From contig NZ_JAKRWF010000002.1 of the NCBI RefSeq assembly GCF_022352215.1, positions 310,001-374,000 of the forward strand: 64,000 nucleotides of DNA, read 5' to 3'. Position numbers and translations under genes: made by a program. The notes below the pieces were generated by a model. The model did no database searches, had not been told where the DNA came from, and saw only the letters and a program-made list of their open reading frames with translations. Shown in pieces: positions 1 to 64,000 of this stretch; the stretch's first letter is position 1; every line of letters starts with the position of its first letter. Source of the stretch: Flavihumibacter cheonanensis. GTDB lineage: Bacteria; Bacteroidota; Bacteroidia; Chitinophagales; Chitinophagaceae.

Positions 1-258
1 CAGGTATTATTTGCCTACCTCGACGATGAAGGCACCCTGGTTGGTGTATACCGTAACATTCTTTCTACGCAACTTCCAATTTCACTGATGACAGAAATTA
101 AAGAAGAGTATTCCAATTACTGGATCTCTACCCTTTTCGAAGTAGCTAATGATGGTGTAACAACCTATTATATTACCCTGGAAAATGCAGACCATCAACT
201 GGTTCTTAAAAGCGAGAACAGCGCCAGTTGGACAACATTCTCCAAAACAAGAAAGTAA
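1..258 (+). CDS. C-terminal part of an unknown protein (start outside window)
   Basis: Frame 1 is open from the first base and ends at TAA 256-258, giving 85 residues that begin QVLFAYLDDEGTLVGV and end ENSASWTTFSKTRK. The alternating hydrophobic/polar pattern (GTLVGVYRNIL, TTYYITLENADHQLVL) suggests a beta-rich periplasmic fold like the PepSY-like or beta-lactamase-inhibitor-like proteins common in Bacteroidota. That family guess is inference; no diagnostic motif is visible. A strong terminator follows 41 bp after the stop. Confidence 0.7.
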   Translation, partial: QVLFAYLDDEGTLVGVYRNILSTQLPISLMTEIKEEYSNYWISTLFEVANDGVTTYYITLENADHQLVLKSENSASWTTFSKTRK

Positions 259-298
259 ACAGGACGGTTTTTTCTCTGAGGTTTTGTTGGAAAGTCAG

Positions 299-328
299 CC
301 CCACCCCGTAAGGTGGGGTTTTTTATTT
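299..328 (+). terminator. Rho-independent terminator of the first gene
   Basis: A 7-bp perfect stem CCCCACC/GGTGGGG (299-305 with 312-318), loop CCGTAA, is followed by TTTTTTATTTT. It ends the transcript of the partial gene at 1-258. Confidence 0.85.
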
Positions 329-336
329 TACCTTTG
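329..336 (+). promoter_or_regulatory. Promoter -7 box TACCTTTG for the deoxyhypusine-synthase-like gene
   Basis: TACCTTTG matches the Bacteroidota sigma consensus TAnnTTTG exactly. It ends 23 nt before the ATG at 360, a spacing also seen before asnS, feoB and other genes here. No TTTG -33 element is present at the usual distance. Confidence 0.55.
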
Positions 337-359
337 GCCTCGAATAAATTTTAGAAAAC

Positions 360-1334
360 ATGAGTAAAGGTCCCGTTTCTCAATTCATCCAGCATCATTA
401 CCGGCATTTTAACGCAGCTGCCCTGGTAGATGCTGCCAAAGGTTATGAACAGCATTTGCTGGATGGAGGAAAAATGATGATTACCCTGGCTGGGGCAATG
501 AGTACCGCAGAGCTGGGTGTTTCACTGGCTGAAATGATCCGCCAGGATAAAGTACAGATCATCTCCTGTACCGGAGCCAACCTGGAAGAAGATATTATGA
601 ACCTGGTTGCACACAGTCATTATAGAAGAATTCCCAATTACCGTGACCTGACTCCGCAGCAGGAGTGGGATTTGCTGGAGCAGGGATTAAACCGTGTTAC
701 CGATACCTGCATCCCTGAAGAAGAAGCGTTCCGTAAGATTCAGCACCATATTGCCAAACTCTGGAAAGATGCAGATGCTGCCGGCGAACGCTATTTCCCC
801 CACGAATACATGTATAAACTCCTGAACAGTGGAGTAATGAAGGATGATTATGAAATTGATCCTAAAGACAGCTGGATGATTGCTGCCGCGGAGAAAAATC
901 TGCCCATTATTGTAGGTGGCTGGGAAGATTCCACCATGGGTAACATTTTTGCTTCCTATGTGATTAAAAATGAAGTGAAGGCGTCTACCATGAAGAGCGG
1001 TATTGAGTACATGGTATGGCTGGCCGATTGGTATCGTCATAATTCAGGAGGAAAGGGTGTAGGCTTTTTCCAGTTGGGTGGTGGTATTGCGGGTGATTTC
1101 CCCATCTGTGTTGTGCCCATGATGTACCAGGACCTGGAATGGCATGATGTTCCTTTCTGGAGCTATTTCTGCCAGGTGAGTGATTCCACCACTTCTTATG
1201 GATCCTATTCCGGTGCAGTTCCCAATGAAAAGATTACCTGGGGTAAACTGGGTATCGATACGCCGAAATACATCGTTGAAAGTGATGCTACGATAGTGGC
1301 ACCGTTGATATTTGCTTATATATTAGGATGGTGA
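360..1334 (+). CDS. Deoxyhypusine synthase family protein
   Basis: 324 residues similar throughout to eukaryotic and archaeal deoxyhypusine synthase, an NAD-dependent enzyme that moves the aminobutyl group of spermidine. The N-terminal LAGAMSTAELG and SCTGANLEED segments, GGGIAGDF, and the C-terminal SGAVPNEKITWGK are recognisable. K296 in the WGK motif corresponds to the active-site lysine that forms the enzyme-imine intermediate. Bacteria lack eIF5A, so the acceptor is not hypusine; bacterial homologues are thought to act in polyamine metabolism, for example making homospermidine. The gene has a promoter-like box 23 nt upstream and stands alone between two terminators. No other polyamine gene is in the window, so the exact reaction is not settled. 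Confidence 0.88.
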   Translation: MSKGPVSQFIQHHYRHFNAAALVDAAKGYEQHLLDGGKMMITLAGAMSTAELGVSLAEMIRQDKVQIISCTGANLEEDIMNLVAHSHYRRIPNYRDLTPQQEWDLLEQGLNRVTDTCIPEEEAFRKIQHHIAKLWKDADAAGERYFPHEYMYKLLNSGVMKDDYEIDPKDSWMIAAAEKNLPIIVGGWEDSTMGNIFASYVIKNEVKASTMKSGIEYMVWLADWYRHNSGGKGVGFFQLGGGIAGDFPICVVPMMYQDLEWHDVPFWSYFCQVSDSTTSYGSYSGAVPNEKITWGKLGIDTPKYIVESDATIVAPLIFAYILGW

Positions 1335-1337
1335 AAA

Positions 1338-1398
1338 GTGAAAGGTGAAAGGTGAAAAAGCTGAGTGCTACATTCACCTTTCACCTTTCACCTTTCAC
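1338..1398. repeat. Family A repeat: inverted GGTGAAA array at a stop codon
   Basis: Copies of GTGAAAG run from the stop codon of the preceding gene. The left arm 1338-1356 and right arm 1373-1391 form a perfect 19-bp inverted repeat with a 16-nt loop, and CTTTCAC copies continue to 1398, directly against the terminator palindrome. The same unit recurs at 4247-4274. Confidence 0.85.
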
Positions 1399-1400
1399 GA

Positions 1401-1432
1401 AAAAACCGCTCGCAATTGCGAGCGGTTTTTTT
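1401..1432. terminator. Bidirectional terminator between convergent genes
   Basis: CCGCTCGCAATTGCGAGCGG (1406-1425) is a perfect palindrome flanked by A and T runs, so it can terminate both the + gene ending at 1334 and the - gene ending at 1431. Confidence 0.85.
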
Positions 1433-1829
1433 AATTCTTCCTATCCCTCCGGTCTTCCCGGCGATCCCGGCGGTTTTCTTTACGATCCCGCACATCTTCC
1501 TTGCGGTCTCTTACATCTTCCCGACGATCGCGAACATCTTCTCTCTTGTCGCGACGGTCTTCCAGTTTGTCGAGGGCGCCTCCATCATGACGGGCATCTC
1601 TGACATCCTCCCGCTTATCGCGTACATCTTCTTTTTTGTCCCGGCGATCTTCTCTGCGGTCGCGGCGATTTTCCTTACGATCTGCCACATCTTCCCTGCG
1701 GTCTGCAACATCTTCCGCGCGATCCAGTTTTTTACGGGTCGATTGAGCTGCTGCATCAGTAGAAATTCCGGCAAACAGGGCTACCGCAGTAGCTAATACA
1801 ATTGTTTTAAAGGTGGTTTTGGTGTTCAT
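1431..1829 (-). CDS. Secreted protein of charged RED-type heptad repeats
   Basis: 132 residues. Residues 1-28 form a signal peptide (MNTKTTFKTIVLATAVALF, then AAAQ). The rest is almost only R, K, E and D in a seven-residue period of the type (R/K)EDVRD(R/K), with some units REDRRDR or RENRRDR. The DNA shows the matching 21-bp period, so the gene has grown by unit duplication. One interruption, ARHDGGALDKL, splits the array in two. The regular charge pattern suggests a single long, highly charged helix or coiled coil in the periplasm. I do not recognise a functional family. It ends at the bidirectional terminator; no TAnnTTTG box is visible upstream. Confidence 0.75.
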   Translation of the reverse strand: MNTKTTFKTIVLATAVALFAGISTDAAAQSTRKKLDRAEDVADRREDVADRKENRRDRREDRRDKKEDVRDKREDVRDARHDGGALDKLEDRRDKREDVRDRREDVRDRKEDVRDRKENRRDRREDRRDRKN

Positions 1830-1918
1830 GGCGAATGTTTTCTTAGGTGGTTATTATCGTATTTACGTATATATTGACCGCCTATTGTTCACCAGGTTTA
1901 AAATCCACCAAAAAAATT

Positions 1919-3451
1919 TTACCGGGTCATGGTTGGAATCTCCAGGTCGCGTTTCATCATCTGCTCGCGATTGGCCATTTCCCAGGCAGTATAAAATACC
2001 AGCTGGGCCCTTTTCTTCAACAGGGTATAATTGATCTTGTCGGGGGTATCAGTTGGTTTGTGATAATCCGCCTGCAACATGCCATCGTAATAGAATATAA
2101 CCGGAACACCTTTGCGGGCAAAATTGTAATGGTCGCTGCGGAAATAAATCCGGTTGCGGTCATTGGGATCATTGAATTTGTAATCGAGCACCATTTTGCT
2201 GTATTTTTTATTCATTCCCTCGCTCAGCGGTTTCAATTCGGTACTCAGTTTGTCATCACCCACCACATACACATAATTCAGGGTGTCAGCAGTTTTGCGC
2301 TCAGTATCAACACGTCCGATCATGTCAATATTCAGGTTCGCAGTGGTTTTTTCCAACGGTACGGCGGGATGATCACCATACCAGGCGGAACCCCAAAGTC
2401 CTTTTTCCTCCCCACTAACTGCCATGAACAGAATGCTTCTGCGCGGACCGTGACCAGCAGCTTTAGCTTTCGCGAAGGCTTCTGCCATTTCTACGATACC
2501 TACGGTTCCGGAACCATCATCATCTGCACCATAGTAAATTACATTACCTCTTTTGCCGAGGTGATCATAGTGCGCGGTAACAACCAGCCATTCGTCTTTT
2601 TTATCGCTGCCTTCAACATAACCCAGCACATTGGTACTTTCCAGGAACTGTACCTGCTTGTTCATCTGGAGCATCAGGTTAGCCTTGTAAACTTTGGCGG
2701 GAGATGCAGTATTTTTTGCATTGGCAGAAATACCAGACCAATCGCTGCCGATCAGCTGTTCAGCAACTTTGGAGGAAACATTATAAAGCGCTGCATTTTG
2801 CTCAGGTGCATACAGGTTTACATACATGTTGGCAGGGGCTGCACCCACTTTTCGTGGAAAATCATTGGCAACAATCAATACTGCAGCAGCTCCTTTTTCA
2901 ACGGCTTTCTGATATTTTCCAAACATACCGGAGGGGGCCATCATACCTTTCTGTTCTGATTTGTAATCAGCAGGGGCTCCGTCAAGGATCAAAACTGCCT
3001 TCCCTTTTACATTCAGGCCATTGTAGTCATCGCGGCTGCCATCTACCAAACCATGACCAGCAAACACAAACTCAGAGAAATAATAATCTCCGTTTCGGGT
3101 CATGCGGGGATTAGGCTGGAAATCCTGGTAAAGGCTGAAATCCTGGCCATTTACTTTCATGGCGGCGCCAATCAGGGAATCTTTATAAACAGGAAAACTC
3201 ATCTGGTAAGAACCATTGTTTCCAGGAAGTAGCCCCAGTTTTTTAAACTGTTCTTCCAGGTAGGCGGCAGCTTTCCGCTGGCCTTCAGTAGCTGTTTCAC
3301 GGCCTTCCATTTCGGGTCCGGCAATGATGTACAAATGCGTTTTCAGATCCTCTTCCGTAATGGTAGCCGCATATTTCTGCGGGTTGGCTTTTTTCTGTGC
3401 GAAGCCAATCGTCGCCGGGAACAATCCCAGTACTAATAAGATTTTTCTCAT
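1919..3451 (-). CDS. Secreted M28 family zinc aminopeptidase
   Basis: 510 residues with a signal peptide ending near FAQ18. The mature protein has an M28 co-catalytic zinc domain. The expected ligands are visible: H294 (TAHYDHLG), D310 (GADDDGSGT), the catalytic/ligand pair E348-E349 (SGEEKG), D376 (NIDMIGR) and H441 (RSDHYNF), with the family motif ADYHKPTDTPDKIN near 461-474. Residues about 140-260 are an inserted PA-like segment (GKAVLILDG). It probably trims N-terminal residues from peptides in the periplasm or outside. A second M28 enzyme with a PDZ domain is at 10497. The gene is monocistronic, and its 5' side opens onto the long repeat-rich intergenic block. Confidence 0.92.
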   Translation of the reverse strand: MRKILLVLGLFPATIGFAQKKANPQKYAATITEEDLKTHLYIIAGPEMEGRETATEGQRKAAAYLEEQFKKLGLLPGNNGSYQMSFPVYKDSLIGAAMKVNGQDFSLYQDFQPNPRMTRNGDYYFSEFVFAGHGLVDGSRDDYNGLNVKGKAVLILDGAPADYKSEQKGMMAPSGMFGKYQKAVEKGAAAVLIVANDFPRKVGAAPANMYVNLYAPEQNAALYNVSSKVAEQLIGSDWSGISANAKNTASPAKVYKANLMLQMNKQVQFLESTNVLGYVEGSDKKDEWLVVTAHYDHLGKRGNVIYYGADDDGSGTVGIVEMAEAFAKAKAAGHGPRRSILFMAVSGEEKGLWGSAWYGDHPAVPLEKTTANLNIDMIGRVDTERKTADTLNYVYVVGDDKLSTELKPLSEGMNKKYSKMVLDYKFNDPNDRNRIYFRSDHYNFARKGVPVIFYYDGMLQADYHKPTDTPDKINYTLLKKRAQLVFYTAWEMANREQMMKRDLEIPTMTR

Positions 3452-3476
3452 TGCTTAAAACTGTTGAGGGGGCAAT

Positions 3477-3640
3477 ATAGGGAGAATGGAAGAGGGAACA
3501 AAGGAGGAATGGAAGAATGGAAGAGGGGGGAAGGGAAGAAAGGAGGCATGGAGACCGGACACAAAGGAGACGGGAAACAAAGAAGAATGGGGCAAGAAAG
3601 AAAAAAAATAGCAAACGAGGTAAAAGAGAAACTAAACTCC
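3477..3640. repeat. Family C purine-rich repeat
   Basis: A nearly pure A/G stretch built from variants of GGAATGGAAGA, GGGAAGAAAGG and GGAGAC(A)AAGG. The open frame across it is low-complexity and not a credible gene. It opens the gene-free block 3452-4710, which holds only repeats and terminators plus one possible RNA gene. Related tracts lie at 4005-4140, 5190-5278 and 42655-42830. Confidence 0.75.
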
Positions 3641-3687
3641 TTTAAGTAAGAAATGAGAATGATAATGGTGAATGGAAGTCACAATAA

Positions 3688-3802
3688 TGAGCCGAATATT
3701 TCACAGATTGAGCCAATTATGGGTGCAAATGAGCCAATTATTATCGTTTTGAGCCAAATTTTAAAGAAAATGAGCCAATTATCAGATTTGATGAGCCAAT
3801 TA
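3688..3802. repeat. 21-bp phased array of TGAGCCAATTA cores
   Basis: Six copies of GAGCC(A/G)A(A)TT start at 3689, 3710, 3731, 3751, 3772 and 3793, so the spacing is 21, 21, 20, 21 and 21 bp. Only the 10-12 bp core TGAGCCAATTAT is conserved; the 9-11 bp between cores differ in every unit. Two helical turns per unit puts every core on the same DNA face, as in iterons or cooperative operator arrays. The single 20-bp step breaks any reading frame, so a heptad protein is unlikely. Confidence 0.8.
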
Positions 3803-3876
3803 AAAAATGCACAAAACATTATAAATCATATAGATATACATTATTTTGGAGCATTTTAAAAGGCTAATCGTATATA

Positions 3877-3979
3877 ATCCTTCGTCATCCTACGTTATCC
3901 TTCGTCATCCTACGTTATCCTTCGTCATCCTACGTCTATCCTACAGCCCAGATCTAACCCAGATCCGACCCAGACCCGA
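3877..3979. repeat. Short tandem repeats, 10/20-bp then 11-bp period
   Basis: 3877-3936 holds three 20-bp units, each a pair of 10-mers ATCCTTCGTC and ATCCTACGTT. Directly after comes 3947-3979 with three 11-bp units CCCAGATCTAA, CCCAGATCCGA and CCCAGACCCGA. Neither is in a credible gene. Confidence 0.8.
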
Positions 3980-4004
3980 AGATGAAACGTTACCCGGGCA
4001 TGGA

Positions 4005-4140
4005 GCAGGAGACAAAGGAGGCGGGAGACAAATGAGAATGGGGAAGGGAAGAGGGAGGAATGGAAGAAAGGAGGCAAAGGGGGACGGAGCAACAGAGGAT
4101 AGCGCAAAGGAAAGATGGAAGATTAGCCAAAGAAGAAGGG
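4005..4140. repeat. Family C purine-rich repeat, second copy
   Basis: Same vocabulary as 3477-3640: GGAGACAAAGGAGGCGGG, GGGAAGAGGGAGGAATGG, GAAAGGAGGC. It is strand-biased (purines on +) and has no credible coding sequence. Confidence 0.7.
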
Positions 4141-4186
4141 AATAAGATCTATGAGATAGGTTGGAAAATCGGGAATTCTTCTCCCA

Positions 4187-4274
4187 GTCTCACATTTCAC
4201 GTCTCACATTTCACGTCTGACATCTGAGGTTTGACATTTCACCGTTCTTTCACTTTTCACCTTTCACCTTTCAC
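4187..4274. repeat. Family B followed by family A repeats beside a terminator
   Basis: 4187-4245 carries the TCTCAC/TTTCAC/CGTCTGACATCTG units of family B; 4247-4274 carries CTTTTCACCTTTCACC units of family A. The last unit ends three bases before the A-run of the terminator at 4278, as family A also does at 1392-1401. Confidence 0.75.
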
Positions 4275-4277
4275 TAT

Positions 4278-4305
4278 AAAAAAAGTCCCGCTGGACTAGC
4301 GGGAC
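4278..4305 (-). terminator. Minus-strand terminator of a possible RNA gene
   Basis: GTCCCGCT/AGCGGGAC (4285-4292 with 4298-4305) is an 8-bp stem with a 5-nt loop. The seven A on the left give the T tail on the minus strand; there is no T-run on the plus side. The rpiB gene already has its own terminator at 4648, so this one implies a further minus-strand transcript starting between the two. Confidence 0.7.
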
Positions 4306-4524
4306 AAGTTCTTTGAGACGATACATCAACTGGTGATTGTTTTCATTGGTATCGGATTGGACGGTTTGCTTAAAAACAACTGGACTAAAGCTTTTCAATG
4401 GGTTGGACACTGTTTTTCATTGGATGGACTTAGTTCTTTCATCTGCTGGACTTGATTTTTTCATTGGATGGATTTCAGGTTTTCAAGGTTTGGGTTCGAT
4501 TCTTCAAAGGGTTGGATTAGGATG
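4285..4524. repeat. 22-bp phased array with TGGAC/GTCCA core
   Basis: TGGAC or TGGAT/TGGGT cores start at 4358, 4381, 4404, 4425, 4447, 4469, 4491 and 4513, with spacings of 23, 23, 21, 22, 22, 22 and 22 bp. In the best units (4393-4524) each is TTTCATTGG(A/T)TGGAC plus a variable tail. The terminator loop at 4292-4296 is also TGGAC and sits exactly 66 bp (three units) before the first core, so the hairpin is in register with the array. Confidence 0.8.
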
Positions 4525-4647
4525 CTACGTGTTCAGGGCGGGGCTTCGATAGGGATTGGTTGGTTTAGAGCTTAGGGGCTAACCCCGTTTGCTGATGTAA
4601 AGATGCAAAGTGATTTTCGCGGTGAGAAATCATTTCGCCCCATATGC

Positions 4648-4685
4648 AAAAACCGTCGATAAACAGGCGTTTATGACGGTTTTTT
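4648..4685. terminator. Terminator downstream of rpiB
   Basis: AAAAACCGTC (4648-4657) pairs with GACGGTTTTT (4675-4684), and the inner ATAAAC/GTTTAT extends the stem. A and T runs on both sides make it usable in both directions; rpiB on the minus strand ends 26 bp away. Confidence 0.8.
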
Positions 4686-4710
4686 GGAAAATCAGGAACC
4701 CGCAAATCGA

Positions 4711-5163
4711 CTAGCTGCAGGCAATTTTATTCACGCGGTTGCCATGGCGCCCCCCTTCAAAGGCAGTAGTATAAAAGGTTTCAACCATCTGAATGGCATA
4801 GGCAAGGGCAACAAAGCGTGCAGGGAGGCAGATAATGTTAGCATCATTGTGTTTGCGTACCAGTTTGGCCACTTCATTATCCCAACAGAGTCCGGCTCTT
4901 ACTTGCTGGTGTTTGTTTGCTGTGATGGCAACCCCATTGGCAGAACCACAAATCAATACCCCAAAGGCAGCTTTGCCTTCCTCCACAAAAGAGGCAGTAG
5001 GGTGTGCGAAATCAGGATAGTCAACAGAATTCGGAGTGGTCGTACCAAAATCCTTCACTGCAAAGCCCTGGCTTTCCAGGTAGGTTTTGATCGCTTCCTT
5101 GTATTCATACCCTGCATGATCACATCCAATCGCAACCGGTAAAGATTTATCAAAAACTGTCAT
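4711..5163 (-). CDS. rpiB: Ribose-5-phosphate isomerase B
   Basis: 150 residues, the usual length of the RpiB/LacAB family, which interconverts ribose 5-phosphate and ribulose 5-phosphate in the cytoplasmic pentose phosphate pathway. The N-terminal AIGCDHAGYEYK is the family signature, VLICGSANG carries the catalytic cysteine (VLICG) with the GSANG turn, and RAGLCWDNEVAKLVRKHNDANIICLPAR is the conserved C-terminal half. It lies 115 bp after tatC on the same strand, with a family C repeat between them, and ends at a terminator. Confidence 0.95.
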   Translation of the reverse strand: MTVFDKSLPVAIGCDHAGYEYKEAIKTYLESQGFAVKDFGTTTPNSVDYPDFAHPTASFVEEGKAAFGVLICGSANGVAITANKHQQVRAGLCWDNEVAKLVRKHNDANIICLPARFVALAYAIQMVETFYTTAFEGGRHGNRVNKIACS

Positions 5164-5189
5164 ATAGGTTCAGTTTAAATTATTCGCGA

Positions 5190-5278
5190 ATCCTCCCGCC
5201 TCCCTTGTCTCCTGTTCCATGCCCTTCCTCCTTTGTCCCCCTCTTTCCTTCCTCCATCTTCCATTCCTCCTTTGTTTC
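5190..5278. repeat. Family C repeat (pyrimidines on +) between tatC and rpiB
   Basis: CTCCCGCCTCCCTTGTCTCC, CCTTCCTCCTTTGTCCCC and CTTCCATTCCTCCTTTG are the complement of the family C units. On the minus strand it begins immediately after the tatC stop codon (TGA then GAAACAAAGGAGGAATGG). Confidence 0.75.
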
Positions 5279-6133
5279 TCAGCTCCATTCATCCGTAGGC
5301 TTCACCAAAAACTCATCCTTCTTATTTACACGTGCCGCAATACTGATACTTATTTCATATAAAAACCACAACGGCACTGTTACAATCAATTGACTCAATA
5401 CATCCGGAGGAGTAATTACAGCTGCAAGAATCAATATCACCACTACAGCGAATTTACGATAGGTTCTAAGAAACTGTGCCGTAACAAGACCAATCTTCGC
5501 CAGAAAATACACAGCCAGAGGTAATTGAAATAACACACCTGCACCCACTACCAACGAAACGATATTGTCAATGTAATCCGCTACCGTAAAGGTATTGGCG
5601 ATCATCGGGCTCAGCGTATAGGATGCAAAAAAGTTTACCGTGTAGGGTGCAATCAGAAAATAACCAAAAGCAACACCAGTAAAAAACAACACGGAAACCC
5701 AGAAGATCATACCGCCTGTTTTTTTAATTTCTTTTTCCGTGAGGGCAGGCCGGATGAATTTCCAGAACTCCCAGAAAACGTAAGGAAATGCAATGATAAA
5801 ACCACCCACAAAAGCGATAGTAAAGCTCATCATGAACTGACTGCTCATCTGGGTACTGATCAGTTTAAGATTGATCTCGTCCATACACATGGCATCTCCC
5901 ATTCCAACCCAGTGACTGAACTTGCAAAGAGCCCGGTAGGTGATAAAATCTTTATCCGCAGGCCCCATCACCACTTTCCCAAAGAAAAAATCCATTTTGA
6001 CAAAAACAACAACGGCGCCTATTAGGATAGCCATCAAAGCCCGCATGATATGCCACCGAAGCGCTTCCAGGTGGTCAATGAAAGACATCTCAGCACCAGT
6101 TTCTGACCTTCTCTTAAAGATTGATTTTGCCAT
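5279..6133 (-). CDS. tatC: Sec-independent (twin-arginine) translocase subunit TatC
   Basis: 284 residues with the TatC layout: cytoplasmic N-terminus MSFIDHLEALRWHIMRAL (the family motif with the conserved E), six hydrophobic segments, the FPYVFWEFWKFIRPALTEKEIK loop that helps bind the twin-arginine signal, and a VITPPDVLSQ segment before the last helices. The first periplasmic loop (about residues 50-95) is longer than in E. coli, as is usual in Bacteroidota. TatC recognises Tat signal peptides in the inner membrane. No tatA is in the window. rpiB lies downstream on the same strand. Confidence 0.95.
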   Translation of the reverse strand: MAKSIFKRRSETGAEMSFIDHLEALRWHIMRALMAILIGAVVVFVKMDFFFGKVVMGPADKDFITYRALCKFSHWVGMGDAMCMDEINLKLISTQMSSQFMMSFTIAFVGGFIIAFPYVFWEFWKFIRPALTEKEIKKTGGMIFWVSVLFFTGVAFGYFLIAPYTVNFFASYTLSPMIANTFTVADYIDNIVSLVVGAGVLFQLPLAVYFLAKIGLVTAQFLRTYRKFAVVVILILAAVITPPDVLSQLIVTVPLWFLYEISISIAARVNKKDEFLVKPTDEWS

Positions 6134-6258
6134 AAGTTTATAAGGAGCCCGCTAAATTAAGGAATCAAAGCCTGCATATTACATGAATCCGGGTTACATG
6201 CAATAAATTCGGAACATATTCGTTTTTTTGTGATAAATCACCCAAAACCAATTGACCT

Positions 6259-6432
6259 ATGGATAGAAAAGCCATGTACTACAGTACACACGCCATTAAA
6301 ATCAACAAGGACAGTTATCGCCACAATCTGCAGATTTTACATTTTTTCCGATACCTGGTTTGTGTTTTACTGAAAGGTGAATCACCTATCGAACACCGCC
6401 CGGGATATGCCCGCAGATCGCGCCGGTTCTGA
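6259..6432 (+). CDS. Possible small basic protein, 57 residues
   Basis: The ATG at 6259 opens a 57-residue frame (MDRKAMYYSTHAIKINKDSY at the N-terminus, a hydrophobic LQILHFFRYLVCVLL patch at 24-38, basic end PGYARRSRRF). It is the only reasonable + strand gene in the 447-bp gap between two minus-strand genes, and a plus-only terminator follows at 6467, 34 bp after the stop. No family is recognised and no TAnnTTTG box is seen. The transcript could also be a non-coding RNA. Confidence 0.4.
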   Translation: MDRKAMYYSTHAIKINKDSYRHNLQILHFFRYLVCVLLKGESPIEHRPGYARRSRRF

Positions 6433-6466
6433 ATTTTTTACTAACCCATCCCCCATATTCGAAGCA

Positions 6467-6493
6467 AAGCTCCGCGGAAAGCGGGGCTTTTTT
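6467..6493 (+). terminator. Plus-strand terminator in the tatC-helicase gap
   Basis: AAGCTCCGC (6467-6475) pairs with GCGGGGCTT (6481-6489, one G-T pair), loop GGAAA, followed by a T run. Both flanking genes are on the minus strand, so it must serve a transcript within the gap. Confidence 0.75.
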
Positions 6494-6495
6494 AT

Positions 6496-6580
6496 GTGAG
6501 ATGTCAGACGTGAGATGTGAGAAGAAAACACAGGAATCCCCCTTCTCACATCTGACGTCTCACGTCTCACGTCTCACTTC
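6496..6580. repeat. Family B inverted repeat at a stop codon
   Basis: The 29-nt arms 6496-6524 and 6542-6570 pair with three mismatches around a 17-nt loop. Units are GTGAGATGT, GTCAGACGT and the reverse. It starts just after a terminator T-run and ends exactly at the stop codon (TAG, 6581-6583) of the SNF2 helicase. Confidence 0.85.
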
Positions 6581-9500
6581 CTACGAGAACAAGTACTCCA
6601 CATCCTCCCTTGTCAGATTTTTCACAAAGCCTTCATCATCGGCAATGAGATCACGCGCCAGTACTCTTTTCCGCTCCTGCAGTTGCAGGATCTTATCCTC
6701 AATGGTATCCTTACAGATCATCCGATAGGCGAATATGTTCTTAGTCTGCCCAATCCGGTGCGTCCGGTCAATGGCCTGTTGTTCCACAGCCGGGTTCCAC
6801 CAGGGGTCTACAATATATACGTAATCCGCGGCCGTCAGGTTCAGACCCACACCACCTGCTTTTAAAGAAATCAGGAAAATCCTGCATTTGTCGTCGTTCT
6901 GGAAACGCTGGATGGCTTTCTCCCGGTCAATAGCAGATGTGCTTCCATCAAAATATTCATATTCCACTTCCAGTTCCTTCAGCTTCTGCCGGATCAATGC
7001 CAGCATCCCCAGGAACTGAGAAAAAACCAGGGCCTTGTGGTTACTGATGTTTTCCGTGATCTCGCGACCCAGTTCTTCCAGCTTGATCGAATGATTCTCA
7101 AATTTCTCCTGCTCATTCAAAATGGCCGGTGAATCACAGATCTGGCGGAGTTTCATCAATCCCTGCAGGATGGTCAGCTGCGATTTCTGCATACCCTGGG
7201 ATTCAATCGTACCCAGGATCTTATCGCGGAAATCATTCCGGTAAGCATCATAAATCCGCCTTTGCTCCTCTTCCATTTCACACCAGAGGATGGTTTCGGT
7301 TTTTTCCGGAAGATCCTTGGCTACCTGCTCCTTGGTTCTGCGAAGGATAAAAGGGAAAAGGATTTTACGCAGGTGATCTTTCCGGTCCTGCTCCCCAAAC
7401 TTATCAATCGGGATTGCAAACTCTTGCCGGAAAAATTCCATACTACCCAACATGCCCGGATTCAGGAAGTTCATCTGGGCATAAATATCAAAAGTGTTGT
7501 TCTGCAAGGGAGTACCGCTCATGCACAACCGATGACGGGCCCTCAGAAGAGAAGCGGCCTTGGTTACCTTGCTGGAAGGATTTTTAATTGCTTGTGACTC
7601 ATCCAGTACCACCGCATCAAACTCCATTTCCACCAGCATTTTGATATCACTACGCAAAGTGCCATAGGTAGTGATGATCACATTCTTGTTTTCCAGCAAG
7701 GCTTTGTTCCGCGTACGCTCTCCGCCATGATGTATATGATAGGTGAGTGTTGGAGTAAATTTTTTGATCTCGTTTTCCCAGTTGAACATCAGGGTAGTCG
7801 GACAAACTACCAGCGCTTTCAGGCGTTGATGCGTATCGCGGTAATGCTGTAAAAAACTCAGGGCCTGTATAGTTTTACCCAAACCCATATCATCTGCCAG
7901 GATCCCACCCCAATTCACTTCACTCAGGTAATTCAACCATTGGAAGCCGAAGGCCTGGTAGGGACGCAGAATAGGCTCCAGGTGCGCTGGTGGATCCACT
8001 TCACGGATGCTTTTGAACCCACGCAGGCGGTCGTATTTTTCTTCCAACTGTACAAAGAGTTCTTCTTCATTCCGCTCATTGTACAATTCATCGATCACAC
8101 TCATGTGGTATTTCGACAACCGCAGGTTCTGGGCCTTGCCTTCACCTATTCTGAACAGCAATGAATAACGTTTGATCCATTCCTCAGGAAGAATACCCAA
8201 TGAACCATCATCCAGTTGCACAAATTGCTGCTTGTTGGCGAGAGCACGCTTCACTTCTGCCACTGTCACTTTCTGATCGCCAAAAAGAATATCCACCTTG
8301 GCATCAAACCAATCGGTATTGCTGCTGATTTGAATACGTGTCTGTGGCTTGGCTGTATTGAACCGGAAATTCTTTAATGCTTCAAATCCATACACCGGAA
8401 TCTTCATCTCATTCATGGCATCCACGAAGAGGAAGAACCAGTTGTTGCGCAACACATCGGCGCCTTTGAGTACCAGGTTCTGGGAGCCATCCGGACGAAT
8501 AAAATTAGAGTGAAGCGCTTCGAGTTTGGAAAGAAACTGCTGCTCCACTTCCTTGTTACGATGTACGATCATCACCTTATCGCCATCCGGCACTACGATT
8601 TCATCCTTATCACCTGGCTTGGTTTCATAGCCCTTATAACTGAATATGGGCTGGAACACCAGGTATTCCCCCTTCTCCTGCAGCATCAGACGACGCTCGG
8701 GATCTCCATCTTTATAAGAAGAAATCAGGGAAGGATCAAAATCAACATGGTATTGTTTTGCCAGTGGCAGCACCATCTGTTTCAATTGCACCGGCCATAC
8801 GGATTTGGCAATCGTAATGGTTCCTTTCGGCATGAAGGTCTCCACTACATTTACATCCTCTTCACTGCGCCAGGTATAAATATGGTCATTATAAAGGAAC
8901 AGCAGGTTGCTGTTGATTTTATTATCCGTGAGTTTTAATTCTGCTCCATTGATCTTTACCCAGCAGCTCAGTTCATACTGACGGTTTTTCAGTTGGACTT
9001 TGAAATAAGGCACCAACGGCTCAGTTACAATACCAATGGAAACCAGGCTTTCCGTTTTGAAGGTTTTGCCGGAAGACAAGAGATAAACAAAGGGGCTATC
9101 TGCCACATCATTCATCAGCTTTCGCAACTTAGGCTGCAAATATTCAACCACCAGATGTTTGGTTTCCGCAGGCAATTCTTCACTTTCGTGATGAATGATA
9201 TTTTCCCAGATACCGCTAAAGGGAGAATTTCGGTTAAGGTATTTCGTTAGTTCCGACTCCTGCATTCTGCGCAGTGCCGGAATCAAGGGGCGATCTGCTT
9301 CCGGATACAATTCCAGGTTTACATATTTGGAAAGATCCAGTTTCTCAACTTTTCCAAGGAAACGCTGCTGTAATTCTTCTGTTTCACCCTGTATGGCATC
9401 AACACTAAAACCCGGATAGGCTTTCTGGTGCAGGTTGATAACTACTCCAATACGCATGGCTGCGCCTGGTTCAACCTCTTCTGTTTCAACATCTGATAAT

Positions 9501-10348
9501 TCAGCTGCCGGCACCACCTGTTCCTGTGGTTTGGGGCGAAGGCCAGTTTGCAGAGGATTGATCCGCTTGATGGAAGTATCCAGTACGCGTAAGAAGGGTT
9601 TTCCTTCTTTATAGGCGAATTCGAATTTACCCTTCAAATCATCATTCAGACTGTAACCGTAGGCTTCGAGTAATTTGTTTTTTTCTTTATCCCAGTTGCG
9701 TATGGAGTCGAAGTAATTAGGGCCATAGGCATTCAGTAATTGAAGGAAAACAATCACTTTAGGAAGGCAAAGCGGATGTTTGGTATCTACATAATCACAA
9801 CTGGTATCAAAATTCCGTTCTTCATTTTTGCGGATAACAACTTTGTAAGTTGTGCCATCCAGGTCCACAGTTGCTTTCACCACTTCATCTGCAGCAGATT
9901 CAATATTGGCCTTATTGGTTCGCAGGTATTGCTCAGCAGCTGTATAGGTTTCCGGGCCGCTCAGGAGTTTGATCGTTTTCAGATCAATATTTTTCATCTT
10001 GATGACCGTATGCCGCTGGTCGTATTCTACTTCTTCCGCCTGTAGCAGGTTTTTGTCGAGCAGTTCCTGCAATTGAATTAAGGCGGCTGCTTCATGCCTG
10101 CAGATATCGCCCAGGTTATACGGACAACTGCATCGCACAGAAAGGGCTTTCGGATCAGCAAATTTTTGAACATATACTTTATAGAAAGTACTGTAGCTAT
10201 CATCTTTTACGCGAAAAGTCACGGAACCCAGCAATTCATCATATTCAACCAGCTCCACATATCCAATAGCATGAATCTTTTTTCCCCGGCGGATCACTTC
10301 ATCAGTACCATTCGTATAAACATATTTGATAAGGTGCGGTAAAGCCAT
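6581..10348 (-). CDS. SWIM zinc finger SNF2-type helicase
   Basis: 1255 residues. A SWIM zinc finger sits near residues 73-85 (CSCPYNLGDICRH, the CxCxnCxH pattern). The middle 600 residues are a lineage-typical region without clear motifs. The C-terminal third is a Swi2/Snf2 ATPase: Walker A DDMGLGKT near 821, motif II DESQ near 917, SGTPLQN, then the second RecA lobe with FSQFLGML, FDGSTS, LISLKAGGVGLNLTAADYV, DPWWNPAVEQQAIDRTHRIGQ. Such proteins move along or remodel DNA in repair or transcription; the precise role is unknown. A -7 box TACTTTTG (minus strand, 10392-10399) lies 43 nt upstream. Confidence 0.92.
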   Translation of the reverse strand: MALPHLIKYVYTNGTDEVIRRGKKIHAIGYVELVEYDELLGSVTFRVKDDSYSTFYKVYVQKFADPKALSVRCSCPYNLGDICRHEAAALIQLQELLDKNLLQAEEVEYDQRHTVIKMKNIDLKTIKLLSGPETYTAAEQYLRTNKANIESAADEVVKATVDLDGTTYKVVIRKNEERNFDTSCDYVDTKHPLCLPKVIVFLQLLNAYGPNYFDSIRNWDKEKNKLLEAYGYSLNDDLKGKFEFAYKEGKPFLRVLDTSIKRINPLQTGLRPKPQEQVVPAAELSDVETEEVEPGAAMRIGVVINLHQKAYPGFSVDAIQGETEELQQRFLGKVEKLDLSKYVNLELYPEADRPLIPALRRMQESELTKYLNRNSPFSGIWENIIHHESEELPAETKHLVVEYLQPKLRKLMNDVADSPFVYLLSSGKTFKTESLVSIGIVTEPLVPYFKVQLKNRQYELSCWVKINGAELKLTDNKINSNLLFLYNDHIYTWRSEEDVNVVETFMPKGTITIAKSVWPVQLKQMVLPLAKQYHVDFDPSLISSYKDGDPERRLMLQEKGEYLVFQPIFSYKGYETKPGDKDEIVVPDGDKVMIVHRNKEVEQQFLSKLEALHSNFIRPDGSQNLVLKGADVLRNNWFFLFVDAMNEMKIPVYGFEALKNFRFNTAKPQTRIQISSNTDWFDAKVDILFGDQKVTVAEVKRALANKQQFVQLDDGSLGILPEEWIKRYSLLFRIGEGKAQNLRLSKYHMSVIDELYNERNEEELFVQLEEKYDRLRGFKSIREVDPPAHLEPILRPYQAFGFQWLNYLSEVNWGGILADDMGLGKTIQALSFLQHYRDTHQRLKALVVCPTTLMFNWENEIKKFTPTLTYHIHHGGERTRNKALLENKNVIITTYGTLRSDIKMLVEMEFDAVVLDESQAIKNPSSKVTKAASLLRARHRLCMSGTPLQNNTFDIYAQMNFLNPGMLGSMEFFRQEFAIPIDKFGEQDRKDHLRKILFPFILRRTKEQVAKDLPEKTETILWCEMEEEQRRIYDAYRNDFRDKILGTIESQGMQKSQLTILQGLMKLRQICDSPAILNEQEKFENHSIKLEELGREITENISNHKALVFSQFLGMLALIRQKLKELEVEYEYFDGSTSAIDREKAIQRFQNDDKCRIFLISLKAGGVGLNLTAADYVYIVDPWWNPAVEQQAIDRTHRIGQTKNIFAYRMICKDTIEDKILQLQERKRVLARDLIADDEGFVKNLTREDVEYLFS

Positions 10349-10391
10349 TCATCGTTTTTTAAGTTATCCTGCTTGCGAACAGGCCAATCTG

Positions 10392-10475
10392 CAAAAGTAA
10401 CGGAAACTAAGGCAGATATCCATATTAAATATTCCCTATTACGGCACGGTATTCGCACTGGCATAGATAACTTTG
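10392..10475. promoter_or_regulatory. Divergent promoters for the SNF2 gene and the M28-PDZ operon
   Basis: TACTTTTG on the minus strand (10392-10399) faces the helicase. TAACTTTG on the plus strand (10468-10475) faces the peptidase, 21 nt before its ATG. Both match TAnnTTTG exactly; no good TTTG -33 element is seen for either. Confidence 0.5.
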
Positions 10476-10496
10476 TGCATTAAAGACTGAATTGAT

Positions 10497-12137
10497 ATGA
10501 ACTGGTTTCCCCGAATGCTGCTGACTGCCGGCCTGATCAGCACCCTTCCTGCCTTTAGCCAACGATTGAAAAAAGCTGAAAAAGTAGTGGTGGCGCAGTT
10601 GAAAGAGCATGTATATTTCCTGGCAGATGACCGCCTGGAGGGCAGAAGAGCTGGCTCAAAAGGAGAACAGCTCGCTGCTGATTATATCAAAAATCAGTTT
10701 AGCAATATCGGGCTTACACCCAAAGGAAGCCAGGGGAATTGGTTCCAGGAGTTTCCCATTTATGATGGCAAGGATTACAGCCAGGCATCCTACCTGTTTA
10801 TCAATGGAAATGAAATCAATAAAAAGAATTATTTCCCTCATCCGCTTTCACCTGAGCGAATGCTGGAAGCAATGCCTTCCATTGCACTGAAAGAAGCCGG
10901 AGTTCCCTGGTTTCTGGATTTTGGAGCAGAACTGGAAGCCAATAAATCCAATCCCCACTTCGACCGGGAAGCAGCCTTGTTGTCAAAAGTCAAACAGGCT
11001 GCAGAAAACGGGGCCACTGCGCTCATAGTTTACCATGATCCGGAGATGAAATACCAACCTAAGCAACGTGGCGAGGAGTTACCCATTCCTGTATTTTTCC
11101 TCAATAAAACAGAGGCTGACAAATACCTTCACGATGAAACCGATATGCTGGAGATCAAACTCAAAACCGGGTTCACCAAACTGGAACGTACCGGCCGCAA
11201 CGTGGTTGGATTTATGGATAATGGTGCCACACATACCGTGGTAATCGGGGCTCACTTTGATCACCTGGGTTATGGTGAAGATGGCAACTCGATGATTCGC
11301 CAGGAAAACCCCGGTCTTCACAATGGTGCGGATGATAATGCCAGCGGAACCGCTGCCCTGATTGAACTGGCACGGATGCTGAAAAAAGAAAAGAAAAATC
11401 CGTTCAACTACCTGTTCATTGCGTTTTCCGCTGAAGAGCTGGGCTTGTTTGGATCGAAGTATTTTACAGAGAATGCCACCATTCCACTTGCCAGCATAAA
11501 TTATATGGTGAATATGGATATGGTAGGCCGATTGAATGACAGCAGTAAAACACTGACAGTAGGCGGTTACGGAACTTCTCCAAGCTGGGGAAATACTTTC
11601 ACCTCGATTAGCGATAACCGTTACCTCAACATTAAATTCGACAGCAGCGGAACCGGTCCAAGTGATCATTCATCCTTTTACAGAAAGGATATTCCGGTGC
11701 TGTTTTTCTTTACAGGATTGCATACCGACTACCATAAACCTTCTGATGATGCTGATAAAATCAACTATACAGGTCAGCTAAGAATCATTCAACTGATCCG
11801 TAATCTCATCCAGGCTACCGGAGATCAACCCAAGCTTGCCTTTACGAAAACAAGAGAGCAGCAGATGGGTACTTCCACTAGATTCACTGTTAGTCTTGGT
11901 ATCATGCCTGATTATGCCTTCAGCGGAAATGGTGTTAAGGTGGATGGTGTAACAGATGGCCGGCCGGCTCAGAAAGCAGGTATCAAAGCGGGAGATATCA
12001 TCACGAAGCTGGGAGATATCACAATTGCCTCTATGGAGCAGTATATGAAAGCGCTGGGGAGTTTTAAGAAAGGCGACAAAACAACAATAATCTACCAAAG
12101 AGACTCAACAGAATATTCAGCATCTGTAGAATTTTAA
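10497..12137 (+). CDS. M28 family peptidase with C-terminal PDZ domain
   Basis: 546 residues; signal peptide to about SQ22. M28 zinc ligands are all present: H253 (GAHFDHLG), D279 (NGADDNASGT), E313-E314 (SAEELGLFGS), D341 (NMDMVGR) and H391 (GPSDHSSF), followed by the DYHKPSDDADKIN motif. A PA-like insert occupies about 95-235. Residues about 450-546 form a PDZ domain (GVKVDGVTDGRPAQKAGIKAGDIITKLGD) that probably binds substrate C-termini or regulates access. It leads a tight + strand run: the next gene starts 10 bp later. It is a periplasmic or secreted aminopeptidase. Confidence 0.92.
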   Translation: MNWFPRMLLTAGLISTLPAFSQRLKKAEKVVVAQLKEHVYFLADDRLEGRRAGSKGEQLAADYIKNQFSNIGLTPKGSQGNWFQEFPIYDGKDYSQASYLFINGNEINKKNYFPHPLSPERMLEAMPSIALKEAGVPWFLDFGAELEANKSNPHFDREAALLSKVKQAAENGATALIVYHDPEMKYQPKQRGEELPIPVFFLNKTEADKYLHDETDMLEIKLKTGFTKLERTGRNVVGFMDNGATHTVVIGAHFDHLGYGEDGNSMIRQENPGLHNGADDNASGTAALIELARMLKKEKKNPFNYLFIAFSAEELGLFGSKYFTENATIPLASINYMVNMDMVGRLNDSSKTLTVGGYGTSPSWGNTFTSISDNRYLNIKFDSSGTGPSDHSSFYRKDIPVLFFFTGLHTDYHKPSDDADKINYTGQLRIIQLIRNLIQATGDQPKLAFTKTREQQMGTSTRFTVSLGIMPDYAFSGNGVKVDGVTDGRPAQKAGIKAGDIITKLGDITIASMEQYMKALGSFKKGDKTTIIYQRDSTEYSASVEF

Positions 12138-12147
12138 TACATTACAC

Positions 12148-12582
12148 ATGAAATTAAAACTGGATGTTGCCGAAATGACCGAAGATTTTTTCGGTGACGC
12201 CCATTTACTAGGTATTGTGGCACCAGTTAGAGATTATCAGTTTTGCTGGCAACTCAACCGTCAATTCCATTTTAATTTCAGGGTCAATATCGGGCTGGAG
12301 ATCCAGCTGAATAAAAAAAACCGGAACTATTATTTTCCGGTTTACGAACACAAGGAACCTCAATTCTATCGAAATCATTACATCTACAAAAATCAGCACG
12401 ACGGAGAATATCTGTTGCCGGAATTCAGGCATCTTGATTTTCTCTGGCTGATTAAGGGAGATGAAGTGCCTTCTCAACTGATTGCAGACATTCAGCAGGG
12501 CATCCGGGGAATAACCGGGGTGCAGCTGGTGGTGGAACTAACCAATGAAAAGATCAAACACAAAGAACACCTGATATTTTAA
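12148..12582 (+). CDS. IPExxxVDY family protein
   Basis: 144 residues. The segment LPEFRHLDF (near 91-99) fits the family-naming IPExxxVDY motif with conservative changes. This small cytoplasmic family is almost confined to Bacteroidota and has no established function; in many genomes it lies beside pyruvate kinase, which is not the case here. It starts 10 bp after the peptidase gene and is followed after 1 bp by an acetyltransferase, so the three are probably one transcript. Confidence 0.8.
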   Translation: MKLKLDVAEMTEDFFGDAHLLGIVAPVRDYQFCWQLNRQFHFNFRVNIGLEIQLNKKNRNYYFPVYEHKEPQFYRNHYIYKNQHDGEYLLPEFRHLDFLWLIKGDEVPSQLIADIQQGIRGITGVQLVVELTNEKIKHKEHLIF

Positions 12583-12583
12583 T

Positions 12584-13228
12584 ATGGCCATCATCAGCCA
12601 ACTCAAGACTGCCTTAAAGCAATACGGATTCTTCAACGTACTCATCCTTGGTTTCACCAAAGTGCTGGAGAAATTTGGTTATTACAGGGATACCTATACG
12701 CTGTTTGAAAAAGAATTAGTCCAGTCTGAACCGGTTAAGCCATTAGCTGCCGGTTATTTTTATAAAGAATTGTCCGGGGAGCTACTGAACAACCTGAATG
12801 CCCCCTGGATCAGTCCTGAACAAGTATCCACATTTAAGTCGCGCTTATCAAAACCCGGTTACTTCGGATTGGGGATTTTCAAAGAAGGAACTTCAGAACT
12901 GGTTTACTATTTCTGGCTCAATTTTGAAAGAATTGAAATGCCGGAATACTTTGATCATTGCCACAGTCTCACCCTTGGCGCTATTGAAGCCTATCTCTAC
13001 GATGGATATTGTCATCCGGAACATCGCGGAAAAGGATTTCATGGTTTTGCAGCCCAAACGCTGATGAACCTAGCAAGAGCAGCTGGTAAATCAAAAATGG
13101 TGACAATCATCCGTTCCATAAACAAGGCTGCGATTGTTTCCCAGGAAAAAGTAGGTTTCCGGCCGGTCAAAGAAATCCGGTTTGCCGGTTTTCGTTCCAG
13201 TATATCCTGTACTGTGAGGAATTTGTAA
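12584..13228 (+). CDS. GNAT family N-acetyltransferase
   Basis: 214 residues. The acetyl-CoA binding motif A is visible as YCHPEHRGKGFHGFAAQTLMNLARAAG (near 145-171), matching the R/QxxGxG/A core, followed by the beta-strand TIIRSINKAAIVSQEKVGFR typical of the GNAT C-terminus. The N-terminal 120 residues are specific to this subgroup. The substrate is unknown. It lies 1 bp after the IPExxxVDY gene. Confidence 0.75.
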   Translation: MAIISQLKTALKQYGFFNVLILGFTKVLEKFGYYRDTYTLFEKELVQSEPVKPLAAGYFYKELSGELLNNLNAPWISPEQVSTFKSRLSKPGYFGLGIFKEGTSELVYYFWLNFERIEMPEYFDHCHSLTLGAIEAYLYDGYCHPEHRGKGFHGFAAQTLMNLARAAGKSKMVTIIRSINKAAIVSQEKVGFRPVKEIRFAGFRSSISCTVRNL

Positions 13229-13252
13229 CTTTCAGCAATCAAACTATTGGTT

Positions 13253-13486
13253 ATGTGGCAGGAAAAAGACAATACCCTCTATCAAAAATTCAGTTTTGCC
13301 GATTTTTCTGAAGCCTTTGCCTTCATGACCAGGGTTGCCCTGCTCGCTGAATCCATGAACCATCATCCCCGCTGGAGCAACGTCTGGAATACCGTGGAGA
13401 TCTGGCTAAATACGCACGATGCAGGCAATATCATAACTGATAAGGATCGCAAACTAGCAGCCGCCATTGATAAACTGGTAGCCTGA
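13253..13486 (+). CDS. phhB: Pterin-4a-carbinolamine dehydratase
   Basis: 77 residues from the ATG at 13253; the frame is open to a TTG at 13247, but the ATG fits homologues better. The catalytic segment AESMNHHPRWSNVWNTVEIWL with the paired histidines, then ITDKDRKLAAAIDKL, is the PCD/DCoH signature. The enzyme dehydrates 4a-hydroxytetrahydrobiopterin, recycling the cofactor of aromatic amino-acid hydroxylases; no such hydroxylase is in the window. Its stop abuts the convergent selD stop with no gap. Confidence 0.92.
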   Translation: MWQEKDNTLYQKFSFADFSEAFAFMTRVALLAESMNHHPRWSNVWNTVEIWLNTHDAGNIITDKDRKLAAAIDKLVA

Positions 13487-14542
13487 TCAGATCAGGTTCA
13501 CACGTTTCTCAGCAGCTTCAGTAAGCATCCCGATTGGTTCGAGGTAATTACCAAGTCCGTGTTGGCTTAACATTTCCTGCACCCGGCTTTTTTCTTCCGG
13601 AGCAGCAGCAATTAATAAACCTCCATTGGTTTGAGGGTCTGCCAATAATCCGGTTATAAAGTCATCTGGCTGTCCGGTTGAATTTTGAACTTTATGATAA
13701 TAACTTGCCGCATTTCGTTTGGTTGCGCCAGGCTGAATACCCTGCTCCAGGTAGAAGGTGGTTCCATCCAACAGAGGGATATCCTTCAGACGAATTTCAG
13801 CAGATAGTCCGGCTCCTTCAGCTACTTCAATTAAGTGCCCGAGTAATCCAAAACCGGTAACATCGGTCATTGCATGCACACTCTCCAGTTCTCCCAGTGC
13901 AGCACCCACTTTATTTAACTGGATAAGCTGATTCAATAATCCTGCATAATGTACCGGTGAGAGTTTCTTTCTTTTCTGCGCGGTAGACAAAATACCTGTT
14001 CCGATGGATTTGGTAAGGAATAACAAATCGCCGGGCTTCCCAGTATTATTTTGCTTGAGGTTTTGAATATTGACCAGGCCATTAACTGCCAGTCCGAATA
14101 TGGGTTCCGGTGAATCAATGCTATGTCCACCTGCCAACGGAATTCCTGCTTCTTCACAGATAGCTCTTGCCCCTTCCAGCACTTTATTTGCCAGCTCAGC
14201 AGGTAGTTTTTCAACCGGCCAACCCAGGATGGCAATAGCCAGTACCGGTTTTCCTCCCATCGCATACACATCACTGATAGCATTGGCAGAAGCGATTTTA
14301 CCAAAGTCAACCGCATCATCTACAATCGGCATGAAAAAATCGGTAGTGGAAATCAAAGCCTGGCCATTGCCAAGATTGTATACGGCTGCATCATCCCGGC
14401 TCTGGTTTCCCACCAGCAGGTTGGCGTTTGGCTGAGCAGGTCTGGCCTGGTGCAATATGGTATCCAATACACTGGGAGCAATCTTACAACCGCAACCGCC
14501 TCCGTGAGAGTAGGCTGTTAATGCGTAATCCGACAAGTTCAT
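13487..14542 (-). CDS. selD: Selenide, water dikinase (selenophosphate synthase)
   Basis: 351 residues. It makes monoselenophosphate, the selenium donor, from selenide and ATP. The glycine-rich N-terminal loop HGGGCGCK carries C17 and K20 at the same positions as in E. coli SelD; it has Cys, not selenocysteine. The AIR-synthase-like ATP-binding halves follow (DVYAMGGKPVLAIAILGWP, AGGHSIDSPEPIFGLAVNG, TDVTGFGLLGHL, LADPQTNGGLLIAA). It is last in the rho-mnmH-selD run, 6 bp after mnmH, and both selenium genes fit selenouridine tRNA modification without a selenocysteine system. Confidence 0.96.
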   Translation of the reverse strand: MNLSDYALTAYSHGGGCGCKIAPSVLDTILHQARPAQPNANLLVGNQSRDDAAVYNLGNGQALISTTDFFMPIVDDAVDFGKIASANAISDVYAMGGKPVLAIAILGWPVEKLPAELANKVLEGARAICEEAGIPLAGGHSIDSPEPIFGLAVNGLVNIQNLKQNNTGKPGDLLFLTKSIGTGILSTAQKRKKLSPVHYAGLLNQLIQLNKVGAALGELESVHAMTDVTGFGLLGHLIEVAEGAGLSAEIRLKDIPLLDGTTFYLEQGIQPGATKRNAASYYHKVQNSTGQPDDFITGLLADPQTNGGLLIAAAPEEKSRVQEMLSQHGLGNYLEPIGMLTEAAEKRVNLI

Positions 14543-14548
14543 AATGCT

Positions 14549-15568
14549 TTACTGATTGGTTAATAGTAATTGTGTAATTCGGTCCGGGTCAACTGATGCA
14601 GCTTCCAAATTAATTACGGTAGGTGCATCAGCAGGACGACTCAACAATCCCTTACGGTAAAATTTATCGTAATACTGAAGCAGGATCCGGAATGCTTCTT
14701 TAATATTATTTTCTACCAGGAAACTCACGGCTGTTTTAGTTTCCAATCCACCCAACCGTTTCTGGATCTTAAGTACAGCCTGTATCAGTTCCTCTTTAGT
14801 AGCAGTTCCATAGTCCTGCATGATATAGTTCAACCGCTCTTCAAATGGAATGTCAACAAAATAACAGGGAGCCATACGCATTTGTTGATAGTAGGGCTGG
14901 GGAATTAACAGGGATCCGATCCGCCAGCTTTCATCTTCCAGCCAGCAGGTCGCAGATCCGATTGCGCGAATGGCAGTACCCAACAAATTTTCAAACATTT
15001 CCTGGCTGGGCTGAGTGGGCAGTCCTATATGTCCAAAGGCGGATCCTTTATGATTGGCCAGTTTTTCCAGGTTAATAACGGGTTCGCCTAAGCGCTGCAA
15101 TTTTTCCAACACAGCTGTTTTGGCGCTGCCGGTATATCCTGCCAGAATTTTGATACTGGCGGGCAGCTGAAAACTTTCAACAATATATTGGCGGTAGGAT
15201 TTATATCCTCCCTGCAGTGTGAATACTTTGAATCCATAGAGATCCAGTAACCAGGCTACTCCGGCTGAACGCATACCCCCTCTCCAGCAATGAACCAGAA
15301 CGGTATCAGACTTTAATGCTTCAACCTGTTCCACCATTGCGCGCATTTTCGGGCCATAAAAATCCAGGCCGATTTTGATGGCCTGTTCCCGGCTTTCTTG
15401 TTTGTAGGCAGTACCTACCTGGGCGCGTTCTTCATCTGTAAATAACGGTAAGGAATAGGCGCCGGGGATATGCGCATGGGCATATTCACCCGGACTGCGA
15501 ACATCCAGTACAGGAAACCTGGCAGACAGCCCGAGGAAGTTGGAAAGTTCAATGGATTGAACTGCCAT
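14549..15568 (-). CDS. mnmH: tRNA 2-selenouridine synthase
   Basis: 339 residues. It exchanges sulfur for selenium at the wobble uridine of Lys, Glu and Gln tRNAs, using selenophosphate from SelD. The N-terminal rhodanese domain holds the active-site cysteine C94 in LVHCWRGGMRS. The C-terminal P-loop domain begins at about residue 140 with GYTGSAKT (144-151), consistent with the geranyl-transfer/ATPase half of the family. Length and domain order are standard. It starts 5 bp after the rho stop and is followed at 6 bp by selD. Confidence 0.95.
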   Translation of the reverse strand: MAVQSIELSNFLGLSARFPVLDVRSPGEYAHAHIPGAYSLPLFTDEERAQVGTAYKQESREQAIKIGLDFYGPKMRAMVEQVEALKSDTVLVHCWRGGMRSAGVAWLLDLYGFKVFTLQGGYKSYRQYIVESFQLPASIKILAGYTGSAKTAVLEKLQRLGEPVINLEKLANHKGSAFGHIGLPTQPSQEMFENLLGTAIRAIGSATCWLEDESWRIGSLLIPQPYYQQMRMAPCYFVDIPFEERLNYIMQDYGTATKEELIQAVLKIQKRLGGLETKTAVSFLVENNIKEAFRILLQYYDKFYRKGLLSRPADAPTVINLEAASVDPDRITQLLLTNQ

Positions 15569-15573
15569 GGTAT

Positions 15574-17292
15574 TTACCCATTCATGCTGGCAAGAAATTC
15601 TTCATTGCTTTTTGTTCCACGCATGCGCTTCAGCAATTCAGACATAGCTTCCTCTGTATTCATATCGTTGAGGTACAAACGAAGCAGGTTCATGCGCTGC
15701 AGCACATCGCGGTCGAGCAACAGATCATCCCGGCGGGTGGAAGAGGATACCAGGTCAATAGCCGGGTACACCCTGCGATTGGCCAACCGGCGATCCAGCT
15801 GCAATTCCATGTTACCAGTTCCTTTGAATTCTTCAAAGATTACTTCATCCATTTTGGAGCCGGTATCAATAAGTGCAGTAGCTATAATGGTCAGTGATCC
15901 GCCATTTTCAATCTTACGCGCGGCACCAAAGAACTGCTTGGGCTTTTGCATCGCATTGGCTTCCACACCACCACTGAGTACCTTACCGGAAGATGGAGCA
16001 ACTGTATTGTGAGCACGGGCAAGACGTGTAATAGAATCAAGCAGGATAACCACATCATGCCCACATTCAACCAGCCGTTTGGCTTTTTGCAAAGCCATTG
16101 TAGAAACCTTTACGTGTTTTTCAGCAGGCTCGTCAAACGTGGAGGCGATCACTTCTGCCTTTACGCTGCGTTCCATATCAGTAACTTCTTCCGGACGCTC
16201 ATCGATCAGTACCACCATCAGGTAACATTCCGGGTGGTTGGCAGAAATAGCATTGGCAACTTCCTTGAGCAAAACTGTTTTACCTGTTTTAGGCTGGGCT
16301 ACAATTAGCCCGCGCTGACCTTTACCAATAGGAGCAAACAGATCAATCATTCGGGTGCTGTAACCATTTGGTTGAGTAAACAGGTTCAGTTTTTCGAATG
16401 GGAAAAGGGGAGTCAGGTAATCAAAAGGAACCCGGTCACGCACATCTTCCGGTGAACGACCATTGATGGTATCCACCTTCAGCAGGGCGAAATATTTTTC
16501 ACCTTCTTTTGGAGGACGAACTGATCCATTCACAGTATCTCCGGTTTTTAATCCGAATAATTTTATCTGGGAGGGAGATACATATATATCATCTGGAGAA
16601 GAGAGATAGTTATAATCACTGCTGCGCAGGAAACCATATCCATCGGGCATCATTTCCAGAACACCTTCGGCGGGAATAATACCATCAAATTCAATATTGA
16701 AGATATCGCGCTGTTCTCTTCTGGGTTGTTGCTGGTAAGTAGGTTGGCGGGGAGCTGCAGGAGCTTGCACCGGATCAGCCTGAACAGGTGCCTGGGCTGG
16801 CTGAGCAACCGGTTCATTCACTACGTTTGTTGTAAGCTCTTCTTCAGCAGGCTGATTTTCATTCAACACTTCTTCGGGAAGATCTAAGCGGGGAGCAGCT
16901 TGTTTGTCCTCCTGTTTTTTCCTGCCTCGTTTCCCAGCCTGCTTATCCTGCGGGCTACCTGCTGCTTCCTTCTGTTCTTCAGCACGGGCAGGAGCCTCTT
17001 CTTTTTTAGCTATGGGCTTGCGGGCATCGGCTTTCCGGGGTTTTTCAGGCTCCGATTCTACGATTGCTTCCTCGGTAGAATTACCTGTAGTAGCTTTTAC
17101 AATGCGTTTACGCTTTCCTTTATCAGACGATTCAGCGCCTTTGTTTTCACTAGCCATAACTGCTTGCCTGTCGAGAATCTTGTAAATTAATTCCTGTTTG
17201 TCAAGTTTTTTCGCATTGGGTATTTTGAGTTGCTCTGCAATATCGAGCAACTCCGGAACGAGCATGTCGTTCAGTTGCAGAATGTCATACAT
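15574..17292 (-). CDS. rho: Transcription termination factor Rho
   Basis: 572 residues, longer than the 419 of E. coli. The N-terminal Rho_N helix bundle ([35 protein letters not shown]) is followed by about 170 residues of low-complexity K/E/P/Q-rich insert, then the cold-shock-like RNA-binding domain ([35 protein letters not shown]) and the ATPase (Walker [34 protein letters not shown]-loop [20 protein letters not shown]). The insert is typical of Bacteroidota Rho. It heads the minus-strand run with mnmH and selD and is divergent from asnS. Confidence 0.97.
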
Positions 17293-17545
17293 ACTAAGAC
17301 TTGTGCGTTTTGTGAGATTTCAATCAGCCTTACTTACTTGTTGAAAAAATCGAAAATTGATGATTGGTTGGGCGTACTACAAGTGAGAAGTTGGTGAGCT
17401 GGAGAAGAACTAATCAGCTTGTTTCCGACTGCAATTTTATGCTAAAAAGGGCAGAATCAAAAAAAATATGGCCGTTTTTTTCGTCAGTCGTTGAAATTCA
17501 GTGCTTCCAACAGGCTCTTACCTACCGCCAAACACTGATTCGGCG

Positions 17546-17553
17546 TATCTTTG
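17546..17553 (+). promoter_or_regulatory. Promoter -7 box TATCTTTG of asnS
   Basis: An exact TAnnTTTG match lying 20 nt before the ATG at 17574. It falls inside the longer open frame that reaches back to 17364, which is why the downstream start is chosen. Confidence 0.55.
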
Positions 17554-17573
17554 CCGACCTTAAATATGTGAAT

Positions 17574-19010
17574 ATGTTCAACAATCGTGTAAAAATCAGT
17601 CAGCTGCTGACCTGGGAACCGGCACAGCAGGAAGTTACGGTAATGGGATGGGTACGTACTTTTCGCAATAATCAGTTTATCGCGCTGAATGATGGCTCCA
17701 CGAATACCAATTTGCAGGTGGTTGTTGAACTGGGCAAGTTCGATGAATCCCTGTTGAAGCGTATCACGACCAGTGCAGCACTGAAGATTCATGGAGTGGT
17801 GATTCCTTCCCTGGGGAAAGGTCAGAAGCTGGAAGTAAAGGCAACCAGTATAGAAATCCTGGGAGATTCCGATTCTGAGAAATATCCTCTTCAGCCAAAG
17901 AAACACAGCCTGGAATTTTTACGTGAGATCGCACATCTGCGATTCAGAACCAACACCTTTGCCTCTGTTTTCCGGATTCGCCACAGCCTGGCTTTTGCGG
18001 TGCATAAATTTTTCCATGAACGCGGGTTTTTATACCTGCATACGCCTATTATTACCGCATCGGATGCGGAAGGCGCAGGTGAAATGTTTCGCGTAACGAC
18101 CCTGCCTTTTGATAATCCACCTCGTAATGAAGATGGCAGCATCAACTTTAAAGAAGATTTTTTTGGTCGCAGTACCAATTTAACAGTAAGTGGTCAACTG
18201 GAAGGAGAACTCGGTGCAACTGCGCTTGGTGAGATTTATACATTTGGCCCGACCTTCCGGGCAGAAAACTCCAACACCACCCGACACCTGGCAGAATTCT
18301 GGATGATTGAACCGGAAATGGCATTTAGTGATCTGGAAGATAACATGAACCTCGCAGAGGCCTTCATCAAGTACATCATCCGGTATGCGATGGAGCACAA
18401 CAAAGAGGATATTGAATTTTTAGCTGCGCGGTTGGCAGAAGAGGAAAAACAATTGCCCGCTGACAAACGCAGTGATATGGGTCTGGTTGAGAAACTGGAA
18501 TTTGTTGTCAACAATGATTTCGAAAGAATCACCTACACTGAAGCCATCGATATTCTATTACAGTCAACCCCTTACAAGAAGAAAAAATTCCAATACGAAG
18601 TAAAGTGGGGCGTGGATATGCAGAGTGAGCATGAACGTTACCTCGTAGAGAAGCATTTTAAAAAACCCGTGATTGTTACCAACTATCCGAAAGAATTCAA
18701 GGCATTTTACATGCGACTGAATGATGACAATAAAACAGTGGCTGCGATGGATATCCTGGCTCCTGGCATTGGAGAAATTGTTGGTGGCAGTCAGCGGGAA
18801 GAGCGCCTTTCTGTATTGGAAGCCCGAATGAAGGAAATGAATATTCCGGCAGAAGAATTGTGGTGGTACCTGGATACCCGTCGCTTCGGTACGGTTCCGC
18901 ATGCAGGATTTGGCTTAGGCTTTGAACGCATGGTTCAGTTTGTTACCGGTATGGGAAATATCCGGGATGTAATAGCCTTTCCAAGAGCGCCCAAAACTGC
19001 GGAGTTCTGA
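17574..19010 (+). CDS. asnS: Asparagine-tRNA ligase
   Basis: 478 residues from the ATG at 17574. The frame extends 70 codons upstream, but a promoter box lies within that stretch and homologues begin near [12 protein letters not shown]. An OB-fold anticodon-binding domain ([20 protein letters not shown]) is followed by the class II core: motif 2 [21 protein letters not shown] and motif 3 [12 protein letters not shown]. The segment TRHLAEFWM and the overall length separate it from AspRS. It charges tRNA-Asn in the cytoplasm. A strong terminator follows at 19040. Confidence 0.96.
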
Positions 19011-19039
19011 TTTAGTAGAATCATCTATAGTTGTTTATA

Positions 19040-19079
19040 CAGCCTTCTTCCGTTTCCCGGAAGAAGGCTGATTTTTTTT
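19040..19079 (+). terminator. Rho-independent terminator of asnS
   Basis: CAGCCTTCTTCCG (19040-19052) pairs perfectly with CGGAAGAAGGCTG (19058-19070), loop TTTCC, followed by A and eight T. Confidence 0.9.
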
Positions 19080-19122
19080 ATGGATTCCGGTGGTGATAGC
19101 ATCTCAGTAGAAACCAAATCAT

Positions 19123-19668
19123 ATGGCTGAAATGCAAACCAAGGCTGTGCAAAACAGCAAGCGGGCAGGTGTTGCCCGAAGTAAAAAATTATCTACACGG
19201 GTTGACTTGACACCGATGGTCGACCTTGGTTTTCTGTTGATTACTTTTTTTATTTTCACGACTGCCCTTTCAGAACCTATGGCCATGGGTTTTAAGTTGC
19301 CAGCTGATGGACCTGCAATGAATGTTGCGAACAGCACCACACTAACCGTGATCCCAACAGAAAATAATGAGATCTACTATTTTCATGGTCAGCTAACAGA
19401 AGCAATTCAGAATGGGTTGTTTGGAAAAACCGGTTTTCAACCGGCCGGAGGAATTGGTGATCTGCTTCGTGAAAAAAGAAAACAGCTAACGGCGATGAAT
19501 AAGGTAAAAGATTTTACGGTGCTGGTATATCCGGACAAATCAGCTTCCTATAAAAATATCGTGGATCTGATGGATGAATTAGTCATAAATGCAGTACCGG
19601 TGCAGTGTTTGGCAGATGATCCCGCAACCATAGAACAATTGAAAAATAAGCTAATCAACCATCAGTAA
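19123..19668 (+). CDS. ExbD/TolR-type biopolymer transport protein
   Basis: 181 residues. A basic cytoplasmic N-terminus is followed by one membrane segment (DLTPMVDLGFLLITFFIFTTAL, near 28-49) with the essential-type aspartate of ExbD (D33 in MVDL), then a periplasmic domain ending in KNIVDLMDELVINAVP. ExbD works with ExbB to pass proton motive force to TonB. No exbB or tonB partner is adjacent, so this is an orphan subunit that must pair with a motor encoded elsewhere. Confidence 0.85.
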   Translation: MAEMQTKAVQNSKRAGVARSKKLSTRVDLTPMVDLGFLLITFFIFTTALSEPMAMGFKLPADGPAMNVANSTTLTVIPTENNEIYYFHGQLTEAIQNGLFGKTGFQPAGGIGDLLREKRKQLTAMNKVKDFTVLVYPDKSASYKNIVDLMDELVINAVPVQCLADDPATIEQLKNKLINHQ

Positions 19669-19672
19669 CAAA

Positions 19673-20710
19673 TCAGCTTTCTGAATTCTTTTCTTTAAAG
19701 GCCCGCACCCTTGTCCTTAAGTTTTCCCGGATATTCAAGTAAAACAGGTTGATATCTCCTATATGGTAATTCCTGGATTTATACAGCCTGCTTCCTGGAA
19801 ATTTAGGGCGACTGATCCATAGCAGATCCTCATGCACTTGCGCATCACTTACCCTGTGATATACCTTATTGAAATTACGCAGAATGGCTCCTTTGTGCAG
19901 TTGAACAGGTGCATAAGTGGAATCTGTTTTCCAGTTTAGGGGGTTCACTACAACAGACTTTCGAAAGGATGAATCATAATCCGGCTCAAAATTTCGACGA
20001 AAGGTACGCCATCCCAGATAACATCCGGTTTGAAGTGAATCTTCGCATATTGGTAGCTGTGAAAAAAATTCAGGTTCAACCTGGAGTCCGATTATGTAAG
20101 CTGCCACCAGTTTTTCCTGCAACGGCTTGCCTTCAAAAAATTCTCTCAGCAGGTATTTGGCGTGGAGCGCCCCCTGGCTATGAGCAGCAATGATGATAGG
20201 CTTACCCTTGTTCCAGTTTTCGAGATAATACTGAAATGCAGCCCGCACATCTTCATAAGCTGCCTTCAACGCATTTTCTCCCCTTTGCTTTTCCTCTGTA
20301 AAAAAGCTTTGTATATGCGCCTGCTGATAACGGGGCGCATATACATTGAACTCATTAAACACACTTGCCTGGTAACGAATGCTAGATTCATCGGTTTTGG
20401 TATTCAGTTTTTCATCATTCAGATCAGCCATCCATCGCCCTTGAAGCTTTCCCGTATAAGTAGTTGGATGAATGAAAAAAACATCTACCGAACTGTCTTT
20501 TTTATAATCAGTCAACAAGGGTTGAGGAATTTCATCCGATGGATCCGATTGCTGAGGAAGTGCTGCCCAATTTTTCTCCTGGGAATATACTGCTGGTCGC
20601 CATACCTCGGGCTCGTATCGTGTGGCAGCTTTTTTAACCGAACAATTTGCAAATAACAGGATGGAACTTAGTACCGGAATGAATGATTTCAAGGATTTAG
20701 CTATTTTCAC
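19673..20710 (-). CDS. DUF3089 alpha/beta-hydrolase-like lipoprotein
   Basis: 345 residues, start codon GTG (20708-20710). A lipobox-like end LLFANCS places the lipidated cysteine at residue 23. The domain has VFFIHPTTYTG and the nucleophile elbow AAHSQGALH in IIIAAHSQGALHAKYLL, which identifies DUF3089. Members look like esterases or lipases, but no substrate is established. It is convergent with exbD, 4 bp apart, and divergent from the oxygenase gene. Confidence 0.85.
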   Translation of the reverse strand: MKIAKSLKSFIPVLSSILLFANCSVKKAATRYEPEVWRPAVYSQEKNWAALPQQSDPSDEIPQPLLTDYKKDSSVDVFFIHPTTYTGKLQGRWMADLNDEKLNTKTDESSIRYQASVFNEFNVYAPRYQQAHIQSFFTEEKQRGENALKAAYEDVRAAFQYYLENWNKGKPIIIAAHSQGALHAKYLLREFFEGKPLQEKLVAAYIIGLQVEPEFFSQLPICEDSLQTGCYLGWRTFRRNFEPDYDSSFRKSVVVNPLNWKTDSTYAPVQLHKGAILRNFNKVYHRVSDAQVHEDLLWISRPKFPGSRLYKSRNYHIGDINLFYLNIRENLRTRVRAFKEKNSES

Positions 20711-20748
20711 AGCTCAAAATATTCATTCTTTTCCATAAACGATTGCAT

Positions 20749-21693
20749 ATGCCCATTCCTGTTGTAAACCTCGCCGATTTCCTGAGTGGAGATGCCTCCC
20801 TTAAACAACAATTTGTACAGCAACTTGGTAAAGCGTACGAGGAGGTAGGATTCGTAGCTGTAAAAAATCACGGTATACCGGATGAACTCATCAAACGGAT
20901 GTACCAGCAGGTACAGGAATTTTTTTCGCTGCCGGCTGAGAAAAAAAAGAAATATGAAATTCCGGAGCTAGCCGGACAAAGAGGCTATACGTCGTTCGGT
21001 AAGGAACATGCGAAAGGAAGTGATGCACCGGATCTTAAAGAATTTTATCAGCACGGACAAACAGTAATTGGAGATGTTCCGGAGAAAGCAGAATACCCGG
21101 ATAATGTTCAAATTGATGAAGTGCCTGGTTTTACGGAAACCTGCAATCAGGCTTACCTTGCTTTCGAAACCTCGGGAAAAGCCCTGTTGCAGGCAATTGC
21201 AATCTACCTGGGACTGGATGAGCATTATTTCGATAACCATATTCACAATGGCAATTCCATTCTGAGAGCGATTCATTATCCTCCCATTAAAGAAGAACCG
21301 AAATCAGCCATCCGCGCGGAACAACATGAAGATATCAACCTGATAACACTGCTGGTTGGAGCAAGTGCAGACGGACTTCAGATTCTCACCAAACAAAATG
21401 AATGGGTAGGGGTAACATCACTTCCAGAACAGATCGTGGTAAATGTGGGTGATATGCTGCAGCGTTTAACCAACAACAAACTTAAGTCCACCACCCACCG
21501 GGTGGTAAATCCACCCCGTGAATTATGGGGTACCAGCCGATTTTCTATCCCCTTTTTCCTGCATCCGAAAAGCAAGATGAGCCTGGCCTGCCTGGAATCC
21601 TGTATTGATACCAACCATCCAAAAGCTTATCCGGATGCAACCGCCGGCGAATACCTGGATGAACGCTTGCGCGAAATAGGGCTAAAAAAATAA
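20749..21693 (+). CDS. 2-oxoglutarate/Fe(II) oxygenase, isopenicillin N synthase-like
   Basis: 314 residues from the ATG at 20749; a TTG two codons earlier is less likely. An N-terminal DIOX_N region (PVVNLADFLSG, GFVAVKNHGIP) precedes the double-stranded beta-helix core. The iron triad is H193-x-D195 (EQHEDINLITLL) and H250 (TTHRVVNP), and R264-x-S266 (SRFSIPFF) fits the 2-oxoglutarate clamp. The plant-like and bacterial members oxidise small molecules. The substrate is not predictable from sequence, and no biosynthetic cluster surrounds it. Confidence 0.9.
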   Translation: MPIPVVNLADFLSGDASLKQQFVQQLGKAYEEVGFVAVKNHGIPDELIKRMYQQVQEFFSLPAEKKKKYEIPELAGQRGYTSFGKEHAKGSDAPDLKEFYQHGQTVIGDVPEKAEYPDNVQIDEVPGFTETCNQAYLAFETSGKALLQAIAIYLGLDEHYFDNHIHNGNSILRAIHYPPIKEEPKSAIRAEQHEDINLITLLVGASADGLQILTKQNEWVGVTSLPEQIVVNVGDMLQRLTNNKLKSTTHRVVNPPRELWGTSRFSIPFFLHPKSKMSLACLESCIDTNHPKAYPDATAGEYLDERLREIGLKK

Positions 21694-21771
21694 AAATTCT
21701 TCCGCCGGTTACATGAAGGGTAAGTTCTAAATGGTTTTTAATCCTTAATTTCTGGGATTAAATTCCCCTTT

Positions 21772-24700
21772 ATGTCTTTGATCAAATTGTTGACCGCTGG
21801 TCCGGTCTGCTTTACCCTGTTGTTGGGTGCCAACACCGTATCCGCCGATCCCGGCCGGCCTTTTCAAATCAGGCAGGCCATTACCGATACCACCAAAAAG
21901 GACAGCCTGCTGTACACTGCTTTCAAAAACCTGCCACTTAAAACAGCACGCAATATTCCAATGTCAACCACCGAAGGAACCTGGATTTCAGTGGATATGA
22001 GTCCGGATGGCAAAACCATCGTTTTTGACCTACTCGGTGATCTCTACACCATTCCTTCCACAGGCGGTAAAGCAACCCAGCTCACCCGAGGTATGGCCTT
22101 TGATACACATCCGAGATATAGCCCGGATGGTAAACGTATCCTCTTCACATCTGATCGAAGCGGTGCAGAAAACCTCTGGTATATTGACCTGGAGAAAAAA
22201 GATACGGTTCAGCTTACCAAAGACAAAAACATGAATTTTCCCAGTGCTGCCTGGACGCCTGATGGAGAATACATTGTTTTCTCAAAAGGACGTATCAATG
22301 TGCAACTCTACATGATACATAAAAATGGGGGAGGCGGTGTACAACTGATTGACGCGCCGGCTACTCTTAAAACCATTGACCCTGCGGTAAGTGCGGATGG
22401 TAATACGATTTATTTTTCTACCCGCAATGGTGGCTGGAGTTACAATGCCCCTATGCCGCAATACCAAATTGGGGTGTATGATCGCCAGAAAGCCCGCCAC
22501 CATACTATTACAGATCGATATGGGTCTGCTTTCAGCCCTGTCCTTTCAAAAGATGGAAACTGGTTGGTATATGGAACACGTTATGAAGAACAAACCGGAC
22601 TCATACTGAAAAACCTTAAAACCGGAAAGGAATCCTGGTTACTTTATCCTTTTCAAAGAGATGAACAGGAAAGTATTGCCACCATGGGGGTTTTGCCGGG
22701 CATGTGTTTCACGCCTGACAGCAAAGCGCTCATCGCTTCAACCGGTGGAAAAATCAAACGTATTCCCCTGGATGGTTCCAAACCAACCGATATTCCGTTT
22801 CAGGTTGAGACCATACTGGAATTGGGACCTCAACTTGATTTTCAGTTTCCTATTACAGATACTTCTCATGCCCTGGTAACACAAATCCGGCAGGCGGTTC
22901 CATCACCGGATGGGAAAAAACTCGCCTTCACTGCTATGAACAGACTTTATGTGATGGATTACCCCAATGGACAACCGAAAAGAATAACTATCAATGATTT
23001 CACCGAAGCAATGCCTGCCTGGTCGCCGGATGGAAACAGCCTGGTATTCAGTACCTGGACACCAACTGGCGGACATATATTCAAAGCCACACTTGTTGGC
23101 AAACCTGGTGTTCAGCAACTGACCCGGGAACCCGGACTGTATCAGTTCCTGGAGGTTTCACCCAAAGGCGACCGCATCGTATTTCAGCGGGCATCAACAG
23201 AAACATATAAGAAGTCTGCGGGTCCGGGTTACAATAATGCCGAAGAAGAGCTGGCCTGGATTCCCGCAACCGGGGGAGAGATCACTGTAATAGATAAGGT
23301 TATGGGCCGTTACCAGCCACATTTCACATCAATGGACAACCGAATTTACCTGAACAACAACGGACAGCTGGTTTCTATTCAATGGGACGGAAGCGATGAA
23401 AAGATTCATGCAAAAATTACCGGGATCACTACTTATGGAATGAGTCATTTTCAAAATGGCAACCCAGGAGTGGATGCCTGTATCCTAACTTCAGCCAATG
23501 CGGAGGCGATGGAAATGCAATTGCCATCCAATGCATCCCGGATAAAAATTGCACCAGATGGCAAGAGCGCGCTTGCACAAATTAATAATGAAATCTATTG
23601 GCTAACCTTGCCGCAAACCGGTAAAACAGTTACCATCAACCTGGCAGATGCAGAGAACGCCAACTTCCCTGCTAAAAAGCTGACAACTATTGGAGGCGAG
23701 TTCCCGGCATGGGGTAAGAATGGCAAACTGATTCATTGGAGCCTGGGTAATGCGCATTTTGTGTACGACCTGGAGGAAGCCCAAAGAATGGAGGACAGTA
23801 TTGCAAGTGCCAAAAAGCTGGCAGCTGCAAAACCTGCCACTGATAGCACTCGCAAGGATAGCAGCCTGGTTGCCAAAAAGGATTCCACCAAAAAAGAATC
23901 CGGATACCAACCAATTGAAACAGCCATCAAAATTTATTATCAGCGGGATCTGCCTCAGGGTGCTATTGTATTTCGCAATGCCCGTATCATCACTATGAAA
24001 GGAGATGAGATTTATGAACAAGGAGATTTGCTCGTAGTGAATAACCGCATCAAGGCTGTTGGTCCGGCCGGCAGCCTGACCATCCCGAAGGGAACAAAAG
24101 AAATGGACGCGAGAGGAAAGACAATCGTCCCGGGATTCATAGATACCCATGCCCACATGTGGCCAAACTGGACCATGCATAAAAACCAGATCTGGATTTA
24201 TGCTGCGAACCTTGCGTATGGTGTAACCACTACCATGGATCCCCAAACCGGAACCACGGATGTACTTACCTACTCCGACCTGGTGGAATCGGGGCAAATG
24301 GTGGGCCCCAGAGTTTATTCAACAGGTCCCGGCGTAGGGTTCTGGTCTTACAATGTAAAAGATTCCGCCCAGGCAGAAAGCATACTGCAGCAATACTCTA
24401 AATATTATCATACCAACTATATTAAGATGTACCTGACAGGTAATCGCCAGCAGCGCCAGTGGATCCTGCATGCGGCCCGGAACCAGGGTTTACATCCCAC
24501 TACAGAAGGCGGATTGAATTTTAAACTGAATATGACCAACCTGATTGATGGCTATCCTGGTCATGAACATTCCCTCCCGATTTATCCTTTATACAAGGAT
24601 GTTACCTCTACGATTGCAAAAGCTCAGATGGCAGTAACGCCGACCTTGCTGGTGGCTTATGGTGGTCCCTGGGCGGAAAACTATTATTTCCAGACAGAGA

Positions 24701-25197
24701 ATCCTTATCACAATAAAAAGATGCAGCATTTCATGCCATATGAAGAACTCGCATCCAAAACCAGGCGGGTGCAGGGCTGGTTTCTTCCGGAAGAACATGT
24801 ATTTAAGAAACATGCGGAAAGCATGAAAGCCATGGTGGAGCAGGGTGCATTAGCAGGAATTGGTAGTCATGGGGAGTTCCAGGGTTTGGGCTACCACTGG
24901 GAACTCTGGTCGATGCAAAGTGGTGGGATGAGTAATCATAATGCACTGAAGACCGCAACCATCCTGGGTGCCAAAACACTGGGACTCGATGAAAATCTTG
25001 GCAGTATTGAGCCCGGAAAAATTGCAGACCTGGTGATATTAGATGCGAACCCCCTGGAAAATATCCGCTATTCTGACTCTGTGCATTGGGTAATGAAAAA
25101 TGGCCGGCTCTATGAAGGTGCTACCGCGAATGAAATATATCCCCGCGTCAAAACGCTCAACCGGGATGAGTTTTCCTACCCCAAACCGCTGAACTGA
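21772..25197 (+). CDS. TolB-like beta-propeller fused to amidohydrolase
   Basis: 1141 residues with a signal peptide ending near VSA. Residues about 60-680 contain repeated PD40/WD40-like units (SPDGKTIVFD, SPDGKRILFTSDRSG, TPDGEYIVFS, SPDGKKLAF), as in TolB and tricorn-type propellers. After a K/S/D-rich linker (about 680-720) comes an amidohydrolase: the first metal motif DTHAHMWPN near 793-801, followed by GVTTTMDPQTG, and the C-terminal GSIEPGKIADLVILDANPL strand signature. It is a secreted or periplasmic metal-dependent hydrolase, possibly acting on cyclic amides or dipeptides like prolidase relatives. A terminator follows at 25253. Confidence 0.9.
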   Translation: MSLIKLLTAGPVCFTLLLGANTVSADPGRPFQIRQAITDTTKKDSLLYTAFKNLPLKTARNIPMSTTEGTWISVDMSPDGKTIVFDLLGDLYTIPSTGGKATQLTRGMAFDTHPRYSPDGKRILFTSDRSGAENLWYIDLEKKDTVQLTKDKNMNFPSAAWTPDGEYIVFSKGRINVQLYMIHKNGGGGVQLIDAPATLKTIDPAVSADGNTIYFSTRNGGWSYNAPMPQYQIGVYDRQKARHHTITDRYGSAFSPVLSKDGNWLVYGTRYEEQTGLILKNLKTGKESWLLYPFQRDEQESIATMGVLPGMCFTPDSKALIASTGGKIKRIPLDGSKPTDIPFQVETILELGPQLDFQFPITDTSHALVTQIRQAVPSPDGKKLAFTAMNRLYVMDYPNGQPKRITINDFTEAMPAWSPDGNSLVFSTWTPTGGHIFKATLVGKPGVQQLTREPGLYQFLEVSPKGDRIVFQRASTETYKKSAGPGYNNAEEELAWIPATGGEITVIDKVMGRYQPHFTSMDNRIYLNNNGQLVSIQWDGSDEKIHAKITGITTYGMSHFQNGNPGVDACILTSANAEAMEMQLPSNASRIKIAPDGKSALAQINNEIYWLTLPQTGKTVTINLADAENANFPAKKLTTIGGEFPAWGKNGKLIHWSLGNAHFVYDLEEAQRMEDSIASAKKLAAAKPATDSTRKDSSLVAKKDSTKKESGYQPIETAIKIYYQRDLPQGAIVFRNARIITMKGDEIYEQGDLLVVNNRIKAVGPAGSLTIPKGTKEMDARGKTIVPGFIDTHAHMWPNWTMHKNQIWIYAANLAYGVTTTMDPQTGTTDVLTYSDLVESGQMVGPRVYSTGPGVGFWSYNVKDSAQAESILQQYSKYYHTNYIKMYLTGNRQQRQWILHAARNQGLHPTTEGGLNFKLNMTNLIDGYPGHEHSLPIYPLYKDVTSTIAKAQMAVTPTLLVAYGGPWAENYYFQTENPYHNKKMQHFMPYEELASKTRRVQGWFLPEEHVFKKHAESMKAMVEQGALAGIGSHGEFQGLGYHWELWSMQSGGMSNHNALKTATILGAKTLGLDENLGSIEPGKIADLVILDANPLENIRYSDSVHWVMKNGRLYEGATANEIYPRVKTLNRDEFSYPKPLN

Positions 25198-25252
25198 TTT
25201 TTTACTTCACCGGTCGGGTGGCATCCGTCCAAGGCGGATGAAATAAGAAAAG

Positions 25253-25282
25253 GCTGTACCCAAACCCGGTACAGCTTTTTTT
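25253..25282 (+). terminator. Terminator of the TolB-amidohydrolase gene
   Basis: GCTGTACC (25253-25260) pairs with GGTACAGC (25268-25275), loop CAAACCC, followed by TTTTTTT. A second small hairpin GCATCCG/CGGATG lies just before it (25221-25240). Confidence 0.85.
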
Positions 25283-25435
25283 ATACAACCATTCAACCGG
25301 AAAATAAGCCGTTCATCGAATGGGATAAAAAATCTTTGCGGGTCCTTAAATTTACAAAAGCCTTATCCAGCCTGCATTTCGCTCTAAACAAGGTAGAATC
25401 TTATCAAAATTACCTTCCTTAATCCGGTACTTTAT

Positions 25436-25467
25436 TTTGCATAGTACTGAAACTTTCTATAGATTTG
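25436..25467 (+). promoter_or_regulatory. Complete Bacteroidota promoter of the padR-pspC operon
   Basis: TTTG (25436-25439), 20-nt spacer, TAGATTTG (25460-25467). This is the best full match to TTTG-N19-23-TAnnTTTG in the window. The transcript would carry a leader of about 110 nt before the ATG at 25583. Confidence 0.7.
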
Positions 25468-25488
25468 TGTTGTCAAAGGTATAGAACA

Positions 25489-25565
25489 GGGCTGGTGGCC
25501 GATGGCGAACGAACCTTATCCTAACAATTTTAAACCTTATCCCCTCGCCTTTCTGCCACCAGCCC
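25489..25565 (+). promoter_or_regulatory. GC-rich 11-bp inverted repeat in the padR leader
   Basis: GGGCTGGTGGC (25489-25499) and GCCACCAGCCC (25555-25565) are perfect complements separated by 55 nt. They lie between the promoter and the padR ATG, and an in-frame upstream ATG (25502) falls in the loop. A leader RNA structure that affects translation is possible. Confidence 0.45.
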
Positions 25566-25582
25566 CTAAAACAAAAAGTGCC

Positions 25583-25951
25583 ATGAACATAGAAAACACT
25601 CAAAGCCAAATGCGGAAAGGGATACTGGAGTTCTGTATCCTCTCCATCATCCGCCGCGGCGAAGCCTATCCAAGTGATATCGTGGATGAGATGCGGGCAG
25701 CCAACCTTCAAATTTTGGAAGGCACGCTCTATCCACTGCTGACCCGCCTTAAAAATGCAGACATGCTCACCTACCGCTGGGTAGAAAGCAATTCCGGTCC
25801 TCCCCGGAAATATTTCTCCCTGACAGAAAAAGGGGAGGCCTTCTACCAGGAACTGGAAGCGACCTGGATAGAACTGGCAAACGGAGTGAAAGCACTCACC
25901 AGCAAGTCTGAATCGCTACCAAATATTCCTGAGAATCCAACAACCAACTAA
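25583..25951 (+). CDS. PadR family transcriptional regulator
   Basis: 122 residues from the ATG at 25583. An in-frame ATG at 25502 would add 27 residues rich in P and N that lie in a structured leader and are not typical. The winged-helix domain reads MRKGILEFCILSIIRRGEAYPSDIVDEM, LEGTLYPLLTRLKNADMLTYRW, GPPRKYFSLTEKGEAFYQEL, the PadR signature. Members repress membrane-stress or efflux genes. It lies 28 bp before the PspC gene, as is common in Bacteroidota, so it probably controls that operon and itself. Confidence 0.93.
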   Translation: MNIENTQSQMRKGILEFCILSIIRRGEAYPSDIVDEMRAANLQILEGTLYPLLTRLKNADMLTYRWVESNSGPPRKYFSLTEKGEAFYQELEATWIELANGVKALTSKSESLPNIPENPTTN

Positions 25952-25979
25952 TACTTCAACCTGCTAATACTTATCAATT

Positions 25980-28217
25980 ATGAAAAAGGTCATCAATATA
26001 AACTTCCACGGTCGGGTGATTCCTATAGAGGAAACCGCTTTCGATCTGTTGAAGCAATATACAGAGAGCCTGCGTCGCTACTTCGCTAATGAAGAGGGGC
26101 GTGACGAGATCATCAATGATATCGAAGGCCGGATCGCCGAATTGTTTTCTGATCGCCTGAAAAAAGGTGCCGTGTGCATAACAGATGAAGATGTAAATGC
26201 TATCATCGCAGGTATGGGCCGCCCGGAAGAGCTGGAAGCTGCTGAAGCGGATGCTTTCACTGCTACCGGCATGGGCAGCAGCACCGGATCAGCTCCTAAC
26301 CAGTCTGCTGGTTACCAGGGAAGCAGTTCCTCTACCGGCACCTATAACACAGGTAACTTCCGCAGAGGAAACCTTTACCGCAATGCGGATGACAAAATCA
26401 TCGGTGGTGTGTGTAGTGGCCTGGCCAACTACCTGGGCATCGACCCCGTGATCATGCGGATCATCTTTGTCCTGCTCTTCGGTGCGCTCTTCTGGGTATA
26501 CATTCTGCTTTGGATCATCGTACCCTCCCAATCACTCAGCTCTAATATCACCAAGCGCCTGTACCGTAACCCCGATGATAAAGTCATCGCCGGTGTAGCT
26601 GGAGGCCTGGCAGTATATTTCAATATCGCTACCTGGATTCCCCGACTGATCTTTGCCCTCCCCCTTATCCTGGGTATTGTTGGTAGCGGATTCAATGCCT
26701 TCTTCTGGGACTGGGATTTTATGATGGGTCCGCGGATCATCTCCGGCGGATTGGGATCTACCCTCTTTGTAGTGTACCTGGTACTCTGGATTGCAGTACC
26801 TTATGCCACCACTGCAGCTGAAAAGCTGGAAATGAAGGGGGAGCGTATTGACCTGAACTCCATCCGTGATACAGTTAAAGGTGATCTCGAGTCTTTTAAG
26901 ACCCGTGCCCAGAACTGGGGAGCCGAAGTAAAACAAACAGCTCAGCAATTCAGCGCGCACGGTAAAGCCTTCGCAGACGAAGCAGCTCCTGTTGCCCGTA
27001 AAGCCGGTTCCGGTTTGGGTAATGTAATCGGAATTCTGTTTAAAGCGTTCTTCCTGTTCATTGCTGCCATCATCGCCATCTCCCTGTTCGCTGCCCTGCT
27101 TGGTATCCTTTTCAGCGGTATGGCTATCTTCCCCATAAAGGATTTCTTCCTGGAAGGTTTCTGGCAGAATAGCCTGGCCTGGTCCAGCCTGATCCTCTTC
27201 ATGGGTGTACCTATCATCGCCCTGATTACCTGGCTGGTTCGTCGTATCATGGGAGTGAAAAGCACCAATAATTACCTGGGATATACCTTCGGTGGTTTGT
27301 GGGTGATCGGTTTGTTCAGCTTTATTTTCCTGGCCGGATTAATGGCACGCAATTTCAAAAACCGTGCAGGTGTAGAAAATACCGTAACCATCAACCAGCC
27401 CAGCAAGGATAAACTTTATGTGGAAGCAGTAGGTAATAATATCCGCTACTATGGCGACGACTGGTTTGGTATCGAATGGGATGAAGATGCTCCCTTCTAT
27501 GGCATCAACCGTGATAGCCTTATGCTGAAAACAGTTCGGGTGAATGTGGTAAAAAGCAACGATAGTAACTATCATGTATACACGATACGCTTTAGTCGCA
27601 GTAATACCAATAACAAAGCCAGGGAATTGGCTGAGCATATAAAATTTCCGATCAATCAGCAGGACAGTGTGCTTCAGTTACCCAAAGGTTTTGTGATCAC
27701 TGCCGACGATAAATTCCGCAACCAGCAGGTTCTCGTGGTAGTAGAAGTTCCAATCGGCAAAAAGATTGAAATCGACCGCTCTGTGGAAGACTTCGACTGG
27801 TTCAATGTAAATGTGAACCGCAGAAGAGGATTCAATGTGAGCTGGGATAATAACTGGGATGATTCCTATTCCTGGGATAACAATGTTGAATACATCATGA
27901 CCCGTGATGGCCTGAAACGTACCAACGAAAAGACCGAAAAAGAAATCAAAGAAGGAAAATTCAAGATAGAAAGCGATGGCGTGATCATCGAAGGCGAAAT
28001 AAAAGATGGAGAGAAGAAGTATGAATACAAAGGACCGGATAAAAACCAGCCTGAAAAAAAGGACACTATTAAAGTCAAAGCTGAAGCTACAGTAATGAAC
28101 GAAGAGGAAACTGATAACAGTTCGCGCATTTTGCCCTCTGTGAAAGCAATACCTTCCCTGCCAGCTACTGACCTTGATGCCAGTCCGCTAGTAATCCTGA
28201 CCTCTCTGTTGAGATAA
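25980..28217 (+). CDS. Double PspC-domain membrane protein
   Basis: 745 residues. An N-terminal cytoplasmic domain of about 90 residues (INFHGRVIPIEETAFDLLKQYTESLRRYF) is followed by two PspC domains: RNADDKIIGGVCSGLANYLGIDP with its hydrophobic hairpin (about 130-185) and RNPDDKVIAGVAGGLAVYFNIAT (about 195-275). Further membrane segments lie at about 345-380, 405-430 and 440-460. The long C-terminal part is periplasmic and includes repeats of SWDNNWDDSYSWDNN. PspC relates to phage-shock envelope stress; the role here is inferred from the padR linkage. Confidence 0.9.
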   Translation: MKKVININFHGRVIPIEETAFDLLKQYTESLRRYFANEEGRDEIINDIEGRIAELFSDRLKKGAVCITDEDVNAIIAGMGRPEELEAAEADAFTATGMGSSTGSAPNQSAGYQGSSSSTGTYNTGNFRRGNLYRNADDKIIGGVCSGLANYLGIDPVIMRIIFVLLFGALFWVYILLWIIVPSQSLSSNITKRLYRNPDDKVIAGVAGGLAVYFNIATWIPRLIFALPLILGIVGSGFNAFFWDWDFMMGPRIISGGLGSTLFVVYLVLWIAVPYATTAAEKLEMKGERIDLNSIRDTVKGDLESFKTRAQNWGAEVKQTAQQFSAHGKAFADEAAPVARKAGSGLGNVIGILFKAFFLFIAAIIAISLFAALLGILFSGMAIFPIKDFFLEGFWQNSLAWSSLILFMGVPIIALITWLVRRIMGVKSTNNYLGYTFGGLWVIGLFSFIFLAGLMARNFKNRAGVENTVTINQPSKDKLYVEAVGNNIRYYGDDWFGIEWDEDAPFYGINRDSLMLKTVRVNVVKSNDSNYHVYTIRFSRSNTNNKARELAEHIKFPINQQDSVLQLPKGFVITADDKFRNQQVLVVVEVPIGKKIEIDRSVEDFDWFNVNVNRRRGFNVSWDNNWDDSYSWDNNVEYIMTRDGLKRTNEKTEKEIKEGKFKIESDGVIIEGEIKDGEKKYEYKGPDKNQPEKKDTIKVKAEATVMNEEETDNSSRILPSVKAIPSLPATDLDASPLVILTSLLR

Positions 28218-28284
28218 CACCCTGCTCTATATACCAACCCGGCCGCCGCATCGATGAGATGGAAGGCGGGGTTGAAGTTGGAAC

Positions 28285-28314
28285 TCCCCGCCTTTTCCAG
28301 GCGGGGATTTTTTT
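28285..28314 (+). terminator. Terminator of the padR-pspC operon
   Basis: TCCCCGCC (28285-28292) pairs with GGCGGGGA (28300-28307), loop TTTTCCA, followed by seven T. Confidence 0.88.
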
Positions 28315-28379
28315 ACGCTATCCTTTTCAAGTATAATATTTGCTTTTTACTTAGATATTTTCATTGACATTTGCCTTCT

Positions 28380-29060
28380 ATGAATCACCTTGAACCTCCT
28401 GTGAATCTTCAGATTGCAATGATCGATGACCATGTTCTGCTACGTAATGGTCTTGCCAAAATCATCAATGAATTCAACGGCTTTGAAGTCAGCCTTCAGG
28501 CCAATAACGGAAAAGAATTTATTGAACTGATCTCCACCCGCAAAAAACCTGACATCGTTTTACTGGATGTGAATATGCCAGTCATGAATGGATATGAAAC
28601 CGCGAAATGGATCCATTCTCACCTGCCTGGAACAAAAATGTTGGTATTGAGTATGCTTGATGCCGATTATGTGTTCATTCGCATGCTGCGACTGGGAGCC
28701 AGGGGTTTTATGATCAAAGACAGTCATCCCGAACAATTTTACCAGGCACTGGTTCAGCTCAGGGACCAGGGATATTATATGAATGAAAATTTTTCACCAA
28801 GGATGGCCCAACGGTTGAAAAATGATCCGGGACAAACGAGCAGCATATCCCCACTGGATCCTCCCAAACTTTCTGATAAGGAACTTGAATTCCTCAAGCT
28901 GGCCTGTACGGAGATGACCTACCGTGAAATTGCAGATGCATTAGGGGTCAGCATCCGTACAGTGGACAGCTATCGGGATGTACTGTTCGACAAACTGGGG
29001 GTTTCAACCCGCGTCGGACTGGTACTGTATGCTATTAAAAATGGTATTGTAATGATTTGA
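28380..29060 (+). CDS. LuxR/NarL-type response regulator
   Basis: 226 residues from the ATG at 28380. The receiver domain has the acidic pair D16-D17 (MIDDH), phosphoacceptor D63 (LLDVNMP), the T/S position in LVLSM and the lysine in GFMIKD. The C-terminal LuxR HTH reads LSDKELEFLKLACTEMTYREIADALGVSIRTVDSYRDVLFDKLG. No histidine kinase is adjacent, so it is an orphan in this window. A box GACATTTG (28366-28373, 7 of 8) ends 6 nt before the ATG with TTTG 23 nt further up (28339-28342), which suggests a leaderless or nearly leaderless transcript. Confidence 0.93.
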   Translation: MNHLEPPVNLQIAMIDDHVLLRNGLAKIINEFNGFEVSLQANNGKEFIELISTRKKPDIVLLDVNMPVMNGYETAKWIHSHLPGTKMLVLSMLDADYVFIRMLRLGARGFMIKDSHPEQFYQALVQLRDQGYYMNENFSPRMAQRLKNDPGQTSSISPLDPPKLSDKELEFLKLACTEMTYREIADALGVSIRTVDSYRDVLFDKLGVSTRVGLVLYAIKNGIVMI

Positions 29061-31290
29061 TGGATTCCATCTCCTGCATGAAATCATTACTCCAGTAACC
29101 AATATCATAATAATTTACGGTATCGAATAAACGCGACATCCGCATATCTCTTTCTTCCGGTTCCATCAATATTGCCTGTAAGAGCACCTCTTTCAGGGAG
29201 CGTTTATCATAAGGATTCGTCCGGAGTGCATAACCCATTTCTACCGAAACACCGGCAAATTCAGAAATGATAACCACTCCTTTGTTTTCTTCCTTGAGTC
29301 CCTGTACCGCTACATACTCTTTCGCTACCAGGTTGAGGCCATCGCGCAGCGGAGTAATCCAGGCGATATCTGATACCGCATAATAGGCAACCAGCTCTTC
29401 AAAAGGAAAAGAACGGAAGAAAAAGTGAATGGGCGTCCAACCAATCCGACTGTATTTGCCATTGATTTTTCCAACTGCCTGCTCCAGCTCCTGCTGCACT
29501 TTTTCATAAATCTTCATGCCTTTGGCAGGAGGTGTACAGATATTGATCAGCTCTACTTTTCCATGAAATTCCGGATACTCTTCCAGGAATTCCTGGAACG
29601 CGTAAATTTTCTCCAACGGTCCTTTTACATAATCCAGTCGCTCTACACTCAATACAATCTTTTTATTCTCACCTACCTGATCCCGGAGTTGCTGCACCAG
29701 CTTCCTGCGTTGTGCTTTTTCATAACATTCCTTGATATAACCGGTATGTACACCAATAGGATGTGCGCCCAGCTTCACTTTGCGGGATCCGGCTTCAATG
29801 AGTCGCGGCATTTTTTCAACACCTAACGGGCAGCTATAGCTGAGGAATCGTTCCGTGCAATTTTGTTCTTCCAGCACTGTAACCGGCAACAAACTTCTCA
29901 CAACATCTACAAAGTTTTCTGCATATCTGGGAATATGGAATCCGATATAATCACATTGGAGCAGGCTTCCAATAATATCACCTCTCCAGGGGATGATGTT
30001 GAAAATATCAGCCGGCGGGAAACTGGTATGATGGAAAAATGCAATATTCAGATCAGGTCTTAGCTGGCGCAAAATTCCTGGCACCATCCATAAATTGTAA
30101 TCGTGAATCCAGACATTGGCGCCATAATCGGCCTCTTTGGCTGTCTTTTCTGCAAAAAGCCGGTTGATATGCACATAATGATCCCAATGATCGTGGTTGA
30201 AAGTAGCTTTATCAATGAAAGAGAAAATAGTAGGCCAGAAGGCTTCTTTCGAAAAGACCTTGTAAAAAAGCTCCACTTCCTTTTTAGTAAGCCCTATTCT
30301 TCCTGCTAACAGGTTGGGATATTTTTCTTCATCAATATAGATGTTACGCAATTGCGAGCCGGTTTTTTCAACTTCCTCCCAGGCAATCCAGGTACCGGAC
30401 CGACCTTCGCGGAAGAAACCCATCAGGGAGGGAATGATACCATTGGGACTGGTAGGCGGTACATGTTTACGTTCGCCATTCACTTCCCTGATTTCATAAG
30501 GCAGGCGATGGTATACCATCAACAACTGGTTTTCACCGGCAGCCGGCATTTCATTGCTTTCTTCCAGCGCCGGATCATATTGATTAAATGCGCCAAATGC
30601 TCTGAAGGCTTCCAGGATACCACCACAACCCGGACGTTCCGCCTGGTAAATGAGCGACTGTCCGGCTGTTGCTTCAACCAGCGCAGGCTCTGCTGCACCC
30701 ACTACTACTCCTTTATAACCAGTTTGGTATAAAGAAAGATCGTTCAGGGTATCACCGGCCACCAGGATCTGATCTTCAGATACATTCAACAGCTTTACCA
30801 ATTGTTTCAGGGTGTAGCCTTTATTAACTCCGGGGGGAAGAACATCCAGGAATTTACCGGCTGAAACCAGCACATCACAACCCAATTCGGCAGCGGAAGC
30901 TTTTAACTCCTCCATATCGGTTTCATGATCAAAGAAATAAGAACTACGCCTGGTCATTGGAACTTCCTGGCGTTTCAGGCCACGAATATCTTTCAGACGG
31001 TTATTCACTACAAGCGAACCCGGCCACCTGTTTTCAATTTCAGACTGAATAGGTTGGATAGGTTCCAGCGTGCGACCATTTACAACTGTAGCACCTACGT
31101 CGCAAATAATATAATCTGGATTAGGGATCACAGGGTCATTCAAAAGAGGGATAACAGTTTCCAGACCTCTACCTGTAACAAAGACCAACCGGACGGTAGG
31201 ATTCTCCCGAATCACCCGGTACAGTTGCTGTTTGTCAGCACTTTTACCACCTAAAAAAGTTCCATCCAAATCCGTTGCTAATAATAACAT
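29035..31290 (-). CDS. ggpPS: HAD phosphatase / glucosylglycerol-phosphate synthase fusion
   Basis: 751 residues from the ATG at 31290; the frame reaches an ATG at 31320 that overlaps gpsA. Residues 1-240 are a HAD phosphatase of the sucrose-phosphatase type (LLLATDLDGTFLGG, VFVTGRGLE, GVNKGYTLKQL, VAGDTLNDLSLYQTG). Residues about 258-751 are a GT20 glycosyltransferase. Several stretches match cyanobacterial GgpS rather than OtsA: YHRLPYE, TSPNGIIPSL, SKEAFWP, HDYNLWMVPG, FFHHTSFPPADIFNIIPWR, GFHIPRYAENFV. The HAD-then-GT20 order is that of proteobacterial GgpPS; trehalose fusions usually have the opposite order. Likely reaction: ADP-glucose plus glycerol 3-phosphate to glucosylglycerol. gpsA directly upstream supplies the acceptor. 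Confidence 0.8.
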   Translation of the reverse strand: MLLLATDLDGTFLGGKSADKQQLYRVIRENPTVRLVFVTGRGLETVIPLLNDPVIPNPDYIICDVGATVVNGRTLEPIQPIQSEIENRWPGSLVVNNRLKDIRGLKRQEVPMTRRSSYFFDHETDMEELKASAAELGCDVLVSAGKFLDVLPPGVNKGYTLKQLVKLLNVSEDQILVAGDTLNDLSLYQTGYKGVVVGAAEPALVEATAGQSLIYQAERPGCGGILEAFRAFGAFNQYDPALEESNEMPAAGENQLLMVYHRLPYEIREVNGERKHVPPTSPNGIIPSLMGFFREGRSGTWIAWEEVEKTGSQLRNIYIDEEKYPNLLAGRIGLTKKEVELFYKVFSKEAFWPTIFSFIDKATFNHDHWDHYVHINRLFAEKTAKEADYGANVWIHDYNLWMVPGILRQLRPDLNIAFFHHTSFPPADIFNIIPWRGDIIGSLLQCDYIGFHIPRYAENFVDVVRSLLPVTVLEEQNCTERFLSYSCPLGVEKMPRLIEAGSRKVKLGAHPIGVHTGYIKECYEKAQRRKLVQQLRDQVGENKKIVLSVERLDYVKGPLEKIYAFQEFLEEYPEFHGKVELINICTPPAKGMKIYEKVQQELEQAVGKINGKYSRIGWTPIHFFFRSFPFEELVAYYAVSDIAWITPLRDGLNLVAKEYVAVQGLKEENKGVVIISEFAGVSVEMGYALRTNPYDKRSLKEVLLQAILMEPEERDMRMSRLFDTVNYYDIGYWSNDFMQEMESIKSLQYHF

Positions 31291-31300
31291 ACTATCAATT

Positions 31301-32299
31301 TTATCGTAAATAATGTTCAAGCAGTCTCATCTCATTAAACGGAGAAGACTGTTTATATAATATCCGGTACACCGCCGATAAGAGCGGTAACTGGAGTTTG
31401 GCTGCATTTGCCAGCATATAGAGTCCGCGTGCGGCAGGATAACCTTCCGCCACCATCTGCATATGCGTTTGTGCCATGTTTACTGAATAACCCCGACCAA
31501 TCAACTGGCCAAAAGCCCCGTTCCGGCTAAAACCTGAATAGGCAGTAACCAGGAGGTCGCCGAAATAGGCAGAATCATTTAAATCTCTAGGGGCCGGATG
31601 TAGGGTGTCGACGAGGGTCCTGGTTTCTCTCAGGGCATTGCTGATCACCACTGCCAAAAAATTGTCACCAAAATTCATTCCCCTCACGATCCCGGCAGCA
31701 ATACCGACTACATTTTTCATGATGGCGGCCAACTCTACACCCATGGGATCCTGATTTTGGATCACTTTCAGGTAGGGAGAACTAATTGCTTCAGCAACCT
31801 CCTGCACAGCAGTTGTATCAAAACCAGAAACGGTGAGGTAGGTTTTTCTGCCCATGGCAATTTCTTCCGCATGGCAGGGTCCTCCAAGTACAATGCAGTC
31901 TCTTGCATTAGTACCCAGTTTTCTTGCCAAAAACACAGAGGGAATTTCACCTGTTCCGGGTACCACACCTTTGATAGATACCAGCAATCGCTTGCCGGGA
32001 GGTAATACTTCTTCCCAGTCTGAAAGCGTTGATTCCAAATAGGCGGAGGGTACGGCAAATAAAATATGGTCAGCGGCATTCACTGCTGTGGCAATGTCGG
32101 CCACCGGATGAATCGTATCGAGATTAAGCGATAGGTAATTCAGATAATGTTGCGGACTCCGGTGCATCAAAATATGATCCACATGGGCGGATGACCTTAA
32201 TAACCAGGTCACCTGCACGCCGCTTTCTGAGAAAATCTTTACCAGGGCTGTAGCCCAACTTCCACTGCCAACTATACTGATTTTTTGTAATGCAGGCAT
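31301..32299 (-). CDS. gpsA: NAD(P)H-dependent glycerol-3-phosphate dehydrogenase
   Basis: 332 residues from the ATG at 32299; an in-frame ATG six codons earlier lies upstream of or inside the promoter box and is rejected. The N-terminal Rossmann loop is ISIVGSGSWATALVKIF (GxGxxG-like), followed by ILFAVPSAYLESTL, VSIKGVVPG, VLGGPCHAEEIAMG and the catalytic-lysine region MGVELAAIMKNVVGIAAGIVRGMNFGDN, with LVTAYSGFSRNGAFGQLIGRG. It reduces dihydroxyacetone phosphate to sn-glycerol 3-phosphate. It ends 10 bp before the likely start of the ggpPS-like gene, so the two are probably co-transcribed to feed glucosylglycerol synthesis. Confidence 0.95.
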   Translation of the reverse strand: MPALQKISIVGSGSWATALVKIFSESGVQVTWLLRSSAHVDHILMHRSPQHYLNYLSLNLDTIHPVADIATAVNAADHILFAVPSAYLESTLSDWEEVLPPGKRLLVSIKGVVPGTGEIPSVFLARKLGTNARDCIVLGGPCHAEEIAMGRKTYLTVSGFDTTAVQEVAEAISSPYLKVIQNQDPMGVELAAIMKNVVGIAAGIVRGMNFGDNFLAVVISNALRETRTLVDTLHPAPRDLNDSAYFGDLLVTAYSGFSRNGAFGQLIGRGYSVNMAQTHMQMVAEGYPAARGLYMLANAAKLQLPLLSAVYRILYKQSSPFNEMRLLEHYLR

Positions 32300-32303
32300 G
32301 GTG

Positions 32304-32311
32304 CAAAGGTA
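32304..32311 (-). promoter_or_regulatory. Promoter -7 box TACCTTTG of gpsA, leaderless spacing
   Basis: On the minus strand TACCTTTG is followed by four bases and then the ATG. Since transcription starts a few bases after this box, the gpsA mRNA should begin at or next to its start codon. Confidence 0.5.
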
Positions 32312-32426
32312 CCCCATAATGCCCGGTAATCAGGCCTTAAGGCGTTTATTAAAATCATAATACAATGATTATTAACATTTTAAACAGCTTATTTTAATGG
32401 TATTTTCATATGAGACAGTTTCCCGG

Positions 32427-32434
32427 TACTTTTG
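32427..32434 (+). promoter_or_regulatory. Promoter -7 box TACTTTTG of gcvT
   Basis: An exact TAnnTTTG match 21 nt before the ATG at 32456, with TTTT around 32403-32406 in the -33 position. It diverges from the gpsA promoter. Confidence 0.5.
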
Positions 32435-32455
32435 CGCCACACTATCAGCTAGCCA

Positions 32456-33541
32456 ATGAAAAATACTCCCTTTACCGCCAAACATCAGGCCCTCGGAGCC
32501 AAAATGGCACCCTTTGCCGGATACAATATGCCCATTTCCTATACCGGGATCAACGACGAACATGCTGCCGTAAGAACCAATGCCGGTGTATTTGATGTAA
32601 GCCATATGGGCGAATTCATACTGAAAGGTGCAGGCGCCGTGGATTTGATCCAGCGTGTTACTACCAATGACGTTTCCAAACTCACTAAAGGAAAAGCGCA
32701 ATACAGTGCCCTGACCAATGAGGAAGGTGGTATTGTGGATGACCTGATTATTTACTGCGTTGAAGAAAACCAGGTATATATGCTGGTGGTGAATGCCAGC
32801 AATATTGAAAAAGACTGGGAATGGATCAGTAGATTTAATACCGGTGGAGTTGAAATGCATAATATCTCCGACAAAACCTGTCTGCTGGCGATCCAGGGAC
32901 CCAACGCCACCAAAATATTACAGCCACTAACGGAGATGGATATCCTGAATCTGAAATATTACACTTTTGTAAAAGGGCCGTTTGCGGGAGTGGATAATGT
33001 GCTGATCAGCGCAACCGGTTATACCGGATCAGGCGGTGTTGAAATTTATTTTGAAGACAAAGACGGTGCTGCAGATAAAATTTGGGATGCCATTTTCGAA
33101 GCAGGAAAAGCAGCCGGTATCAAACCAATTGGTTTGGGTGCAAGGGATACCTTAAGACTTGAAATGGGCTATTGTTTGTATGGTAATGATATTGACGACA
33201 GCACATCACCGCTGGAAGCCGGACTGGGTTGGATTACCAAATTTTCGAAAGATTTTACAGCCCGGAATATTCTTGAAGAGCAGAAAGCCGCCGGTGTTCA
33301 ACGCAAGCTGGTAGGATTTGAAATGATTGACAAAGGCATTCCGCGCCACGATTACCAAATTGCAGATGCAGAAGGAAATATCATCGGAAAAGTAACCAGC
33401 GGTACACAATCGCCCAGTCTGCAAAAAGCAATTGGATTAGGATATGTTACTATCGGTTATGCACAACCGGATTCAGAAATTTATATCCTGGTTCGCGATA
33501 AAAAACTGAAGGCGAAAGTGACCAAACTTCCCTTTAGCTGA
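32456..33541 (+). CDS. gcvT: Aminomethyltransferase (glycine cleavage T protein)
   Basis: 361 residues, normal for GcvT. It takes the aminomethyl group from the lipoyl arm of H protein and passes it to tetrahydrofolate, releasing ammonia. Conserved segments are [34 protein letters not shown], the [16 protein letters not shown] strand, [16 protein letters not shown] and [22 protein letters not shown]. The other glycine cleavage genes are not in the window, as often happens in Bacteroidota. A promoter box lies 21 nt upstream and a terminator follows. Confidence 0.96.
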
Positions 33542-33560
33542 TTGTTAAGATCTCATTAGA

Positions 33561-33595
33561 AAGGCCGCCGCTTACCTGCGTTGCGGCCTTTTTTT
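33561..33595 (+). terminator. Terminator of gcvT
   Basis: AAGGCCGC (33561-33568) pairs with GCGGCCTT (33583-33590), followed by seven T. A TAGCTTTG box for the next gene follows at 33597-33604, 49 nt before its ATG. Confidence 0.85.
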
Positions 33596-33653
33596 GTAGC
33601 TTTGCTACTCCCACACCCATCCGCCTGCCTTATAATTCACTAAATTTTTATTC

Positions 33654-34733
33654 ATGAGAGAATACTTGAATCAAACATTTTGGGGAAATACTTATTTGGC
33701 TTATTTGATAGCAGCAGCAGGAATTTTGGTTGCCTGGATTATTGTTCGGTTAGTAAAAAAATACGCGGTAAAAAAACTGCAACAACTGGTTTCATCAACT
33801 GATAACCAGTATGATGATATGGTTATAGAAGGAGTGGAGAAATTTGTAATTCCCTATATCTACCTCTTTGTAAATTATAATATTATTACTCATCTCAGCT
33901 TGCATCCAAGGCTGGCCAATATACTTCGGGTAGCGATCACTGTTATTACGCTGTATTATGCTGTCCGGCTGGTGAACCATATCCTGGGTGCCATGCTGAA
34001 GGGATTCATGGAAAGAAGGCAGGAAACTCCCGAGCGGATCCGGCAACTCCGGGGAGTGATGATCGTATTGAAAGCGATCGTATGGTTTCTTGGTATTGTA
34101 TTGTTATTAGACAATCTTGGTTATGATGTTGCCACCATTATTGCAGGTATGGGTATTGGTGGTATCGCCATCGCTCTTGCAGCACAAACCATTCTGGGCG
34201 ACCTCTTCAGTTATTTTGTGATCTTCTTTGACAAACCATTCGAGATAGGTGATTTTGTAAATGCGGATGGAAAGATTGGAACCGTTGAATACATTGGAAT
34301 AAAAACTACCCGCATTCGTAGTATCACTGGTGAGCAGGTGATCATGTCGAACACCAAACTAACCAATACGGCACTGCATAATTTCAAACGAATGGAAAGA
34401 AGGCGGATTGCGTTTAGTATTGGTGTAACCTATCAGACTACTGCTGAAAAATTGAAGCAGATCCCGGGCATCATAGAAAAGGCTATCAAGGCTCAGTCGA
34501 TCGCAGCTTTTGACCGTTCGCATCTGTCTGCTTTTGGCGATTTCAGTATCAATTTTGAAACTGTCTATTTCATTGAAACACCTGATTATCTCGCTTTCAT
34601 GAATGCACAGCAGGAAATTTACCAGGCTATTTTTGAAGCGTTTGAAAAAGAGGGAATCGATTTTGCCTATCCTACTCAAACCCTGTTCCTGGAAAGAGCC
34701 AGCCAGGATACAGGTGCAAAGACCACTGAATAA
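33654..34733 (+). CDS. MscS family mechanosensitive channel
   Basis: 359 residues with about four hydrophobic segments (residues 14-35, 62-85, 90-115, 135-165). The pore helix and following beta domain read ATIIAGMGIGGIAIALAAQTILGDLFSYFVIFFDKPFEIGDFV, the MscS core signature with its Gly/Ala-rich TM3, then GTVEYIGIKTTRIRSITGEQVIMSNTKLTN. It lets solutes out on hypo-osmotic shock. It lies near the glucosylglycerol genes, so the two may serve osmotic balance, though they are not in one operon. Confidence 0.93.
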   Translation: MREYLNQTFWGNTYLAYLIAAAGILVAWIIVRLVKKYAVKKLQQLVSSTDNQYDDMVIEGVEKFVIPYIYLFVNYNIITHLSLHPRLANILRVAITVITLYYAVRLVNHILGAMLKGFMERRQETPERIRQLRGVMIVLKAIVWFLGIVLLLDNLGYDVATIIAGMGIGGIAIALAAQTILGDLFSYFVIFFDKPFEIGDFVNADGKIGTVEYIGIKTTRIRSITGEQVIMSNTKLTNTALHNFKRMERRRIAFSIGVTYQTTAEKLKQIPGIIEKAIKAQSIAAFDRSHLSAFGDFSINFETVYFIETPDYLAFMNAQQEIYQAIFEAFEKEGIDFAYPTQTLFLERASQDTGAKTTE

Positions 34734-34757
34734 AGCTGCACCGATTTTCCTACATTC

Positions 34758-35780
34758 ATGGCTCAAACAACCGCTATGAGAAGCTTCGGATGGATCGTAT
34801 TGCTTGCTCTTGGATTAACAGCAGAAGGCCAAAGTACCCAACCAACCTTTGCGGAACGATTAGGCTTTCCAAAAGGATCCAAAGTTGTAATCCTGCATGT
34901 GGATGATGCAGGCATGAGTTATGATGCCAACCTGGGTGCGATGCGCGCACTTACCGAAGGCGTTGCCAGCTCTGTCAGCGTTATGATGCCCTGCCCCTGG
35001 GTACCGCAGTTTATGAACTGGTTGAAGGAAAATCCGAAAATCGATGCCGGCTTACACCTTACCCTAACCTCTGAATGGAAACAATATAAATGGGGGCCTC
35101 TCAGTGGATACCCTTCCGTACCAGGTTTGGTAGATACATCAAGTGGAGCCATGTATGCCTCTGTTCCAGAAGTGGTTCAACATGCCAAACCTGAAGAAGT
35201 AGGTATGGAAATCAGTGCACAGATTCTTCGCGCCAGGCAAATGGGTTGGGAACCAACCCACCTCGACAGCCATATGGGTACACTTTTTGCGCATCCTGGA
35301 TTTACCATGCAATACGTACAGGCCGGAATCCGGGAGCGCATCCCGGTGATGGTTCCAGGAGGCCACAATACCAATCTTATTGAAGATGATCCTTCACTGG
35401 CTAAGCGAAAAGCAGAGACCGATCAATTGGGCACTATGCTCTGGAATGCCGGTTTGCCTGTGCTGGATGATCTCCACAATAAAAGTTATGGCTGGAAAAT
35501 TCCGGCGGAAGCGTTGAAATCGGATAAAGCCCTGGCGGCCTATGCAACCAAACAATATATCCAGGCCCTGGAAGAATGCAAACCCGGCCTCACCATGATG
35601 ATCATGCATTGTACCCAGCCAACCGAAGTGTTTGAACAGATCAGCGACAGTGGTCCCAGGCGGAAAGCAGATCTATTTGGAATGTTATCGCCTCAGGTAA
35701 AAAAATATATCCGGGACAATGGCATTATCCTGACCACCTGGAGAGAATTGATGGAAAGAAGAAAACAGCTTTCGAAGTAA
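34758..35780 (+). CDS. Secreted ChbG/YdjC-type carbohydrate deacetylase
   Basis: 340 residues; the N-terminus holds a signal peptide (FGWIVLLALGLTAEGQS) and the true start may be the second ATG at 34776. The metal-site motif VVILHVDDAGMS (the DD pair) near 43-54, the AGLHLTLTSEW segment and THLDSHMGTL supply the acids and histidines expected of ChbG/YdjC, which removes an acetyl group from chito-oligosaccharides or related sugars. It is the first of a tight run with the SRPBCC gene 2 bp downstream. Confidence 0.9.
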   Translation: MAQTTAMRSFGWIVLLALGLTAEGQSTQPTFAERLGFPKGSKVVILHVDDAGMSYDANLGAMRALTEGVASSVSVMMPCPWVPQFMNWLKENPKIDAGLHLTLTSEWKQYKWGPLSGYPSVPGLVDTSSGAMYASVPEVVQHAKPEEVGMEISAQILRARQMGWEPTHLDSHMGTLFAHPGFTMQYVQAGIRERIPVMVPGGHNTNLIEDDPSLAKRKAETDQLGTMLWNAGLPVLDDLHNKSYGWKIPAEALKSDKALAAYATKQYIQALEECKPGLTMMIMHCTQPTEVFEQISDSGPRRKADLFGMLSPQVKKYIRDNGIILTTWRELMERRKQLSK

Positions 35781-35782
35781 AC

Positions 35783-36253
35783 ATGCCAACCATTCATCTG
35801 ACCAGTTTTATCCAGGCGCCGATTGAAAGGGTATTTGATCTTTCACGCAGCATCGACCTGCACAAAAAATCCATGACTGACAGTGCTGAGGAAGCCATTG
35901 CCGGCACCACCAATGGCCTGATCCAATTGGGGGAAACAGTCACATGGAAAGGCAAACACCTCGGCAAAACACGCTATCATAAATCCCGGATTACTGTACT
36001 TCAAACACCCGTGCATTTTATTGATGAAATGGTGGAAGGGGATTTCAGGTCCTTTGAACATGCCCATCATTTTATGAAAATTGAAAATGGCACCATCATG
36101 ATCGACCTGCTCAATTATGAAGTGCCGTATGGGGTGATTGGCCGGCTGGTAGACCGGTTTTATCTTTTCCGGCACCTGGTAAAAATGATGGAAGCCAGAA
36201 ACTTATATATTAAACAAACGGCTGAATCAGAGAGATGGCGGCAATTTTTGTGA
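35783..36253 (+). CDS. SRPBCC family ligand-binding protein
   Basis: 156 residues with the START-like pattern: IHLTSFIQAPIERVFDLSRSIDLHKKSM at the N-terminus, IQLGETVTWKGKHLGKTRYHKSRITVLQTPVHFIDEMVEGDFRSFEHAHHF in the middle and a long C-terminal helix RHLVKMMEARNLYIKQ. Such proteins bind hydrophobic ligands, and related ones are sometimes annotated as cell-division inhibitors. It begins 2 bp after the deacetylase stop and is probably translated with it. No ligand can be inferred. Confidence 0.8.
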   Translation: MPTIHLTSFIQAPIERVFDLSRSIDLHKKSMTDSAEEAIAGTTNGLIQLGETVTWKGKHLGKTRYHKSRITVLQTPVHFIDEMVEGDFRSFEHAHHFMKIENGTIMIDLLNYEVPYGVIGRLVDRFYLFRHLVKMMEARNLYIKQTAESERWRQFL

Positions 36254-36275
36254 GCCACCCTTATCTTTGCAGCCC

Positions 36276-37016
36276 ATGAACAATCGTCCCAGCCTCTTTA
36301 CATCCCTGTCTCCCGCCCTTTTACATCTCTATGATGTTCGCGAAAGTATTGTTGTAATAATTGATGTGTTGAGGGCCACCTCCACCATCGCAACCGCCCT
36401 CTACAATGGCGCAAGCTCCGTGATACCGGTGGATTCTGTGCAGCGTTGTATTGAACTGGGCGGACAAATAGGCGCTATCACTGCCGGAGAGCGGGATGGA
36501 AAAGTGGCACCCGGACTAGCCTATGGCAATTCCCCTTTTGAATACCCCCGCAGTTTTGTGGAGAACAAGACACTGGTGCTGACCACCACCAATGGAACTA
36601 AGTTGCTGCACATGGCTTTAAACAATGGTGCTCCGACCGTGATAACTGGTTCTTTTCCCAACCTCACAGCAGTTTGCGACTACCTGGTAACCGAAAAGCG
36701 TAACGTAATACTGGGCTGCGCAGCCTGGAAAGATCGGTTCAACCTGGAAGACACCCTTTTTGCCGGAGCTGTGATTGACCGCATCCGGGAGCATTTTGAA
36801 ATTAACTGCGATTCCTCTCAAATGGCGGCCACTCTTTACCAGGAAGCGCGGGAGGACCTTTATGAATTCATGAAGAAAAAGGACGCATCTCATTATCATC
36901 GCTTGACAGGCTACGGATTGGAAAAAGATATTCGTTATTGCCTTACTGCAGATGGCGCCAATGTTTTACCCATTTATATTGATGGCCGACTAGTAGTTAA
37001 CCAAGCGGTTTCTTGA
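36276..37016 (+). CDS. comB: 2-phosphosulfolactate phosphatase
   Basis: 246 residues from the ATG at 36276. The ComB signature is clear: VVIIDVLRATSTIATALYNGASSVIPVDS, AGERDGKVAPGLAYGNSP, LVLTTTNGTKLL. ComB hydrolyses 2-phospho-3-sulfolactate to sulfolactate; in archaea this serves coenzyme M, in bacteria probably sulfonate metabolism. No comA or comC is in the window, so the pathway is open. A TATCTTTG box (36262-36269) ends 6 nt before the ATG, another leaderless-type spacing. Its 3' end overlaps the convergent GNAT gene by 20 bp. Confidence 0.92.
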   Translation: MNNRPSLFTSLSPALLHLYDVRESIVVIIDVLRATSTIATALYNGASSVIPVDSVQRCIELGGQIGAITAGERDGKVAPGLAYGNSPFEYPRSFVENKTLVLTTTNGTKLLHMALNNGAPTVITGSFPNLTAVCDYLVTEKRNVILGCAAWKDRFNLEDTLFAGAVIDRIREHFEINCDSSQMAATLYQEAREDLYEFMKKKDASHYHRLTGYGLEKDIRYCLTADGANVLPIYIDGRLVVNQAVS

Positions 37017-37563
37017 GCACATAGGTGGTGAGTCCGGATGCCGCTTCAGCAGAAGCAGCTACGGTAAACCCTGCTGTTTCATAAAAGCCCAGGCTGTTTT
37101 CGTTTTCACTGCTCAGCCATAATTCCTGCAAACCCGCTTCCCGGGCCTGTTCAGCGCAGCTATCCAGCAGCCATTTTCCATAACCCCTGCCTCTGACACT
37201 GAAATCCACCGCCAGCAGCCAGATATAGGCAAAATTCTTAGCGAGCTGGGAGATCAAGGCCTCTGGCGTCTGCTCATGCAGATTGAAACGCTCCCATGCA
37301 TCCAGCACATAAGCTGGTTGGCCGGTCATCTTAAAAGGATCAAGTTGAGGAGGAAATACGGTTCCCGGAATCCAGGCGAGCACCCCGGCATTGCCCGGAG
37401 CCAGGATGATTTCTCCTTCTGTGAGGCAATAATCCAATGCTGCATTGAAATAAGCTTCCATCCCCCTGTTCCGCTGCTGGTCGGTGCCCTGGAAACTATA
37501 CCGAAAAAGGGGATCATCACTGAAGTTACTGGTGAGCAAAAGAGAACATTGTAACAGATTCAT
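36997..37563 (-). CDS. GNAT family N-acetyltransferase
   Basis: 188 residues from the ATG at 37563; the frame is open further to 37632 but that part is not typical. The acetyl-CoA site is VDFSVRGRGYGKWLLDSCAEQAREAG and the following LWLSSENENSLGFYETAGFTVAAS is the standard GNAT C-terminus. The substrate is unknown. A near-consensus box GATATTTG lies 4 nt before the ATG. It is convergent with comB and diverges from feoB. Confidence 0.85.
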   Translation of the reverse strand: MNLLQCSLLLTSNFSDDPLFRYSFQGTDQQRNRGMEAYFNAALDYCLTEGEIILAPGNAGVLAWIPGTVFPPQLDPFKMTGQPAYVLDAWERFNLHEQTPEALISQLAKNFAYIWLLAVDFSVRGRGYGKWLLDSCAEQAREAGLQELWLSSENENSLGFYETAGFTVAASAEAASGLTTYVLKKPLG

Positions 37564-37649
37564 ACTGCAAATATCCCTGACCTTTCCCGAATTCGTAAGC
37601 GTAATGGTGCGCGGATCGGTATTTTTGCACACTTAACAGATCTGACGGC

Positions 37650-39761
37650 ATGATTCAAATTGGATTAGTAGGCAACCCGAACAGTGGAAAGAGTTCTCTT
37701 TTTAATGCATTGACGGGCTTGAACCAGAAGGTGGGCAATTTTCCTGGCGTAACGGTTGATAAAAAAACCGGTATCTGTGATTTGGGAGAGCAGCAAAAAG
37801 CAACCCTGATCGACCTTCCCGGCACCTACAGCCTCTATCCAAAACGGGGTGATGAATGGGTAACCTACCAGGTACTGATGGGCCAGGACAAAGAAGTGAA
37901 ACTCGATATGCTGATTCTACTGGCCGATGCCAGCAACCTCAAAAGAAACCTGCTCTTTGTTTCGCAGATCATTGACCTGAAGATCCCGGTAATTGTAGCC
38001 CTGACCATGATGGACCTTGCCCGAAGTAAAGGCATTGAGGTCGATCTGGAAGGACTGGAGAGGGAACTTGGGGTTCCGGTTGTAGCTGTAAACCCCCGCA
38101 AATCAAAAGGTATTCCCCAGCTTAAAAAAATCATGGCCGCCACCGCAAAGGGTCAGTACAAAGCACCTGCCTTTGATTTTATTGCCAATCACGAACTGGC
38201 TGCCGGTCCGGTTTCGGAAGTGAAGCAACTGGTACCCGGGCTCAGTGATTACAAGGCCATACATTACCTGATCAATCATGAAAGTTTTGAGTTGGGGGCT
38301 GGGTTGCAGGAAAAGATCGAAACCGCGGAAAAAAATCATGCATTCAATCCTACCAAAACCCAGGCGGAAGAAATTCTGCAGCGATACGCCCGGATCAAAA
38401 CCATCATGGGCCAAACAGTTGCAGAACCTGATCCCTTACACAAAACCATACTCACGGATAAACTGGATTCAATTCTCTTACACCGGGTTTGGGGTTACCT
38501 GATCCTGCTGGGTGTGTTGTTCCTGCTCTTTCAAAGTGTTTTCCTAATTGCTCAATACCCAATGGATGCGATTGAAACCGGCTTTGGTGCACTGGGCTCC
38601 TGGCTGGGTGAAGTATTGCCCGCAACCTGGTGGAGTGATTTGCTGATCAATGGAATTGTTGCTGGGCTAGGGGGCATCGTAATATTTGTACCCCAGATCA
38701 TGATTCTGTTTGGATTGATCACTATCCTGGAAGACACCGGTTATATGGCGCGAATCAGTTTTTTAACCGATAAGCTCATGCGAAAAGTGGGACTGAATGG
38801 AAAATCGGTTATGCCGATGATCAGTGCCTTTGCCTGTGCAGTACCGGCCATCATGAGTGCCCGCAATATTGAAAATAAAAAGGAGCGATTGCTTACCATC
38901 CTGGTAACACCCCTCATGAGTTGCAGCGCCCGGTTACCTGTTTATACCATCCTGATTGCATTGGTGATTCCGCAAAAAATGATTGGAGGTATTGTGAGTT
39001 TGCAGGGTTTGGTAATGATGGGACTTTATCTGTTGGGAATCGTACTGGCGATGGCGATCTCCTGGATTGCAAAATGGTTTATTCAGAATAAGGATAAAAG
39101 TTTTTTCATCCTGGAACTGCCCATGTATCGTGCACCAAGATGGAAAAATATTTTCACCACGATGATACAGAAGGCACAGATTTTCGTGTTTGAGGCCGGT
39201 AAAGTAATCATGGTAATCAGTTTGCTTTTATGGGCGATGAGTTCTTATGGGCCGGGAGAGCGCATGGCACAAGTAGAAGCAGAGTTTGCGGCGCTAAAAG
39301 CTGCACAACCGGAGGCGTTGGAAGAACTGGAAAAAGCTGAAGCTTCCGCTAAACTGGCTAATTCCTATGCCGGCATCCTGGGTAAAGCCATTGAGCCGGC
39401 TATAGAACCATTGGGCTACGACTGGAAAATTGGTATCGCGCTTATCACTTCTTTTGCAGCACGTGAAGTGTTTGTAGGAACGATGGCAACCCTCTACAGT
39501 GTGGGTGATTCGGATGATGAAAGCGGTTTGCTCCTGAGGGAAAAAATGCAGCAGGAAAAAAAATCCGATGGCAGTCCGGTTTACAGTCTGGCCACCGGAT
39601 TATCCCTGATGGTATTTTATTTATTGGCAATGCAGTGTATGAGTACGCTGGCTGTGGTAAAGCGTGAAACCCGTTCCTGGAAATGGCCGATGATTCAGCT
39701 GGCTTATATGACCGCATTGGCTTATGTCATGAGCTGGCTGGTTTACACCATCGCCTCCTGA
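37650..39761 (+). CDS. feoB: Ferrous iron transporter B
   Basis: 703 residues. The N-terminal G domain has G1 GNPNSGKSS (8-16), the switch FPGVTVDKKTG, G3 DLPGTYS and a G4-like ALTMMDLA in place of NxxD, as is usual in FeoB where the asparagine precedes. The membrane part (about 280-700) carries the Gate motifs with the conserved cysteine (PMISAFACAVPAIMSARNI, LVTPLMSCSARLPVY). It imports Fe(II) through the inner membrane. No feoA is adjacent. A box TATTTTTG (37620-37627) lies 22 nt upstream. A family B repeat starts at the base after its stop. Confidence 0.96.
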   Translation: MIQIGLVGNPNSGKSSLFNALTGLNQKVGNFPGVTVDKKTGICDLGEQQKATLIDLPGTYSLYPKRGDEWVTYQVLMGQDKEVKLDMLILLADASNLKRNLLFVSQIIDLKIPVIVALTMMDLARSKGIEVDLEGLERELGVPVVAVNPRKSKGIPQLKKIMAATAKGQYKAPAFDFIANHELAAGPVSEVKQLVPGLSDYKAIHYLINHESFELGAGLQEKIETAEKNHAFNPTKTQAEEILQRYARIKTIMGQTVAEPDPLHKTILTDKLDSILLHRVWGYLILLGVLFLLFQSVFLIAQYPMDAIETGFGALGSWLGEVLPATWWSDLLINGIVAGLGGIVIFVPQIMILFGLITILEDTGYMARISFLTDKLMRKVGLNGKSVMPMISAFACAVPAIMSARNIENKKERLLTILVTPLMSCSARLPVYTILIALVIPQKMIGGIVSLQGLVMMGLYLLGIVLAMAISWIAKWFIQNKDKSFFILELPMYRAPRWKNIFTTMIQKAQIFVFEAGKVIMVISLLLWAMSSYGPGERMAQVEAEFAALKAAQPEALEELEKAEASAKLANSYAGILGKAIEPAIEPLGYDWKIGIALITSFAAREVFVGTMATLYSVGDSDDESGLLLREKMQQEKKSDGSPVYSLATGLSLMVFYLLAMQCMSTLAVVKRETRSWKWPMIQLAYMTALAYVMSWLVYTIAS

Positions 39762-39797
39762 CTTCTCACGTCTCACATCTGACATCTCACTTCTTCC
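39762..39797. repeat. Family B repeat between two convergent stop codons
   Basis: CTTCTCACGTCTCACATCTG followed by ACATCTCACTTCTTCC. It begins directly after the feoB stop (39759-39761) and supplies the stop codon and last residues of the thioredoxin-like gene on the other strand. Confidence 0.8.
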
Positions 39798-40378
39798 ATA
39801 AACTCCTCCGCCACCTCCATACCCTTATTCTTAGCATACCAGGCGTGGAGCTGATTATAGAGTTCTTCTTTGGGAAGTGTACCATTCTGCTTTAGCTCAT
39901 CAAGAAGCTTTTGTGCAGATGTGGGTCTTGGTCCCCATGTTCCAACTACACTTAGGTCTTCCTCTCTCATCAGGATGATTTTGGGAATAGAGCGGGTTCC
40001 ATTCGTCAGGAACTGATCCATTATGTCGAGGTTTTCATCTCTTAAAATAAGCCGGTGTTGAATTAAAGGATTAACCGCGGCTAATTTTTCAACAATGGGA
40101 ACCACCTGTGCAGCATCTCCACACCAACCTTCTGTAATGGTAAGCCAGATCATAGGGGTTTCTATATTCAGGAGCTGTTGTTCCAATTCTTCCGGAACCG
40201 TCCAGGTTTTATCCCAGCGATTCATACGTTGTACATTGAGGCGCGTATAATCGACCAGCCATTCTTCCTGGTTGGGACCAGTTGTTTTTCCGGATTCAAC
40301 AAGGTCATTTAAAGTTTTCCGGTAGGTGCTATAGGATACAGCCTGGTCAATGACCAGTTCATTCATGTGTGTCATCAT
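39773..40378 (-). CDS. Thioredoxin-family protein of the arsenic operon
   Basis: 201 residues. The thioredoxin-like core reads MIWLTITEGWCGDAAQVVPIVEKLA, with a single active-site cysteine (WCGDA, CxxA instead of CxxC), then RSIPKIILM holding the cis-proline and VGTWGPRP. It starts 15 bp after arsC on the same strand, which suggests it helps recycle ArsC or acts in the same stress. With only one cysteine it cannot be a classic dithiol reductase. The last residues (EEVRCQM) are encoded by a family B repeat that also supplies the stop codon. Confidence 0.85.
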   Translation of the reverse strand: MMTHMNELVIDQAVSYSTYRKTLNDLVESGKTTGPNQEEWLVDYTRLNVQRMNRWDKTWTVPEELEQQLLNIETPMIWLTITEGWCGDAAQVVPIVEKLAAVNPLIQHRLILRDENLDIMDQFLTNGTRSIPKIILMREEDLSVVGTWGPRPTSAQKLLDELKQNGTLPKEELYNQLHAWYAKNKGMEVAEEFMEEVRCQM

Positions 40379-40393
40379 TTGTTTCGTTTTCAG

Positions 40394-40798
40394 TTAAGCT
40401 ACGGCAAGCTTCGTCAGGAGGGCTTTCACCTGCTCGCGAATATAATCACGAACTTCATTGAATTGAGCCGGCTCCATATGTTTGGGGTCAGGAATCTGCC
40501 AGTCGATGAATTCTTTGGCAGGCATCCAGGGACAGGCATCACCGCATCCCATGGTAACAACTACATCAAAGGGTGCAAATTGTTCAACTTCCTGGAGCGA
40601 CTTTGAATCATGTGTGGTCAGATCGTAGCCCAGTTCTTTCATGGCGGCGATAGCTTTTGGATTTACCACTCCGCTGGGGCGACTGCCGGCACTGTACGCT
40701 TCCACTTTTTCTCCACCAAGCATCCTGGCAAAGGCCTGGCTCATCTGGCTTCGATTGGCATTTTCTACACAAACAAACAGCAGTTTCTTTTTTTCCAT
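40394..40798 (-). CDS. arsC: Arsenate reductase, thioredoxin-coupled LMW phosphatase type
   Basis: 134 residues from the ATG at 40798; the frame is open 17 codons upstream into arsN2 but the family starts at MEKKKLLFVC. The phosphatase-like loop is C10-VENANR16-S (CX5R), and the redox cysteines C85 and C89 (VTMGCGDACPW) match the position of the Staphylococcus-type enzyme. It reduces arsenate to arsenite in the cytoplasm. It starts 5 bp after arsN2 and is followed after 15 bp by the thioredoxin-like gene. Confidence 0.93.
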   Translation of the reverse strand: MEKKKLLFVCVENANRSQMSQAFARMLGGEKVEAYSAGSRPSGVVNPKAIAAMKELGYDLTTHDSKSLQEVEQFAPFDVVVTMGCGDACPWMPAKEFIDWQIPDPKHMEPAQFNEVRDYIREQVKALLTKLAVA

Positions 40799-40803
40799 AT
40801 TGA

Positions 40804-41250
40804 TTACTGGGTAATTGTTTTTCGCATAATCACGGAACTTGCCGGACATAAACCATTCATCTCTTCTGAGCTGGCTACGGAATCCGGTAATTCGGCTTTC
40901 GTAATTAGTTGAAAACCTTTTTTACTGAAATAGGATTCGGCAGTATTGGTAATCAGGTAGAGCTCAGACAATAATAGCTTTTTTGCCAGTTGCTCTACCT
41001 GATCCACCAGGCGACTTGCAATTCCCTTATTTCTGTATTCCGGTAAAACCGTCATAGAGCGCAGTAATCCATAAGGAGTATACAGATCCATGCCAATTAC
41101 TCCGATTGCAATACCTGTTGCATCCGCGATCCAGAAATTTTCCAGGTCTCTTTTAAGATCTTCAGTTGGCAATCCGGCAGCTCTCAATAATGCGACCACA
41201 GTTGCATACGCTTCTGGCTCCGCCTTGTTGATTTTAATATCCTGATTCAT
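40804..41250 (-). CDS. arsN2: ArsN2-type GNAT acetyltransferase
   Basis: 148 residues from the ATG at 41250. The GNAT core is GLLRSMTVLPEYRNKGIASRLVDQVEQLAKK with SELYLITNTAESYFSKKGFQ, and the arrangement and position in an ars operon match ArsN2. ArsN-type proteins acetylate organic arsenicals or confer arsenic resistance by an uncertain route. It lies 29 bp after arsM and 5 bp before arsC. Confidence 0.85.
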   Translation of the reverse strand: MNQDIKINKAEPEAYATVVALLRAAGLPTEDLKRDLENFWIADATGIAIGVIGMDLYTPYGLLRSMTVLPEYRNKGIASRLVDQVEQLAKKLLLSELYLITNTAESYFSKKGFQLITKAELPDSVASSEEMNGLCPASSVIMRKTITQ

Positions 41251-41279
41251 GTTTGCAATCCTTGTTTTGCGCGATGAGA

Positions 41280-42125
41280 TTAACAACAACCACTGCCTGG
41301 TTCACAGCAGGCGGCTGGTTTTTCTGCATAGACCGTAATACTTTTAATGGCAACTTTTCCGGTCTTGTATTCGATGATTTCTTCCTCACTCAGGTAGTTT
41401 TTCAGAATCTCTTCCGGAATGGTGATCAGCTTTTCTTTTTGAAGCTTGATGTTTTTAAAACCTGCTTCTTGAATATGGTTCAGGTAATCGGATTGCTGGA
41501 TGGAACCACTCACACAACCAGCATACAGCTCAGCAATAGCTTTCCATTTTTCAGGGAGCTGTCCGTCGAGTACGATATCCGAAATAGAGAAATGAGCACC
41601 GGGTTTTAAAACGCGGAAGATTTCTTTAAAGACTGCTGGTTTGTTGGGAACAAGGTTCAGCACACAATTGCTGACAACAACATCGGCCGTATTGCCTGCA
41701 ACCGGCATTTGCTCAATATCACCCAGTCTGAATTCAACATTATTGAAACCTAATTTATCAGCATTTGCACGCGCTTTTTCAATCATTTTTTCAGTGAAAT
41801 CGATACCGATCACTTTGCCTTTTTCTCCAACAGCCGAGCGGGCGACAAAACAATCGTTACCGGCCCCACTTCCCAGGTCGATCACAGTATCGCCTTCTTT
41901 GATCTGAGCGAAAGCGGTAGGTAAGCCGCAACCTAAACCCAGGTCGGCATCCGGTGCATAACCTTTTAGTTGTGTATAATCATCGGCCATGATAGAGTAA
42001 ACTTCGTCTCCGCAGCAGGAACTGGTAGCGCCGCAGCAGGAGGAAGCATTTTCAAGAGTGGACTGTTCTGCGATGGCGCTATAGCGTTCGCGAACCAGGG
42101 ATTTCAACTCGTTTTCTGTTTGCAT
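41280..42125 (-). CDS. arsM: Arsenite S-adenosylmethionine methyltransferase
   Basis: 281 residues. The SAM-binding motif I is VIDLGSGAGNDCFVARSAVG with IGIDFTEKMI, followed by VVSNCVLNLVPNKPAVFKEIFRVLKPGAHFSISD. The arsenic-binding cysteines are spread as in ArsM: the SSCCG repeats near residues 29-38, C155-type NCVLN, and ELYAGCVSGS. Two extra cysteine pairs are at the C-terminus (AACCEPGSGCC). It methylates arsenite to less toxic or volatile forms. It is second in the operon, 66 bp after arsR. Confidence 0.95.
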   Translation of the reverse strand: MQTENELKSLVRERYSAIAEQSTLENASSCCGATSSCCGDEVYSIMADDYTQLKGYAPDADLGLGCGLPTAFAQIKEGDTVIDLGSGAGNDCFVARSAVGEKGKVIGIDFTEKMIEKARANADKLGFNNVEFRLGDIEQMPVAGNTADVVVSNCVLNLVPNKPAVFKEIFRVLKPGAHFSISDIVLDGQLPEKWKAIAELYAGCVSGSIQQSDYLNHIQEAGFKNIKLQKEKLITIPEEILKNYLSEEEIIEYKTGKVAIKSITVYAEKPAACCEPGSGCC

Positions 42126-42191
42126 ATGATGAAAGTTTTAATTGTTTATAGATATGCTTGATTGAATTATTACGCATAAATCGCAACTGTA

Positions 42192-42533
42192 CTAACTGCA
42201 GCAGCCGGCTGTTTTCTGGCGGGTTTCGATGTCTTTAAAAAAGGAGGAGAAGGAATCAATTGCTTTTCTAAAGGCGGATTCATTGATGCAATAGCAACTC
42301 TTTGGTCCGTCGATTGTTCCCGCGATTAATCCAGCCTCCTTGAGTTCCCGGAGATGTTGAGAAACAGTGCTTTGTGCCAAAGGCAGCACATCTACCAGTT
42401 CTCCGCAGATACATTCATTGCGTTTAGCCAGTTCTTTTAAAATTGCAATCCGGGCGGGGTGAGCCAGTGCTTTAGCCATCGTAGCCAGTGCCTGTTCTTC
42501 CTGTGAAAACGCTTCTTTTTTATTGATCGCCAT
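42192..42533 (-). CDS. arsR: ArsR family arsenic-responsive repressor
   Basis: 113 residues. The winged-helix domain has [49 protein letters not shown]. The metal-site pair C41-x-C43 lies at the start of the recognition region as in ArsR sensors, and a C-terminal CC (AGCCS) could add ligands. It dissociates from DNA when arsenite binds. It leads the operon arsR-arsM-arsN2-arsC-thioredoxin. Two copies of ATCGTATA-N4-CGAT lie upstream, one across the promoter box and one 5 bp before the ATG. Confidence 0.93.
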
Positions 42534-42538
42534 ACTTT

Positions 42539-42554
42539 ATCGTTTTTATACGAT
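42539..42554 (-). promoter_or_regulatory. ArsR operator candidate 1
   Basis: Minus strand ATCGTATAAAAACGAT, with ATCGT/ACGAT arms. It lies just before the arsR ATG and shares ATCGTATA-N4-CGAT with the copy at 42605. Confidence 0.55.
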
Positions 42555-42604
42555 GAATCAAGGGAAAGAAAAAGGCCATAGGCCTCCTTTCATTATCAAA
42601 GTAT

Positions 42605-42620
42605 ATCGCAAATATACGAT
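42605..42620 (-). promoter_or_regulatory. ars promoter with ArsR operator candidate 2
   Basis: Minus strand ATCGTATATTTGCGAT. The centre is the -7 box TATATTTG (42609-42616), and the ATCG/CGAT arms frame it, so a bound repressor would block the promoter. The copy at 42539 shares 12 of 16 bases. Confidence 0.6.
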
Positions 42621-42654
42621 TTAGAATAACATTCCAAAATTATTTTTCCGCCGT

Positions 42655-42830
42655 GCTTTCTCCATCTTCCATTCTCCCTTTCTTCCGTCTCCTTTGTTTC
42701 CTTTGTTTCCATTCTTCCTATTTCCTTTCTTCCCTTTCTCCATCTGGCATTCTCCCGTATCCTTTGTCTCCGGTCTCCTTTGTCTCCTCTTCCATTCCTA
42801 CTTTCTTCCCTTCCCCCCTTCTTCCATACG
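42655..42830. repeat. Family C repeat running into the helicase gene
   Basis: Pyrimidine-rich on + (CTCCATCTTCCATTCTCCC, CCGTCTCCTTTGTTTCC, TCCTTTGTCTCCGGTCTCC). About 115 bp of it lies inside the 3' end of the helicase frame, and the rest continues past its stop toward arsR. Confidence 0.75.
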
Positions 42831-45090
42831 CCAGCGCCGCCTTGATTTCAGTATATGAAATCGACTCACCCAAGTATTCCTTAAGTGGTCCTAACTGGCT
42901 TGAACCCAGTGCTTCCTTTCCTGCCAGCACCAAAGATCTTACCTGCTCTTTTACCAGTAAATCCGGCTCCAATTCACCTTCCTGGATTCCTCTTACCAGG
43001 TGGCCTTCTATAGTAGAATAAGCAAGATGTCGCTCCGCTGCAATTTCTGTGATTGACCTACCCTCCTTACACAATGAAATACTCTCACGGTAAGAACTGC
43101 CTGTTTCCTTCTTTTGACCGGGATTAGTGTTTCTTTTGGTTTCCACTTTTGAAGAAACTTTCGGTCCCTCATCAGCAAGTTGATTAGCTGGAACCATGGT
43201 ATCCTCCAATTCTGCTTTTTGCAGATTCAATTGTTGAATGAGCTCACTTATTGTCGAAGTAGCTAAACCCTGCTGGAGAGCGGTAGCAATATCTACAGAC
43301 TGCTTCAATTTTTGATATCTTATCCGGATCGCTTCTGACAGATTTCTCAATTCCCGCTGGTATTTGGTGAGTCGCGGTTCTTTTTTCATTGCAGTTGCAT
43401 GTGCTTCCACCAAGAGCTCCAGTTCTCCAAACAATCCATTGAAATAATGAACCGCATCTTTGGTTCTTTGAAGTAAATAATCCCGATCCATGGCGGCTCC
43501 CTTTTCAAACTGAAGGGAAAAATGATGCGCTGTTTTATTGGCTACCTGCTGCACAATCTGCAGTTTTCCATTAAGTTGCTGATAAGCCTCCAGCATCTTG
43601 TATTTGGATACACTGTTTTTCTTTTCAATCTCCTGGAACCAGTCATCCGTTAATGCTTCCAATCCTTCCAATTTAAAGCAGCGCAAAAAGTAGTCGTTCA
43701 CATAAGCAGCTTCAGCCTCTTTCAATGCCTGCTCCAACTCATCTTCAGGAAATTCCACCTTGGTATAGGTAACCACCCGTTCATCTGTCTGGATTGCTGC
43801 CATCGGAATACGGGTCTTTAATACCAGTCCCTCCAGGCCGGTTAACCTGCTGAGTGCAACATATACCTGCCCCGGTGCAAAGGCTGCTCCCGCATCTACA
43901 ATTGCCCTGTCAAATGTCAGTCCCTGGCTTTTATGAATCGTAATCGCCCAGGCCAGCCTAATTGGATACTGAGAGAACGTCCCTAATTCTTCTTCATCAA
44001 TTTTATCTTTTGCCTTATCCAGCTTATACCGAATATTTCTCCAGGTCTCCTTTTCAAGGATGATGGAATAGTCTTCTTCAGGGAAGCGCACTTCGATCTG
44101 CTCATCTTCCAATGATTCAATCACTCCAATTTTCCCATTGTAAAAACGACGGAATTCACCTTTGTCATTTTTAATGAACATTACCTGCGCACCCAGCTTC
44201 AATTCCAATACTTCTTCCGCCGGATACGCCTTCTCACCAAAATCACCGGTAATCTCTGCTTCGTATCGAAAGACTTCTCCACTCAGGCGGTTTAGTTCCT
44301 GCTGGTTAATTGCATCCGCGCGACTGTTATGGGTACTCAGTGTTATATAATATTTGCCAGGTTCAGGTTGAAACCCTGGCTGGTAATGCGCATGAAGGGC
44401 ATGCCATGCAATCTGATCCATCAGGTTATTTCGAATCTTATTCAGCAATTCAATAAACTCCTGGTCTGTCTGACGATAAATCTTCTTTAACTCTATCAGA
44501 AAAGGATTGGCCTCTTTTATAACCTGTGCATCAAAGAAAAACGGACTGTTATAATGTTCTTTCAGGTGAACCCATTCCTTTTCAGAAACTACTGGTGGTA
44601 ACTGCCAGAGATCACCAATAAACAAAACCTGCACACCCCCAAATGGCTGTTGTGGTTTTTTTCGAATAAATCGCAAAACCGCATCCACTGCATCCAGCAG
44701 ATCTGAACGGACCATACTTACTTCATCAATTACCAGCAATTCCAGCTCCTGGAATAATTCTTTTTTTGAGTGTGCAATCCGAAGATTCCGCAACATACTG
44801 GCCCTGTTATTAAATAACTGTTCGCCTGTATCGGGAATAGGACCCACCGGAACATAGGCACCCAACGGCAGCTGGAAAAAAGTATGCATAGTTACTCCAC
44901 CAGCATTGATGGCAGCCACACCGGTTGGTGCAACCACGGCCATTTTTTTTGTGCATTGTTCCCGGATGGTCTTCAGAAAACTTGTCTTTCCTGTGCCTGC
45001 CCGTCCCGTTAGAAATACAGATCGGTTGGTATGCAGTATAAAGCGCAAGGCCAAATCCAATGGCTTGTTTGTCAGATCCCTCGTAGTCAT
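42718..45090 (-). CDS. PIF1/RecD-like helicase with C-terminal HTH
   Basis: 790 residues. Superfamily 1B motifs: Walker A TGRAGTGKTSFL near 28-39, VAPTGVAAINAGGVTMHTFF, motif II LLVIDEVSMVRSDLL, FIGDLWQLPPV, then KNDKGEFRRFYNGKIGVIE and LAWAITIHKSQGLTFDRAIVDAG. The C-terminus has a RecQ-type helix-turn-helix (SYRESISLCKEGRSITEIAAERHLAYSTIEGHLVRGI) near 680-720. It unwinds 5'-3' in DNA repair or replication. The final 35 or so residues (from GRRGEGKK to EREERK) are low-complexity and encoded by a family C repeat, so they were probably gained by repeat insertion. Confidence 0.92.
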   Translation of the reverse strand: MTTRDLTNKPLDLALRFILHTNRSVFLTGRAGTGKTSFLKTIREQCTKKMAVVAPTGVAAINAGGVTMHTFFQLPLGAYVPVGPIPDTGEQLFNNRASMLRNLRIAHSKKELFQELELLVIDEVSMVRSDLLDAVDAVLRFIRKKPQQPFGGVQVLFIGDLWQLPPVVSEKEWVHLKEHYNSPFFFDAQVIKEANPFLIELKKIYRQTDQEFIELLNKIRNNLMDQIAWHALHAHYQPGFQPEPGKYYITLSTHNSRADAINQQELNRLSGEVFRYEAEITGDFGEKAYPAEEVLELKLGAQVMFIKNDKGEFRRFYNGKIGVIESLEDEQIEVRFPEEDYSIILEKETWRNIRYKLDKAKDKIDEEELGTFSQYPIRLAWAITIHKSQGLTFDRAIVDAGAAFAPGQVYVALSRLTGLEGLVLKTRIPMAAIQTDERVVTYTKVEFPEDELEQALKEAEAAYVNDYFLRCFKLEGLEALTDDWFQEIEKKNSVSKYKMLEAYQQLNGKLQIVQQVANKTAHHFSLQFEKGAAMDRDYLLQRTKDAVHYFNGLFGELELLVEAHATAMKKEPRLTKYQRELRNLSEAIRIRYQKLKQSVDIATALQQGLATSTISELIQQLNLQKAELEDTMVPANQLADEGPKVSSKVETKRNTNPGQKKETGSSYRESISLCKEGRSITEIAAERHLAYSTIEGHLVRGIQEGELEPDLLVKEQVRSLVLAGKEALGSSQLGPLKEYLGESISYTEIKAALAYGRRGEGKKVGMEEETKETGDKGYGRMPDGEREERK

Positions 45091-45110
45091 CGCTGTAAAT
45101 CTACAGATAA

Positions 45111-45151
45111 GATACTATGTCTGAATAGCTCACGCATTCAGACATAGTATC
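45111..45151. repeat. Perfect 16-bp inverted repeat between ssb and the helicase gene
   Basis: GATACTATGTCTGAAT (45111-45126) and ATTCAGACATAGTATC (45136-45151) are exact complements with a 9-nt loop AGCTCACGC. There is no T-run on either side, so it is not an ordinary terminator. It begins 20 bp upstream of the helicase start and ends 8 bp after ssb. Confidence 0.85.
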
Positions 45152-45159
45152 ACCACCAA

Positions 45160-45510
45160 TCAGACCTCCGCCTTTTTCGCCTGGCGAATCAGACTCAGTT
45201 CCAGCACGGTTATCTCTGTAACATAGCGCTTCAGCCCTTCCTTATCTACATAACTGCGATAGGAAATCTTGCCCTCAATGGATACTTCTGATCCTTTCTG
45301 CAGCTCCTGCTCCACTTTATCCGCCAGCTTGCCCCAGGCAACCAGGTTATGCCACTGCGTTTCAGTAACTTTTTCCCCTTGGGTCGTCTGATACGTATCA
45401 TTGGTTGCCAATTTCATATGCGCAACTTTCTTGCCTGTAGTCGTTTCCTTCATTTCCGGATCAGCTCCCAAATGACCGATCAGGAATACACGATTGTTCT
45501 TTTCACTCAT
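45160..45510 (-). CDS. ssb: Single-stranded DNA-binding protein, short form
   Basis: 116 residues with the OB-fold signature: NRVFLIGHLGADPEMKETTTGKKVAHMKLATND, TQWHNLVAWGKLADKVEQELQKGSEVSIEGKISYRSYVDKEG. It lacks the long flexible tail and the acidic DDDIPF-like end that recruits partner proteins, as in many second SSB copies of Bacteroidota. It coats single-stranded DNA and lies upstream of the helicase on the same strand. A CGGATG/CATCCG hairpin lies 15 bp before its ATG. Confidence 0.95.
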   Translation of the reverse strand: MSEKNNRVFLIGHLGADPEMKETTTGKKVAHMKLATNDTYQTTQGEKVTETQWHNLVAWGKLADKVEQELQKGSEVSIEGKISYRSYVDKEGLKRYVTEITVLELSLIRQAKKAEV

Positions 45511-45524
45511 GACTCATTGTTTAT

Positions 45525-45541
45525 GCGGATGTTTCATCCGC
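45525..45541 (-). promoter_or_regulatory. Hairpin in the ssb leader
   Basis: GCGGATG (45525-45531) and CATCCGC (45535-45541) pair perfectly around TTT, 15 bp before the ssb start. It could hinder ribosome entry or be a protein site; function is inferred only from position. Confidence 0.4.
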
Positions 45542-45696
45542 CTGGTTATTCAATTAAAATTTTCGGCGCCGTTAACTCTGTAAATATGGATGAAAGAAAT
45601 GCCAGCAAAAGAATGGTAAGTGATTAAAACAAAAGAAAACCGTTATTAAACGCTTGTGGTGCAAAAAGCGAGCGGTTATCTTGTTCAAAAAAACGT

Positions 45697-46122
45697 ATGA
45701 GTTTTACAGAACCAACCCGCTATTGCTTGTGGTGCAAGGATCCTCTTCGTGGCAGATCCGATAAAAAATTCTGCGATACCAGCTGTCGAAATGCTTTCAA
45801 CAACCAACAGGATCATTCCACCGCTCACCTGATCAAAACGATCAATTACGTATTAAGAAAAAACCGGGCGATCCTGGCTGAACTGTTTGAAATGGCAGGC
45901 GAAACAGCAACCTTCCCTGCTGCTGTTTTACTATATAAAGGATTTCAGTTTCAATACCATACCGAAGTACAACATGCAAACAGCCCGGCACCGTTTTATA
46001 TCTGTTACGATTTCGGTTACCAGGCTGTGAATGAAGAACTGGTACATATTGTACCCGTATCAAAAGAATTACTTTGCTCTTGGCATTCGGGCAATGGAAC
46101 GGGGAGGAGGAGCGGGATTTAA
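45697..46122 (+). CDS. Small zinc-ribbon protein, DUF2116-like
   Basis: 141 residues. The N-terminal treble-clef motif RYCLWCKDPLRGRSDKKFCDTSCRNAFNNQ has four cysteines (CxxC...CxxxC) as in DUF2116-type Zn ribbons. The remaining part has a helix LIKTINYVLRKNRAILAELFEM and a beta-rich region FQFQYHTEVQHANSPAPFYICYDFGYQAV. The role is unknown; such proteins are common in this bacterial group. The last 54 bp overlap the convergent eRF1-like gene. Confidence 0.75.
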   Translation: MSFTEPTRYCLWCKDPLRGRSDKKFCDTSCRNAFNNQQDHSTAHLIKTINYVLRKNRAILAELFEMAGETATFPAAVLLYKGFQFQYHTEVQHANSPAPFYICYDFGYQAVNEELVHIVPVSKELLCSWHSGNGTGRRSGI

Positions 46123-46527
46123 TACTGCCTTGATCTCATGTATCTTCATCTTATCCGCTGATTTTACCTGCACCGGAATACTGGAAAACGCTTTCTTCTT
46201 TTCCATCTCCTTATGCAATTCATATTTGGTATCCGCCGGCCCTAATATGATCACCGACTCCACTTTATTCATTTTTCCCACTACCGATTTCAAAAACGCT
46301 TTGCGCTGTTGCTGCAATTTATTCTGCGCATGTTTCTCCTGGTTCAAGGTTGCCCCAAACAATCGGTTCTTATTGGATCCTTCCCCATCAAACCGAACCC
46401 GGGTATCAATTTCAGACTGGACTGATTCCGTACTTACTTTTCCTTCTTCATCTTTACAGGCGATCACCGCTTTTTGTAAATCAATCCAGATGGCATACTG
46501 TAAACAATTCGTTGTTTTCTTTTTCAT
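46069..46527 (-). CDS. eRF1 domain 3-like protein
   Basis: 152 residues. An N-terminal strand CLQYAIWIDLQKAVIACKD, then a basic helix QEKHAQNKLQQQRKAFLKSVVGKM, then VESVIILGPADTKYELHKEMEKKKAF...VKSADKMKIHEIKAVL. This last stretch follows the pattern of the third domain of peptide release factor eRF1/Pelota and of bacterial relatives (ILGPGxxKxEFxxxL, then a TADKMT-like segment). A ribosome or translation-related role is inference. Its 3' end overlaps the Zn-ribbon gene by 54 bp. Confidence 0.65.
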   Translation of the reverse strand: MKKKTTNCLQYAIWIDLQKAVIACKDEEGKVSTESVQSEIDTRVRFDGEGSNKNRLFGATLNQEKHAQNKLQQQRKAFLKSVVGKMNKVESVIILGPADTKYELHKEMEKKKAFSSIPVQVKSADKMKIHEIKAVLNPAPPPRSIARMPRAK

Positions 46528-46649
46528 ACCGCTGATTTTGTGAAATAAAAAGTTACGATTTTTTTATGGCATGATAACTTGATGCGTAACCCAATCCAAC
46601 TGATTGTAGTCATACCAGTCAGAAATTTTTATCATACTCAAATCTTATC

Positions 46650-47921
46650 ATGAAAAAGATCCTGGCTCTGGCTCTATGCCTTTGTACCCTCATCAACAGT
46701 TTCGCTCAAACGGCAACCACTGAAAGCTCATTGGAAAACCTGGCTCAATCGTATATAACAGCTCATAACAATACCGATACCCTGCAGTACCAGCAATGGA
46801 TGACAGGGACACAGTTGGATGCAGCCGCAAAGTCCCGAAAAATACAGGGCTTCAAAAATGGTTGCAGAATGGTTGGTCCTGTGCAAGCTATGCATTCACA
46901 ATCCCTTTCCGACAGTAGTATACAACTTCTTGTTAAAGACCAGCAATTTGATGCCTGGTGGAAAATAAGGATCTATGCCAACTCAACTGGGCAATTCAAA
47001 GACAGAACCCTGCAGCCGCATCGCTTCAGTACCGAACTGATTCAAAAAGGCAAGCTGACCAATGAATCCATCCAGGAACAACTTGATAACTATCTTAGTC
47101 AAAAACTGCAACCCTTTTCCGGGGAAATACTTATCACAAAGGGACCAGCAACTATCTATCATAAAAAGATTGGCAACACAACCAGCTATGGCCTCGCCTC
47201 TCTCAGCAAAATCTTCGCTGCTACTGCCATTCTCCAATTGCGCGACCAGGGTAAACTTTCGCTGGATGACAGCCTCGCCAAACACCTGCCCTTCATTAAA
47301 AATCCGGCAATCCGTCTTCTCACTATCCGGCAACTGCTTACCCATAGTAGCGGGTTGGGTGATTTTTTTGAACAACCGGAATATCATCAGCTTAAATCCA
47401 CATTGAAAACAGATCTGGATTTCCTGCCCATTCTGGAAGCAGATAAACTGCGTTTTACACCCGGTACACAATGGCAGTATAGCAATAACGGTTTTGCATG
47501 GCTCGGTATCCTGATCAGCACAATCACCAAACAACCCTATGAAGAATATCTTAAGCAGGCAATTTTTACTCCCGCTCAAATGAACCATACCAATGTGCCA
47601 AATGGTTCCGGCGGCGGTGTATCCACCGTTGATGATCTCAACAAATTTGCTGATGCCTTGCGCACAGAAAAACTGCTCAGTAAAAAGAGTAACACAGAAT
47701 TATTAACCTTCACCTTTAACGAAGAATACGGCTTAGGCTCTGAACATGCTCAGATCGGGAAAGAACATATTATCGGTCATAGTGGTGGCTTCATAAAAGT
47801 TTGTACCGAACTCAATATCTACCTGCAATCCGGCTACAATGTCATCATCCTATCAGATGTCGACCCACCCTTTGCGCATTTCTTATCCAATAAAATAAAG
47901 GAATTACTGATTCGCGATTAG
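46650..47921 (+). CDS. Secreted serine hydrolase, beta-lactamase/class C-like
   Basis: 423 residues; signal peptide to about FAQ20. An N-terminal domain of about 110 residues resembles a nuclear-transport-factor-like fold. The hydrolase follows with the catalytic S184-L-S-K187 motif, the YSN triad (QWQYSNNGFAWLG) and HSGG (GHSGGFIKV) near the C-terminus, as in class C beta-lactamases, DD-peptidases and esterases. It probably acts on peptidoglycan peptides or esters in the periplasm. It ends with a 4-bp overlap with the convergent amidohydrolase. Confidence 0.9.
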   Translation: MKKILALALCLCTLINSFAQTATTESSLENLAQSYITAHNNTDTLQYQQWMTGTQLDAAAKSRKIQGFKNGCRMVGPVQAMHSQSLSDSSIQLLVKDQQFDAWWKIRIYANSTGQFKDRTLQPHRFSTELIQKGKLTNESIQEQLDNYLSQKLQPFSGEILITKGPATIYHKKIGNTTSYGLASLSKIFAATAILQLRDQGKLSLDDSLAKHLPFIKNPAIRLLTIRQLLTHSSGLGDFFEQPEYHQLKSTLKTDLDFLPILEADKLRFTPGTQWQYSNNGFAWLGILISTITKQPYEEYLKQAIFTPAQMNHTNVPNGSGGGVSTVDDLNKFADALRTEKLLSKKSNTELLTFTFNEEYGLGSEHAQIGKEHIIGHSGGFIKVCTELNIYLQSGYNVIILSDVDPPFAHFLSNKIKELLIRD

Positions 47922-48745
47922 AGTCCGTAAAAGCGAGTAGCATTACCACCCCAGAAATCCTGCTGCTCCTGTACACTCAAGTTCTGTACATAATCAGCAG
48001 CCAGATTCACTACATCCCGATAGGATCCTGCAACCAGACATACCGGCCAGTCGCTGCCAAACATCAGTCGCCGCGATCCGAATGCCTCCAGCGCCACATC
48101 CAGGTAGGGACGAATCTGTTCTGGTGTCCAGCTATGCCAGTCGGCTTCTGTAATTATACCGGAGATTTTGCAGTAGCAGTTGTCCATCGCGCCCAGCGTA
48201 TACATCAGCTTGCGCCAGGCATCGATCTCACCTGATTTGATATAAGGCTTTGCGATATGATCAAGCACGAAGGGCTGCGCCGGACAGATTTTTACCAACT
48301 CAACAGCCGCTTCCATTTGGTGAGGTTTGATCAGTATATCATACGTAAACCCATACTTGCCCAATTGCCGAATGCCTCTGACTACTTCCGAACGCGATAA
48401 GTAATCAGCAGGCTCGGCCTGGGCAATATGCCGGAATCCTTTCAGCTTGGGTAAGTCTCTCAATTCATCCAACTGGTCTTCCAGATCAGCCGCCAGTAAA
48501 TCCACCCATCCTACAACACCTTTGATAAAAGGATTTGCTTCAGCGGCAGAAGTGAACACCATATTCTCCCGCAGGTTCTGGTTTACCTGCACCAAAACCG
48601 TTCCATCGATCCCGGCTTCCTGCAACAATGGTTCCATATCTGCAGGAGTAAAACTTCGTTGAATTACAGCCATAGAGTCATCAATCCAGGCATGTTGAAC
48701 CGGGTCGTACTCCCATATATGATGATGTGCATCGATCTTAAGCAT
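47918..48745 (-). CDS. Amidohydrolase of the fuconolactonase/PDC hydrolase type
   Basis: 275 residues. The N-terminal metal motif is KIDAHHHIWEYDP, followed by GVVGWVDLLA, FVLDHIAKPYIKSG, CKISGIITEADW and MFGSDWPVC (the conserved GSDWP), the signature of the amidohydrolase-2 family including L-fuconolactonase and 2-pyrone-4,6-dicarboxylate hydrolase. It likely opens a sugar lactone. No sugar-catabolic neighbours help to pick the substrate. Confidence 0.9.
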   Translation of the reverse strand: MLKIDAHHHIWEYDPVQHAWIDDSMAVIQRSFTPADMEPLLQEAGIDGTVLVQVNQNLRENMVFTSAAEANPFIKGVVGWVDLLAADLEDQLDELRDLPKLKGFRHIAQAEPADYLSRSEVVRGIRQLGKYGFTYDILIKPHQMEAAVELVKICPAQPFVLDHIAKPYIKSGEIDAWRKLMYTLGAMDNCYCKISGIITEADWHSWTPEQIRPYLDVALEAFGSRRLMFGSDWPVCLVAGSYRDVVNLAADYVQNLSVQEQQDFWGGNATRFYGL

Positions 48746-48765
48746 GATTCTAAAATACTATGATT

Positions 48766-48773
48766 TACATTTG
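48766..48773 (+). promoter_or_regulatory. Promoter -7 box TACATTTG of the first HMA-AraC regulator
   Basis: An exact TAnnTTTG match ending 5 nt before the ATG at 48779, so the mRNA should start at or next to the start codon. The 13-bp palindrome of the second regulator is not present here. Confidence 0.5.
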
Positions 48774-48778
48774 TAACT

Positions 48779-49354
48779 ATGGAAAAGCACCTATTTATTA
48801 AAAATATGGTTTGTGACCGATGCGTGATGGCGATCCGGCAGGAGTTGGATAGATATCAGATTCCTTACAATCATATTCAACTGGGTGAGGTCCATTTAAA
48901 ATCTGAACCAGATAAAGCCAACCTGGATGCCTTCCGCAGTTCGATCGAAAAATTAGGATTCGAAATACTGGACGACCGAAAATCAGCCATCGTTACAAAA
49001 ATCAAAACGATTATTCTTCAACTTATCAGAGGAAAAGATCAGGTTGAGCTGAACACCAAACTCTCCGTCCTGCTATCAGAGCGTCTCAATTTGGAGTATC
49101 ATTACCTGTCCTCACTCTTTTCAAGTATTGAAGGAATCACCATTGAAAAATATATCATTGCGCAACGCATAGAAAGAGTAAAGGAATTGTTATTGTACGA
49201 CGAACTTTCCTTAAGTGAAATTGCTGATAACCTGGGATATAGCAGTGTACAGCATCTCTCCTTGCAGTTTAAAAAAGTTACCGGATTAACACCCAGCCAT
49301 TTCAAAAAACTGAAAGAAAATAAGCGTAAACCCCTCGATCAGGTAGGCAGATAA
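48779..49354 (+). CDS. HMA domain fused to AraC-type HTH, first copy
   Basis: 191 residues. Residues 1-65 form a heavy-metal-associated fold with the metal motif M10-V-C12-D-R-C15 (MxCxxC family). Residues about 85-185 are an AraC-type double HTH: LSSLFSSIEGITIEKYIIAQRIERVKELL and LSLSEIADNLGYSSVQHLSLQFKKVTGLTPSHFKKLK. There is no sugar-binding cupin. Binding a soft metal such as Cu(I) through the cysteines could switch the HTH. A paralogue lies 80 bp downstream and then copA, which supports a copper role. The mechanism is inferred. Confidence 0.88.
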   Translation: MEKHLFIKNMVCDRCVMAIRQELDRYQIPYNHIQLGEVHLKSEPDKANLDAFRSSIEKLGFEILDDRKSAIVTKIKTIILQLIRGKDQVELNTKLSVLLSERLNLEYHYLSSLFSSIEGITIEKYIIAQRIERVKELLLYDELSLSEIADNLGYSSVQHLSLQFKKVTGLTPSHFKKLKENKRKPLDQVGR

Positions 49355-49374
49355 TTTTATAAGCCGCTCTACTT

Positions 49375-49413
49375 ATTGTATAACAATTACTGATTCTACA
49401 GTCCTGAACTTTG
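49375..49413 (+). promoter_or_regulatory. Palindromic operator plus promoter before the second regulator
   Basis: ATTGTATAACAAT (49375-49387) is a 13-bp palindrome. The -7-like box GAACTTTG (49406-49413, 7 of 8) starts exactly 31 bp after its first base. The same palindrome and the same 31-bp distance occur at 59901-59939. Confidence 0.7.
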
Positions 49414-49434
49414 CTCTATCAAATTGTTCAGGAC

Positions 49435-50010
49435 ATGAAACAACAACTTATTATAAAAGGGATGGTTTGCCAGCGGTGCATTAGCACTGTTCGTGACCAG
49501 TTAAGCTCATTACATATTGAGCCAAAAGTCGTAGAGTTGGGTGTCGTTCATATGGAGAACCCAATTCATCCGGCAGAAATGCTTTCACTTAAAAAGCGGT
49601 TGGACCAGGTAGGATTGTTCGTGCTGGATGATAAGCAGGATCTATTGGTCCGAAAAGTGAAGCAGTTGGTAGCGGAAGTATATTCAGGTGATTTTCATTT
49701 CCCTTACAATTTCAGGTTCTCTGATTTGGTGGAAACTAATGTTGGCAAACCATATGATCAGGTCAGCAAACTTTTTTCCTCCCTGGAGAATACAACCATT
49801 GAAAACTACATCAAACAATACCGGATTGATAAAATCAAAGAGTTGATGGCATATAGCAAAAACAGTCTCTCTGATATTGCATTTCGGCTTGGTTATAGTA
49901 GCACGGCACATTTATCCAAACAATTTAAAGATACCACCGGATTGAACCCTTCTTTTTTCAGAGAAAAAAAAGTCGGTAATCATTCCTTCATTCCAACAGA
50001 ATTATTATGA
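49435..50010 (+). CDS. HMA domain fused to AraC-type HTH, second copy
   Basis: 191 residues from the ATG at 49435. Layout as in the first copy: HMA part with M10-V-C12-Q-R-C15, then an AraC HTH (VSKLFSSLENTTIENYIKQYRIDKIKELM, SLSDIAFRLGYSSTAHLSKQFKDTTGLNPSFF). The HTH halves of the two copies are clearly related; the metal halves have diverged more. Its stop overlaps the copA start (ATGA, 50007-50010), so regulator and pump are translationally coupled. It is preceded by the ATTGTATAACAAT operator candidate, which it may itself bind. Confidence 0.88.
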   Translation: MKQQLIIKGMVCQRCISTVRDQLSSLHIEPKVVELGVVHMENPIHPAEMLSLKKRLDQVGLFVLDDKQDLLVRKVKQLVAEVYSGDFHFPYNFRFSDLVETNVGKPYDQVSKLFSSLENTTIENYIKQYRIDKIKELMAYSKNSLSDIAFRLGYSSTAHLSKQFKDTTGLNPSFFREKKVGNHSFIPTELL

Positions 50011-52268
50011 ACACGATAGCAATTAAATCCACCGACAGCAAACAAGATAAAAAAATAGTAAAAGCCAGTTTTCCAGTCCTGGAAATGACTTGTGCTGCCT
50101 GTGCAGTAAGTGTAGAATCCATGTTGAAATCTGTAGAGGGCGTAGCAGATGCGGGCGTAAATTTTGCCAATCAGTCTGCCTGGGTTTCCTATAACCCGGC
50201 ATTAACTGGTCCCGATCAATTTCAACAGACCGTTCGGTCCATTGGATATGACCTGGTAATCGATACAGAAAACCAGGATGATATCAAAGAAGCTGCTCAG
50301 CAAAAACACTATCAGCGGGTTAAAAAAAGAACCCTTTGGTCTTCTGTTCTATCGTTGCCAATTGTAATCATCGGTATGTTTTTTATGGATATGCCCTATG
50401 GTAACTGGATCATGATGGTTCTTTCTACGCCAGTGGTTTTCTATTTTGGTGGTCATTTCTTCGTGAACGCCTGGAAGCAGGCAAGAAACAAGAAAGCCAA
50501 TATGGATACCCTGGTTGCATTAAGTACCGGGGTTGCCTGGATATTCAGCACATTTACAACCATCTATCCTCAATTCTGGCATAACCAGGGCTTACATGCA
50601 CATGTATACTTTGAAGCAGCGGCGGTAGTAATCGCCTTCATTTCACTCGGTAAACTGCTGGAAGAGAAAGCCAAATCAAACACTTCTTCTGCACTGAAAA
50701 AATTAATGGGATTGCAACCAAAAACAGTAACGCTCGTTAAAAGCGATGGATCCTTTACTGAAATACCTATCCTGCAATTAAAAGTCGGAGAAAAAGTATT
50801 GGTTAAACCAGGTGAAAAAATTCCTGTGGATGGGGAGGTAGTAACCGGAGAATCCTATGTTGATGAAAGTATGATTAGTGGTGAACCGGTTCCTGTTTTA
50901 AAATCAGCCCGTGAAAAAGTATTTGCTGGTACTATCAATCAGAAGGGCTCCTTCCAGTTTGAAGCCCAAAAAGTAGGTGCGGACACCATACTGGCACAGA
51001 TTATCAGAATGGTACAGGAAGCGCAGGGTTCAAAAGCACCCGTACAAAAACTGGTGGATAAAATAGCCGGCATATTTGTACCAATAGTTATTGGGATCGC
51101 ACTTCTCACATTTCTTTCCTGGATGGTTTTGGGAGGTGAAAATGCATTGACACATGCGCTATTAACTGCTGTAACCGTACTGGTAATTGCCTGTCCATGT
51201 GCATTAGGATTAGCAACCCCAACGGCCATTATGGTTGGAGTTGGCAAAGGAGCTGAAAATAACATTCTTATAAAGGATGCGGAAAGCCTGGAACTGGCGC
51301 ATAAAGTGAATGCTGTGGTGCTGGATAAAACCGGAACCATTACAGAAGGAAAACCAACGGTGGAGCAGTTACTATTTGCTGAAAACAGGGCGAATCAAAA
51401 AATGCTTGAGCAAATTCTTTTATCAATAGAAAAATCCTCAGAACATCCTCTTGCAGATGCCGTAGTTCGACATATGGAAGAACAGGGAATAACACCCGTG
51501 GCAGTTGAGAAGGTGGAAAGTCTAACTGGTCTGGGTATACAAGCAACTTACCAAGGTGAAACTTATTATGTCGGAAATCTTCGATTACTGGAAAAGAATG
51601 GGATAACACTACCCAATGCTTTAAAGGCTGAAATCAGCCGCATGCAGGAAGCTGCCAAAACCGTCATTCTCTTTACCAATCAGCAGGACCTTCTTGCGAT
51701 TGTTTCCATAACGGACAAAATCAAAGAAAGCTCTGCACTGGCGATCAAAAAACTTCAAACAGCCGGCATTGAGGTGTACATGTTAACAGGGGATAACATT
51801 CATACTGCTGCTGCGATAGCAAGGGAAGTAGGCATTAAAAATTACAAAGCAGAGGTAATGCCAGCGGATAAAGCGGCTTTTGTAAAAGAACTACAGAAAA
51901 AAGGCACTGTGGTGGCAATGGTTGGAGATGGCATCAACGACAGTCATGCGTTGGCTACTGCGGATGTAAGTATTGCCATGGGTAAAGGTTCTGATATTGC
52001 GATGGATGTGGCCAAAATTACCCTGATCAGTTCTGACCTAAACAGCATTCCGAAAGCCCTCAAACTTTCTGGTAAAACGGTAAGGGCCATCCGTCAGAAT
52101 CTGTTCTGGGCATTTATTTACAATGTAATTGGGATTCCTATTGCTGCAGGTGTTCTTTATCCGGTTAACGGCTTTTTACTGGATCCGATGATAGCAGGAG
52201 CAGCCATGGCACTTAGTTCAGTAAGTGTAGTCGCAAACAGTCTGAGGTTGAAATATTCATCATTGTAG
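50007..52268 (+). CDS. copA: Copper-translocating P1B-type ATPase
   Basis: 753 residues. One N-terminal HMA domain with MTCAAC (27-32), eight membrane segments, the intramembrane metal motif CPC (about 396-398, IACPCALGLATPTA), the phosphorylation site D440-KTGT, TGES and the hinge MVGDGINDSHALATADVSIAMG. The SEHPLA ATP-binding motif is present. CPC with an MxCxxC-type domain indicates Cu(I)/Ag(I) export from the cytoplasm. It starts inside the stop of the second HMA-AraC regulator. A terminator follows. Confidence 0.96.
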   Translation: MNTIAIKSTDSKQDKKIVKASFPVLEMTCAACAVSVESMLKSVEGVADAGVNFANQSAWVSYNPALTGPDQFQQTVRSIGYDLVIDTENQDDIKEAAQQKHYQRVKKRTLWSSVLSLPIVIIGMFFMDMPYGNWIMMVLSTPVVFYFGGHFFVNAWKQARNKKANMDTLVALSTGVAWIFSTFTTIYPQFWHNQGLHAHVYFEAAAVVIAFISLGKLLEEKAKSNTSSALKKLMGLQPKTVTLVKSDGSFTEIPILQLKVGEKVLVKPGEKIPVDGEVVTGESYVDESMISGEPVPVLKSAREKVFAGTINQKGSFQFEAQKVGADTILAQIIRMVQEAQGSKAPVQKLVDKIAGIFVPIVIGIALLTFLSWMVLGGENALTHALLTAVTVLVIACPCALGLATPTAIMVGVGKGAENNILIKDAESLELAHKVNAVVLDKTGTITEGKPTVEQLLFAENRANQKMLEQILLSIEKSSEHPLADAVVRHMEEQGITPVAVEKVESLTGLGIQATYQGETYYVGNLRLLEKNGITLPNALKAEISRMQEAAKTVILFTNQQDLLAIVSITDKIKESSALAIKKLQTAGIEVYMLTGDNIHTAAAIAREVGIKNYKAEVMPADKAAFVKELQKKGTVVAMVGDGINDSHALATADVSIAMGKGSDIAMDVAKITLISSDLNSIPKALKLSGKTVRAIRQNLFWAFIYNVIGIPIAAGVLYPVNGFLLDPMIAGAAMALSSVSVVANSLRLKYSSL

Positions 52269-52285
52269 TAGTAACTGGCAGGTAT

Positions 52286-52326
52286 AAAAAAGGAAAGCTG
52301 TCCAATAAGGGCAGCTTTCCTTTTTT
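52286..52326. terminator. Bidirectional terminator between copA and the MFS gene
   Basis: AAAAAAGGAAAGCTG (52286-52300) pairs with CAGCTTTCCTTTTTT (52312-52326). A and T runs serve both convergent genes. Confidence 0.88.
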
Positions 52327-52357
52327 ATATCTGGATTAAATCAAATGGGCAGGACTT

Positions 52358-53770
52358 TTACTTAGCTGTTTTTATTTTCATAATAGAAAGTACTCCACCA
52401 ATTGCACTAAGTAAAGCAGCAAACAAAAATGCATAACTAAAACCTGCATTTAATGCTTCTGTCTCATTTACACCTTGCATTAAAGCACTATTTGTTTTAT
52501 ATCCTGATAAAACAACAGCCAGCGCTAACCCTAAGGCAGATCCTACCTGGTAGCTGGTATTCACTATTCCAGATGCAAGTCCAGCATCCTCCTGTTTTGC
52601 ACCTGATATGGATGCCATAGTTGCCGGAATATAGGCCAAAGACATACCCAGAGCACCTAAAATAGAAGCCGGTAATACATCGGTCATAAATTTTCCAGAT
52701 GTAGTAGCCGTGCTAAACAACAGTAGTGAAATGGTTAGAACTACTAATCCAACAAACAAATTCTGCTTAAACCCAAATTTCTGAATCAGTTTTCCACTTA
52801 ATCCGACCATTATTATCATAATTGTAATGGTCATAGGTAATAAGGCAATACCGCTATAAAATGGATTTAAACCTAAAATTTGTTGTAAATATAGATTTAC
52901 AAAAAACCAGAGTGGAATCCAGGCTCCAGCAAGTAATCCGGTAATCAGGTTTCCGGCAGTAAGATTGGTTGTTTTAAAAATAGGCAACGGTAATAATGGC
53001 TCCTTCGTATTTTTCTGCACCCTCACGAATATCATAAAAAGTAAAACTGAGAGTACAAAAGTTCCTACAGTGGCAAGAGAAGTCCAACCATTGGATTCAG
53101 CAGAAACAATTGCATATACCAAACTAATCAACCCACCGGTAGATAGTACAGCACCCACCCAATCAACATTGCCGATAGCTGTACGACCCGATTGCAAATA
53201 GCGCTTAGAGAAAAACAACACAAAGGCTGCAATTGGGATGTTCACAAAGAAAACCCATCGCCAATCAAGCCATTCAGTAATTATTCCACCTAAGAAAACG
53301 CCCGCTGATCCCCCTGCTGCAGCAGATGCGCCCCAAAATCCAAAAGCTTTACCAAGTTCTTTCGGATCTGTAAACGTAGACATAAGCAAAGTCATAGCCG
53401 ATGGTGCAATAAGCGCAGAACCAACACCCTGCAGAAATCTTGAAATATTCAAATGAGTAGAAGTGGAGGAGATTCCAGCAATCATAGAAGCAATCAACAG
53501 GATCCAAAAGCCAATAATAAAGATTCTGCGTGCACCATAAATATCTGACAGCTTGCCGCCTAATAATAAAAGGGATCCAAATGCAACTACATAGGAATTA
53601 AAAATCCATTGTAAGCCATTTTGTGTATAATTAAGCTCCTCTTTTATGGCAGGTAATGCAACCCCTATAATAGAGGTATCCATAATAACGAGAAATTGTG
53701 CTGCGCATAGTAAAAATAGAGAAGACCACCTATTCTTATAATAGGTATCCGTTTTAATTGATGTGTTCAT
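52358..53770 (-). CDS. MFS multidrug transporter, DHA2 (EmrB/QacA) type
   Basis: 470 residues with about 14 hydrophobic segments, the DHA2 number. The TM1-TM4 region shows FLVIMDTSIIGVALPAIKEEL (the motif D1 of drug/H+ antiporters), GGKLSDIYGARRIF (motif A) and RFLQGVGSALIAPSAMTLL (motif B), and GSAGVFLGGIITEWLDWRWVFFVNIPIA carries motif C. It exports drugs or lipophilic cations with proton influx. It follows tolC-RND-MFP genes on the same strand but beyond a terminator, so it is a separate unit. Confidence 0.92.
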   Translation of the reverse strand: MNTSIKTDTYYKNRWSSLFLLCAAQFLVIMDTSIIGVALPAIKEELNYTQNGLQWIFNSYVVAFGSLLLLGGKLSDIYGARRIFIIGFWILLIASMIAGISSTSTHLNISRFLQGVGSALIAPSAMTLLMSTFTDPKELGKAFGFWGASAAAGGSAGVFLGGIITEWLDWRWVFFVNIPIAAFVLFFSKRYLQSGRTAIGNVDWVGAVLSTGGLISLVYAIVSAESNGWTSLATVGTFVLSVLLFMIFVRVQKNTKEPLLPLPIFKTTNLTAGNLITGLLAGAWIPLWFFVNLYLQQILGLNPFYSGIALLPMTITIMIIMVGLSGKLIQKFGFKQNLFVGLVVLTISLLLFSTATTSGKFMTDVLPASILGALGMSLAYIPATMASISGAKQEDAGLASGIVNTSYQVGSALGLALAVVLSGYKTNSALMQGVNETEALNAGFSYAFLFAALLSAIGGVLSIMKIKTAK

Positions 53771-53851
53771 GTTTTTTTACACGAAACTAAATTTGGCAGG
53801 AGCCTGGTTACTTATACTAAAGCATGAAAGATTTATACAGTTGCAAGCAGT

Positions 53852-53883
53852 AAAAAAGGGCAGGTTTTTAATAAAACCTACCC
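53852..53883 (-). terminator. Terminator of the RND-TolC operon
   Basis: GGGCAGGTTTTT (53858-53869) pairs with AAAACCTACCC (53873-53883) allowing one mismatch; the six A before it give the T tail on the minus strand. Confidence 0.75.
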
Positions 53884-53905
53884 TCAACAATCATTCAAAA
53901 GTTAC

Positions 53906-55240
53906 TCACTTTAATTCCAGCAAACCAACTGCTTTTCTAATACGAAGATCTACCAGTCTTATATTATACTTCCACAATAGCTCCTGAAGTTTTGCATTTG
54001 TAATTCCTAACTCAGCATCCGTCAACTCAAGCCGATTTCCTAGCCCGTTTCGGTATCGATCGTTCATCATAGAATAGTTAATTTGGGCAGCTTCTGTTCT
54101 TTGTTTTTGAATAGACAATTGTGTATACGCCTCTTTCAAGTTCAACTTAAGAGAAACTACTTCAGTGCTTATTTTATTCTTCAAATCCTCAAGCGCCAAT
54201 TCATGTTGATTTATACTGATTAAACCCTGTCTTTCTTTACTTTTCATTTTGCCACCCGAATAAACAGGAACACTTAAACGAACCCCAGCAAAAGATGTTC
54301 TCGGTAAGCTGTAATTCCAAAATTTTAAATTATCTGCCTGATTTTGTACCTGGTATTGGCCGATAAATGAAATCTGAGGTTTAAATAGTGACCGTGAAAA
54401 TTTTAATTCCTGTTTACTCTTTTCAATTAATTTAGTCTGAACCTGGAAATCCTTTCTGTTTTCGATTGCTATTACATTATCCATTTCAGTTTTTGTAGTA
54501 GGAATTTCAACTAAAAGAAGGCTGTCAATACACTCGATCTGTAAACTGTCATCCAAACCCATAAGATTCTTCATTTGAATCGATAACACCTGAATGTTGT
54601 TCTGTAACGATGAAATAGAAGCTAAAATACTCTGTATGGAGATAAAATTACTCAGTGTATCTGTTTTTAAATTTTTTCCCTGAAAAAATAAGGAACGGGA
54701 GTCCTTTAACGCCATTTCATTTCGATGCAGGCTTTGCTTCAACACATTAATCTGTTCTTTCTGATAAAGTATGATAAAATAGGTGGTAGCAATTTCAAAG
54801 GCAATTTCCTCCTCGGCTACTTTGCTGTTTAACTTACTTAAATCATAGTTGATTTCAGCCAATCGTATATTATTCTGAACAGCCGGATTATAAATTGGCA
54901 GATGTGCCAATACAGTTGCGTCAAATGCATACCGACCTCCAAACCTAGTATCCTGAATCTTAGGATCAAGTGATTCATTCCGGAGATAAATTACCGGGCG
55001 TTCAGTATAAACCTGGTAACTACTATTGAGGGTTACTGAAAGTTTAGTATTACTTTCTGCTTCCATTTTAAATTCGGCCGCTTTTTTACTTTCCAGCACT
55101 TTAATTTGTAGCTGGCGATTTCCCTTGGCTGCTAAATTCAAGGATTCCTGTAAACTGAGCGTTCTTACCTGAGCATTTAAACCAGGTCCGTTTAAAATCA
55201 AAAGGAAGAGGGAACTTATTATATAATAAGCGTATTTCAT
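53906..55240 (-). CDS. TolC family outer-membrane efflux channel
   Basis: 444 residues with a signal peptide ending near LNAQ24. Two OEP repeats of long alpha-helices are visible: LSLQESLNLAAKGNRQLQIKVLESKKAAEFKMEAES and, in the second half, NVIAIENRKDFQVQTKLIEKSKQELKFSRSLFKPQISFIGQYQVQ. The C-terminal helices include YRNGLGNRLELTDAELGITNAKLQEL, typical of TolC-like proteins. It is the outer channel of the RND pump; it starts 11 bp after the RND gene. Confidence 0.92.
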   Translation of the reverse strand: MKYAYYIISSLFLLILNGPGLNAQVRTLSLQESLNLAAKGNRQLQIKVLESKKAAEFKMEAESNTKLSVTLNSSYQVYTERPVIYLRNESLDPKIQDTRFGGRYAFDATVLAHLPIYNPAVQNNIRLAEINYDLSKLNSKVAEEEIAFEIATTYFIILYQKEQINVLKQSLHRNEMALKDSRSLFFQGKNLKTDTLSNFISIQSILASISSLQNNIQVLSIQMKNLMGLDDSLQIECIDSLLLVEIPTTKTEMDNVIAIENRKDFQVQTKLIEKSKQELKFSRSLFKPQISFIGQYQVQNQADNLKFWNYSLPRTSFAGVRLSVPVYSGGKMKSKERQGLISINQHELALEDLKNKISTEVVSLKLNLKEAYTQLSIQKQRTEAAQINYSMMNDRYRNGLGNRLELTDAELGITNAKLQELLWKYNIRLVDLRIRKAVGLLELK

Positions 55241-55251
55241 AAAAATATATT

Positions 55252-58200
55252 TTAAGAGATGTCGGTGGTAAGATTGGAATCAATTTCTTCAACAGCTACT
55301 TTCGTTTTTACTGCAGAGAAATAGGAATAAATGGCAGGAATAATAAACAGAGTAAGTATTCCAGCAAATACAAGTCCTCCTGTAATTACAATTCCAAGTG
55401 ATTGTCTGCTATTATTTGTTAGAGCAATGGGAAGCGCACCAAATATCATAGCCAGGGAAGTCATTAAAATTGGTCGGAAACGTTGTTCTGCAGCATGGGT
55501 AGCTGCTTCAATTCTAGACATTCCCGTTTGTTTTAAATGATTGGCAAATTCAACAATCAGAATTCCATTTTTTGTTATAAGACCTATCAACGTAATAATT
55601 CCAATCTGACTAAAGACATTCAGGCTCTGATCAAACCAATACAGGCTGAGCAAGGCTCCAGTGATGGCCATTGGTACTGTTAACATAATGATCAGTGGGT
55701 CCCGCAGGCTTTCAAATTGAGCAGCCAGGATCATATAAATCAGCAGCAAGGCCAGTATCAGCGTAAAACTGATATTCCCCTGGCTTTCTTCGTAGTCTCT
55801 CGATTGGCCAGCCAAACTTGTTTTAAAATTTTTACCCAATACTTCTTCTTTGATTCTATTCATCTCCTGAATACCATCCGCTAAACTTACTCCCGGAGCC
55901 AAACCAGCGGAAATGGTGGCAGAAGTGTACTGGTCATACCTATAGATAGCAGCCGGACTAATTCCTTCATCAACTGTAACAAGATTATCTACCGATATCA
56001 TTTGTCCATTTGATGAACGCACATAAACAGACCTAAGATCACTGATATCATCTCTCTTGTTTTTTTCAACCTGACCAATTACTTCGTATTGCCGATCGTT
56101 TAATAAAAAATATCCATACCGCTGACCTGAAAAGGACAATTGGAGGGCTCTTGCCACTTCTTGTATTGATACCCCCATCAAGGCAGCCTTTTTACGATCT
56201 ATGTTGATTTTTATTTCTGGTTTGTTAATCTTGAGGTCAGCATCTACGAACATTAGCTTTTTACTCTGTCTTGCAGCATTCAGAAAAGCTGGCAAAACCG
56301 CTGATAAACTATCAAGACCAGGTGCCTGTAAAACAAACTGAACCGGCATACCACCACCATATCTGGTACCGATTGTTGGGGGTAGATAAGGGAATAACAA
56401 TATATCTCTGAAATTTGCGGAGGCCATTCCATATTGATTGTATAATTCCTGTATGCTTTTCTTTCTTTCCTTCGGATCTTTCAAATAGATTGATTGAACT
56501 GCAAAACTTGTTGGAGCTGGTGCAGGAATAAAAGAAATGGCCACCATGGAATAGGTTTGATAAAGCCCATCCGTTGAATCATTTACATACTTGCCGACCT
56601 GGATCATGTTTTGTTTCATTTTCTCGAAAGAAACACCTTCAGGCGCGATAGCAATCAAACTCATATTACTCCGGTCTTCAATTGGAGCCAGTTCAGAGGG
56701 TAATTTTTTACCAACAAAATATATCAAAGCCGCGGTTCCGATCAGAAAAACAAATGCCAACCAGCGGTACCGCATAAAAGCTTTTAACCAGTTAGCATAG
56801 CCCTGATTCAACCAGAGAAAAAATGGCTCTGTAGTTCTGTATAGCCAATTGTGATTTTCCTGTTTTTTAAGCAAATAAGCACTAAGCATGGGTGATAGGG
56901 TCAGGGCAACAAATGCTGATACAAGCACTGAGCCTGATACTACTATTGCAAATTCTTTAAACAGTTGTCCACTTATTCCACCCATAAAAATGATCGGCAT
57001 AAATACTGCCGCCAAGGTGATGGTGGTAGAAATAACCGCAAAATAAATTTCCTTGCTTCCTGCAAATGCAGCCTGGATCGGATTCATCCCTTCCTCCACT
57101 TTCTTATAGATGTTCTCCAATACAACAATGGCATCATCAACTACTAATCCTATCGCCAGTACCAAACCCAGTAGCGTCAGTACATTAATAGAAAACCCTG
57201 CTATGTACATAATGAAGAAGGCCGATAATATTGAAACCGGGATCGCAATTACTGGTATTATGGTAGATCTCCAGTCCCTTAAAAACAGAAAGATGATTAT
57301 TACAACCAGCCCGAATGCAATAAGCAGGGTTTCTTCTACTTCTTTGATAGACTCTCTTACCGGCTTGGTAAAATCAAATCCAACAATCAACCGGTATTCA
57401 GAAGATATTTCCTTTTTTAGCTGGTCCAGTCTTTTATAGAACTCATCAACAACTTCGATGGCATTTGCGCCGCGTTGAATCTGAATGGCTACCCCAACTC
57501 CAGTAGTATTCTTGCCCCCAGTTTCATTGATAATTGCATTCCTTTCATTAAGCTCTCCCAATTCAGCAAAGCCAATATCTTTTAACCTGATCACTGAGCC
57601 ATTGACTTCTTTAATAATCATTTCATTAAAATCCGCAGCTGTGCTTAGTCTGCCCAATGTGCGTACACTTAATTCGTTGGCAGCACCTTCGATTCTTCCA
57701 GAAGGTAAATCAATATTCTCCTTGGCCAGAGCAATCCGAATATCTTCAGGCGTTAACTGATACGCTGATAATTTTACAGGATCAAATCGAAGACGCATGG
57801 CATATTTATGTTCTCCAACAATAGCTACCCGTTGAATACCAGGAATAGATTGCATACGATCCTTAATTACCGTAGAGGCAAGGTGGCTAACCTCTTTGAT
57901 ATCCTTCGTATCACTTTCCACTTCCAGAAAAGCTACCAGGTTATCAGGAGAGGTTGACTTTTCCACAATAGGAGGATCTACATCCGCCGGAATTTGGTTC
58001 TTTGATTTTGAAACCTTATCACGTACATCATTTAACGCATCCTCCAAATCTATATCCCTGGTAAACTCAACAGAAATTACACTTACCTGTTCCCTTGATT
58101 CAGATGAAATAGTTCTTACTCCATTTGCCTCTGCAATTGCCTCTTCAATTGGTTTGGTGATTTTTGAGGCAATAACATCCGGACTGGCACCTGGATAAAA

Positions 58201-58347
58201 CGTTACTACAGAAATGACCGGTGGTTCTGTTAATGGAAATTCCCTGACTCCAAGAAATCTCCAACCAACGATACCTGCTATCACTATAAGTGCAGAAAAT
58301 ACTGCAGCAAGTACCGGCTTCTTAATACTTAAAGAAGGTAAACTCAT
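55252..58347 (-). CDS. RND efflux pump inner-membrane subunit, HAE1-like
   Basis: 1031 residues, normal for AcrB-type transporters. The N-terminus LSIKKPVLAAVFSALIVIAG and REFPLTEPPVISVVTFYPGASPDVIASKITKPIEEAI are the usual first helix and porter domain. TM4 has VLAIGLVVDDAIVVLENI, with the paired aspartates of the proton relay. The second half repeats the layout (LIGLITKNGILIVEFANHL). The pattern is that of drug-efflux rather than metal-efflux RND pumps. It lies in an MFP-RND-TolC operon. Confidence 0.95.
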   Translation of the reverse strand: MSLPSLSIKKPVLAAVFSALIVIAGIVGWRFLGVREFPLTEPPVISVVTFYPGASPDVIASKITKPIEEAIAEANGVRTISSESREQVSVISVEFTRDIDLEDALNDVRDKVSKSKNQIPADVDPPIVEKSTSPDNLVAFLEVESDTKDIKEVSHLASTVIKDRMQSIPGIQRVAIVGEHKYAMRLRFDPVKLSAYQLTPEDIRIALAKENIDLPSGRIEGAANELSVRTLGRLSTAADFNEMIIKEVNGSVIRLKDIGFAELGELNERNAIINETGGKNTTGVGVAIQIQRGANAIEVVDEFYKRLDQLKKEISSEYRLIVGFDFTKPVRESIKEVEETLLIAFGLVVIIIFLFLRDWRSTIIPVIAIPVSILSAFFIMYIAGFSINVLTLLGLVLAIGLVVDDAIVVLENIYKKVEEGMNPIQAAFAGSKEIYFAVISTTITLAAVFMPIIFMGGISGQLFKEFAIVVSGSVLVSAFVALTLSPMLSAYLLKKQENHNWLYRTTEPFFLWLNQGYANWLKAFMRYRWLAFVFLIGTAALIYFVGKKLPSELAPIEDRSNMSLIAIAPEGVSFEKMKQNMIQVGKYVNDSTDGLYQTYSMVAISFIPAPAPTSFAVQSIYLKDPKERKKSIQELYNQYGMASANFRDILLFPYLPPTIGTRYGGGMPVQFVLQAPGLDSLSAVLPAFLNAARQSKKLMFVDADLKINKPEIKINIDRKKAALMGVSIQEVARALQLSFSGQRYGYFLLNDRQYEVIGQVEKNKRDDISDLRSVYVRSSNGQMISVDNLVTVDEGISPAAIYRYDQYTSATISAGLAPGVSLADGIQEMNRIKEEVLGKNFKTSLAGQSRDYEESQGNISFTLILALLLIYMILAAQFESLRDPLIIMLTVPMAITGALLSLYWFDQSLNVFSQIGIITLIGLITKNGILIVEFANHLKQTGMSRIEAATHAAEQRFRPILMTSLAMIFGALPIALTNNSRQSLGIVITGGLVFAGILTLFIIPAIYSYFSAVKTKVAVEEIDSNLTTDIS

Positions 58348-58368
58348 AAAATTATATTTTACTTGGAA

Positions 58369-59433
58369 TTATTTAATGCCTGCAATTGAAACAGGCATAT
58401 TGTCTCCTGCACGAAGCATATTACTGATCATCACGGTATCACCTTCCGCAATTCCATCCGTAATTCTTACCTCCTGGTCTGTACGGTTCTCAACTTTAAC
58501 CGGACTCAATTTTGTCTTACCCTCCTTAACCAGGAAAACATTATAACCTGTTCCCCCCGGAATTAATGCTTCAGTAGGAATTAAAATTGCCCTTTCATGT
58601 TCTTCCGATGTAGTAAAGAATATTTTAGCAGACATTCCTGCCCTGATGTCCTCTTTGTTTGATTCAATAAGCGCCAGAACTTTTATAGTCCTGGATGATT
58701 CATTCAGATTTGCTTCAGCTGAAGTAATAATTGCATGAATTGGCTTGGCACTTGTTTCTGTTTGAAAACGTATGCGTTTGCCATTTTTTACAAGGGATAT
58801 GTACTTTTCTGGAACAGTAAACTCTATTTTTGTATTGGCCCTTTCAACCAAAGTAACCATTGGCATTCCCGGACTTACCAATGTTCCTTTAAATACTTTG
58901 GAAATGCCTACTATGCCATCAAATGGCGCATGAATGACTGTTTTTGATAACTCTACCTGTACTATATTCATAGCAGCTTCAAGTGACTGAAGCTTTGATA
59001 ATGCTATATCGTATTCTTCCTGACGTACTGTTTCAGTTTTCAATAATTCCCTCAGCCGGTTTTCGCTGATTCTTGCCAGATTCAACTCCGCCTTTACCTG
59101 ACCCATTCTCGCAAGTATGTCTGCATCATCCAGCTTATAAAGTAGTTGTCCCCTATTTACACTCGACCCATCTTTAAAATAAACCTGTGTAACTTTTCTG
59201 GACAACTCACTCATGATGTCAACTGTCCGGTTAGGAACGATTGAACCTGCAATGGTTTCTACTTCGTTTAACTGCAATTTTTTGGCAATAGTTACATCTA
59301 CCGGAAGCGAGGAAGCCGGAACAGGGGCTGGTGTCTCCTCTTGCTTATTTGCTGATGTTCCAGAACCACATCCAATTACTGTAAATAAGATACCTATTAC
59401 AGTGAAGGTTTGTATTACATTTAGCTTGTGCAT
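58369..59433 (-). CDS. RND efflux periplasmic adaptor lipoprotein
   Basis: 354 residues. A lipobox TVIGCG puts the lipidated cysteine near residue 22. The lipoyl/barrel-sandwich hybrid (VDIMSELSRKVTQVYFKDGSSVNRGQLLYKLDD), alpha-hairpin (ILARMGQVKAELNLARISENRLRELL) and beta-barrel (IHAPFDGIVGISKVFKGTLVSPGMPMVTLV) are in the usual order. It bridges RND and TolC. A TAGCTTTG box on the minus strand (59453-59460) lies 19 nt upstream of the ATG. Confidence 0.93.
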   Translation of the reverse strand: MHKLNVIQTFTVIGILFTVIGCGSGTSANKQEETPAPVPASSLPVDVTIAKKLQLNEVETIAGSIVPNRTVDIMSELSRKVTQVYFKDGSSVNRGQLLYKLDDADILARMGQVKAELNLARISENRLRELLKTETVRQEEYDIALSKLQSLEAAMNIVQVELSKTVIHAPFDGIVGISKVFKGTLVSPGMPMVTLVERANTKIEFTVPEKYISLVKNGKRIRFQTETSAKPIHAIITSAEANLNESSRTIKVLALIESNKEDIRAGMSAKIFFTTSEEHERAILIPTEALIPGGTGYNVFLVKEGKTKLSPVKVENRTDQEVRITDGIAEGDTVMISNMLRAGDNMPVSIAGIK

Positions 59434-59521
59434 TTGATCATTTTTTATAATACAAAGCTATCATTGGCGGAACCCTTTCATATTATACTATATCCTTTCT
59501 TAGTTATATTATTCAAAGCAT

Positions 59522-59554
59522 AAAAAAGCCTCACATGATGGTGAGGCTTTTTTT
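59522..59554. terminator. Bidirectional terminator after the small minus-strand gene
   Basis: AAAAAAGCCTCAC (59522-59534) pairs with GTGAGGCTTTTTT (59541-59553), loop ATGATG. It overlaps the stop region of the 70-residue gene. The next minus-strand gene starts beyond it, so it ends the small gene's transcript. Confidence 0.85.
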
Positions 59555-59765
59555 AAAGGATAAGGTTTAAATATTGCAAAAACCCAATATCATCTGATGA
59601 GTAACCATATTCTATTTTATGATTTACCGGGTGTGCTGAAGGAGGTGAATACTGTTTTGCTTTAAAATTGGGCAGGTATCCTGTAGAAATATTACTGGAT
59701 AAAAGGAAAAGAGTCAACAATCCGAACCTTCCAATTTTGAAAACATATATATTCCTATTATTCAC
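59553..59765 (-). CDS. Small exported protein, 70 residues
   Basis: The frame starts at GTG (59763-59765). It begins with a basic stretch and a hydrophobic segment (IGRFGLLTLFLLSSNISTGYL), a likely signal peptide or anchor, followed by a short polar tail with SPPSAHPVNHKIEYGYSSDD. A TAAGTTTG box on the minus strand (59785-59792) sits 19 nt upstream, the same distance as for the MFP gene, and a terminator ends it, so it has a complete transcription unit. The gene lies back to back with the HMA chaperone. The family is not recognised; a link to metal handling is inference from position. Confidence 0.5.
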   Translation of the reverse strand: MNNRNIYVFKIGRFGLLTLFLLSSNISTGYLPNFKAKQYSPPSAHPVNHKIEYGYSSDDIGFLQYLNLIL

Positions 59766-59900
59766 TTTGAAATATTTAAGCAGGCAAACTTAGACCGGAT
59801 ACAACTGCCCTTTTTTATATCCAAGCATATATTATTTATACTATTTCAATCAACTTCCTCCAATTCGGTCTATCATAAAATATTACACTTTATAGTAGTA

Positions 59901-59939
59901 ATTGTATAACAATCGCCTTACAAGGCCATCCTACCTTTG
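59901..59939 (+). promoter_or_regulatory. Palindromic operator plus promoter of the HMA chaperone gene
   Basis: ATTGTATAACAAT (59901-59913) precedes the exact -7 box TACCTTTG (59932-59939). The distance from first base to first base is 31 bp, identical to 49375-49406 before the second HMA-AraC regulator. Confidence 0.72.
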
Positions 59940-59991
59940 TGTCAGACATTTAAGAGAATTATACTCACTAAAAGATTTAAATAGAAAAACC

Positions 59992-60207
59992 ATGGAAACG
60001 TTGAAATTCAAAACAACCATCAAATGTTCCGGATGTATTGAAAAAGCTACTCCGTTTTTGAATGAAGCAGTTGGTGAAGACAATTGGGAGGTAGATGTTA
60101 CCGATACCAGAAAAGTATTAACAATCGTGAATGAAAAGAATATTGCAAAAGAAGATGTGATCAAGGCTGTTTATGATGCCGGATACAAAGCAGAATCGCT
60201 GAGTTAA
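59992..60207 (+). CDS. Stand-alone heavy-metal-associated (CopZ-like) chaperone
   Basis: 71 residues from the ATG at 59992; an upstream in-frame start would place 30 residues across the promoter. The HMA fold (KFKTTIKCSGCIEKATPFLNEAVGEDNWEVDVTDTRKVLTIVNEKNIAKEDVIKAVYDAGYKAE) has the metal pair C12 and C15 with KCSGC, the same positions as in both regulators. It would carry Cu(I) to CopA or to the regulators. A terminator ends the unit, which is controlled by the palindromic operator candidate. Confidence 0.9.
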   Translation: METLKFKTTIKCSGCIEKATPFLNEAVGEDNWEVDVTDTRKVLTIVNEKNIAKEDVIKAVYDAGYKAESLS

Positions 60208-60237
60208 AACTGGATGAGTGGTTATGGTTGTTGAAGT

Positions 60238-60271
60238 AATGGTTAGGTTATCAAAATGCCTAACCATTTTT
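60238..60271 (+). terminator. Terminator of the HMA chaperone gene
   Basis: AATGGTTAGG (60238-60247) pairs with CCTAACCATT (60259-60268), 11-nt loop, followed by a short T run. Confidence 0.7.
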
Positions 60272-60298
60272 ATAACTATCCACCATTAAATCTTTCTT

Positions 60299-61372
60299 AT
60301 GTCAAGTGTTATTCCAACCTATACCTGGATGACGGCAGGTATCATTAGAGAAACAAGTCAAAGTATAACGATCCGGTTTAATCCGAACGATACGAATTTT
60401 AGCTTTCTGCCAGGTCAGTTTATCAATATTCATCTTACCGTACATGGAGTACCGGTTGTTCGCTCGTATTCATTTAATAATTCCCAGACAACTGATCCCT
60501 ACCCTGCCATTACTGTAAAAGAAGTTCCAAATGGATTTGTCAGTAAATACCTGGTTGAGCATGCAGAAAAAATAAGCAGTTGGCAGGTATCCGGCCCATT
60601 TGGTACGTTCTGTTTGGATGAGCATGCCCTTAACCAGGAGTACATTGTTCTGATTGGTGCAGGTAGTGGAATTAGTCCCCTGTTTTCAATACTGACGCAC
60701 CTGCTGAAAACTACCGGCTTACGCATCCTTCTCATATATAGCAATAAAACAAAACAGGGTACCATTTTTAGCCAGCAATTGGAGAGATTGGAAGCAGCAC
60801 ACCAAGACCGGTTGGTAATCTGGCATGTTATTACCGGAGAAAAAGCTGCCAATCAGCCACAGCAAAAAACAATTTTTGAACGGCTGAATAAACTCACGTT
60901 AAAGAAACTCCTTAAAAATCAAATTGGAACGCATCTATTACAAGCAGCCTTCTACATTTGTGGCCCCATTGAGTTCATTCGCCTGGCAGATGCTACCTTG
61001 CTATCCCTACAAATCCCTCAACGTTCCATCTATATGGAGTATTTTAATCCCACTGAAATGGTGAATAGTTCTATAACCTTACCGGAGAGTCCGTTAGAAG
61101 TACTGCTTCATCACTATGAACAAACCAATCTACTGGATGTGATTCCCGGCAAAACAATACTGGAGGCTGCTCTTGAAGACAGAATACCACTTCCTTATTC
61201 CTGTAAAAATGGAACCTGCGGCATTTGTACAGCCAAATTACTGGAAGGACAGGTATACATGAAAAACAATTTCATCCTGAGCGAAGACATGGTTAAGGAT
61301 GGCTTTGTACTTCTTTGCCAAAGCCACCCACTCGATAACCAGGTTACTGTTGATACGACACCCATGGCATGA
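60299..61372 (+). CDS. Ferredoxin-NADP reductase with C-terminal 2Fe-2S domain
   Basis: 357 residues. The FAD domain has RSYSFNNSQ (FAD-binding RxYS) and the NAD domain GAGSGISPLFSILTHLL with YICGPIEFIRL. The C-terminal plant-type ferredoxin has cysteines C302, C307, C310 and C340 (SCKNGTCGIC and LLCQ), as in PaaE and related oxygenase reductases. It passes electrons from NAD(P)H to an oxygenase or other acceptor. No partner oxygenase is adjacent. It follows the HMA gene beyond a terminator. Confidence 0.92.
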   Translation: MSSVIPTYTWMTAGIIRETSQSITIRFNPNDTNFSFLPGQFINIHLTVHGVPVVRSYSFNNSQTTDPYPAITVKEVPNGFVSKYLVEHAEKISSWQVSGPFGTFCLDEHALNQEYIVLIGAGSGISPLFSILTHLLKTTGLRILLIYSNKTKQGTIFSQQLERLEAAHQDRLVIWHVITGEKAANQPQQKTIFERLNKLTLKKLLKNQIGTHLLQAAFYICGPIEFIRLADATLLSLQIPQRSIYMEYFNPTEMVNSSITLPESPLEVLLHHYEQTNLLDVIPGKTILEAALEDRIPLPYSCKNGTCGICTAKLLEGQVYMKNNFILSEDMVKDGFVLLCQSHPLDNQVTVDTTPMA

Positions 61373-61389
61373 CCAAACGGCCGTGTCCA

Positions 61390-61728
61390 TCAGGCCTTAT
61401 TCAAGGTACGATTCGGCACCTTTTTCTTTCTGGCATTCTGCAATTGTGTCTTGCGAATACGCAAACGACGCTTGGCAGCATCCAGTGCCTTCAATACCGC
61501 ATCTTCAAAAATGGATGATTTGCCTTTCACATATTCATCTTTACCCGGTACCCGAATGTTCAGGGTACACAGCACCACTTCTTTGGAACCCTTCACCTCA
61601 TTAACCAGGGTCACTTCCACTTCCTGGATGTCTTTGTAAAAACGCTCCAGTGCAGTGGTTTTCTCAGTAATAAAAGTCTTCAGCGACGGGCTGATTTTGT
61701 GCGATGGAGACTCAATTCTGATTTTCAT
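61390..61728 (-). CDS. hpf: Ribosome hibernation promoting factor, short form
   Basis: 112 residues from the ATG at 61728; the longer frame begins with TTG two codons earlier. The S30AE/RaiA fold reads KIRIESPSHKISPSLKTFITEKTTALERFYKDIQEVEVTLV, followed by VLCTLNIRVPGKDEYVKGKSSIFEDAVLKALDAAKRRLRIRK. It blocks the decoding centre of idle ribosomes in stationary phase. The C-terminal dimerisation domain of long HPF is absent. It stands alone, convergent with the reductase gene. Confidence 0.92.
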   Translation of the reverse strand: MKIRIESPSHKISPSLKTFITEKTTALERFYKDIQEVEVTLVNEVKGSKEVVLCTLNIRVPGKDEYVKGKSSIFEDAVLKALDAAKRRLRIRKTQLQNARKKKVPNRTLNKA

Positions 61729-61870
61729 ATCCAATGCTTTTGGTTCCTTGCAAACTACTTCATGTGCCCTCTAATAACAATTAAAACAGCCTGATTTTGC
61801 TCAGCTCACCAACTTATTTTGATTCTTTTAAGAAATCCTGAGGGCGTATTTTTGAAAGAGCACAGAAACT

Positions 61871-63157
61871 ATGAATCGAATTCTCCTCCTACTACTGCTG
61901 ATCTGCAGTTACAACATAAACGCAACTGCTCAAAAAACAACTATACCCGCACTGATTCAGGAGCAACTCCCCTGGCTAACCAAAACCTATCAACACCTGC
62001 ATGCCAATCCGGAGCTCAGCACACAGGAAGTTAACACGGCCGCCTTTCTCAAACAGGAAATGAAAACAATGGGCTGGGAAATCATCGACTCACTGGGTTA
62101 TCACAGTTTCGCTGCAGTGTTGAAAAATGGAAAAGGTCCGGTTATTCTTTACCGCACCGATATGGACGGATTGCCCCTCAAAGAATTAACCAACCTGCCT
62201 TTTGCAAGTACCTCTTCGGCTATGCATGCATGTGGGCATGATCTGCATATGACCAGCTGGCTGGGTATTGCAAAAGTTCTTAGTGCGATGCGTTCCCAAT
62301 GGTCGGGTACCCTGGTCTTTCTGGCACAATCTGCCGAGGAAACCGGTCAGGGTGCTAAAAAAGTAGTTGCCGCACCCAATTTTGCAAAACTGCCAAAACC
62401 CACGGCCCAATTAGCGATACATGATCATGCAGAGCTGGTAGCTGGACAAGCAGGCTTCTGCGATGGTTATTCCATGGCGGCAGTGGATATGCTGAACATC
62501 ACGGTGTTTGGAAAAGGCGGACATGGAGCTGTGCCCAACAAAGCCATCGATCCGGTAGTGTTGGCGGCTCAATATGTGCTGGCACTACAAACTGTTGTCA
62601 GCAGGAACCTGCCCACTACTGAAAATGCAGTTGTAACAGTAGGTGCCATCCAGGGTGGTACTGTAGGAAATATCATCCCGGATAAGGTGGAGCTCAGGCT
62701 GACTATCCGTTCTTTTAGTAGCGAATCGCGCCATCTCATCTTTGACCGCATCAAAACAATTGGAAATAACCTGGCCCTTGCAGCCGGACTCGACAGCTCA
62801 CGTTTACCCGTATACGATTTACTGGATATGTCGATTCCCTCTGTTTATAATGATCCTGCTCTAGGAGAGCGCCTTCGCACCAACCTGAAACGCAAACTGG
62901 GAGAAAGCTCATTCACCAGTGTTGCTCCTGTTATGATTGGTGAGGATTTTGGCGTCTATGGCCAGCAGGCATCAAAAATCCCGTCCTATATTTTATGGAT
63001 GGGTACGGTAGCACCTGCCAGAAAGCAGGCTGCCTCAGAAGGAAAACTGGAATTACCCTCCCTGCATTCTCCCCGCTTTGCACCTGATCTGGAGCCAACC
63101 TTGAAAGGTGGCATTCACGCCCTTACAGTGAGTATCCTGGAATTGTTATCGCTTTAG
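61871..63157 (+). CDS. Secreted M20D amidohydrolase
   Basis: 428 residues; signal peptide to about TAQ21. The M20D core reads HANPELSTQEVNTAAFL, LYRTDMDGLPL, MHACGHDLHMTSWLG, AQSAEETGQGAKKV (the metal and base glutamates), then the dimerisation domain GKGGHGAVPNKAIDPV and IGEDFGVYG. These hydrolases remove acyl groups from amino acids or cleave hippurate-like or IAA-like conjugates. The substrate is not given by sequence. It ends in a 12-bp overlap with the convergent VWA gene. Confidence 0.93.
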   Translation: MNRILLLLLLICSYNINATAQKTTIPALIQEQLPWLTKTYQHLHANPELSTQEVNTAAFLKQEMKTMGWEIIDSLGYHSFAAVLKNGKGPVILYRTDMDGLPLKELTNLPFASTSSAMHACGHDLHMTSWLGIAKVLSAMRSQWSGTLVFLAQSAEETGQGAKKVVAAPNFAKLPKPTAQLAIHDHAELVAGQAGFCDGYSMAAVDMLNITVFGKGGHGAVPNKAIDPVVLAAQYVLALQTVVSRNLPTTENAVVTVGAIQGGTVGNIIPDKVELRLTIRSFSSESRHLIFDRIKTIGNNLALAAGLDSSRLPVYDLLDMSIPSVYNDPALGERLRTNLKRKLGESSFTSVAPVMIGEDFGVYGQQASKIPSYILWMGTVAPARKQAASEGKLELPSLHSPRFAPDLEPTLKGGIHALTVSILELLSL

Positions 63158-64000
63158 TACTAAGTCTTCTTTCGCAGCCCATTGACCAATGTCCTGCTTG
63201 CTCAGGGCCTGTGCCATCAGATCCGGAAATTTATCCGGCGTACAGGCAAAAACCGGAATGCCCAATGAAGCCAGGTAAGCCGCATTCGCATGATCATAAC
63301 CGGGAGCGCCATCATCATTCAATGCCAATAATACAATCACCTGCACCCCTGCCGCCACCAGCTCGGCAGCTTTTTTGCGCATGGGTTCATCTGATCCCCC
63401 TTCATACAAATCGGTTATCAGTACCAGCACCGTATCCAGGGGGCGCGTTATGATTTGCTGACAATAACCCAATGCCAGCTGGATATCCGTACCTCCTCCC
63501 AACTGCACACCAAACAACAGATCCACCGGATCCTCCAGCTCTTCAGTCAGATCCACCACCGCCGTATCAAACACCACCATCTTTGTTTTGATAGCAGGAA
63601 TCGAGGCCATCACAGATCCAAAAATTCCGGAGTAAACAACTGAGGTACCCATGGAACCGGATTGATCCAGGCAAAGCACTACATCTTTCAACGCAGATCG
63701 TTTGCGGCCATACCCGATACGCTGCTCCGGGATGATGGTTTTATACTCGGGCTGATAATGCTTCAGGTTCTTTTGAATAGTGGCATGCCAGTTGATTTCA
63801 GCATGCCTGGGTCTCGTATTTCGGATACTTCTGTTCAAACTCCCCTGGATCGCCTGTTGCATCGGACTCGAGAGCTTGCGCAATAATTCTTCCACTACTT
63901 TTCTTACAACCTGGCGCGCGGTGTCTTTTGTTTTATCCGGAATCACCCTGCTCAGTGTTAACAAGGTGGCCACCAGGTGTACATCCGCCTCCACATTCTC
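63146..64000 (-). CDS. VWA domain protein, C-terminal part (start outside window)
   Basis: The frame is still open at the window edge and 285 residues are visible. An N-terminal helical region includes the basic RNTRPRHAEINWHATIQKNLKHY. The von Willebrand factor A domain has its metal site DQSGSMGTS (DxSxS) near residue 110 of the visible part, then VLITDLYEGGSD. This arrangement is found in CoxE-like proteins that work with MoxR-type AAA ATPases as metal-insertion chaperones. No partner is visible in the window. Confidence 0.85.
   Translation of the reverse strand, partial: ENVEADVHLVATLLTLSRVIPDKTKDTARQVVRKVVEELLRKLSSPMQQAIQGSLNRSIRNTRPRHAEINWHATIQKNLKHYQPEYKTIIPEQRIGYGRKRSALKDVVLCLDQSGSMGTSVVYSGIFGSVMASIPAIKTKMVVFDTAVVDLTEELEDPVDLLFGVQLGGGTDIQLALGYCQQIITRPLDTVLVLITDLYEGGSDEPMRKKAAELVAAGVQVIVLLALNDDGAPGYDHANAAYLASLGIPVFACTPDKFPDLMAQALSKQDIGQWAAKEDLVLKR

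Follow-up and report, generated by a model that had tools for sequence, protein, structure and literature searches.

A family of HMA-AraC fusion regulators in Bacteroidota, linked to copper-exporter genes and to a predicted AraC-type operator of 21-bp period

In the 64-kb stretch of the Flavihumibacter cheonanensis genome analyzed here (the window), two forward-strand genes, HA1 (48779..49354) and HA2 (49435..50010), lie 5' of copA (50007..52268, forward strand), which encodes a Cu(I)-type P1B ATPase and sits directly downstream of HA2. Each regulator is 191 residues long and consists of an HMA-like domain, with the loop MVCDRC in HA1 and MVCQRC in HA2, followed by an AraC-type double HTH. HA1 ends in a C-terminal KRKPLD tail, and HA2 is without one.

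On sequence grounds, an HMA-AraC protein is a member of the AraC family through its HTH. The Pfam model HTH_18 (AraC double HTH) matches HA1 and HA2 with 65.5 and 59.8 bits (curated cut-off, 33.6) and matches all 21 aligned family members. The HMA model PF00403 gives 15.5 and 13.0 bits in the same two proteins, below its curated cut-off of 24.8, and detects only 3 of the 21 members at E ≤ 0.01. In an alignment of 21 sequences, M10, C12 and C15 never vary and R14 hardly does. A profile built from 21 relatives matches CopZ (E = 4.8e-5), ATP7B and the metal domains of bacterial CopA in its N-terminal part and AraC DNA-binding domains in the remainder. In the AlphaFold models of HA1 and HA2, a helix links a β-α-β-β-α-β domain to two HTHs. 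In structure comparisons, AraC domains rank first and HMA proteins next for the N-terminal part; as ACT domains reach the same Z as HMA proteins for that part, the HMA call rests mainly on sequence. We call the sensor HMA-like on the strength of profile and fold, its scores being under the cut-off set by Pfam, and infer that it binds Cu(I) or another soft metal. A preliminary description of the locus had reported tandem fusions of an MxCxxC metal domain to an AraC HTH at copA. This observation is confirmed, with the fusion borne out by HTH_18, the profile matches and the models. Its further suggestion, that a chaperone fold serves as the sensory domain of an AraC-type factor, holds to the extent that this fold replaces the usual sensor; sequence points to metal sensing as its probable role.

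The double HTH is common to HA1, HA2 and the AraC/XylS regulators (AraC, MarA and SoxS, and the DNA-binding domains of AraT and YesN). AraC/XylS regulators have a cupin or receiver domain, whereas HA1 and HA2 have an HMA-like metal domain instead, and no chain among the PDB matches listed spans both HMA-like and AraC domains. Fold and MxCxxC loop are those of CopZ, Atx1 and ATP7B, but HA1 and HA2 differ from these proteins in being fused to a DNA-binding domain, in scoring below the Pfam HMA cut-off and in belonging to a family that almost always has R (or H) in front of the second Cys. Ada, whose N-terminal domain (1u8b) is among the PDB matches listed, likewise joins a Cys-rich metal-binding domain to an AraC-type HTH. 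In Ada, a zinc-bound Cys accepts a methyl group from DNA, and the domain differs from the HMA-like domain in both fold and role.

Exporters of the copA type are controlled by CueR, CsoR, CopY and CusRS, proteins unrelated to HA1 and HA2. No known copper sensor was recognized among the genes read around the locus, seven neighbors having been run against Pfam. The whole genome contains no match to CsoR (PF02583) at E ≤ 0.001, and its best match to CueR (TIGR02044), on another contig, scores 27.3 bits against a cut-off of 147.4. These data agree with the earlier view that the usual copper sensors are absent nearby.

Of 296 genomes sampled from the phylum, 142 contain relatives of HA1 and HA2 at E ≤ 1e-12; at E ≤ 1e-15, relatives were found in 51 of 99 genomes. 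This search for proteins with both domains, together with their neighbors, had been proposed in the preliminary description, which treated the fusions as a local feature; their wide distribution argues against that treatment. Seven relatives, including HA1 and HA2, are present in F. cheonanensis, one preceding CusA-type genes and one located 4.2 kb before a second copA. We named 80 loci, the best 80 of at least 562 confirmed stretches and hence a set that favors relatives close to HA1; their titles are Bacteroidota or Ignavibacteria. Matches also occur in 34 plasmid records, where most of the corresponding features are named AraC family transcriptional regulator or HTH protein. A P1B ATPase flanks 57 of these best 80 loci, mostly immediately downstream. 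In the even sample of 99 genomes, at least 40 of 94 relatives have a P1B ATPase within 8 kb; it is downstream on the same strand for at least 39 within 8 kb and at least 32 within 2 kb. The coupling to copA is thus upheld, both by the 4-bp overlap (ATGA) between HA2 and copA and by the recurrence of the linkage in relatives. For 54 of the 94, no P1B ATPase lies within 8 kb among those listed. We examined the surroundings of 47 of these (six were left out, and the region for L170 missed its gene; one of the 47, L165, gave no profile match). Such relatives adjoin small HMA proteins, RND pumps, phytochrome-like kinases, response regulators or unplaced genes.

For regulation, we trained a weight matrix on 49 regulator-to-copA gaps, excluding the window. 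The predicted operator comprises two direct half-sites, AAATnnTAyAA, with a period of 21 bp, and is found in 46 of the 49 gaps. The three gaps without it are all HA2-to-copA gaps of tandem loci; in tandem loci the operator lies before HA2 instead (5 of 5, scores 19 to 38, with TTTG at 22 bp in three). Leave-one-out analysis recovered the same site in 46 of 46 cases, with a score above 9 in 45. The two half-sites correlate at 0.76 at a direct shift of 21, the next best values being 0.34 (direct) and 0.58 (inverted). The I1-I2 sites of AraC itself are likewise direct repeats of a half-site, located close upstream of the promoter. The same best 80 of at least 562 loci contain 101 sites with a score above 15, the training sites among them; TTTG follows at 21–23 bp in 93, and the reversed matrix yields no sites. 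Of the 142 sites scoring above 12 in all loci scanned, 111 have TTTG at exactly 22 bp, 12 at 21 bp and 1 at 23 bp, and none has it at 20 or 24 bp. A conserved AraC-type operator with a 21-bp period is, as far as sequence can indicate, new here.

One could suppose that this site belongs to another regulator, the HMA-AraC gene being merely linked to copA. The observation in favor of this idea comes from eight Cu-ATPase genes that lie beside or near a regulator but outside the training set: six have a site and two lack one. Direct repeats of 21-bp period, however, fit an AraC-type protein, and in tandem loci the site moves along with the regulator gene. Sites also occur beside relatives that have no copA nearby. 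None of 20 hand-picked copA upstream regions from regulator-free genomes contains a site (best score, 5.2). For copA-type genes that are not direct neighbors of a regulator, although their genomes carry one, only 5 of 20 hand-picked upstream regions score at least 9.9, three of them with TTTG at 22 bp. We consider control by some other regulator very unlikely, and it is very probable, from these patterns, that the operator is bound by HMA-AraC proteins.

The fixed spacing suggests where the operator would lie in the promoter. The −7 box of flavobacterial sigma-A promoters reads TAnnTTTG and spans −12 to −5 (PMC9723704). With the box in this position, the operator would extend from about −66 to −31, its inner half falling in the −33 region. 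Class II activators sit at about such a position. Alternatively, HA1 could be a repressor that leaves the operator upon copper binding, as CsoR and CopY do; AraC proteins are able to repress, and the direction of control is not readable from sequence. Yet a site at about −66 to −31 leaves the −7 box and the start free, and an activator is better suited by the fixed distance from operator to box and by the lack of TTG at −33, which is seen in 0 of 111 sites and is partly forced by the motif itself. Repression seems quite unlikely on these grounds.

In the window, the matrix exceeds 8 at only two places, before HA2-copA and before a small HMA-like gene. The first predicted operator (49352..49387, forward strand; score 12.7) has its two direct half-sites 21 bp apart, starts inside the HA1 stop codon and is among the weaker sites of the family. 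Exactly 22 bp on is the TTTG (49410..49413, forward strand) of a predicted −7 box, GAACTTTG, whose first base departs from the consensus. The second (59878..59913, forward strand; score 19.4) is followed 22 bp on by TTTG at 59936 and then by a gene that we read from the sequence as a small HMA-like CxGC protein (59992..60207, forward strand). PF00403 did not list this protein, although it did list a small protein that resembles it and is encoded behind the second copA (C110:1687774); the gene at 59992 is a probable member of the regulon. A weak third site (59479..59514, reverse strand) matches the pattern exactly, has a matrix score of only 1.2 and carries TTTG 22 bp on. It precedes RND efflux genes for an adaptor, a pump and an outer-membrane protein (53906..59433, reverse strand), the latter two assigned by Pfam and the adaptor from its sequence, which are possible members of the regulon.

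Elsewhere in the genome, matrix scores reach 35.7 at the second copA, 31.9 at the small HMA gene behind it and 19.6 at a gene beside another relative. Allowing up to one mismatch, a fitted pattern matches eight places in the whole genome, six with TTTG at 22 bp and two with none, and the reversed pattern matches nowhere; five of these places are not independent proof, because the pattern was written to fit those five matrix-found sites. The pattern alone added the sixth, located upstream of the RND genes, and its matrix score is weak. An operator of this kind would allow the regulon to be read directly from genomes.

Upstream of HA1, a predicted −7 box, TACATTTG (48766..48773, forward strand), fits TAnnTTTG. 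No operator was found in the 200 bp upstream of the gene (best score, −6.0). The same holds for the family: only 1 of 80 first regulators (best 80 of at least 562) has an operator before itself. We therefore reject self-regulation of HA1-type genes through the operator as a rule; HA1 looks constitutive, and HA2 induced together with copA.

All 82 members that have a gene resembling CopA, CusA or CusB within 5 kb carry CxxC (L085, whose start was trimmed at the motif, was counted by hand); it is missing in 14 of the 54 members without such a gene near. On the tree, this loss is a single event, in a clade with many members beside phytochrome-like kinases or response regulators. We rejected its use as repeated evidence: it is one change, and an independent-pairs test does not support it. 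An ATPase gene follows within 5 kb downstream for 71 regulators, the two copies of a tandem pair sharing one; 65 of the 71 have CxRC and 6 have CxHC. The CxRC-linked ATPases carry the full set of Cu signature motifs in 61 of 65 cases, the rest being two truncated genes and two with C-terminal extensions. The signature is lacking in all six CxHC-linked ATPases, and the two that were checked score above the Cd-family cut-off and below the Cu cut-off (Zn/Cd type). By sequence, then, the cysteine loop tracks the exporter, CxRC going with Cu-ATPases and CxHC with ATPases lacking the Cu signature, the CxHC members forming one clade of seven.

These data bear on the possibility that CxxC is not a sensor of free copper, and instead acts as a redox switch or a buffer or receives copper from a chaperone or the exporter. 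A CxxC is capable of forming a disulfide, and some members that keep it adjoin phytochrome or heme oxygenase genes (L019, L167). However, none of the 82 metal-linked members lacks it, and the residue before the second Cys changes with exporter class; although each of these patterns reflects one clade, they make such roles rather improbable.

The branch without CxxC has MVSxRC or no motif (L141, L142, L149, L150, L153–L155, L158, L160–L162, L164, L168). Several of its loci keep an operator-like site with TTTG at 21–23 bp. As phytochrome- and response-regulator-linked relatives, some without CxxC, have such sites, the DNA switch is not specific to copper alone. Four of the seven CxHC loci (L135, L139, L140, L146) show, by eye only, a TGCA-type half-site repeat with seemingly 21 bp between half-sites; it sits between the Zn/Cd-linked regulator and its ATPase.

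The tandem arrangement is found in 5 of the 80 named loci (again the best 80 of at least 562), from Chitinophaga, another member of the Chitinophagaceae, Flavobacterium, Rhodocytophaga and a Cytophagales genome. HA1 and HA2 are 37% identical and fall in two separate clades of a quick tree with long branches, in which HA2 appears as W_12; on both counts, we reject a recent duplication as the origin of the pair. All second copies group in one clade (SH-aLRT 96) together with two further relatives. In HA1 and its relatives, the KRKPLD-like tail lies after the second HTH. By a loose pattern, it is absent in 8 of 8 members of the HA2 clade and present in 73 of 75 other metal-linked members.

The preliminary description suggested that the two copies could form heterodimers or respond to different metals or levels, a model of two equal sensors. 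Both copies do keep CxRC and the HTH, and the recurrence of tandem pairs is compatible with this model. Their low identity, their separate clades, the operator before HA2 only and the missing tail in the HA2 clade nonetheless speak against it, and we give it only a modest chance. Because the tail has been lost, we favor a damping role for HA2, a guess based on phylogeny, position and tail loss.

The explanation that we consider best, and reasonably probable, is that HA1 activates HA2-copA in response to Cu(I), with HA2 as an induced partner. Weighing against it are the HMA scores below the Pfam cut-off, the confinement of CxxC loss and of CxHC to one clade each, the operator-like sites of relatives beside phytochromes and response regulators, the Cu-ATPase genes and copA-type regions that lack a site, the 54 relatives with no P1B ATPase listed within 8 kb and the rather low score of the HA2 site. 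HA1, expressed from its own operator-free promoter, would act as a one-component cytosolic sensor of Cu(I) (or Ag(I)), its HMA-like domain taking metal through the MVCxRC cysteines and switching the attached AraC domain. Two AraC units would then occupy the direct half-sites in the HA2-copA promoter, which repeat with a period of 21 bp and span about −66 to −31, the inner unit replacing the −33 element; by contact with RNA polymerase the two would activate transcription in the class II manner. HA2 and copA would be induced together. The small HMA-like protein at 59992 would probably join them, which is less certain for the RND pump. HA2, which retains the metal site and DNA-binding domain and lacks the C-terminal tail, would most likely adjust or damp the response.

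For the family as a whole, the balance tips slightly toward a broader scheme. HMA-AraC proteins would be one-component sensors that serve Bacteroidota in place of CueR, CsoR or CopY, with CxRC directing the response to copper and CxHC to zinc or cadmium. Their operator of 21-bp period, at a fixed distance, would recruit sigma-A polymerase; where two regulators lie in tandem, the second copy, induced and without a tail, would close a feedback loop. One branch would have lost the metal site and taken the DNA switch to phytochrome and response-regulator genes. If this reading is right, about half of the sampled genomes of a large phylum carry an undescribed kind of metal sensor, in which a chaperone fold serves as the switch of an AraC protein. 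The family would have been overlooked because its sensor domain scores under the Pfam cut-off. No earlier account of HMA-AraC regulators was found in the literature covered, which includes subscription papers incompletely, and metal sensing by a chaperone-fused AraC regulator seems not to have been described previously. Members that retain, alter or lack the metal loop, with a DNA side that differs little between them, also make the family a natural series for comparison.

Two further features of the promoters may be mentioned. A perfect 9-bp inverted repeat (49401–49434) has the predicted −7 box of HA2-copA between its arms and runs up to the start codon. None of 200 shuffles reaches it; the five other tandem loci lack it, and we left it out of the model. 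Finally, 4–5 bases separate ATG from the TTTG in the likely −7 box in the window (48766–48779) and for the first regulator of L059, L061 and L063, which suggests that the regulator mRNA is nearly leaderless in these genomes.
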